NCBI GenBank assembly: GCA_015490755.1
Contig: WFXF01000015.1
Location: forward strand, 1 to 39,142
DNA length: 39,142 bases
Reading direction: 5' to 3'
Source: Gammaproteobacteria bacterium
GTDB taxonomy: Bacteria; Pseudomonadota; Gammaproteobacteria; JAADGQ01
How positions within the stretch are numbered: the stretch's first letter is position 1; each line of letters opens with the position of its first letter. The notes beneath the pieces were generated by a model. That model saw only the letters and a program-made list of their open reading frames with translations. It was not told the DNA's origin and made no database searches. Positions 1-39,142 of the stretch are shown in pieces. Position numbers and translations under genes: made by a program.

Positions 1-149
1 CGTTATCTAATAACTACTTGAAATCTCAGGGGCTATATGCGCTACGCGATGGATGGATCAAGTTTCACCATGCTAAATGAAACGCCCTGTGCGGAGCCGC
101 ATGCAGGGTGTTGTGGGGGCTGGAGGTTAGAGACCTCCGGCTACCCGAT
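1..149 (+). mobile_element. 3' end of a group II intron (domains V and VI)
   Basis: Bases 83-110 fold into a hairpin of the domain V kind: a 7-bp lower stem (CGCCCTG with CAGGGTG), a short bulge and an upper stem (TGCG with CGCA). Bases about 113-147 form a second stem, GGAGGT pairing with ACCTCC, with an unpaired A in the returning CTACCC arm, as expected for the domain VI branch-point. The boundary CCCGAT at about 144-149 fits a group II 3' splice end. The combination closely resembles the tails found downstream of LtrA-type reverse transcriptases. No maturase gene is inside the window; it would lie to the left if it exists. The call rests on visual folding and family memory, not on a covariance search. 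Confidence 0.6.
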
Positions 150-272
150 TGATCGAAGCCGCTCTGCGGAAAAAGCCCCGAGCCCCAAAATAATTCAGTG
201 TAACCCCTGCCTTTTTACTCGCATAAAAAGGTAAATTGTAATCTCTTGAAAAACAACAAGGGTTACAGAACC

Positions 273-371
273 ATGACAACATCATTCAATTCCAAATTCA
301 AGCAAGATTATCAAAAACATTTGCAACATCTTAAATGTGAATTAAGAGCTAATATTGTAGCCAGCCCATAG
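273..371 (+). pseudogene. N-terminal fragment of a tyrosine integrase
   Basis: A 32-residue frame begins MTTSFNSKFKQDYQKHLQHL, which I recognise as the start of the tyrosine recombinases that travel with IS91-like transposases (typical start MTT-F-KF--DYQKHL--LK). Similarity stops after about 20 residues, where the family normally continues into a core-binding domain, and a stop follows shortly. No catalytic R-H-R-Y region is present. It is a remnant and not expected to be active. The identification comes from recall of the family and has moderate support. Confidence 0.45.
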
Positions 372-430
372 AGTTGACTTTATAATATAAAGGAACAGCT
401 TAACTTTCCTAATGATATGGAGCTTTCCCC

Positions 431-595
431 ATGGACTGGCAAGAACAATTGATAACAGTATATCTGTACGTATGCAAACACTATGAGAAAAATCTTTGGG
501 TTTATTGCCAGAGAATGAGTAATCATGCGGATTTAAGCTTTTCAGATGAGGAAGTGATCGCTCTGTACCTTTGCTTAACCACAAAAGCCATCTGA
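431..595 (+). pseudogene. N-terminal fragment of an IS transposase
   Basis: A 54-residue frame begins MDWQEQLITVYLYVCKHY and includes FSDEEVIALYL, a helical N-terminal pattern known from DDE transposases of the IS4/IS982 sort. It ends in a stop at 593-595, just where the family usually continues into the catalytic domain, so no DDE residues are encoded. No terminal inverted repeats could be paired. It is best read as the truncated 5' end of an insertion sequence; the exact IS family is uncertain. Confidence 0.45.
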
Positions 596-740
596 CTCTT
601 CAATCAGGTGACAACCCAAAAAGCTATTTTCATAGCGAACTTTAAACAGGAATTAATCCACCGGGCTTGTACAACAAAGCGGTTTAGGTCGTGGTTCGGC
701 TGGCGCCTCACACTGGGGCTAACCTTATTCGTTATGTGTT

Positions 741-1118
741 TTATGGCTTGAACCCCTTGATCTGTAACTCATTTACAACCTTGAAATGCTTTACGTTGCT
801 AGAAACCAGCATCATATTATTTTCAACAGCAGTCGCAGCTATAATCGCATCACCTGCTCTCATATTTGACGAAAGAGCGTACTCTTCTACATATATTAAC
901 GCCCGATGACCTATGTTCTCGGTGAAAGGTAAAATTGAGAACTCAAATTCACTGATAAAATTCTTCACATATTTATGATGAGTTTTATTCTTAGCCCCTT
1001 GGAGTAGCTCCATGTAACTCTGAATGGAAAGATGCCTGTCCTCATCTTTTTCAATGAGCTTGGCCGCCTTATCATTCCCCCGTTGAACCCATATCAGAAT
1101 ATCTGTATCAAAGATCAT
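741..1118 (-). CDS. vapC: VapC-family PIN-domain toxin (ribonuclease)
   Basis: A 125-residue protein of the normal VapC length. PIN-domain acidic residues are visible: D4 and D6 in the opening MIFDTD, E37 in YMELLQG and D90 in RAGDAI, with N108 at the usual fourth position (SSNVKHF). VapC toxins are Mg-dependent RNases that cut tRNA or rRNA and stop growth when the antitoxin is lost. The start ATG overlaps the antitoxin gene end by 11 bases, so the two are translationally coupled. A homologous toxin of identical length lies at 11403-11780. The RNA target cannot be read from sequence. Confidence 0.88.
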   Translation of the reverse strand: MIFDTDILIWVQRGNDKAAKLIEKDEDRHLSIQSYMELLQGAKNKTHHKYVKNFISEFEFSILPFTENIGHRALIYVEEYALSSNMRAGDAIIAATAVENNMMLVSSNVKHFKVVNELQIKGFKP

Positions 1119-1344
1119 GCCGAGGTTTTCTCAAGTTTTCTAGTTCTTCTAGTACTGTCGTCGCTGACTCAATGCACATTCCAAAAAATGGATGATCTTT
1201 AATCTTTAGTTCCGATTTTTCTCTAGCAGGTTTGATTATGCCTTTTACTTTACCGTGATAGAGAACCGTCACACTCTCATTTCTATCAAGAGCTTTTAGA
1301 ATATCGTTCGTCTTATACCTCAGATCGACTATAGACGCCTTCAT
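1108..1344 (-). CDS. Phd/YefM-like antitoxin
   Basis: A 78-residue protein beginning MKASIVDLRYKTNDILKAL, the Phd/YefM fold signature (beta strand, then helix, then a V-V-L-YHGK--GII hairpin). Phd-type N-termini dimerise and bind the operator, while the C-terminal tail (here ending in LRKPRHDL) wraps the toxin. I chose the ATG at 1344 because GAGGTGG sits a few bases upstream; a GTG at 1350 is the alternative. It is cotranscribed with the VapC gene. The upstream region has a good promoter and a palindrome, which fits autoregulation. Confidence 0.82.
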   Translation of the reverse strand: MKASIVDLRYKTNDILKALDRNESVTVLYHGKVKGIIKPAREKSELKIKDHPFFGMCIESATTVLEELENLRKPRHDL

Positions 1345-1369
1345 GACCACCTCAAAAATAACTTATAAT

Positions 1370-1390
1370 ATGACTACTTATTCTAGTCAT
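1370..1390. promoter_or_regulatory. Palindromic operator candidate of the first TA module
   Basis: ATGACTA (1370-1376) and TAGTCAT (1384-1390) form a perfect 7-bp inverted repeat around a 7-base spacer. It covers the predicted -10 element, where binding of an antitoxin dimer would block RNA polymerase. This is typical of Phd-type autoregulation, but binding itself is inferred. Confidence 0.5.
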
Positions 1391-1407
1391 TTTCAGAAAT
1401 ATTTCAA
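1380..1407 (-). promoter_or_regulatory. Sigma-70 type promoter of the first TA module
   Basis: Reading the minus strand, TTGAAA (1407-1402) and TAGAAT (1385-1380) match the -35 and -10 consensus at 5 of 6 bases each, with a 16-base spacer. It lies about 35 bases upstream of the antitoxin start and points toward it. Confidence 0.55.
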
Positions 1408-1474
1408 GATCTGTGATTTTTACATTTAATTCATGAGGTTACGGCCGTGGTGAATATTCGCGAACACATAACTA

Positions 1475-2635
1475 TCATTTATTAGAGCGAGCTGCGGCAA
1501 CAATTGATTGCCCAAAGGCCAAGCCGCCATCATGGGTGGGTACTTGGCTATGTTGCAATATCTTAAATCCGTGACTTTCGAGTAAACGTGGAAGGCCGGT
1601 CGAAATAAGTCGATTTTGAAAGACACCGCCAGAAAGCGCAATGTGATTAAAAGGGTGTGATCTTCCAAATTGAATCGCCAGCTCACTCAGTGCATGGATC
1701 AATGTATGATGAAAACGGGATGCAACCATTTTAGCTTGATGACCCTGTTGAATATCTTGCAATATTTCTAACCACATCGGTTGCCAATTAAGTTGTAAAC
1801 AGTTTTTATGATCAATGCCAATGGTATAAGGTTTTGTCTCTTGTTCAAAACAGGTTGTAGCTAGTTTTTCCAGCTGAATTGCAGCTTGTGCTTCAAATTC
1901 AACATGCTCACGATGAAGGCTCAATGCGGCGGCAACGGCATCAAACAGGCGGCCACAAGAAGAGGTGAGGGGGGCATTTAATCTTTTATTGACCACTGTT
2001 TGTAACATTGAAATGGGTTTTTTGCTTAGAAATTGTATGATCTCAGTATCGTTGAATTCCTTTTGAATCTGATCCCAAATGGGTAGTAAATGTGCCAAAG
2101 TATTGCGCCAAGGCTCATGAATGGTAGCACCACCACCGATCATTGCGACGGGTTGAAAACTGGCGAGCCTTTTAAAAATCTGGTAATTCGAGAGTAATAT
2201 TTCACCGCCCCAAATCGTACCGTCATCGCCAAAACCCAGCCCGTCGAGTGCAATCCCCAAGACGGGCTTTGAGTTCAACGGTAAATTGTTATCCGCCATG
2301 ACGGCGGCAATATGGGCGTGATGGTGTTGCACTTGAGTCAGCTTGATATTGTGTCTCTGAGCCAGTTTGTGGCCTAATTGGCTGGATAGGTAATCAGGGT
2401 GTTTGTCGATAACCAGTTGCCTGGGTTTCAGGTGAGTAAAAACGCGACCAACTTGTTGTATGAAACTACGGTAAACAGCTTCCTGTTCAAGATCACCCAT
2501 TATTTTGCTGATATGTGCCTGGCCATCACTCAGCAGACATATGCTGCTTTTAAGTTCACCACCCAAGGCGAGTATTTCAGAAGCTTTTTCAAAGCCTTCT
2601 GGCAGCTGTATTGTGGTAGTAAAACCTTGAATCAT
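1475..2635 (-). CDS. hypF: Short HypF: Kae1-like carbamoyltransferase half only
   Basis: HypF makes the carbamoyl group that becomes the cyanide ligands of NiFe hydrogenase. Full-length HypF is about 750 residues: acylphosphatase, zinc fingers, YrdC-like domain, then a Kae1-like domain. This protein has 386 residues and corresponds only to the Kae1-like part: ALGGELK near residue 23, metal-binding HHHAH at 104-108, nucleotide-site motifs DGLGFGDDG (130-138) and WGGE (141-144), and SGGVFQN (335-341) with D369. The gene starts 3 bases after hypE ends, so the missing domains are not simply upstream. Ralstonia eutropha has, as I recall, a similarly short HypF1. A separate protein would have to supply carbamoyl-adenylate or complement it. 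Confidence 0.88.
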   Translation of the reverse strand: MIQGFTTTIQLPEGFEKASEILALGGELKSSICLLSDGQAHISKIMGDLEQEAVYRSFIQQVGRVFTHLKPRQLVIDKHPDYLSSQLGHKLAQRHNIKLTQVQHHHAHIAAVMADNNLPLNSKPVLGIALDGLGFGDDGTIWGGEILLSNYQIFKRLASFQPVAMIGGGATIHEPWRNTLAHLLPIWDQIQKEFNDTEIIQFLSKKPISMLQTVVNKRLNAPLTSSCGRLFDAVAAALSLHREHVEFEAQAAIQLEKLATTCFEQETKPYTIGIDHKNCLQLNWQPMWLEILQDIQQGHQAKMVASRFHHTLIHALSELAIQFGRSHPFNHIALSGGVFQNRLISTGLPRLLESHGFKILQHSQVPTHDGGLAFGQSIVAAARSNK

Positions 2636-2638
2636 ATT

Positions 2639-3664
2639 TTAGCAAATACGTGGTAGTTGCTCGCCAGCCAGCCAGTCGACAACACGTTGCCCCCCGAAGG
2701 TTGTTTTCATCACAACAAGCTGCTGTTTATCCTCAGTGACCTGACCAATGATTGCGGCCTCTTTTCCCAAGGGGTGTTGTTGCATAATATTGAGCAGATT
2801 CTCCGCTGACTTTTTGGGGCAGATACAGACTAATTTTCCTTCGTTTGCTATATAGAGCGGATCAAGACCCAGCAGCTCACATGCGCCTTTCACTTCTGCA
2901 CGTACCGGAATCGTATGCTCATAAATCTGTATGCCAACTTTGGATTGCCTGGCCAGCTCGTTCAAAGTGGTTGCCAGGCCGCCTCGCGTTGGGTCTCTGA
3001 GGCAGTGAATATCCGGCACGGTTTGCACCATTTCTGATACAAGCTCATGCAACGCAGCAGAATCAGATTTAATTGCTGTGCTAAATTCCAGCCCTTCACG
3101 GCTGGAGAGAATAGCAACGCCGTGATCACCAATAAAACCACTTAATAAAATCAGATCACCCGGTTGAGCTAAGTCACCTGATATATTGATACCCTCTGGA
3201 ACGATACCGATCCCGCTCGTGCTGATAAAAGCACCATCGCCTTTACCTCGCTCAACCACTTTGGTATCACCCGTAATAATGGGGACATTCGCTGTACGGC
3301 TGGCATTGGCCATGCTGATCACAATTTTTTCCAGGTCGGCCAGCGGAAAGCCTTCTTCAAGAATAATGCTGGCTGAAAGATATAAAGGTTTGGCACCACT
3401 CATCGCGACATCGTTAATAGTGCCATGCACCGAAAGTGAGCCGATATCTCCTCCAGGGAAAAACAGGGGAGAGACCACATGGGCATCGGTTGTGATGACC
3501 ATGCGCCCAGCAGGTATATCGAAAGCAGTCGCATCATTTCCCTGACGTAATAATTCGTTATCAAAGTGAGGTATGAATAACTCTTCAATTAGCTGGCTTG
3601 ATGCTCTGCCACCACTGCCATGAATTATTTCAATAACACCATTTTTCAGATCCAGACGACTCAT
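2639..3664 (-). CDS. hypE: HypE, carbamoyl dehydratase of hydrogenase maturation
   Basis: A 341-residue member of the PurM/SelD-like ATPase family. HypE accepts the carbamoyl group from HypF on its C-terminal cysteine and dehydrates it with ATP to thiocyanate, which goes to the HypC-HypD complex. The protein ends in PRIC, so the essential terminal Cys341 is intact, and the N-terminal HGSGGR and GNDAT-like segments and the TGDTKVVERG region match the family. Its start overlaps the hypD stop by 4 bases (ATGA), a sign of coupled translation within the hypABCDEF operon. Confidence 0.96.
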   Translation of the reverse strand: MSRLDLKNGVIEIIHGSGGRASSQLIEELFIPHFDNELLRQGNDATAFDIPAGRMVITTDAHVVSPLFFPGGDIGSLSVHGTINDVAMSGAKPLYLSASIILEEGFPLADLEKIVISMANASRTANVPIITGDTKVVERGKGDGAFISTSGIGIVPEGINISGDLAQPGDLILLSGFIGDHGVAILSSREGLEFSTAIKSDSAALHELVSEMVQTVPDIHCLRDPTRGGLATTLNELARQSKVGIQIYEHTIPVRAEVKGACELLGLDPLYIANEGKLVCICPKKSAENLLNIMQQHPLGKEAAIIGQVTEDKQQLVVMKTTFGGQRVVDWLAGEQLPRIC

Positions 3665-4788
3665 GAGTTTACGACCTCAACCTCAGTTCGATACCGACCA
3701 TAACTATAATAGGCCGCACAAGCGCCTTCAGATGAAACCATACAGGCACCTTTAGGATCTTCAGGTGTACAGACCGTGCCGAACAACTTACACTCATCAG
3801 GGTTGCTGACTCCACGTAACACAGCAGGGCAGATGCAACCTTTGATGTCTGCAACTTCGATGTGCTCCATGGCAAAGCGTTTCTCGGCATCGAAATCAGA
3901 AAACCTGTTTTTGATCTGTATGGCACTGTTTGCAAGCTCACCCAAACCACGCCATTCAAACAGCGGTCGCTGTTCGAATATTTCACTCATCAGAGTTTGT
4001 GCTTTTTTATTGCCATCTGTTTTGACGGCACGGCAGTATTGATTTTCGACTTCAAACCGCCCCTCATTTATCTGGCGAACCAGCATCAGTGTTGATTGGA
4101 GTATATCCAGTGGTTCAAAGCCGGCAATTACGAATGGTGTACTGTACTGTTTGCAGCACTCAGCATAAGCATGGCTACCGATAATCGTACTGACATGTGA
4201 TGGCCCTAGAATGCCATCAAGCTGAGTTTCACCTGAAGATAAAATATGAGCCATTGCAGGTGGTGTTTCGACATGATTACAGAATACGCTGAAGTTTTTC
4301 AGCTTTTCATGATGGGCGATTTTGATCGCGGCGGCCGTCGGTGGTGTTGTGGTTTCAAAGCCGATAGCGAAAAAAAATACTTGTTGCCCAGGATTATTAC
4401 GAGCGATATTAAGTGCATCGGTGCTGGAGTAGATCATTCGAATATCTGCGCCGCGTGCTTTTGCCTTGTGTAAACTGTCACGTTTGCCCGCAGGCACACG
4501 CATCAGGTCGGCATAAGTACAGAGAATCAGATTGTCGCTGTTTTCAAGCAGTTTGATAACCGCTTCAATACGGCCTGCCGGCAAAACACATACAGGGCAA
4601 CCCGGCCCATGTATAAACTGTATATTTTCAGGCATGAGATCAACAAGACCAAAACGGAATATGGCATGTGTATGGCCACCGCAGAACTCCATTAAGCGAT
4701 ACTGATGATCAGGTCTGACTTCCGACTGAATCAGTTCGGCAATTTGTCTGGCTTTATCGCCATCTCGAAATTCATCAACATATTTCAC
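3661..4788 (-). CDS. hypD: HypD, Fe-S scaffold for Fe(CN)2CO assembly
   Basis: A 375-residue protein of the usual HypD length. With HypC it holds the iron atom while cyanide and CO are attached. The conserved cysteines are present: C36 in FCGGHTHAI and C64/C67 in GPGCPVC, the latter forming the thiol redox pair. The C-terminal [4Fe-4S] region carries C318, C320, C333, C340, C349 and C357. It overlaps both hypC (4785-4788) and hypE (3661-3664) by 4 bases. Nothing indicates damage. Confidence 0.96.
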   Translation of the reverse strand: MKYVDEFRDGDKARQIAELIQSEVRPDHQYRLMEFCGGHTHAIFRFGLVDLMPENIQFIHGPGCPVCVLPAGRIEAVIKLLENSDNLILCTYADLMRVPAGKRDSLHKAKARGADIRMIYSSTDALNIARNNPGQQVFFFAIGFETTTPPTAAAIKIAHHEKLKNFSVFCNHVETPPAMAHILSSGETQLDGILGPSHVSTIIGSHAYAECCKQYSTPFVIAGFEPLDILQSTLMLVRQINEGRFEVENQYCRAVKTDGNKKAQTLMSEIFEQRPLFEWRGLGELANSAIQIKNRFSDFDAEKRFAMEHIEVADIKGCICPAVLRGVSNPDECKLFGTVCTPEDPKGACMVSSEGACAAYYSYGRYRTEVEVVNS

Positions 4789-5018
4789 TCTGTATCACCC
4801 AGCGCCTGCATGTCATCGAACATCGCCAGTGTCCTGGCTGCTTCCACAGGGTCGATGCGTTCCAGTGCATAACCCACATGCACTAATACATAATCACCCA
4901 CGGTGACTTCATCAAGTAACAGTGTAGAAACTTCTTTACGAATGTTATTCAGATTAACAATGGCTGTTGAGGCAAGTGCATCCAGAGATTCAATTTTGGC
5001 GGGTATTGCAAGGCACAT
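4785..5018 (-). CDS. hypC: HypC, small hydrogenase maturation chaperone
   Basis: A 77-residue HypC/HybG-type chaperone starting MCLAIPAKI. The essential Cys2, which binds the iron of the nascent cofactor and the hydrogenase large subunit, is exposed after Met removal. The central VGDYVLVHVGYALERID is the OB-fold signature. I chose the ATG at 5018 rather than an in-frame upstream start because it places Cys2 correctly and forms a TGATG stop-start overlap with hypB. Confidence 0.95.
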   Translation of the reverse strand: MCLAIPAKIESLDALASTAIVNLNNIRKEVSTLLLDEVTVGDYVLVHVGYALERIDPVEAARTLAMFDDMQALGDTE

Positions 5019-5704
5019 CAGGTTGTTTTCCTGTGTTGTCTGATCCAGTTCAGCCACGAATTCATGCCATCTCCCTTCGTTGCTGAAAGTTGTAGGGTTT
5101 GAATATCAGGGTTTACTCGCCGAGCGTATTCAAAACAGCGTTCGACATCAAAATCAACATAGGGCAAAAGGTCGATTTTGTTTAGAATCATCAGGTCAGC
5201 AGCGTGGAATATATCAGGGTATTTAAGGGGTTTATCCGCACCTTCAGTCACGGATAGAACCACAACCTTGCAGGACTCACCTAAATCAAATGCAGCGGGG
5301 CAGACTAGATTGCCGACATTCTCGATAAACAGCAGACTATCTGGAGCGGGTTTAAGTTCATCAATTGCGCGCCCTATTTTGCGGGCACTAAGATGACAGC
5401 CTTTTCCAGTATTGATTTGTACCGCCTTAACCCCGGTTTTTCGAATGCGTTCTGCATCAAAGCTTGTTTGCTGATCTCCTTCAATGACCGATACTGAAAA
5501 TTCATTATTTAAAGCTTTGATGGTTTCAATCAATAGAGTCGTTTTACCCGAGCCGGGGCTGGATAAAAGATTCAGACAAAATATATTACGTCCACGAAAG
5601 TAATTGCGATTAATTGTGGCACAGCGGTTATTTTTGCTTAGAATATCTTGCTCTATGCTGATCAGGCGGGATTGTTCATCGTGACACCCACAGACAGTGC
5701 ACAT
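5018..5704 (-). CDS. hypB: HypB, GTPase nickel chaperone
   Basis: A 228-residue SIMIBI-class GTPase that helps deliver Ni to the hydrogenase large subunit together with HypA. It has the N-terminal high-affinity Ni motif C2-x2-C5-G-C7, the P-loop SPGSGKTT at 49-56, the metal site GKGC103H104, ENVGNLVCP at 128-136 and the guanine-specificity motif NKID at 175-178. There is no histidine-rich stretch between the Cys motif and the G domain, so this form is unlikely to store nickel. Start and stop overlap hypA and hypC by single bases. Confidence 0.96.
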   Translation of the reverse strand: MCTVCGCHDEQSRLISIEQDILSKNNRCATINRNYFRGRNIFCLNLLSSPGSGKTTLLIETIKALNNEFSVSVIEGDQQTSFDAERIRKTGVKAVQINTGKGCHLSARKIGRAIDELKPAPDSLLFIENVGNLVCPAAFDLGESCKVVVLSVTEGADKPLKYPDIFHAADLMILNKIDLLPYVDFDVERCFEYARRVNPDIQTLQLSATKGDGMNSWLNWIRQHRKTT

Positions 5705-6045
5705 CAGATCACCTCAACATGTTTGATTCGCATTTTATCACCCTGTCTGATTTCCAGTGGGTAGCCGTTACAATGCGGGCAGGTGTCGAAGCGTTGTTCG
5801 ATGGTGACTTCTAAAGCGCATTGATCACACCACCCCAGACCAGGGATCTCATTGACCTTAAGTGCTGCATTTTCAGCAATCGAATCTTTGGCGGCAGCAT
5901 TAAAGGCAACAATCAAGGCATCGGGTTCGACACAGGAGAGCTTACCAACCTCAAGCTGGATTCTTTTTATCTGCTTGTAGTGGTCTGCTTTTGCTCGTTC
6001 CTGCAGCAGACCGATCATATCTTCGCATAAAGAGAGTTCATGCAT
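5704..6045 (-). CDS. hypA: HypA, nickel metallochaperone
   Basis: A 113-residue HypA with the N-terminal MHE nickel site (His2) and a zinc-binding domain with C73, C76, C89 and C92. It receives Ni and passes it, with HypB, to the hydrogenase precursor. It is the first gene of the hyp operon; its stop overlaps the hypB start (TGATG). The best Shine-Dalgarno upstream (AAAGGAG, 6076-6070) is better placed for a 7-codon frame ending inside hypA than for hypA itself, whose own candidate is GGTGA at about 6055. Confidence 0.96.
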   Translation of the reverse strand: MHELSLCEDMIGLLQERAKADHYKQIKRIQLEVGKLSCVEPDALIVAFNAAAKDSIAENAALKVNEIPGLGWCDQCALEVTIEQRFDTCPHCNGYPLEIRQGDKMRIKHVEVI

Positions 6046-6143
6046 GTTTGTTCACCATCATTCGGGGCACTCCTTTGTCCATATTATTCTTTTAGATTTC
6101 CAGTTTACTCTTGTTTAATCTCGAGTAAGATAGAAAGGTGTTG

Positions 6144-6509
6144 CTATATAGTTTGTTTTTTGAATAAATCCGCTAATCCTGCAAAGGCTTTATGAGTGGC
6201 TATTTCCGGTTTCTCTTCACCCGAATATATGCCGTTGGAATCTTCATAACGAGAGTGCTCATTGTCATGGCAGTAGACACATAACAGCTCCCAGTTGCTG
6301 CCATCTTCAGGGTTGTGGTCGTGATTGTGATCGCGATGATGAACCGTTAACTCTTGTAAATTTTCACGAGTAAATTCGCGTGAACAGCGGCCACAAATCC
6401 ATGCATACAATTTGAGCGCCCGTTCACGATAACCTTGCTCCCGCTGAGTACGGTTACGATGTGCGTTTGCAACGATTTGATCCAGTTTATTACTATTGTT
6501 ATTTGTCAT
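6144..6509 (-). CDS. yajD: YajD-type HNH nuclease family protein
   Basis: A 121-residue protein close to E. coli YajD in sequence and length. It has the segment CGRCSREF (C39, C42), the HNH core LTVHHRDHNHDHNPEDGSNW (H57, H58, H61, N72) and LLCVYCHDNEHSRY (C77, C80, H81, H85), which together make a beta-beta-alpha-metal fold. The HNH fold predicts DNA endonuclease or nicking activity, but the cellular role of YajD is not established. It lies alone between the hyp operon and the membrane-protein gene, in the same direction. Confidence 0.9.
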   Translation of the reverse strand: MTNNNSNKLDQIVANAHRNRTQREQGYRERALKLYAWICGRCSREFTRENLQELTVHHRDHNHDHNPEDGSNWELLCVYCHDNEHSRYEDSNGIYSGEEKPEIATHKAFAGLADLFKKQTI

Positions 6510-6595
6510 GAGGTGCCTCCTCTTTATTTACATGAATTAGGAACGATCACGGAATGGTTTATATATTCTAGCTTGCCAGAAGCGTATACAACTAA

Positions 6596-7573
6596 TCAAC
6601 GCCGTGGCATTGCCAATGCCCCTAATGAACAAACAAACCAGAATGTGGTGAGTCTTAAGAAAATCGCACAACTGATGGCTGTGGTTTCATCAACGTTATT
6701 GATTATAAGCAAGGCAATTAAAGTGGCTTCTGTGCTGCCCAAGCCTCCAGGAATCATGCTGATTGCTCCAACCAGTTTGGAAAAAGCATAGATAAACAAA
6801 ATTGTTGCAAAACCAATTTTGGCACCAAGCAATATTACGATCATAAACAGATTGACGGCTTCCAGTGTCCAGGCGAGTGCTGACAATGTAATGCAGCCGA
6901 GAAATACAGGCCACTGAAAAAGTTCTCGACAATGGTCAATGATATTTGCGCTGCGACGGAGTAGTTCAGCAAGCTTTTGACCTGGCAACAAAGGTGCCAA
7001 AACTTCTGTAAAGCGAGTGTATATCTGTGGGTAACGAATCATAAATAGAACTGTGATCACTGCAATAACAAGGAAAGTAGCAACAGGTCGAGCTGCTTCG
7101 TTAGCCCATATACCGATGGCTGCAAGCAGTAATACAGCAACTAAATCAGTGAATCGGTCAGAGAAAAAAATAGCAAAGCTTTTTGTATAATTAACATGGT
7201 AACGTTTAAGAAAAATACTTCGAATTAGCTCGCCTGCTTTGCCTGGTGTTGCGGTCAGAGCTAAACCACCGATATAAATACGCAGACTGCTGAACCAGTG
7301 AACATGAATATTGAGAATGTATAGATACCATTGCCAGCGTGCAAAACGTATTGAAAGGCTGAGTAGCGTTAAACTCAGAGCGATCAGTAAACCGCTTACA
7401 TCAATTTTTATAATTGCTTGCCGCATCTCTTCCCAGCCTACCCAAAAGGTAAGGCCTAGATAGCCAAGGATGGCACAGAAAAGTAAAATTAGAAAAATAC
7501 GGTAATTTCGGGCACTTAAAAAAAGTGGGTTTTGTTCAGGGTTCAGAGTTTTTTGAGAGTTAGAAGAAGTCAT
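6596..7573 (-). CDS. Flippase-like membrane protein (LPG synthase TM family)
   Basis: A 325-residue polytopic membrane protein of the lysylphosphatidylglycerol-synthase transmembrane family (UPF0104, related to AglD and YbhN). About eight hydrophobic helices are visible, for example residues about 27-47 and 57-75 and several near the C-terminus, with the family motifs TATPGKAGELIRS near residue 110 and MIPGGLGSTEA near 280. Members move or process lipid-linked compounds, but the catalytic MprF C-terminal domain is absent, so no aminoacyl transfer is predicted. The substrate cannot be inferred. The tRNA-Asp gene lies just upstream on the same strand. Confidence 0.82.
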   Translation of the reverse strand: MTSSNSQKTLNPEQNPLFLSARNYRIFLILLFCAILGYLGLTFWVGWEEMRQAIIKIDVSGLLIALSLTLLSLSIRFARWQWYLYILNIHVHWFSSLRIYIGGLALTATPGKAGELIRSIFLKRYHVNYTKSFAIFFSDRFTDLVAVLLLAAIGIWANEAARPVATFLVIAVITVLFMIRYPQIYTRFTEVLAPLLPGQKLAELLRRSANIIDHCRELFQWPVFLGCITLSALAWTLEAVNLFMIVILLGAKIGFATILFIYAFSKLVGAISMIPGGLGSTEATLIALLIINNVDETTAISCAIFLRLTTFWFVCSLGALAMPRR

Positions 7574-7591
7574 TATGTGGTGTAGATAGCG

Positions 7592-7668
7592 TGGCGGAGC
7601 GGACGGGACTCGAACCCGCGACCACCGGCGTGACAGGCCGGTATTCTAACCAACTGAACTACCGCTCC
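7592..7668 (-). tRNA. tRNA-Asp (anticodon GTC)
   Basis: On the minus strand the 77-base sequence begins GGAGCGGTAGTTCAGTTGG and ends CCGCTCCGCCA. It folds as a complete cloverleaf: acceptor GGAGCGG/CCGCTCC, D arm with GTTGG, anticodon stem around CTGTCAC, and T arm GCGGGTTCGAGTCCCGT. The anticodon GTC (complement of 7632-7634) reads aspartate codons, and CCA is encoded. Confidence 0.98.
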
Positions 7669-7741
7669 ACAAAGATCGGCGAATATTGCCTCAAAACAGG
7701 ATGAAGTACAAGTGAATTTTTGAATATTCTCTCGTTTTCAA

Positions 7742-7825
7742 CGCTCCAACGTGGGAGAATGCATACGGAGTTATTATTATGTTGCGGTATGGATTCCCAC
7801 TCTGGAGCATGGGGAACCAGATGCG
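7742..7825. repeat. Degenerate palindromic intergenic repeat
   Basis: Two related imperfect palindromes occur here: CTCCAACGTGGGAGAATGCATAC near 7744-7766 and TTCCCACTCTGGAGCATGGGGAA near 7794-7816. Both resemble the CGTTCCCACGCTCC-type dispersed repeats common in intergenic DNA of several gammaproteobacteria. No other copy is in the window, so its repeat status is recalled, not shown. Confidence 0.4.
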
Positions 7826-7960
7826 ATCCTTAACTTAATGGCAGTGACGGATGACCGTGGGATCCGATAAAAATTAGATGCTGTTTTTGAATACTCTCTG
7901 TAAAATTGGCATATTTGATAAATTTTAATGTTAGCCACAAAAAAACAAGGATGTTATGAA

Positions 7961-8395
7961 ATGGCAAATTGGACTAAGCTTTTAAATCCAGTACGTAGGA
8001 AAGATCTGGAGAAGGAGGCTTGTAATGAGCCTAAGAAAAATGGTGCAAGAACGGAAATTGAAAGGGATTATGATCGAATCCTGTTTTCGACACCTGTGCG
8101 TAGAATGGCAGATAAGACACAAGTGTTTCCACTAGAACGTAACGACAGCATAAGAACACGTCTCACTCATTCTCATGAAGTGGCAAACCTTTCTCGTAGT
8201 GTTGGTATTACTTTGGCTTTCGATCACAACCTTGCAAATGATGATGACGAGCAGGCAAAAAGAAATATACCTGCACTCTTGGCTGCAATTGGTTTGGCTC
8301 ATGATTTAGGAAATCCTCCTTTTGGACATCAAGGAGAACAAGCTATTCAAGCTTGGTTTAAAAAAATAAGGAGGTTTTTGATTGTCAAGATTTAA
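7961..8395 (+). CDS. dGTPase-like HD phosphohydrolase, N-terminal part (frameshifted)
   Basis: This frame encodes the N-terminal 135 or so residues of a deoxynucleoside triphosphate triphosphohydrolase (Dgt family), which cleaves dNTPs to deoxynucleoside and triphosphate. The HD metal site is visible: H70 in RTRLTHSHEV, H114-D115 in LAHDLGNPPFGH and H123. After a run of seven A at 8360-8366 the frame leaves the family sequence and stops. One more A would join it to the downstream frame without loss. I chose the ATG at 7961 (AAGGA 10 bases upstream); the in-frame ATG at 7928 is less likely. The gene is either broken, mis-sequenced or dependent on slippage. Confidence 0.8.
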   Translation: MANWTKLLNPVRRKDLEKEACNEPKKNGARTEIERDYDRILFSTPVRRMADKTQVFPLERNDSIRTRLTHSHEVANLSRSVGITLAFDHNLANDDDEQAKRNIPALLAAIGLAHDLGNPPFGHQGEQAIQAWFKKIRRFLIVKI

Positions 8396-9375
8396 AGCCA
8401 GAATACAAAAAAGATTTTTTAAACTTTGAAGGTAATGCTCAAACGCTTCGAATACTTACGAAGCTACAAGTTATTAATGACAGCTTTGGATTGAATCTAA
8501 CGTTTGCATCATTATCTGGATTGATGAAATATCCTGTAGCTTCCAATGAAGTAGACAAGGAAAAAGGCATCGCATACAAAAAGTTTGGGTATTTCCAGTC
8601 AGAAAAAGAAATTGTTAAAACAATATGGAAAGAAACAGGCTTGAGAAAGGGGTGCAGGCACCCATTGACTTACATAATGGAGGCCTGTGATGATATTGCT
8701 TATTCTGTTTTGGATGCAGAAGATGCCGTAAAGAAAAGTATAATTTCTTTTTCTGATTTAATGACTTTTCTTGAACATCATCATGGAGGTGATAAGTTAG
8801 TTAAATGCGTGATAAAAAAGGCGAAAAAAAAACATGCTGATTATCTTAATGTTGATTTGTCTCCATCGGAGTTAAACGATATATCTATGCAAATGTTCCG
8901 AGTTTATGCTATCCATGAAATGATTGTTGCGGTAACAAATGCTTATCTTGATCCCAAACACAAAGCAAAGCTTATAGTGGGTAGCTTTGATAAGGAGCTT
9001 ATTGAAGTGAGTAAGGCTGCAAAAATTCGGGAATTATTAAAAGAATTTGATAAAAGCCATGTTTACCAACATCGTGCTATATTGGAGGTTGAACTGACAG
9101 GCTATAACACTATTAATCAACTGATGGACATTTTTTGGGGAGCCATTCAAACGAAATATAAGCACAAAGATAGAAAGCCTGAATTTAGCGCTCCATATGC
9201 TGATTATGTATTTTCAAGGATTTCTGAAAACTACAGGCGTGTTTTTCTAGATAAAGAAAATAAACTTCCAAAGAGGTATAAAGAGTTACAATTAATAACG
9301 GATATGGTTTCAGGGATGACAGATTCGTATGCGATTTCCTTGTTACAAAATTTAAAACAATATGCAGAAAATTAA
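8396..9375 (+). CDS. dGTPase-like HD phosphohydrolase, C-terminal part (frameshifted)
   Basis: The reading frame that continues the dGTPase, in the -1 frame relative to its N-terminal part, is open from about 8361. It contains EGNAQTLRIL, typical of the Dgt family, and EACDDIAYSVLDAEDAVKK, which carries the last metal-binding Asp of the HD site. Residues after that are the family's helical C-terminal domain. If translated separately it would need the TTG at 8491 or another weak start, and the resulting protein would lack the HD histidines. It overlaps the next gene by 14 bases. Base composition is AT-rich compared with the hyp and flagellar genes. Confidence 0.78.
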
Positions 9376-10219
9376 ACCAATAGATAACTGTATTGTTCCG
9401 AACTTTGATGCTCTTAAACAGCGAGTAAACCGGTTCTTGGTGTCAACACCCAAGGATAGGTGTTCTTTCTATGGCACTGGTGACTTAGTTGGATTCTCTG
9501 ATATAGATAACTGTTTGCAAAAAGAATATAGTGCTAAAAAATTTATTAAGGATATCGAAGAGGTCGGTGAAGTAGCTATATTTGGCGGTTTATTAAGGGA
9601 TTTGTGCCTAGAGACAAATAGAACTTTTTGCTCTGATATTGATATCGTTGTTGAAACCGATGATGAACGTGGTTTAGCTTCTAAAGTAGCCGAATTTGAT
9701 GCAGTGAAAAATTCATTTGGTGGATATCGCTTGCAATATCATAAGTGGTCAATTGATCTTTGGTCTTTAAAAAACACATGGGCATTCAAAGAGGGATTGG
9801 TAAAAGAAGAATCCTTCGATAGTTTACTAAAAACCACGTTTTTTAACTGGGATGCTGTTGTACTTAATAGTTCAAAATCAAAAATATATTCAATCGAAAA
9901 TTACTTGAAAAAGCTTAATGATCGAGTTGTTGATATTAATTTGAAAGAAAACCCTAATGATATTGGCATTCTTGTTCGAGCGTTAAGGTTATTAGAAAAA
10001 AGAAATGCAAAATTTTCGTACAATTTGTCAGAGTATGTATTTTTTGAAATTGAAAATCATGGAGTAGATAAAATACTAAATGATGAGTTAGACAGCTATG
10101 GAAAAAATTTATTAACTGATAGTTTTATTTCTAGTATTTATTTGAATTTACAAAACTATCTGGAAAACAATATTAAAGAGCCATTTTGTCACAAATTTCA
10201 GCTTAGTTTGTTTGACTGA
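9362..10219 (+). CDS. Polymerase-beta superfamily nucleotidyltransferase
   Basis: A 285-residue protein related to the head domain of poly(A) polymerase and CCA-adding enzymes. It has GG-x2-RD at 75-80 (FGGLLRD), the catalytic D-x-D at D92 and D94 in SDIDIVV, a likely third Asp at D132 (WSIDLW) and a neck-like segment LVRALRLLEKR near 204-214. The family transfers nucleotides to RNA, protein or small molecules; the acceptor here is unknown. No HD domain is attached, but the preceding, overlapping gene encodes an HD dNTPase, so the two are probably one unit. AT-rich composition suggests recent acquisition. A role in tRNA CCA addition is unlikely given its short length and context. Confidence 0.78.
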   Translation: MQKIKPIDNCIVPNFDALKQRVNRFLVSTPKDRCSFYGTGDLVGFSDIDNCLQKEYSAKKFIKDIEEVGEVAIFGGLLRDLCLETNRTFCSDIDIVVETDDERGLASKVAEFDAVKNSFGGYRLQYHKWSIDLWSLKNTWAFKEGLVKEESFDSLLKTTFFNWDAVVLNSSKSKIYSIENYLKKLNDRVVDINLKENPNDIGILVRALRLLEKRNAKFSYNLSEYVFFEIENHGVDKILNDELDSYGKNLLTDSFISSIYLNLQNYLENNIKEPFCHKFQLSLFD

Positions 10220-10335
10220 ATCTACATGAGGTCAAGAAGCTAGAGTTGTTGATTTTCCGCTTATATGCTTTCCAAACTGGATTACTCTATTTAGTATTAA
10301 AACAGTTTTTATGTGGATTAAAATATACTTATGAA

Positions 10336-10393
10336 GCTCACTATTACAAACTTGCTTGCAAATTTTAATTTATCAAAAAGCGCAATAGTGGGC
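10336..10393. repeat. Imperfect inverted repeat in AT-rich spacer
   Basis: GCTCACTATTAC (10336-10347) and GCAATAGTGGGC (10382-10393) are inverted copies with two mismatches, separated by 34 bases. It lies in the 263-base gap between the nucleotidyltransferase and the pbpC remnant, which otherwise shows nothing I can assign. It could be a weak transcript end or a trace of an insertion. Confidence 0.3.
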
Positions 10394-10482
10394 GATAAAA
10401 AAGTTTGCATAGTTAGGTTGTCTTAATAATCTATTTTGTTAAATAAAAAGGCGTTATTTTTTGAACACAAGCATCGGTCTGC

Positions 10483-11063
10483 ATGGTGAAAATCTTAATG
10501 CATACCAAGAGACCTTTGCTTGTTGTGATTGCAAGCTTCATAGTTTTCATTCTATTAGATTTTCTTTTTCCATTGCCATCTACTCATGTCCAGTTCGCAC
10601 GGGTTGTTGTTGCTCAAGATGGAAGCCCGCTCAGAGCGTTTGCAGATGACAATGGTGTGTGGCGTTATCCTGTGGCACCCAAAGATGTTTCGCCAAATTA
10701 TCTGGATGCTCTGATTAATTATGAAGATCGCTGGTTTTATTATCATCCCGGTGTGAATCCCTTCGCGCTTGTGCGTGCGACCTGGCAGAATTTGGGCAGT
10801 GATCGACTAATCTCTGGTGCTTCGACGTTGACCATGCAGGTGGCACGTTTGCTCGACCCTCATTCACGTTTATTTTTCGGCAAATCAAAACAGATCTTTC
10901 GAGCGCTGCAATTAAAGTGGCACTACAGCAAAGATGAAATTCTCACACTCTATCTGAATCGAGCCCCCTTTGCCCAAGTTTATTTCAGTCTGGGCGTTAT
11001 GTGATCACTGTAGTGGACGAGCAGGGGAAAAGCGATGAAGTCATTATCGAAGTTTCGCTTTAG
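10483..11063 (+). pseudogene. pbpC: pbpC remnant: two ends of penicillin-binding protein 1C
   Basis: Residues 1-165 match the N-terminus of PBP1C: a membrane anchor at about 10-30, then the GT51 transglycosylase start with NYEDRWFYYHPG (catalytic Glu) and SGASTLTMQVARLL, up to YLNRAPF. The normal protein continues for roughly 600 more residues. Here the match breaks near 10970-10985. From about 10986 a different frame reads SGRYVITVVDEQGKSDEV to a TAG at 11061-11063, which looks like the BiPBP C-terminal end. So most of the transglycosylase, the transpeptidase and the linker are deleted. The first frame stops at 11002-11004. It is not expected to be functional. Confidence 0.8.
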
Positions 11064-11167
11064 GAGTGGTCATGGAATAAGGCTATCTTGCCAAGCCTGG
11101 TTTGACTTTCCCTTAAACAAAGATTACTTTTTAAAATGTGAACTTTAAACTGAAGGCATATATTACA

Positions 11168-11413
11168 ATGGAAGCAACTGCAAAAGATCTTAGGCTTCAT
11201 TCTACCGAGCTGCTTAATACGGTAAAACGAGGGGAAGAGGTTATTATTACCTATCGTGGTAAGCCTTGCGCAAAATTAATACCTATCGAAGAAAAGCAGG
11301 ATTACTCTTCATCTACAAACAAACTATTTGGAATATGGGAAAATAATTTGCAGACAGAGAGCGTTGACGACTATGTTAGAAATATAAGAAAAGGCAGGTT
11401 TAATGCTGATTGA
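11168..11413 (+). CDS. Phd/YefM-like antitoxin (second module)
   Basis: An 81-residue protein starting MEATAKDLRLHSTELLNTV, with the Phd fold pattern (VIITYRGKPCAKLIPI). It is homologous to the antitoxin at 1108-1344 and would neutralise the downstream VapC. I chose the ATG at 11168, preceded by GAAGG, over an in-frame GTG at 11138. The stop overlaps the toxin gene by 11 bases, exactly as in the first module. Confidence 0.82.
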   Translation: MEATAKDLRLHSTELLNTVKRGEEVIITYRGKPCAKLIPIEEKQDYSSSTNKLFGIWENNLQTESVDDYVRNIRKGRFNAD

Positions 11414-11780
11414 TACCGATGTTATTATTTGGTACATGCGTGGAAATATAAATGCACAAAAAATCATTTATAAAAACAAAGGATTTATGGTTTCGGTTGT
11501 GACATACATGGAATTAGTCCAAGGGATGAGAAATAAAAAAGAGTTACTTTTATTGCGTAAAGCATTAAAGGCATGGAATACAAAAATTGTTTATCTCACG
11601 GAAGAAATATCGAGCAAAGCGATGTTTTATGTTGAACAGCATTACCTCAGTCACTCCATACAGCTTGCTGATGCATTGATAGGGTCGACAGCTGTTGCCT
11701 ATGGAGTGCCTCTTCTGACAGGTAATGATAAACATTATAAAGTGGTCAAAGAGATCCAGACTATAAAGTTTGTACCCTGA
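11403..11780 (+). CDS. vapC: VapC-family PIN-domain toxin (second module)
   Basis: A 125-residue PIN-domain RNase with D4 and D6 in MLIDTD, E37 in YMELVQG, D90 in QLADALIG and N108/D109 in TGNDKHY. It aligns without gaps over its full length with the toxin at 741-1118, but with many substitutions, so the two are related and not recent copies. It is coupled to the antitoxin by an 11-base overlap. The intact sites suggest an active toxin. Confidence 0.88.
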   Translation: MLIDTDVIIWYMRGNINAQKIIYKNKGFMVSVVTYMELVQGMRNKKELLLLRKALKAWNTKIVYLTEEISSKAMFYVEQHYLSHSIQLADALIGSTAVAYGVPLLTGNDKHYKVVKEIQTIKFVP

Positions 11781-11830
11781 ATCAACAACAAGCCTCAGGG
11801 GCAATTTGAACACCATCATTTTTTACTTAA

Positions 11831-14089
<2,259 letters not shown>

Positions 14090-14093
14090 GCGC

Positions 14094-14651
14094 ATGTTAT
14101 TTATAAAATACGGCTCCATACGTGGTAAACAATGCATAAATTCCATATCTCTGATATTGGCTCTGCTTTTAACAATGCCCGCTACACTTTTTGCCAATAC
14201 TGAACGAATCGGGGATGCGCTGTTTGTATTGATCCCGGCGAGCGCTGCGGGTATGAGCTATTTCTACGATGACAAGGAAGGCACTCGGCAGTTTATAAAA
14301 GGATTTTCCACTAATATGGCAATCACACTGGCACTCAAACAGGTTATCAACAAAACACGCCCTGATGGTGAATGTTGTGACTCTTTTCCATCGGGGCATG
14401 CTTCCGTTGCTTTTCAGGGCGCATCGTTTATTCAAAAGCGCTATGGCTGGAGATATGGTTTTCCTGCTTATTTGGGCGCGACTTATACTGGTTATAGTCG
14501 AATCGCTGTGGATAAACATTATCTGGATGATGTGCTGGCTGGGGCGCTGATTGGTATGGCAAGTAGTTATTATTTTACTGAAAGTGAAAATAAAATTAAT
14601 CTATCTGCTTTTGTTGTTGAAGGGCGTTATGGCGTTAGTATTAGTTATTAA
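14094..14651 (+). CDS. PAP2-family phosphatase, exported or membrane-bound
   Basis: A 185-residue type 2 phosphatidic acid phosphatase-like protein. The three signature motifs are present: K82-x6-R89-P90, P99-S100-G101-H102 and S135-R136-x5-H142-x3-D146. An N-terminal hydrophobic segment (about 17-34, ending LFA) looks like a signal peptide or anchor. Members dephosphorylate lipid phosphates such as phosphatidylglycerol phosphate or undecaprenyl pyrophosphate on the periplasmic side. The substrate here is unknown. The gene begins 4 bases after the IDH stop, which suggests read-through transcription more than a functional link. Confidence 0.88.
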   Translation: MLFIKYGSIRGKQCINSISLILALLLTMPATLFANTERIGDALFVLIPASAAGMSYFYDDKEGTRQFIKGFSTNMAITLALKQVINKTRPDGECCDSFPSGHASVAFQGASFIQKRYGWRYGFPAYLGATYTGYSRIAVDKHYLDDVLAGALIGMASSYYFTESENKINLSAFVVEGRYGVSISY

Positions 14652-14663
14652 GCGCAAGCCAAA

Positions 14664-15956
14664 TTAGTATAGATACTGTGGTTGTCCTGTATTCTCTCGT
14701 ACACTGAACCATAGCTCTCCATCAATATTGATTCTTCGGCTCTGGTTTTCTAATGCACGAAATGGAATGTGGGTGAGCATGTCATACCAATGCCCGATCA
14801 ACATTCCTGTTTTTCCAGCCATGGCAGCGTGAGTAGCTGCACGAGCCAGACGGCCACAATAAAGTTGATCTGAGGCATTGGGACCTGTTGCACGAATCAA
14901 GTAACTGGGATCAAAATATTTCATTGATACCGGGATGCCACAGTTGGTCAGATGCTGCTTGATCTCTTTTTTGAGAAAACTACCAATATCACCCAGCTTG
15001 GGGTTTCCAGACGCATCTGTTCCATTCACCGTTTGGGAAACAAAGTTTTGCCCGGCACCTTCAGCAATGACAATGACAGCATGGTCTTTGACTCTCAGTC
15101 GCTTCTCAATCAGATCAAGTATGCCGCTTTTACCTTTTAATTCGAAGGGTAGCTCCGGGATCAAACAAAGGTTGGCATTACCCGAAGCAACACTGGCAGT
15201 TGCTGCAATAAAGCCTGCATCGCGCCCCATAAGTTTAACCAGACCCACCCCATGAGGCATGCCTTTAGCTTCAATTTCTGCCGCATTAATTACATCAGAG
15301 GCTTTTTCTACTGCAGTAGAAAAACCAAATGTACGGCGCACAAATGGAATATCATTGTCGATAGTTTTGGGAATGCCGATGACTGAAATTAATTTTTTGC
15401 GTCGTTTGACCTCCCTCCAGATGGCATTTCCTCCACGCATAGTGCCATCACCGCCAATAACAAAGAGCATATTGATACCCAACCTCTCCAGAGAATCGAC
15501 AATTTCTGAGCTGGATGGCGTACCACGCGAGGAGCCTAGCATCGTTCCCCCCAATGCTTTAATTCCAGAAACGATATCAGGGGTGAGTTTCATAGGTTCC
15601 ATTGCACCTTCTTTAGCCAATCCCTGGTAGCCGTAACGAATACCAATGGTGTCCTCACACTTATAGACATGCCAAAGTTGCATCACTAATTCACGAATTA
15701 CGGCATTGAATCCAGGGCACAATCCACCACATGTCACAATCGCGGCGCGAACATGCTCTGGCTGAAAAAAGAGTTTTTCACGAGGGCCAGCCAATTCAAG
15801 GGTTTCTGTTCCGATATTTTTGATATTTTGACACTGAGTTGCAATCAAAGGTAACCGTTTATCATCCGTTTGATAAGCGATCTCTTGTTGTTCACTAATA
15901 GGATTGGAGAATTTACATATCCCTAAGTGGTCGATTATAAAAGTTGGTTGTGACAT
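14664..15956 (-). CDS. pfkA: 6-phosphofructokinase, plant-type (group III), probably ATP-dependent
   Basis: A 430-residue PFK of the long clade shared with plants and trypanosomatids. It phosphorylates fructose 6-phosphate. Visible motifs are GGLCPG (77-82), IGGDGT (168-172), PKTIDND (196-202), and further on LVKLMGRDAGFIA and VIVIAEGAGQ. In this superfamily GGDG favours ATP and GGDD favours pyrophosphate, so ATP is the likely donor, even though the Lys in PKTIDND is shared with the PPi enzymes. I chose the ATG at 15956 over an in-frame TTG at 15971. It converges with the PAP2 gene, leaving only 12 bases between, and diverges from ligA. Confidence 0.9.
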   Translation of the reverse strand: MSQPTFIIDHLGICKFSNPISEQQEIAYQTDDKRLPLIATQCQNIKNIGTETLELAGPREKLFFQPEHVRAAIVTCGGLCPGFNAVIRELVMQLWHVYKCEDTIGIRYGYQGLAKEGAMEPMKLTPDIVSGIKALGGTMLGSSRGTPSSSEIVDSLERLGINMLFVIGGDGTMRGGNAIWREVKRRKKLISVIGIPKTIDNDIPFVRRTFGFSTAVEKASDVINAAEIEAKGMPHGVGLVKLMGRDAGFIAATASVASGNANLCLIPELPFELKGKSGILDLIEKRLRVKDHAVIVIAEGAGQNFVSQTVNGTDASGNPKLGDIGSFLKKEIKQHLTNCGIPVSMKYFDPSYLIRATGPNASDQLYCGRLARAATHAAMAGKTGMLIGHWYDMLTHIPFRALENQSRRINIDGELWFSVRENTGQPQYLY

Positions 15957-15998
15957 ATTATTTTTTTCCAAGCCAAAATATAGACAAGTTGAGAGTGA

Positions 15999-19174
<3,176 letters not shown>

Positions 19175-19212
19175 GTTATTTCGTAATCACCCCTGGTTAC
19201 TTATCTAAAAAA

Positions 19213-19237
19213 TCTGGGCAAGCCCTTTTTGCCCAGA
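19213..19237 (-). terminator. Hairpin with T-run on the minus strand
   Basis: TCTGGGCAA (19213-19221) pairs perfectly over 9 bp with TTGCCCAGA (19229-19237) around a 7-base loop. Bases 19207-19212 are AAAAAA, so on the minus strand the stem is followed by six T, an intrinsic terminator for leftward transcription. On the plus strand the following TACTCCCTTT is a weak T-tract, but the stem could still end the acyltransferase mRNA. Confidence 0.55.
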
Positions 19238-19388
19238 TACTCCCTTTATCGAACCGTCATTTTTCTGGCAACCCATACTTCCAGGGGAGGTCATTTTTTT
19301 GTCAGGTGGCAAATTTTTCCAGTGCCTGATTCATACTGTTTTGATGATGTGGCAAGTTTATAGCCAAAAGAGTAAAGCATAAAAAAAC

Positions 19389-19404
19389 TGGCATGGCTTT
19401 TGCT
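19389..19404 (+). promoter_or_regulatory. Sigma-54 promoter of the fliL operon
   Basis: TGGCATGGCTTTTGCT matches the RpoN consensus TGGCAYG-N4-TTGCW at every defined base with correct -24/-12 spacing. It lies 48 bases upstream of the fliL start codon. In Pseudomonas and Vibrio such flagellar promoters are driven by sigma-54 with FleQ/FlrC-type activators. Confidence 0.8.
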
Positions 19405-19452
19405 CTGTCTCTGTTTTATATCATTTGGTAAATAGTTCAGGGAGTAAATAAT

Positions 19453-19968
19453 ATGGCTGAAGAAGAGACTGAGGTATCTGAAGAAGGTGAAGGAGAAAAG
19501 AAGAAAGGCGGGAATATGCTTGTCATTATTCTGATCGCATTGATCGTACTTATTCTGGGCGGTATTGGTGCTCTTTTTATGACAGGTATCGTTAAGATTG
19601 GTGGGGATGAAACCCAGCAGAAAGAGGCACAAGCACATGAAGAGAGTCATGCTTCTATCTATTTTAAGCTTGAACCTGCCTTTGTCTCTAATATCACATT
19701 GAATAAACGCTCCCGATTTATACAGATTGCTATAGAAGTGGTCTCTACTGATCCGGAAGCGATCGAAAATGTGAAAACACATAATCCTGTGATACGGAAT
19801 AATTTAGGGATTTTATTTAGCAGTATCAGCGATGAAGAGGTGAATACCCGGAAAGGTAAAGAAAGGCTGCGTAATAAAGTATTAAAAGAGATACAAGGCA
19901 TATTGAAAGAGAAGTCTGGTTCTGAGGGTATTGATGATGTTTTCTTTACCGGGTTTGTTGTTCAGTAA
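19453..19968 (+). CDS. fliL: FliL, flagellar basal-body stator-associated protein
   Basis: A 171-residue single-pass inner-membrane protein. An acidic/basic N-terminal tail (1-20) is followed by a TM helix at about 22-45 and a periplasmic stomatin-like domain with YFKLEPAFVSNI and a C-terminal DVFFTGFVVQ. FliL rings surround and support the stator units at the motor. The start ATG follows GGGAG at a good distance. It is the first gene of the flagellar operon downstream of the sigma-54 promoter. Confidence 0.94.
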   Translation: MAEEETEVSEEGEGEKKKGGNMLVIILIALIVLILGGIGALFMTGIVKIGGDETQQKEAQAHEESHASIYFKLEPAFVSNITLNKRSRFIQIAIEVVSTDPEAIENVKTHNPVIRNNLGILFSSISDEEVNTRKGKERLRNKVLKEIQGILKEKSGSEGIDDVFFTGFVVQ

Positions 19969-19974
19969 ATCACT

Positions 19975-20973
19975 ATGTCAGCGAATGATCTGCTATCCCA
20001 GGATGAAATTGATGCGTTATTGCACGGTGTATCCAGCGGCGATGTAGAGACCGAAGAGTTTGAGCCCGGTGAGGAAGGAGGTGCCCTGGCGTATGACTTC
20101 AATAGTCAGGATCGCATTGTACGCGGTCGAATGCCTACTCTGGAGATGATCAACGAACGCTTTTCACGTTACTTTCGAATCAGTCTTTTTAATATGTTAC
20201 GGCGCACGGCAGAAATTTCGGTTGAAGGAGTACAGATGCTCAAGTTTGCAGAGTATGTGCATAGCCTGTTTGTGCCCACTAATTTGAATTTGGTTAAGGC
20301 TGATCCATTGCGTGGAACGATGCTGTTTATTCTGGATCCCAAGCTCGTTTTTATCATTGTAGATAATTTTTTTGGAGGAGATGGCCGCCACGCAAAGATC
20401 GAAGGTCGTGAATTTACGATGACGGAACAACGCGTTATCCAGATTGTATTGAAGCGAATTTTTGCAGATATGAGTGAAGCATGGGAAGCGGTTATGCCAT
20501 TGAAGTACGAATATTTAAGCTCTGAAGTGAATCCGCATTTTGCCAATATTGTCAGCCCCAGCGAGGTGGTGGTGGTCAGCTCTTTTAATATTGAACTGGA
20601 TGGGGGAAGTGGTTCGTTTCATGCGGTTATTCCATACGCGATGCTGGAACCGATTCGTGAACTATTAGATGCAGGCATTCAAAGTGACCGTGTTGAAACA
20701 GATGAACGTTGGTCAAATGCTCTGCGCAGTGAAATTAATACGGCTTTGGTCAGTATGAGTTCGACATTGGTTGAAACAGAGATCACGTTACGTGATGTGA
20801 TGAATATGAAAGCTGGAGATATTATTCCAATTGATCTGGAGGATGAAATCCGTATGAATGTTGAAGGTGTTCCAATTTTTAACGGCTCATTTGGAGTATC
20901 ACGGGGTAATATTGCATTTAAAATTTCAGGAAAAATTAAACGAGAAGAGATTGATTCAGGAGTGGCCAAATGA
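19975..20973 (+). CDS. fliM: FliM, flagellar switch protein
   Basis: A 332-residue C-ring switch protein. The N-terminal CheY-P binding peptide LLSQDEIDALLHG (6-18) is intact. The middle CheC-like domain includes the conserved region near NERFSRYFRISLFNMLRR, and the C-terminal part is a SpoA/FliN-like domain. CheY-P docking on the N-terminal peptide promotes reversal of rotation. It begins 6 bases after fliL and overlaps fliN by 4 bases. Confidence 0.97.
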   Translation: MSANDLLSQDEIDALLHGVSSGDVETEEFEPGEEGGALAYDFNSQDRIVRGRMPTLEMINERFSRYFRISLFNMLRRTAEISVEGVQMLKFAEYVHSLFVPTNLNLVKADPLRGTMLFILDPKLVFIIVDNFFGGDGRHAKIEGREFTMTEQRVIQIVLKRIFADMSEAWEAVMPLKYEYLSSEVNPHFANIVSPSEVVVVSSFNIELDGGSGSFHAVIPYAMLEPIRELLDAGIQSDRVETDERWSNALRSEINTALVSMSSTLVETEITLRDVMNMKAGDIIPIDLEDEIRMNVEGVPIFNGSFGVSRGNIAFKISGKIKREEIDSGVAK

Positions 20974-21413
20974 GCGATGAGAGCCAGGATGATCAAGCAC
21001 TTGCCGATGAGTGGGCTGCTGCATTAGAGGAGTCAGGTGACAGTGAAGTCGATGCTGTAAACAGTGATGAGACAGCTGCATCTGAGCCAGCGCCTGAAGC
21101 ACCACCAACAGCAGACTTTCCCACCTTGCAAGATGAGAGTTCGGTTGTTGGTGATGGAAATCTGGATATGATTCTGGATATTCCTGTCACGATTGCTATG
21201 GAGCTTGGGCGCACAAAAATCAGTATCAGAAATTTGCTTCAACTCAATCAAGGCTCAGTGGTTGAATTAGATCGTCTGGCAGGTGAGCCGATGGATGTGC
21301 TGGTTAATAATACACTGGTTGCTCACGGTGAGGTTGTAGTGGTCAATGAAAAGTTTGGTATTCGGTTAACAGATGTTGTGAGTGCATCTGAACGAGTAAA
21401 AAACCTTAAATAG
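20970..21413 (+). CDS. fliN: FliN, flagellar switch protein
   Basis: A 147-residue FliN with a long acidic N-terminal extension (about 1-55, rich in E, D, A and P) and a C-terminal SpoA domain (about 65-145) with LDIPVTIAMELGRTKISIRNLLQLNQGSV-type signature. It forms the lower C-ring with FliM and helps dock the export ATPase complex. The start overlaps the fliM stop (ATGA). Confidence 0.96.
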   Translation: MSDESQDDQALADEWAAALEESGDSEVDAVNSDETAASEPAPEAPPTADFPTLQDESSVVGDGNLDMILDIPVTIAMELGRTKISIRNLLQLNQGSVVELDRLAGEPMDVLVNNTLVAHGEVVVVNEKFGIRLTDVVSASERVKNLK

Positions 21414-21425
21414 AAGGGCATTAAT

Positions 21426-21878
21426 ATGAATCATTACAAAAAAGAATTGGTTTTAATCATTTCGATGATCTCTGTTTTTTTACCTTCATTTTTATTGGCT
21501 GCTGGTGAGCAGCCAATAGGTGGTGCATTACAAAGCCCTGTCAGTACAGAAAATATGATTAGTGTAGTGCTGAGTCTGTTTTTAATATTGGTTTTGATTT
21601 TAGTCGCAGCCTGGATATTCAAGCGTTTTGGCCAGTTTCAAAGCATTCCTCATCATGAGTTAAAAATGCTGGCCAGTCTGTCAACAGGGCAGCGTGAGCG
21701 AATTGTGCTGTTACAGGTGGGAGAAAAACAGCTGTTGGTCGGTGTGACTCAGGGCAGTATTCGTACATTGTATGAACTGGAAGAGCCTATACAGACACAA
21801 AAATCAGGCGCAGAGGTACCGTCTTTTATGGAACGATTGGCGGTGGCTATGAAAAAACAGAGTCCGAAAAAATCATGA
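21426..21878 (+). CDS. fliO: FliO, flagellar export gate assembly factor
   Basis: A 150-residue membrane protein with a cleavable-looking signal (about 1-25), a TM helix (about 42-67, [20 protein letters not shown]) and a cytoplasmic domain with [24 protein letters not shown], typical of FliO. It assists assembly of the FliP-FliR complex. It overlaps fliP by 4 bases. Confidence 0.92.
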
Positions 21879-22612
21879 AACAGTTAATGTTGCTTTTTGT
21901 AATTTTACTGATTCCAGTCACAGCACTGGCTGAGCCCGGGCTGCCTACTGTGTCTGTATCAACAGACCCCTCTGGTGGGCAAACGTATACGTTGAGCATT
22001 CAGGCACTAGCCATGATGACGGCATTTGCATTTTTGCCTGCTGCATTGTTGATGATGACCTCATTCGCCCGAATTATTATTGTGCTTTCTATCTTGCGTC
22101 AGGCACTGGGCACGATGCAGACACCGACAACACAAATATTGATCGCGTTGGCACTGTTTTTGACGTTTTTTATCATGGAGCCTGTTTTTGACAAGGTGTA
22201 TCAAGATGGTATTGCGCCTTATCTGGAAAACGAGATTGGGCCAAAGGATGCTTTTGAAAAATCACGAGAGCCTATGCGCGAATTCATGATGGCTCAGACC
22301 CGTGATACCGATATCAACATGTTTGCCAATATTTCAGGTCGAACAGATATCAAGTCACCCGAAGATGTACCTTTTTCATTGTTGATGCCTGCATTTATTA
22401 CCAGTGAACTAAAAACAGCGTTTCAAATTGGTTTTTTAATCTTTATTCCGTTTTTAATTATTGATCTCGTGGTAGCCAGTGTGCTCATGGCTATGGGCAT
22501 GATGATGCTTTCGCCAATGATTATTTCGTTGCCATTTAAAATTATGCTGTTTGTTTTAGTCGATGGTTGGGCGCTCATTATGGGTACGTTGGCAGCAAGT
22601 TTTTATACTTGA
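21875..22612 (+). CDS. fliP: FliP, flagellar export gate protein
   Basis: A 245-residue core gate subunit. It has the expected N-terminal signal peptide ([19 protein letters not shown]) and four TM helices, with family blocks [21 protein letters not shown] and [13 protein letters not shown]. FliP pentamers with FliQ and FliR form the export channel in the MS ring. Confidence 0.97.
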
Positions 22613-22635
22613 ATTTATATAAAAGGGAGAATGTA

Positions 22636-22908
22636 ATGACCCCCGAATTTGTATTAACCATAGGCAGGCAAGCGCTGGAAGTCACGTTAGCTCTGATCTC
22701 GATATTGCTGGTTCCTGCTTTGGCCATTGGTTTATTAATCAGTACATTCCAGGCCGCCACACAGATCAGTGAGGCCACATTGAGCTTTATCCCCAAACTA
22801 ATGATTACATTCGCAGCATTGTTGATGGCAGGGCCCTGGATGTTACAGCTATTAACCACCTACACACAGCGTTTGTATGAAGCGATTCCAACCATGATCG
22901 GACTTTGA
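22636..22908 (+). CDS. fliQ: FliQ, flagellar export gate protein
   Basis: A 90-residue protein with two TM helices, beginning MTPEFVLTIGRQALEV, the family's usual length and start. GGGAGA precedes the ATG at 22636 at about 6 bases. An upstream in-frame start at 22567 lies inside fliP and is rejected. It is part of the FliPQR export channel. Confidence 0.96.
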   Translation: MTPEFVLTIGRQALEVTLALISILLVPALAIGLLISTFQAATQISEATLSFIPKLMITFAALLMAGPWMLQLLTTYTQRLYEAIPTMIGL

Positions 22909-22926
22909 TTTTTACAAGGCGTATGG

Positions 22927-23703
22927 ATGATGCATTTTCAAGCCACTGAAATCATTTCATTCCTTGGTGGCTACTTTTGGCCTTTTGTTCGCATTGGTGG
23001 CATGTTAATGATTGCTCCTGTATTTTCAGGAAAAATGATCTCAAAGCGTATTCGCATTGTTGTAGCCATAGTGCTGACAATCACAATCGCTCCGCTCACA
23101 CCACCCATGCCTATTATTGACCCATTGGGGCCGGAAGGCATCATGATTACCTTTAATCAATTGTTGATCGGCTTGATGATGGGCTTCGCTCTTCGAATTG
23201 CTTTTACAGCGCTGGAGCTGGGAGGGCAGGTGATTGGCCAATTGATGGGGTTGGGTTTTGCCCAGATGGTCGATCCTCAAAATGGTGTTTCAGTGCCTGT
23301 TGTAGGTCAGGTTTATATCATATTAGGTACGCTGATTTTTGTGACACTCAATGGTCACCTTATCTTGATTGAAGTGTTGGTTAACAGCTTTGAATCAATG
23401 CCCGTGACATTGCAGGGCATACCCATTAGCCATTTTTGGGATATGTTGATGTGGGGCAGCTGGATGTTTTTTGGGGCAATTATGATTGCAATTCCCGCAA
23501 TTGCTGCGCTCTTTATGGTGAATGTCGCTTTTGCCGTATTGGCACGTACTGCACCGCAATTGAACATTTTTGCCATCGGTTTTCCGATTACCTTAATTTT
23601 AGGGTTCATGATTATTATTTTATCGCTTTCCAGCTTTTACCCTCAATTTGAACGATTGCTTGAAAATGGTTTTCTGGTCATAAAACGGATTGTGGGGTTA
23701 TAG
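22927..23703 (+). CDS. fliR: FliR, flagellar export gate protein
   Basis: A 258-residue membrane protein with about six TM helices and the conserved GFALRIAFTALELGGQVIGQLMGLGFA block near residues 80-115. It completes the FliP5Q4R1 gate. It lies 18 bases after fliQ and 6 before flhB. Confidence 0.96.
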   Translation: MMHFQATEIISFLGGYFWPFVRIGGMLMIAPVFSGKMISKRIRIVVAIVLTITIAPLTPPMPIIDPLGPEGIMITFNQLLIGLMMGFALRIAFTALELGGQVIGQLMGLGFAQMVDPQNGVSVPVVGQVYIILGTLIFVTLNGHLILIEVLVNSFESMPVTLQGIPISHFWDMLMWGSWMFFGAIMIAIPAIAALFMVNVAFAVLARTAPQLNIFAIGFPITLILGFMIIILSLSSFYPQFERLLENGFLVIKRIVGL

Positions 23704-23709
23704 AGCACG

Positions 23710-24837
23710 ATGGCAGAGAGCGATAGCGGGCAGGAAAAAAGCGAAAAACCCAGCGAAAAAAAGCTGAAACAGTCAAAAGAGAAGGGGCAGATAGCTCGCT
23801 CTCGGGAGCTCACAACGTTCTTGATGATGATGGCTGCTGCTGGTGGGTTACTCTTTTTTGGTAGTCAAATGATTCAGGATTTGATGAGCGTTCTGAAAAA
23901 AGGTCTGATCATAGAGCGGGAAGTTATTTTTAGCGATAAGGCTGCGCCGATCAAGTTTGTTGAAGCGACTTATGATGGGCTTTTAATGCTTGCTCCGTTG
24001 TTTGGTGTGTTGTTTGTCGTGGCTCTTTTTGCACCTGTTTTACTGGGGGGAATCTCTTTTGCCTCACTTGGATTCAAAATCGAAAAGATTAATCCGCTGA
24101 AAGGGATTAAACGTATTTTTGGCCCTCAAGGGGGTATGGAGCTGTTTAAAGCACTGGCCAAGTTCTTTTTGGTTTTTGCCGTTGCCATTATTCTTATCTG
24201 GAGTATGCGGGATATTGTTTTTGGGTTGGGGTATCAAACGGTCATTGATTCATTGGTGCATACCGGCGATTTACTTGTACTGACCTTTTTATTAGTCAGT
24301 GCATCATTATTAGTTGTTGCCGGAATTGATGTGCCATTTCAGATCTGGAATCACCAACGTCAATTAAAGATGACGTTGCAAGAAGTTAAAGATGAGCTTA
24401 AAGAGACGGAAGGTAAACCTGAAGTCAAACAGCACATTCGTCAGGTTCAACAGGAGATGGCGCAGGGCCGAATGATGGGTGATGTACCTAAAGCTGATGT
24501 CATTATCACTAACCCGACTCACTATTCGGTCGCGCTCTGTTATGACAAAGATATTGGCGGTGCTCCAATCGTTGTCGCCAAGGGAGCGGATCTGATTGCG
24601 ATGCACATTCGTGCTATTGCAATTAAAAATGAGATTCCGTTAGTGGAGTCACCGATGCTGGCACGTTCTATCTATTATCACACTGATCTGAATTCCGAGA
24701 TTCCAGCAGGGCTTTATAAAGCAGTTGCGCAGGTGCTGGCTTACGTTTATCAATTAAAGAAAAACAGTCGTTCATATAACAGTGAACCCCAAAAGATGAA
24801 AGAAGGTATTTCGATACCGGATGATTTAAAACGATAG
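23710..24837 (+). CDS. flhB: FlhB, export gate and substrate-specificity switch
   Basis: A 375-residue protein with a basic N-terminus (EKPSEKKLKQSKEKGQIARS), four TM helices and a cytoplasmic autocleavage domain with N268-P-T-H271 in ITNPTHYSVAL. Cleavage between Asn and Pro changes export from hook to filament substrates. Residues after the domain (about 350-375) form a charged tail. Confidence 0.97.
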   Translation: MAESDSGQEKSEKPSEKKLKQSKEKGQIARSRELTTFLMMMAAAGGLLFFGSQMIQDLMSVLKKGLIIEREVIFSDKAAPIKFVEATYDGLLMLAPLFGVLFVVALFAPVLLGGISFASLGFKIEKINPLKGIKRIFGPQGGMELFKALAKFFLVFAVAIILIWSMRDIVFGLGYQTVIDSLVHTGDLLVLTFLLVSASLLVVAGIDVPFQIWNHQRQLKMTLQEVKDELKETEGKPEVKQHIRQVQQEMAQGRMMGDVPKADVIITNPTHYSVALCYDKDIGGAPIVVAKGADLIAMHIRAIAIKNEIPLVESPMLARSIYYHTDLNSEIPAGLYKAVAQVLAYVYQLKKNSRSYNSEPQKMKEGISIPDDLKR

Positions 24838-24870
24838 ATTTTTTTACATGATTTTTATGGATGAATTTTT

Positions 24871-26997
24871 ATGGCTGCTGGATCAGATGTCTTTGAAGGT
24901 TTAAAAAATGTAGGGCGCTCTGGATTGGGTGCTCCCATAATGATAACGGCGCTGCTTGCGATGATGGTTGTACCATTGCCGCCAATTGGGCTGGATATTC
25001 TGTTTACTTTTAATATTGCGCTCTCTTTAGTTGTGCTTCTGGCTTGTGTTTATGCACAACTGCCATTGCATTTTTCTTCATTCCCAACGGTTTTATTATT
25101 GGCCACTTTAATGCGCCTCGCACTGAATGTGGCTTCTACACGAGTCATTTTGCTTGAGGGCCATAATGGCCCCGAAGCTGCAGGTGAGGTGATCAATTCA
25201 TTCGGAAACTTTGTAGTCGGTGGAAACTATGTAGTGGGACTGGTGGTTTTTTCCATATTGGTTCTAATCAACTTTATTGTAGTTACCAAAGGTGCGGGGC
25301 GTATCTCTGAAGTGAGTGCCCGTTTTACACTTGATGCGATGCCCGGCAAGCAGATGGCGATTGATGCGGATCTGAATGCGGGGGTGATTGATCAGGAGGA
25401 AGCTAAAAAGCGCCGTTCAGAAGTTGTTCGGGAGGCTGATTTTTACGGCTCCATGGATGGTGCCAGCAAATTTGTTCGTGGTGATGCGATTGCCGGAATT
25501 TTAATTTTGTTTATTAATATATTCGGTGGTCTGGGTATTGGTATGGCGCAACATGGTATGTCTTTCGGTGATGCCGTGCATAACTATACACTATTGACGA
25601 TTGGTGATGGTTTGGTAGCGCAAATTCCATCTCTGGTTTTGTCAACGGCTTCTGCCATTATGGTGACTCGTGTTTCAAATGCTAAAGATATGGGAGGGCA
25701 AATTTTATCTCATCTGTTTAGTGAACCACGAGTGCTCTATGTGACAGGAGGGATTTTAGGTCTGGTTGGAATTATTCCCGGCATGCCTAATTTCGTTTTT
25801 CTAGGGTTGTCAGCTCTGTGCATTGGCGGTGCATACTATGGTTCAAAAGAGGGTGGCAGGAAACCTGAAAAGTCACTCTCTGCAAAAACAGATTCTCCAG
25901 CTGCATCAGGTACGGACTCAGCTATAAAGGCGAATGCGGCACCTGATGATAACAAGGAACTCAGTTGGGATGATGTGACACCGGTTGATATTGTCGGCCT
26001 TGAAGTCGGTTACCGTCTGATCCCTATGGTTGACAAAAAGCAGGGGGGGCAATTGATGTCGCGCATTAAGGGGGTGCGCAAAAAATTGACTGGGGAGCTT
26101 GGGTTTTTGATGCACCCTGTTCATATTAAAGATAATTTAAATCTTCCTCCCAATGGTTACCGGATTATTTTAAAAGGTGTGATTGCGGGTGAAGCTGAAG
26201 TCCATCCAGAGCAGGATATGGCGATTAATCCAGGGCAGGTTTCAGGGGGGTTGAATGGCATTGCCACAATAGATCCCGCATTTGGTCTGGAGGCCTACTG
26301 GATTGATACATCACAGCGTGATATTGCACAGACTCAGGGTTACACCGTTGTTGATGCCAGCACAGTGATTGCAACACATTTGAGCCATATTCTGGCACGC
26401 CATGCCCATCGCTTGTTGGGACGTGAGGAAGCTCAGCACTTACTGGATACATTGGCGAAAAAAGCACCCAGGCTGGTTGAGGCACTGGTGCCTGACCTTC
26501 TACCGCTGGGGGTTGTGCTCAAGGTGTTACAAAACCTGCTGGAAGAGAATGTGAGTATTCGTGATATTCAAACTATTGTCGAGACTTTGGCGGAATATGC
26601 GCCCAGTAGTCAGGATTCTGTCATGCTCACCAGTATGGTTCGGGTGTCACTGGGGCGATCTATTATCCAAAATATCAACGGCTTATCGGATGAACTTCCA
26701 ATTATTACATTAGACCCTCAACTGGAACACATCTTGCTCGAGTCAATACAGGCATCGGGTGGTGCAGGTATTGGACTAGAGCCCGGGATTGCAGAACGTA
26801 TACAGCAGTCTCTCATGAAGGCGGTTGAACAACAGGAGATTGTTGGAGAACCAGCGGTATTGGTTGTTGCAGCACCTCTTAGGGCATCGCTTGCAAAATT
26901 TATTCGTCATGGAATCTCTTCATTGCATGTTCTGGCATTTAATGAGCTTCCTGAGGATATAAAAATTAAAGTCGTGGTTGTCATTGGTAATAATTAG
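24871..26997 (+). CDS. flhA: FlhA, flagellar export gate protein
   Basis: A 708-residue protein of normal length. The N-terminal half has eight TM helices with the FHIPEP-family blocks RLALNVASTRVILLEG and ARFTLDAMPGKQMAIDADLNAG. A hydrophilic linker near 325-365 leads to the nonameric cytoplasmic ring domain, which binds chaperone-substrate complexes. No strong Shine-Dalgarno sequence precedes the ATG at 24871. Confidence 0.97.
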   Translation: MAAGSDVFEGLKNVGRSGLGAPIMITALLAMMVVPLPPIGLDILFTFNIALSLVVLLACVYAQLPLHFSSFPTVLLLATLMRLALNVASTRVILLEGHNGPEAAGEVINSFGNFVVGGNYVVGLVVFSILVLINFIVVTKGAGRISEVSARFTLDAMPGKQMAIDADLNAGVIDQEEAKKRRSEVVREADFYGSMDGASKFVRGDAIAGILILFINIFGGLGIGMAQHGMSFGDAVHNYTLLTIGDGLVAQIPSLVLSTASAIMVTRVSNAKDMGGQILSHLFSEPRVLYVTGGILGLVGIIPGMPNFVFLGLSALCIGGAYYGSKEGGRKPEKSLSAKTDSPAASGTDSAIKANAAPDDNKELSWDDVTPVDIVGLEVGYRLIPMVDKKQGGQLMSRIKGVRKKLTGELGFLMHPVHIKDNLNLPPNGYRIILKGVIAGEAEVHPEQDMAINPGQVSGGLNGIATIDPAFGLEAYWIDTSQRDIAQTQGYTVVDASTVIATHLSHILARHAHRLLGREEAQHLLDTLAKKAPRLVEALVPDLLPLGVVLKVLQNLLEENVSIRDIQTIVETLAEYAPSSQDSVMLTSMVRVSLGRSIIQNINGLSDELPIITLDPQLEHILLESIQASGGAGIGLEPGIAERIQQSLMKAVEQQEIVGEPAVLVVAAPLRASLAKFIRHGISSLHVLAFNELPEDIKIKVVVVIGNN

Positions 26998-27012
26998 CAT
27001 GGATCGTAATCT

Positions 27013-28356
27013 ATGAAAATCAAGCGTTACTTTGCACCTAATGTGCGGGAAGCCATTGCGTTAGTGCGTGACGAATTAGGTGAAGATGCGATTATTCTGT
27101 CTAACAAAAATGTTCAGGGCGGGGTCGAAATTATGGCCGCCGCAGATTATGACGAATCACTATTGAATGAAACAATTCCAGAGCCTGTAAAAAAGCCGGT
27201 ACACAAAAGAGCAGAACCCACTGCTCCAGCTTTAAACACAGAAACTGAAAATGTAACTTATGCAAAACCTCTGGTAAACAAGAAAAGTTCTGGTGGCATA
27301 AAAACAGAGAAAAAATCGAAATCAATACCTGTAACACCAAGATCTGAAACCAGTAAACGACTTTCTGAGACACCTGAAGCAAAAGGGTCATCCAAGTCCC
27401 AGGTTGTCTGGACTCAGGATCCGGTTTTTATAGAAATGCGCCAAGAGTTAAAATCACTGCGTAGCCTGGTTGAAAATCAACTTTCAGGTTTTGCCTGGGG
27501 AGAGATGATTCAACGTTATCCACAACGCGTAAAGCTATTGCAGCAGCTTACAAAGCTGGGTTTGAGTACCTCGATATGTCAGCGGTTATTAAATGAAGTT
27601 TCTGATATCGAGGATTTTGAGAAATTATGGCTTGCCTCTCTATCAAAACTTTCCAGTTGGTTGCCACTTAATGACGATGCCATTATCAGTGGAGGAGGTG
27701 TTGTTGCGATGGTAGGTCCGACAGGGGTCGGAAAAACAACCACAATCGCTAAACTAGCAGCGCGTTATGCACTTCGCTACGGTGCTCGTCACGTTGCATT
27801 GATCTCTATGGATAATTATCGAATAGGGGCTCATGAACAGCTCAGAAGTTATAGCCGGATACTCGATATGCCGGTACGCTTTCCAAAAGGCCACAATGAA
27901 CTGTGCCAAGCCTTGGAAGAATTTAGTGACAAGTCTTTAGTATTAATAGATACCGCTGGAATGAGCCAGCGAGACTTACGTTTAAACCAGCAATTTTCAC
28001 TACTAAAAAGCAAGGTGAGTATTACTACATATCTTGTATTATCAACCACGACAAGGTTATCTTGTTTGCATGAAACAATGGACGCTTTTAAGTCAGCAAA
28101 GCTTGATGGCTGCATATTAACGAAGCTTGATGAAGCTACAAGTCTGGGAGCAGCATTGAGTGAAGCGATTGAGCATAATCTGCCGATTGCATATATCAGT
28201 GATGGGCAGCGCGTTCCAGAGGATTTGAGTGTGGCACGTGCACATAATTTAATAAATCAGGCCGTATCAATAATGCAGCAAGCAGGACGTATTCTTGAAG
28301 AGGAAGCGCCAGGGCTAACAATTTTAAATAATGGAGGGATCGCTGCACATGTTTGA
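27013..28356 (+). CDS. flhF: FlhF, SRP-like GTPase for polar flagellum placement
   Basis: A 447-residue protein with the FlhF N-terminal segment (MKIKRYFAPNVREAIALVRDELGEDAIILS), a low-complexity Lys/Pro-rich B region (about 55-135), the N domain and a G domain with P-loop GPTGVGKTT at 235-243, DTAGMSQRD and TKLDEATSLG. FlhF marks the pole where the flagellum is built. It overlaps fleN by 8 bases. Confidence 0.97.
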   Translation: MKIKRYFAPNVREAIALVRDELGEDAIILSNKNVQGGVEIMAAADYDESLLNETIPEPVKKPVHKRAEPTAPALNTETENVTYAKPLVNKKSSGGIKTEKKSKSIPVTPRSETSKRLSETPEAKGSSKSQVVWTQDPVFIEMRQELKSLRSLVENQLSGFAWGEMIQRYPQRVKLLQQLTKLGLSTSICQRLLNEVSDIEDFEKLWLASLSKLSSWLPLNDDAIISGGGVVAMVGPTGVGKTTTIAKLAARYALRYGARHVALISMDNYRIGAHEQLRSYSRILDMPVRFPKGHNELCQALEEFSDKSLVLIDTAGMSQRDLRLNQQFSLLKSKVSITTYLVLSTTTRLSCLHETMDAFKSAKLDGCILTKLDEATSLGAALSEAIEHNLPIAYISDGQRVPEDLSVARAHNLINQAVSIMQQAGRILEEEAPGLTILNNGGIAAHV

Positions 28357-29230
28357 AGGTGCTTTGGATCAAGCGGCGGGTTTACGTAGCATGACTGAGT
28401 CTCGCCCTGTTCAGGTGATTGCTATCACCAGTGGTAAAGGAGGAGTTGGTAAAACAAATGTATCTGTCAATCTTGCGCTCTCCATGATTTCGATAGGGAA
28501 AAAGGTTTTATTGATGGATGCTGATCTTGGATTGGCAAATATTGATGTTTTGTTAGGAATCAGACCTACACATAATCTCTCTCACGTTATGAGTGGTGAA
28601 TGTTCACTGGAAGATGTGATTGTGGAAGGTCCGATGGGATTGCAAATTATCCCGGCATCCTCGGGTATTCAGCAAATGGTCGAAATGAACCCTATGGAGC
28701 ACGCGGGAATTATTCGATCATTTAGTGAGCTTAGCATGAAGGTTGATGTTTTATTGATCGATACTGCTGCGGGTATTTCTGACAGCGTTGTGTCGTTTAG
28801 TCGTGCTGCTCATGAAGTCGTGGTAGTGGTTTGTGACGAACCTGCGTCAATGACAGATGCCTATGCCATGATAAAGCTACTGAATACAAAGCATAGTCTT
28901 CAGCGTTTTCGAGTGCTGAGCAGTATGGTGCCAAATGTTGAAGAGGGAAGGAAGCTGTATAACAAGCTTGTAAAAGTAACGAATGACTATCTGGAGGTGA
29001 CATTGGATTTTATGGGTGTTGTTCCATATGACGAAAGTTTACGCAAAGCAGTACGCAAACAGCGTGCGGTTGTGGAAGCTTATCCGCGCAGTAAAGCGAC
29101 ACTTGCATTTAAAAGTTTAGCTAAAAAGGCCGATAAGTGGGCAATGCCTACAGTTGCCAGGGGACATCTTGAATTTTTTGTTGAGCGTTTAATTCAAGCT
29201 GGAAAATCGAAAGAAGGGAGAGGGGAGTAA
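28349..29230 (+). CDS. fleN: FleN (FlhG), MinD-like flagellar number regulator
   Basis: A 293-residue MinD/ParA-like ATPase with deviant Walker A SGKGGVGKT at 28-36, MDADLGLANIDVLLG and a C-terminal amphipathic region. It limits flagellum number by acting on FleQ and FlhF. I chose the ATG at 28349, which follows GGAGGG (28333-28338) and overlaps the flhF end; an in-frame ATG at 28331 is the alternative. Its TAA overlaps the fliA ATG (TAATG). Confidence 0.94.
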   Translation: MFEGALDQAAGLRSMTESRPVQVIAITSGKGGVGKTNVSVNLALSMISIGKKVLLMDADLGLANIDVLLGIRPTHNLSHVMSGECSLEDVIVEGPMGLQIIPASSGIQQMVEMNPMEHAGIIRSFSELSMKVDVLLIDTAAGISDSVVSFSRAAHEVVVVVCDEPASMTDAYAMIKLLNTKHSLQRFRVLSSMVPNVEEGRKLYNKLVKVTNDYLEVTLDFMGVVPYDESLRKAVRKQRAVVEAYPRSKATLAFKSLAKKADKWAMPTVARGHLEFFVERLIQAGKSKEGRGE

Positions 29231-29973
29231 TGAATGGAGCTGCAATGAAAGTCTCAACACCGACGAAAGAGAGCACACTAAATAACACTGTAATCAAGCA
29301 TGTACCATTAGTGAAACGCATTGCTTATCACTTGATGAGCCGGCTGCCCCCAAGTGTGCAAGCAGATGATTTGATACAGGCAGGAATGATTGGTCTGCTG
29401 GAAGCTGCACGTAATTACGATGCCAACCAGGGTGCCAGTTTTGAAACGTATGCGGGTATTCGTGTTCGTGGTGCAATGCTGGATGAAATCAGAAAAGCAG
29501 ATTGGGCACCTCGCTCTGTCCATCGTAAAGCACGAAAGTTAGCTACTGTTATTCGTGAAATTGAAAACAGAACAGGACGTGACGCACGCGATCATGAAGT
29601 TGCAGAAGAGCTTGAAATTACTCTAAACGAATATCACAAGATGTTGCAAGATGCCAGTGGCTATCGTGTTTTAAGTTTTGATGATATGACGAACGAGGGG
29701 GATGGTGTGTCGATTGGTCTATCTGACCATTTGCCTGGGCCACAGGAAAATATTCAAAAAGCTGATTTCAAGCGTTCATTAGCCAAAGCGATTGCCGGAC
29801 TGCCTGAGCGTGAAAGTATGGTCATTACACTTTATTACGATGAAGAGTTGAATTTGCGTGAAATTGGATCGGTACTGGGTGTGAGTGAGTCACGTGTCAG
29901 CCAGATACATAGTCAAGCGCTGATTAGATTGCAAGCCAGAATGAGTTCCTGGCGTAAAGATAAAGAGATTTAA
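29230..29973 (+). CDS. fliA: FliA, flagellar sigma factor sigma-28
   Basis: A 247-residue sigma factor with region 2 ([31 protein letters not shown]), region 3 and region 4 helix-turn-helix ([23 protein letters not shown]). FliA drives late genes such as flagellin and chemotaxis genes after FlgM export. The first ATG overlaps the fleN stop; a second ATG five codons later is possible. I found no obvious sigma-28 promoter inside the window. Confidence 0.97.
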
Positions 29974-30037
29974 TAAACGGCCGGATATACAAGTAATAGA
30001 TTCAGCTAATACTTTCTACACGAAAACGGAGGTAGAT

Positions 30038-30430
30038 GTGGATAAAAATATGAAAATTTTGATCGTGGATGATTTTTCAACGATGCGCCGCATTATTAAA
30101 AATCTATTACGTGATCTGGGGTTTAATAATACCGCAGAAGCCGATGATGGTAATACAGGCTTGCCTATGTTGCAGTCGGGAAACTTTGACTTCCTTGTGA
30201 CCGACTGGAATATGCCGGGTATGCCTGGAATTGATCTGCTCAAAGCGGTCAGGGCAGATGAGAAGCTCTCTTCCCTGCCTGTTTTAATGGTAACAGCTGA
30301 ATCCAAGCGAGAACAGATTGTAGCAGCGGCAGAAGCGGGTGTGAATGGCTATATAGTAAAACCGTTTACAGCGGCCACATTAAAAGAAAAAATCGATAAA
30401 ATTTTTGAACGCATTGAGGCAAGTGCTTAG
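30038..30430 (+). CDS. cheY: CheY, chemotaxis response regulator
   Basis: A 130-residue single-domain receiver. The acidic pocket D11-D12, phosphoacceptor D56, T86 and K108 are all present. CheY-P binds FliM and CheZ. The start is GTG at 30038 with GGAGGT five to six bases upstream; an ATG four codons later is too far from that site. Confidence 0.97.
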
Positions 30431-30484
30431 CTTTGATTTTAATCGAACACAATAGACAATACGTCAAAGGTAAGGGATTTACTC

Positions 30485-31225
30485 ATGATAGAGACGGTCG
30501 ATGCACCAAGCCAGGAGCTTGAATTAGCCCAGCAACTTGTTGAACACATAAAAGCAGGCAATAGTGACGATATCACTCAGGTGTTTGAAGAGCTTGCATC
30601 CATACGCGAAACCACCCTGTTTCAAGAACTGGGCAAACTCACAAGAGAGTTCCATGAAACGCTGAATAGTTTTCGTCAAGATATTGATTTGGCCAATATG
30701 GCCGAACAGGAGTTCCCTGATGCTAAAGAGCGGCTGAATTACGTAATTACAATGACTCAGCAGGCGGCAGATCGCACTTTGAATTCAGTCGAAGGTGCGC
30801 TTCCTTTATGTGACAGCCTGACTCAAAACACGAATCAACTTAAATTACGCTGGAAGCGTTTTCAATCCAGAGAGCTGTCAGCCGATGAATTCAGATCTTT
30901 GGTTCATGATATTGATGGTTTTCTTGATGCCTCATACACAGATTCAGGAAAGCTTAAAGAGCAGCTAAATGATATTTTAATGGCTCAGGATTATCAGGAC
31001 CTGACCGGTCAGATTATTCGCAAAGTTATTAGCCTGGTCGATAATGTAGAAAAAGGTTTAGTCAATTTAATTAAAGTATCGGGGGCAAGGATTACATCTG
31101 TTGAAAATGAAAAAGTCAATGATGTCAATGTACTTGAAGGCCCTCAGATACCAAGTATGAAGTCAAGCACAGCAGTTAATGGGCAAGATGAAGTGGATGA
31201 CTTATTGTCGAGCCTCGGTTTCTAA
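30485..31225 (+). CDS. cheZ: CheZ, CheY-P phosphatase
   Basis: A 246-residue CheZ. The long helical hairpin carries the catalytic segment MAQDYQDLTGQ (active-site Gln and Asp), and the last twelve residues, DEVDDLLSSLGF (235-246), are the CheY-binding tail known from E. coli. Between them is a flexible linker (about 200-230). Confidence 0.97.
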   Translation: MIETVDAPSQELELAQQLVEHIKAGNSDDITQVFEELASIRETTLFQELGKLTREFHETLNSFRQDIDLANMAEQEFPDAKERLNYVITMTQQAADRTLNSVEGALPLCDSLTQNTNQLKLRWKRFQSRELSADEFRSLVHDIDGFLDASYTDSGKLKEQLNDILMAQDYQDLTGQIIRKVISLVDNVEKGLVNLIKVSGARITSVENEKVNDVNVLEGPQIPSMKSSTAVNGQDEVDDLLSSLGF

Positions 31226-31236
31226 AGGAATTAGAT

Positions 31237-33297
31237 ATGGCAATTGATATGGATGACGAAATACTTCAAGACTTTCTTGTCGAAGCACAAGAGATATTGG
31301 AGAGCTTGGGTGAGCAACTTGTCGAGTTAGAGCAGACTCCTGATGATAATGAGCTTCTCAATGCAGTTTTTCGTGGATTTCATACTATAAAAGGCGGAGC
31401 AGGTTTTCTTGAACTGACATCCATGGTTAATATTTGTCATCATGCTGAAGATATATTTAATCTGTTAAGGCAAGGTGAGCGCAAGGTTGATGCCTTGCTG
31501 ATGGATGTTATTTTAAAGTCACTTGACGCTGTTAATGGCATGTTTGAAGAACTGACCTCGGGTAATGAGCCTTCTGACGCGCCGCCTGAATTGCTGGCAC
31601 AGCTTGAATCACTAATGGCCGGAGAAGTATCCGAAGTGATTGCTGAAGAGGAAGCAGCAGATGAGGTTGATGTTGAGTTCGATGCAATGCTGGATGGCGC
31701 GACAAGTGATGGTGGTGCCTCTACAGATGAAATTACAGATGATGAATTCGAATCTCTTTTAGATGACCTGCAAGGTAATAAGGCTCAAAACAGTATGCCG
31801 TCGCCTTCAGCTTCTGATGAAATAAATGATGAAGAGTTTGATGATCTACTAGACAAAATTCATGGTAAGGGAAAGCATACAACTCCTGTGCAATCACCAT
31901 CTTCTGGCAAGACAGAAAATGCAGCTTCTGAAAATATAGATGAGGCTGAATTTGAACAACTGCTTGACAGTATACATGGTAAGGGAAAACATGGCTTAAC
32001 AACAAAAAAACCAGCGGAAAAAACAGTAAAAAAGCCGGCTGTAGAGGCAAGGCCCGCTAAAAATGATGCTACGCCCCCAATAGAAAAATCCTCCAGGAAA
32101 GATGATTCGGGCAAAAGTGGATCACAACAGGAGACAACGGTTCGAGTTGCAACCAAACGCCTTGATGAAATTATGAATATGGTGGGTGAGTTGGTATTAG
32201 TGCGCAATCGACTAAAAACTTTGGAGGGCACACGTAATGATGAAGAGCTCTCAAAAGTAATCAGTAGTCTGGATGTTGTCACAGGTGACCTGCAAATGTC
32301 AGCCATGCGAACTCGTATGCAGCCCATTAAAAAGGTTTTTGGACGTTTCCCTCGTGTTGTACGCGATTTAGCACGCAGCCTGAATAAAGAGATCAAGCTG
32401 GAAATGGAGGGTGAAGAGACCGATCTTGATAAAAATCTGGTTGAAGCACTGGCCGATCCATTGGTGCATTTAGTTCGAAATTCAGTGGATCATGGTATTG
32501 AAACCCCTGAAGTTCGTAGAGCTGCAGGAAAACCTGCGACCGGAACTATTAACTTGTCTGCGGTGCAAGAAGGTGACCATATACTGCTTTCCATTGCTGA
32601 TGATGGCGCAGGGATGAATGCCGATGTATTGCGCAAAAAGGCCGTTGAAAAAGGAATAATGGATGAAGATGCCGCAGCCCGCCTGGATGATACTGATTGC
32701 TATAACCTGATCTTTGCTCCAGGTTTTTCGACTAAAGCTGAAATTTCGGATATTTCAGGTCGTGGAGTTGGAATGGATGTTGTAAAAACACGTATTTCTC
32801 AACTCAACGGCTCGATTATTATTAAATCTGAAGAAGGAAAAGGCAGCACAATCAGTATCAAGGTACCCCTTACCTTGGCCATTATGCCGACCCTGATGGT
32901 GATGTTAGCGGATCACATCTTTGCACTGCCACTCGTGAATGTGAGTGAAATTTTTAATTTTGACCTTTCCAGAACAAATGTAGTTGATGGAAAATTGGTG
33001 GTACAGGTCAGAGGGAAGTCAATTCCACTTTTTTATTTAAGGGAGTGGCTCATCCCTTATGATGATTCGCCTATTGATAAAAGCGCAGGGTTTGTTGTTA
33101 TTGTGAATATCGGTACACGCCATATGGGGTTTGTGGTGGATCAATTAATCGGGCAGGAGGAGGTTGTTATCAAGCCGTTAGGTGCTATGCTTCAAGGTGT
33201 TTCCGGGTTAGCCGGTGCAACAATTACAGGTGATGGCCGTATTTCACTTATACTGGATATTCCAGGTTTGACCTCTTCATATGCACGGTCGATGTAG
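31237..33297 (+). CDS. cheA: CheA, chemotaxis histidine kinase without a recognisable P2 domain
   Basis: A 686-residue CheA. P1 is an HPt domain with phospho-His H49 in FHTIKGGAGF. P3 dimerisation begins near 300, the P4 ATPase has the N box (HLVRNSVDHG), DDGAGMN and GRGVGMDVVK, and P5 is CheW-like at the C-terminus. Residues about 130-300 are an acidic, then Lys/Pro-rich linker where P2 would be. It contains four spaced motifs: EFDAMLDG (147-154), EFESLLDDLQG (170-180), EFDDLLDKIHG (200-210) and EFEQLLDSIHG (238-248). These look like the FliM N-terminal and CheZ C-terminal CheY-binding peptides encoded in the same operon. Confidence 0.97.
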   Translation: MAIDMDDEILQDFLVEAQEILESLGEQLVELEQTPDDNELLNAVFRGFHTIKGGAGFLELTSMVNICHHAEDIFNLLRQGERKVDALLMDVILKSLDAVNGMFEELTSGNEPSDAPPELLAQLESLMAGEVSEVIAEEEAADEVDVEFDAMLDGATSDGGASTDEITDDEFESLLDDLQGNKAQNSMPSPSASDEINDEEFDDLLDKIHGKGKHTTPVQSPSSGKTENAASENIDEAEFEQLLDSIHGKGKHGLTTKKPAEKTVKKPAVEARPAKNDATPPIEKSSRKDDSGKSGSQQETTVRVATKRLDEIMNMVGELVLVRNRLKTLEGTRNDEELSKVISSLDVVTGDLQMSAMRTRMQPIKKVFGRFPRVVRDLARSLNKEIKLEMEGEETDLDKNLVEALADPLVHLVRNSVDHGIETPEVRRAAGKPATGTINLSAVQEGDHILLSIADDGAGMNADVLRKKAVEKGIMDEDAAARLDDTDCYNLIFAPGFSTKAEISDISGRGVGMDVVKTRISQLNGSIIIKSEEGKGSTISIKVPLTLAIMPTLMVMLADHIFALPLVNVSEIFNFDLSRTNVVDGKLVVQVRGKSIPLFYLREWLIPYDDSPIDKSAGFVVIVNIGTRHMGFVVDQLIGQEEVVIKPLGAMLQGVSGLAGATITGDGRISLILDIPGLTSSYARSM
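31675..31992 (+). repeat. Coding repeat: four EF-x2-LLD-type motifs in the CheA linker
   Basis: This part of cheA encodes four copies of EF(D/E)x(L/M)LD; the last two are followed by (K/S)IHGKGKH. Starts are at residues 147, 170, 200 and 238, giving spacings of 23, 30 and 38. The last two copies also agree at the DNA level (CATGGTAAGGGAAA occurs in both, near 31861 and 31975), which suggests internal duplication. Confidence 0.75.
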
Positions 33298-33308
33298 GGA
33301 GGTACTTC

Positions 33309-34328
33309 ATGGTTCGTGTCTTGGTAGTTGATGATTCAGGTTTTTTTCGTCGTAGAATTATCGAAATTTTGAATGCAGACAGCTATATTGAAGTGATCGG
33401 TCAGGCATCCAATGGTAAAGAGGCCGTAAAACTTGTTACATCATTAAAACCTGATCTGGTCACCATGGATGTTGAAATGCCAGTCATGAATGGTATTGAA
33501 GCCGTTCGTCGTATCATGAAAGTGAACCCTGTACCCATCTTAATGCTTTCAACACATACGACCGAAGGCGCTCAATCAACTCTGGATGCTCTGGAAGCAG
33601 GTGCAGTTGATTTTATATCCAAGACGTTTGAAAAAGAAAACTCATTACCAGAGGTTGCGTATCGAATGCTGCGTGCTCGAGTACGTGTTCTGGGAAAACA
33701 GCGAGTGACTGAAAAAAAACCGGTAATAAAGCCACGGCAGGTTGATACAAAAAAGCAAGGTCATTATCAGATTGTTGCCATTGGCAGTTCTACAGGAGGG
33801 CCTGCTGCGTTGCCAAAAGTACTGACCGCACTCCCGGAAACTTTTCCTTTGCCTATTCTTTTGATGCAACATATGCCCTCTACTTTTACACCTGCTTTTG
33901 CGCAGCGTTTAAATCAGCTCTGTGCTATTGAGGTTAGGGAGGCTGTTGATGGTGATTCTTTGAAGCCTGGTTTAGCATTATTAGCTCCTGGTGGAAAGCA
34001 GATGGTTGTTGAGAGTGTAAATGGTAGAGGCATAGTACGTATCGTGGATGGATTACCTACGATGCAATACCGCCCTTGTGTTGATTTTACATTTGCCTCA
34101 CTGGCTAAAGTTTTTCCAAAAAAAGTTCTGGCAATCTTATTGACAGGTATGGGGTCAGATGGCTGTGAAGGGGCACGTAAATTAAAAGCAGGTGCATCAA
34201 CTCTTTGGGCTCAAGATGAAGCGAGTTGTGTTGTTTATGGAATGCCAATGGCAGTAGCAAAGGCAGGATTAGTTGATCAGGTCATACCACTCTCAGAGAT
34301 TGGAGATCGTTTGGTCAAGGCGGTTTAA
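33309..34328 (+). CDS. cheB: CheB, receptor methylesterase
   Basis: A 339-residue protein: receiver domain (1-120) with phosphoacceptor D54, a basic linker (about 130-155) and a methylesterase/glutamine-deamidase domain with Ser in GSSTGGPAAL, His in QHMPSTFT and Asp in LTGMGSDG. It removes methyl groups from chemoreceptors. The matching methyltransferase CheR is not in the window, which is usual for this cluster. Confidence 0.96.
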   Translation: MVRVLVVDDSGFFRRRIIEILNADSYIEVIGQASNGKEAVKLVTSLKPDLVTMDVEMPVMNGIEAVRRIMKVNPVPILMLSTHTTEGAQSTLDALEAGAVDFISKTFEKENSLPEVAYRMLRARVRVLGKQRVTEKKPVIKPRQVDTKKQGHYQIVAIGSSTGGPAALPKVLTALPETFPLPILLMQHMPSTFTPAFAQRLNQLCAIEVREAVDGDSLKPGLALLAPGGKQMVVESVNGRGIVRIVDGLPTMQYRPCVDFTFASLAKVFPKKVLAILLTGMGSDGCEGARKLKAGASTLWAQDEASCVVYGMPMAVAKAGLVDQVIPLSEIGDRLVKAV

Positions 34329-34331
34329 CTC

Positions 34332-35072
34332 TTGGATATTCTCAGCATTGCAGGGTTAATTATAGGTGTTGGAGCCATCATTGGTGGCAATATTATGGAG
34401 GGTGGGCATACTGATTCTCTGATGCAATTTACTGCATTTGTGATCGTATCAGGCGGTACGATTGGAGCCGTTATGATTCAATCACCAATCCCTGTTTTTA
34501 TGCGTTCCTTAAAAATTGCACCATGGATTTTTCTTCCACCTAAATTTGATCATATCAAGGTGATTGAGCAGGTGACTGAGTGGAGCATGATTGCACGGAA
34601 AGAGGGCCTTCTGGGGCTTGAGGCTTTAGCCGAATCAGAAGATGATCCATTTGCACGCAAGGGGTTGCAGTTGCTTGTGGATGGCAGTGAGCCTGAAATG
34701 ATCCGCAATATACTGGAGGTCGAGCTTTCTGTTAAAGAAGACAGGGATATTGAGGCGGCCAAAGTGTTTGACGGATGTGGAGGGTATGCACCGACTATTG
34801 GTATTATTGGTGCTGTTATGGGGTTGATTCATGTGATGAATAATTTGGCAGATCCAACCAAGCTTGGCCCTGGAATTGCTGTTGCATTTGTTGCAACAAT
34901 TTATGGAATAGGGTTGGCAAATCTTGTATTTCTGCCGATGGCGAATAAATTAAAAAGTTTAATTCGTCAGCGTTCCCAGTTTCAGGAAATGCTTATTGAT
35001 GGCATTGTAGCAATTTCTGAAGGGGAAAATCCTAGGAATATTGAAACTAAACTAAAAGGCTATGTTGTTTAA
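34332..35072 (+). CDS. motC: MotC, flagellar motor stator subunit
   Basis: A 246-residue MotA/PomA-family protein with four TM segments, matching Pseudomonas MotC from its first residues (MDILSIAGLIIG). It forms with MotD a second stator that conducts ions. The TTG start at 34332, 3 bases after cheB, is supported by this N-terminal match. The cytoplasmic loop with charged residues (about 60-140) touches FliG. Confidence 0.95.
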   Translation: MDILSIAGLIIGVGAIIGGNIMEGGHTDSLMQFTAFVIVSGGTIGAVMIQSPIPVFMRSLKIAPWIFLPPKFDHIKVIEQVTEWSMIARKEGLLGLEALAESEDDPFARKGLQLLVDGSEPEMIRNILEVELSVKEDRDIEAAKVFDGCGGYAPTIGIIGAVMGLIHVMNNLADPTKLGPGIAVAFVATIYGIGLANLVFLPMANKLKSLIRQRSQFQEMLIDGIVAISEGENPRNIETKLKGYVV

Positions 35073-35117
35073 TTAAATTTTGAAACAGAGCTTGATTAAA
35101 AGCCGGGCAAGGATGTT

Positions 35118-35945
35118 ATGGCACGTAAAAAAAGAGAGGAAGAGCACGTCAATCATGAGCGTTGGTTGATCTCATATGCTGATTTTATAACACTACTCTT
35201 TGCTTTTTTTGTAGTGATGTATGCAGTATCTTCAGTAAATGAAGGCAAATATCGTGTGTTGTCTGATTCGTTATCGGCCGCGTTCAGTGACCCAAAGCGT
35301 TCTATGGACCCGATTCAGGTTGGGCAAATTTCCAGAGGAGGGCAAAGCAGCAGTTCTGCAATAGGTGAAGGTCAAGGAAGTGGCCTGTTATCGTTGCCCC
35401 AAATTCCAAACCTTAAACAGAGCCAAACAGAGTCCGACCATCAAAAAGGAATCGAAGCCTTAAATGATATTTCAAGCCTTATTGAAGGGACATTAAGTGA
35501 CTTTATTGAACGGGGTGATATCGAAATTACCCGTAATGACCTATGGATTGAAATTGATATAAAAAGCAGCCTTCTTTTTCCAAGTGCAATGGCAACACTC
35601 CAGCCTGCCGCAATAAGAGTTCTTAAATCGCTCTCTTCTATACTGAAAAATTATCAAAACCCGATTCATGTCGAGGGCTTCACTGACTCTGTTCCAATCA
35701 AAACAATTATTTTTCCATCAAACTGGGAACTGTCCGCTTCACGTGCTGCGAGTGTTGTTCAACTTTTAACACAAAGCGGGGTAAATCCCTCAAGAATGGC
35801 CGCCATTGGCTATGGTCCATATCGTCCGATCGCTTCAAATGATACTGCCGAGGGGCGTAGTAAAAATCGTCGAATCGTATTGGTTGTATTAGCGGATGAA
35901 CGGGTTCAGCGAATTTTAACTGAAAAGTTAAGGAATAAATTGTGA
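35118..35945 (+). CDS. motD: MotD, flagellar motor stator subunit
   Basis: A 275-residue MotB-family protein. The TM helix at about 18-38 includes SYADFITLLFAFFVVMYA with the ion-binding Asp. A plug/linker region (about 50-105) leads to an OmpA-like peptidoglycan-binding domain (about 150-262) with VEGFTDSVPI and GRSKNRRIVLVV. AAGGA sits 6 bases before the ATG. The stop overlaps the parC start. Confidence 0.96.
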   Translation: MARKKREEEHVNHERWLISYADFITLLFAFFVVMYAVSSVNEGKYRVLSDSLSAAFSDPKRSMDPIQVGQISRGGQSSSSAIGEGQGSGLLSLPQIPNLKQSQTESDHQKGIEALNDISSLIEGTLSDFIERGDIEITRNDLWIEIDIKSSLLFPSAMATLQPAAIRVLKSLSSILKNYQNPIHVEGFTDSVPIKTIIFPSNWELSASRAASVVQLLTQSGVNPSRMAAIGYGPYRPIASNDTAEGRSKNRRIVLVVLADERVQRILTEKLRNKL

Positions 35946-36709
35946 TCGTTTGGGCTATTGCCAATCAAAAGGGAGGGGTAGGAAAGACCACAACAACAAT
36001 CTCATTGGCTGGTATTTTAGCTCAGCAGGAAAAGCGGGTTTTATTAGTCGATCTGGATCCTCATGCGTCACTCACAGCATATTTAGGCTACCAGCCGGAT
36101 GAAGTAGAGAGCGGGTGTTATTCACTGTTTATCGATAAAAAAGCGCACATCAAACCGCTAATCAATAAAACAGCGTTTGATCAAATTGATATTTTGTGTG
36201 GCTCGCCAGCACTGGCAACTTTGGAACGGCAGATGGGAACTCGACCGGGTAAAGGATTGGTTTTACAGCAGACAATCAAAGAAGTTGAGTCAGACTACGA
36301 TTACCTGTTAATAGATTGCCCCCCCATTTTGGGGCTATTGATGGTCAACGCACTAGCGGCGTGTAATTTATTATTAATTCCTGTGCAAACAGAGTTTTTG
36401 GCAATCAAAGGTCTTGAGCGCATGGAGCGTACATTGACCATGATTAATCAGTCCCGAAAAAAATCTCTACCCTATATTATAGTGCCGACAATGTTTGATC
36501 GTCGCACACGAGCTTCTGTCAAAGCATTAAGAGTGTTACGTGATAACTTTACAGAGCATCTTTGGAAAAAAGTCATTCCTATCGACACTTTGTTTCGTGA
36601 AGCGAGCCAGGCGGGAAAGCCTCTTTCATTTATGACACCTGAGGCAAAAGGAGTCATAGCATTTCGTGCTCTGCTCAACTCGATTACTGTGCAAAGCAGA
36701 GTTTTATAG
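35942..36709 (+). CDS. parC: ParC-type ParA ATPase for polar array positioning
   Basis: A 255-residue ParA/MinD-like ATPase with deviant Walker A K10GGVGKTT and LLVDLDPHASLTAYLG. In the polar flagellum/che clusters of Vibrio and Pseudomonas this gene position encodes ParC, which places chemosensory arrays at the pole and segregates them. It starts with GTG inside the motD stop (GTGA) and is followed directly by the parP-like gene. It is not a plasmid partition gene here. Confidence 0.88.
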   Translation: MIVWAIANQKGGVGKTTTTISLAGILAQQEKRVLLVDLDPHASLTAYLGYQPDEVESGCYSLFIDKKAHIKPLINKTAFDQIDILCGSPALATLERQMGTRPGKGLVLQQTIKEVESDYDYLLIDCPPILGLLMVNALAACNLLLIPVQTEFLAIKGLERMERTLTMINQSRKKSLPYIIVPTMFDRRTRASVKALRVLRDNFTEHLWKKVIPIDTLFREASQAGKPLSFMTPEAKGVIAFRALLNSITVQSRVL

Positions 36710-37321
36710 ATGGAGTTTAAAACACAAACAGCTCAGCAAGATGTTCTTAAAGTTTATCTTGATTCATTGTTGCAAGAGGTATTACCCGAAGTAGATGAAC
36801 TGAAGTCCGTCGTTAAAGAAGAGGTATCGCCAGAACCTGCACCAACAATTTCTGTGCCGGTTAAAAAAGTAGTCATTCCTGCGTGGGCCACAACAGAATT
36901 TGAAAGTCTGTTATTTACTGCTGGTGGGTTAAAACTATCCATTCCATTGGTTAAGTCCAATGGAATATTGGCGTGGGACTCAGTAGATTTAACTCCAATG
37001 CCGGGACATAAACTCTGGTATCTGGGTATTATCAGCCATCAAGGCAAGCATGTGAAAGTGATTGATGTTCTTAATTTTGTAACGCCTTCGAGTTATAAAG
37101 TAAAACCTCTTAAAGACCGATTACAAAATATTGTATTAATTGAAGATGCCAATTGGGGTCTTGCTTGTGACTCTATTACAGGTACTTTGGCATTGCAGCG
37201 AGATGGGGTGCGATGGCGTACAAACCGAAGTAAACGCCCATGGTTGGCTGGCACAGTCATTGAGCAGATGTGTGCATTAATCGACACCGATGAGTTTGTA
37301 CGTTTGTTATCAAACAATTAA
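36710..37321 (+). CDS. parP: ParP-like CheW-domain protein
   Basis: A 203-residue protein with a variable N-terminal Pro-rich segment (1-60) and a C-terminal CheW-like domain (about 62-200: LLFTAGGLKLSIPLVKSNGIL). In Vibrio, ParP links ParC to CheA through this domain. It begins immediately after parC. It is shorter than many ParP proteins, mainly in the N-terminal region. Confidence 0.82.
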   Translation: MEFKTQTAQQDVLKVYLDSLLQEVLPEVDELKSVVKEEVSPEPAPTISVPVKKVVIPAWATTEFESLLFTAGGLKLSIPLVKSNGILAWDSVDLTPMPGHKLWYLGIISHQGKHVKVIDVLNFVTPSSYKVKPLKDRLQNIVLIEDANWGLACDSITGTLALQRDGVRWRTNRSKRPWLAGTVIEQMCALIDTDEFVRLLSNN

Positions 37322-37363
37322 CGTAATTTAAACCGTTTATTGACGTAATATCAGGAGCAAAAA

Positions 37364-37867
37364 ATGAATCAGGTAGCCACGACGACAACTTCAAGCAATA
37401 CACAAAATACATCAGATGATCTTGTTTCCCAATGGGTCACTTTCTGTATGGATGGTGAAACTTACGGAATTAATGTCATGCAAGTACAAGAGGTGCTGCG
37501 TGTTCCGGATATCGCTCCGGTTCCGGGGGCTCCAGATTATGTCTTAGGTATTGTCAATTTGCGTGGTAATGTTGTCACTGTGCTTGATACGCGCCAGCGC
37601 TTTGGTCTATTACAAAAAGAAAATGATGACTCAACCCGAATCGTGATTGTGGAAGCGGGCAAACAGGTGGTAGGCATTTTAGTGGATAGCGTGGCAGAAG
37701 TGGTTTATCTGCATGCTTCAGAAATAGAGAGCACACCTTCAGTCAGTAATGATGACAGTTCAAAATATATTCAGGGTGTTTGTAATCATGAAAACAAGTT
37801 ACTGATTTTAGTTGATCTCGATAAGTTACTGACCACTGAAGAGTGGAGCGAGATGACGGAGCTGTAA
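37364..37867 (+). CDS. cheW: CheW, chemotaxis coupling protein
   Basis: A 167-residue CheW with an N-terminal tail (1-25) and the family pattern FCMDGETYGINVMQVQEVLR and LGIVNLRGNVVTVLD. It couples receptors to CheA in the array. AGGAGC precedes the ATG. Confidence 0.97.
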   Translation: MNQVATTTTSSNTQNTSDDLVSQWVTFCMDGETYGINVMQVQEVLRVPDIAPVPGAPDYVLGIVNLRGNVVTVLDTRQRFGLLQKENDDSTRIVIVEAGKQVVGILVDSVAEVVYLHASEIESTPSVSNDDSSKYIQGVCNHENKLLILVDLDKLLTTEEWSEMTEL

Positions 37868-37871
37868 TGTA

Positions 37872-38051
37872 ATGGCCGGTGAAATTGAAGTGGTGGGGCC
37901 TGTATGGCCCAAACGGCCGGGGCATAAATCGGGGCCACGCAGGAAGTTGCATGACAACCCATTTAAAAAGCGAACCAGGCCCAAATCTGAAAAGGATAAA
38001 AAACCAGCCGATACCGATAAGGATGATCATTCAATTGATGAATATGCTTAA
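37872..38051 (+). CDS. Small basic conserved-looking protein, 59 residues
   Basis: A 59-residue frame starts at ATG 37872 (GGAG ten bases upstream, overlapping the cheW end region) and stops with TAA at 38049-38051. The product begins MAGEIEVVGPVWPKRPGHKS, is rich in Pro, Lys, Arg and Asp, has the block GPRRKLHDNPFKKR and ends DEYA. No membrane segment is visible. I do not know its function. Its placement between cheW and the DUF2802 gene on the same strand, with tight spacing, argues that it is a real member of the chemotaxis operon. A longer frame at 37879-38067 in another phase is a shadow. Confidence 0.65.
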   Translation: MAGEIEVVGPVWPKRPGHKSGPRRKLHDNPFKKRTRPKSEKDKKPADTDKDDHSIDEYA

Positions 38052-38073
38052 TCCGGAAATTATTTAAAAAAGT

Positions 38074-38463
38074 GTGCAGAATATGATTTATATTCTATTA
38101 ACTATATCTCAAACCATGCTTCTGGTCTGTTTGGCTGTGCTTTATATGCAGTGGAAAAAGGGTCGGCTTTTAGAGGAGCGTTTCAAAGGTCTGCAAAGTG
38201 ATGTTACGGCTTTAAGTCTGGGGGCATTAGGGGTGAGCAAATACCTGGATAACATGACTCAAAAACAGCAAGGTCTCGCAGAAAAACAAGAGAAGCATCC
38301 GGTTCCAAACTCCTTTTTTGTTAACGATAGTGAAAAGCTTTATCAATCAGCGATTGATCTTGTAAAAGATGGAGCCAGTGTCGATGAACTTGTATCTCAA
38401 TGTCACTTGGTCAGGGAAGAAGCCGAGTTGATTAAAATGATTCATAGCATGGATCCAAAGTAA
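38074..38463 (+). CDS. DUF2802 family membrane-anchored protein
   Basis: A 129-residue protein with one N-terminal TM helix (about 5-27), a coiled-coil-like stretch (about 30-75) and a C-terminal helical domain with YQSAIDLVKDGASVDELVSQCHLVREEAELI, the DUF2802 signature. It is found at the end of che clusters in many gammaproteobacteria; its function is unknown. The frame opens with GTG at 38074 and has an ATG at 38083; neither has a clear Shine-Dalgarno site. Confidence 0.82.
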   Translation: MQNMIYILLTISQTMLLVCLAVLYMQWKKGRLLEERFKGLQSDVTALSLGALGVSKYLDNMTQKQQGLAEKQEKHPVPNSFFVNDSEKLYQSAIDLVKDGASVDELVSQCHLVREEAELIKMIHSMDPK

Positions 38464-38477
38464 TCTGACTTTAATAA

Positions 38478-39142
38478 TTAACGAATATAGTTAAACAGTG
38501 ACAGCCCCTGGATTTTAGTAAAAGATTGGTAAGCTGCTTCAAGCCCTGTAAGTTGTGCTTGAAAGCGGGATATGGCTTCAGCAAAATCAACGTCTTTAAG
38601 TTCTGATACTTGAGATTTCATATTAATAAGCAGATCTGCATTGCTGTTTTGCTGGGTTTCAATCGTTGAGAGGCGTGTGCCCACACTGGTTCGAACCATG
38701 CTGATATTATTCATGGCTTTATCCAGATTGGTGAGCGCACTGTTAACACCATTATTCAGTTCAGCGCCGCCATCTGAGCTTTCAAGCGTTGTAATGAGTT
38801 TGTCGATTGTGGTGAATATATCTTGCCTGGATGAGGGGTTGATAGTAAATTGATCACCCACTTCAGGTGTGCCGCTGATCTCTGTTTGAATCCCTGAAAA
38901 TGAGATTGCTTGCCCTGATTTATAATCTCCGCCCGATACTACTCTACCGCTACTGCTGGTGACAATATAACTGTCTGCCTTGTTTTCAAAATTGATTGTG
39001 TTGCTGGCTTCAGGTGTACCGTTGAGTGTTGATCCGAAGTAGCCGGTTATGCTGTCCGCGTTTTCTGGTGTTCCGGCCGTTGTATTGAGAGTTTCAGTGA
39101 GTCTGATAGGGTCGAGGTTAGGTGGAATGTTTGAGAGCACCA
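38478..39142 (-). CDS. flgL: FlgL, hook-filament junction protein (C-terminal part, cut by window edge)
   Basis: The frame is open to the right edge of the window, so the N-terminus is missing. The visible 221 or so residues include a central beta-rich domain and the flagellin-like C-terminal helix ending AQLTGLEAAYQSFTKIQGLSLFNYIR in family style, split here as AQLTGLEAAYQSFTKIQ and GLSLFNYIR. FlgL joins hook to filament. It converges on the DUF2802 gene with only 14 bases between, leaving no space for a normal terminator pair. Confidence 0.92.
   Translation of the reverse strand, partial: VLSNIPPNLDPIRLTETLNTTAGTPENADSITGYFGSTLNGTPEASNTINFENKADSYIVTSSSGRVVSGGDYKSGQAISFSGIQTEISGTPEVGDQFTINPSSRQDIFTTIDKLITTLESSDGGAELNNGVNSALTNLDKAMNNISMVRTSVGTRLSTIETQQNSNADLLINMKSQVSELKDVDFAEAISRFQAQLTGLEAAYQSFTKIQGLSLFNYIR

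Follow-up and report, generated by a model that had tools for sequence, protein, structure and literature searches.

Tandem FliM/CheZ-like motifs in the interdomain linker of P2-less gammaproteobacterial CheA are candidate docking sites for CheY

More than half of the CheA kinases lack the P2 domain and contain an extended unstructured region in its place; in the accessible part of the paper reporting this, no motif is named for that region (Berry et al. 2023, PMC10782961). How such a kinase recruits CheY is the question raised by the window analyzed here, the whole stretch of 39,142 nucleotides of contig WFXF01000015.1 from a gammaproteobacterium. The open reading frame (ORF) list combined with a Pfam scan identifies cheA at 31237..33297 on the + strand, encoding a protein of 686 aa in which the Hpt (P1, residues 8-99), H-kinase_dim (300-358), HATPase_c (407-546) and CheW-like (553-680) domains follow one another in the order typical of CheA, all above the Pfam cut-offs, with a linker of approximately residues 100-299 between P1 and the dimerization domain. 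P2 domains of Escherichia coli and Thermotoga maritima (PF09078, PF07194) are single folded domains located in this same place between P1 and P3. The window CheA matches neither the P2/CheY-binding families of Pfam nor a home-made P2 profile, so it is not a canonical five-domain CheA, and AlphaFold models of the linkers of its relatives contain short helices only. Thus, the absence of an evident P2, from which the original prediction started, holds.

The gene belongs to a large flagellar and chemotaxis cluster in the order fliL, M, N, O, P, Q, R, flhB, flhA, flhF, fleN, fliA, cheY, cheZ, cheA, cheB, motCD, parC, parP, cheW, where the names are assigned by homology and order. The proposed partner of the linker, CheY, is encoded at 30038..30430 (+), followed by cheZ (30485-31225; CheZ Pfam match with an E value of 1.5e-72). 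Downstream of cheA are cheB (33309..34328, +), whose receiver domain is a second possible partner, and parC (35942..36709, +), a ParA-like ATPase gene of the kind involved in polar array placement, which shows ParA-family matches and precedes parP, its name being inferred from this neighborhood. The parP gene (36710..37321, +) encodes a CheW-like AIF domain that has a CheW Pfam match and matches the ParP profile with an E value of 5.3e-58, the protein itself being a row of that profile; ParP is the rival candidate for the partner of the linker. Elsewhere in the window, inspection by eye finds two adjoining frames (7928-9375) that resemble two halves of a single dGTPase/HD-domain protein and so point to a possible frameshift or broken gene, and two small PIN-domain-like proteins (741-1118 and 11138-11780), one of which is preceded by an antitoxin-like frame, as in toxin-antitoxin systems. 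The preceding frame at 10483-11004 has the appearance of a truncated penicillin-binding protein.

The linker of the window CheA contains four copies of a motif of about 17 residues, DEITDDEFEALLDQLHGxG, three of them good and one degenerate; all four are in the CheA frame, internal to the P1-P3 linker and away from the protein termini. Copy 1 (ADEVDVEFDAMLDGATS, 31657..31707, +) lacks the HG and falls below the threshold of the motif profile, although it is retained in the sister genome L111. Copies 2 (DEITDDEFESLLDDLQG, 31726..31776, +), 3 (DEINDEEFDDLLDKIHGKGKHT, 31816..31881, +, with DEINDEEFDDLLDKIHG at 31816-31866) and 4 (ENIDEAEFEQLLDSIHGKGKHG, 31930..31995, +, with ENIDEAEFEQLLDSIHG at 31930-31980) match the profile with E values of 2.0e-9, 1.1e-9 (this copy being a row of the profile) and 3.3e-9, respectively. 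Searched against the whole 2.6 Mb genome, the profile identifies these three copies, at E values of 1e-9 to 3e-9, and nothing else, which excludes a chance resemblance. Hence, three of the four motifs originally predicted in this linker are good copies, and the first is present only in a degenerate form without HG. A Pfam search with the whole CheA also yields a DUF6576 score of 23.9 bits, against a cut-off of 27.3, and the linker alone reaches just this cut-off, the best stretch spanning 16 of 47 positions; the identity of the copies with DUF6576, SHOCT or GemA domains was rejected as being below the curated cut-off and reflecting a resemblance between helices, not a domain.

Near-identical copies are found in the linkers of a sample of 80 named loci that includes Pseudomonas, Stutzerimonas, Methylococcaceae, Sedimenticola, Methylophaga, Ferrimonas and Pseudoalteromonas. 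Because one of the search peptides for this sample was derived from the motif, a second sample free of that bias was drawn, consisting of 185 genomes from across the class, retrieved with the complete CheA, and 99 genomes from one order. In these evenly drawn gammaproteobacterial genomes, the motif is present in the linkers of practically all complete CheA proteins of the window type, in 1 to 8 copies spaced by 22-106 residues (median 41); one lineage (L165) possesses degenerate copies only. The consensus is D-E-I-[TS]-[DE]-[DE]-E-F-[ED]-x-L-L-D-x-L-H-G-x-G, with F and the second L invariant in the profile. Among 111 class-level CheA proteins, the core of the copy nearest P3 shows a pairwise identity of 66%, compared with 64% for P1, 68% for P3, 69% for P4, 60% for P5 and only 16% for the adjacent linker. 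The copies are the sole recurrent element of the linker, which otherwise is rich in Ala and Pro: motif 5-mers reach 78 of 107 linkers, each non-motif 5-mer occurs in at most 12 of the 107, and Phe accounts for 0.4% of the linker outside the motif. Thus, the expectation that the motifs are conserved beyond this strain is confirmed on the scale of the class, with a core as conserved as the catalytic domains, and the label "Pseudomonas-type" that had been attached to this CheA is too narrow, the motif being general to the CheA class in Gammaproteobacteria. The literature searched, with subscription papers mostly outside it, contains no report of the motif letters or of linear motifs in CheA; the repeat, real and class-wide, is unremarked there. 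The most extreme case of repetition is a CheA of about 1070 aa (L144, genome G031), which has eight copies and in which P3 is preceded by a long stretch of (KPAAAPA)n. Another genome, assembled as one contig and 100% complete (G032, locus L100), retains the order cheY-cheZ-cheA-cheB-parC-parP-cheW, with three motif copies and a hook-protein-like gene alongside, and has no FliM or FlhA match; in this case, the flagellar export and switch genes are lost or missing and the chemosensory set remains.

The motif is confined to one type of CheA. The 22-column profile has matches in 72 of the 185 class genomes; the strong matches listed are all in frames of CheA size or in short ones that fit broken CheA genes, marginal matches alone (E values of 0.006-0.042) are seen in five genomes, and there is no convincing match in proteins other than CheA. 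A search of 299 genomes of the phylum returns 48 matches, all in the same class, and none outside it. Among the 213 CheA proteins collected, 196 contain the motif and no P2, 8 contain a P2-type domain and no motif, and none combines the two. The P2 profile was built from the second type of CheA, of which the genome of the window has one (L002, contig 41), and the eight P2-type proteins include six identified with it, L168 with a Pfam CheY-binding domain and L179, recognized by eye; the rest of the motif-less set consists of broken frames, L165 with its degenerate copies, and CheA proteins of other classes. Given that the two CheA types are separate lineages, this exclusion counts as approximately one evolutionary event. 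The genome of the window itself encodes further CheA-like kinases on contigs C9, C41 and C88, the one on C41 having a P2-like domain without the motif, so that docking by motif and docking by P2 may occur side by side in the same cell. One motif-less CheA of another type (L229) has a linker repeat of its own, GFGFFxPL, in about four copies (GYGFFQPL, DFGFFGPL, GFGFFAPL and GFGFFEPL), and a related peptide, DFGFFDG, is present in the linker of L179; this is possibly a second, independent docking repeat.

The clue to a partner comes from two peptides encoded in the same cluster. The fliM gene (19975-20973; FliM family match), about 10 kb upstream of cheA, encodes a protein that begins with MSANDLLSQDEIDALLHGV, and the peptide DLLSQDEIDALLHG (19987..20028, +) follows the pattern of the CheA motif, as does GQDEVDDLLSSLGF, the very end of CheZ (31181..31222, +). 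Both termini, read from the ORFs, are as originally described. The three align without gaps (FliM LLSQDEIDALL, CheZ SGQDEVDDLL, CheA EITDDEFEALL), and aligning the ends of FliM and CheZ to more than 300 motif copies reveals a shared N-capped helix followed by phi-[DE]-x-L-L. In E. coli FliM (PDB 1F4V, 1U8T), LSQxEIDALL matches ITDDEFEALL without gaps, with S/T as the N-cap and E three residues later, followed in both by an aliphatic or aromatic residue, an acid, A, L and L; FliM has Ile in a single copy at the protein terminus, whereas the CheA motif has Phe and continues with DxLHGxG. Similarly, VDDLLSSL of CheZ (PDB 2FMF, 2FMH and relatives) compares with FEALLDQL in the hydrophobic positions i, i+3, i+4 and i+7, but the CheZ peptide is single and ends terminally in GF, whereas the CheA copies are multiple and internal, unlike both terminal peptides.

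When about 5,400 proteins from all loci are blindly ranked with BLOSUM62 against the FliM 11-mer LLSQDEIDALL, the top 400 consist of 179 CheZ, 151 CheA and 70 other proteins, and CheA is retrieved with an AUC of 0.987, 53% of its entries being among the highest-ranked 1%. For shuffled FliM peptides, the corresponding means are 0.87 and 7%, and 2 of 40 shuffles equal the true order; thus, the order of residues matters, composition explains a part of the signal, and the similarity to FliM by itself is moderate evidence. The predicted common pattern of FliM, CheZ and CheA is therefore real, ungapped and highly ranked in a blind search, with the reservation that those two shuffles rank CheA as well. 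The CheZ peptide on its own retrieves CheA weakly. The BLOSUM62 ranking with shuffled controls replaced a log-odds matrix based on a small set of near-identical FliM or CheZ sequences, which proved too narrow, the FliM version finding CheA weakly and the CheZ version not at all. The FliM scan also brought up the C-terminal end of the window CheW (37364-37867), LLTTEEWSEMTEL; its LL[ST]xEEW tail recurs in other CheW proteins of the class (LLSDDEWDELS) and resembles the N-capped pattern. A role of the motif as a recruiter of CheZ was rejected because six motif-bearing genomes (G020, G164, G095, G142, G237 and G257) have no CheZ match.

The FliM and CheZ peptides share one face of CheY, alpha4-beta5-alpha5, and CheY3 of Vibrio cholerae binds FliM at this face only when activated (PMC3774744). 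The CheY proteins of the class closely resemble both V. cholerae CheY3 and the E. coli CheY present in the structures with FliM and CheZ peptides, and their alpha4-beta5-alpha5 face is nearly invariant. The preference of these peptides for activated CheY presents a difficulty, since a substitute for P2 would be expected to bind CheY in its unphosphorylated form; this preference could be altered by multivalency or by the Phe that replaces Ile. That CheA proteins of this kind work follows from the phosphotransfer from CheA to CheY observed in vitro for Pseudomonas putida (PMC11978298). In the same paper, P2 is drawn in the P. putida CheA from a Pfam prediction; the linkers of the P. putida-type CheA proteins collected here (e.g., L074) contain the motif only.

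For AlphaFold modeling, two natural inputs were used in which the CheY frame is read into the CheA frame with stops read as Ser, along with 32 paired rows; the read-through serves as a computational tether only and implies no readthrough in the cell. With separate CheY and CheA rows, MAFFT misaligned P1 on CheY, whereas the read-through rows aligned properly. In the model of the one-copy protein L160, CheY and P1 are predicted with high confidence, the linker has values below 50, and a helix is predicted at the motif (378-389; block means of 61-73). For L129, with four copies, one of them degenerate, helices are predicted at 340-348, 376-386, 410-421 and 458-468 (block means of 62-81). With moderate confidence at the motif helices (block means of 61-81), these models support short helices at the copies, set in a disordered tether that lacks a P2 fold.

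The main competing explanation is that the copies constitute the LID, the linker region through which ParP binds CheA in Vibrio and which is described as located between P2 and P3 and as restricted to CheA proteins accompanied by ParC and ParP (PMC5706961, PMC7534058); the copies would then bind ParP, or another protein with the CheW-like/AIF fold, and keep CheA within polar arrays, with CheY not being a partner. This is attractive given the published interaction and the presence of parC and parP just downstream in the window. Furthermore, in the Vibrio-like relatives L214 and L215, judged as such by ParP and genome layout, P2 is lacking and conservation within the linker is limited to the copies, which form a conserved region before P3 as described for the LID; judged by this published description, the LID therefore probably contains the copies. 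Copy number is also higher in the presence of ParP (mean of 2.98 versus 2.07 in its absence; p = 0.0015, ancestry ignored). However, in a ParP profile search of 40 genomes, where true ParP proteins score at least 42 bits and CheW proteins about 26-34, around 15 motif-bearing genomes from roughly 11 families have CheW-level scores only (G001, G008, G010, G159, G020, G164, G024, G166, G054, G105, G148, G150, G153, G197 and G222), with G142 borderline, and the motif core is the same with and without ParP. Neither ParP nor ParC is found near cheA in G001, G008, G020, G164 and G197; G197 is a one-contig genome with three copies and no detectable ParP, and in G020 and G164, the latter with a single copy, CheY directly precedes CheA and neither ParP nor CheZ is detected. 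A very divergent ParP is conceivable in a few of these genomes, where a ParC-like gene is retained. In contrast to the LID, then, the motif also occurs without detectable ParP, so that the LID cannot alone explain it; moreover, the motif sequence fits the FliM and CheZ peptides and no known CheW ligand. Binding to ParP as the only role is thus weakened and appears unlikely, and a dual use of the copies is likely.

Being kept in genomes with no detectable ParP or CheZ, the motif is independent of both, which leaves CheY as the obvious remaining partner, with CheB, CheW and receptors being equally general. Accordingly, another universal partner that is as widespread as CheY, such as P1 or P4 of CheA itself, CheB alone, CheW, receptors, or a polar or second-messenger protein, might bind the copies and tune kinase activity. 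An acidic N-capped amphipathic helix is generic and fits many surfaces, as the weak Pfam resemblance to helices of DUF6576, GemA and SHOCT illustrates; against this, P2-type CheA proteins have P1, P4, CheB, CheW and receptors, yet no motif, and the pattern matches ligands of CheY, which makes such a partner rather improbable. That the copies bind nothing and merely space or stiffen the linker would fit its otherwise disordered, Ala/Pro-rich composition, but is very hard to reconcile with side chains conserved to the level of the catalytic domains and with the invariant F and L, for which a spacer has no need.

Docking of CheY by the motif copies is the best explanation of these observations, and we consider it somewhat probable from the comparison of sequences. 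The CheA linker would be a disordered tether on which short docking helices are lined up, each copy forming an N-capped amphipathic helix, [IF]-[ST]-[DE]-[DE]-E-F-[ED]-x-L-L-D-x-[LI]-[HQ]-G, whose hydrophobic stripe of F, L, L and L (i, i+3, i+4, i+7) would lie in the alpha4-beta5-alpha5 groove of CheY, where the N-terminus of FliM and the C-terminus of CheZ bind. A number of weak, interchangeable sites near P1 would raise the local concentration of CheY and so perform the job of P2, and the kinase, the switch and the phosphatase would use a common peptide code and compete for the same face of CheY. The receiver domain of CheB is a possible user of the same sites, and where ParC and ParP are present, the CheW-like domain of ParP may be an additional or alternative ligand of some copies, which would then act as the LID. 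The identity of CheY as the partner, the face that is bound, the multivalency and any influence on phosphotransfer are what we infer from this arrangement. In their most likely, ancestral role, the copies would dock CheY and perhaps CheB, with ParP possibly using them where it is present. The broader proposal, that the whole flagellar CheA class recruits CheY through tandem FliM/CheZ-type motifs that replace P2, under one shared code and with the LID as a secondary use by ParP, is a serious possibility, if a little short of probable on sequence grounds.

For the CheA proteins without P2, which make up more than half of all CheA (PMC10782961), the conserved repeated peptide provides a concrete, mutable candidate for the element that feeds CheY to the kinase, and the class concerned is large, including relatives of Pseudomonas, Ferrimonas, Methylophaga and others. 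If the proposal is correct, it would unite the kinase, the motor and the phosphatase under a common recognition code, give the LID a new interpretation and account for the strong selection on linkers that have been dismissed as unstructured.
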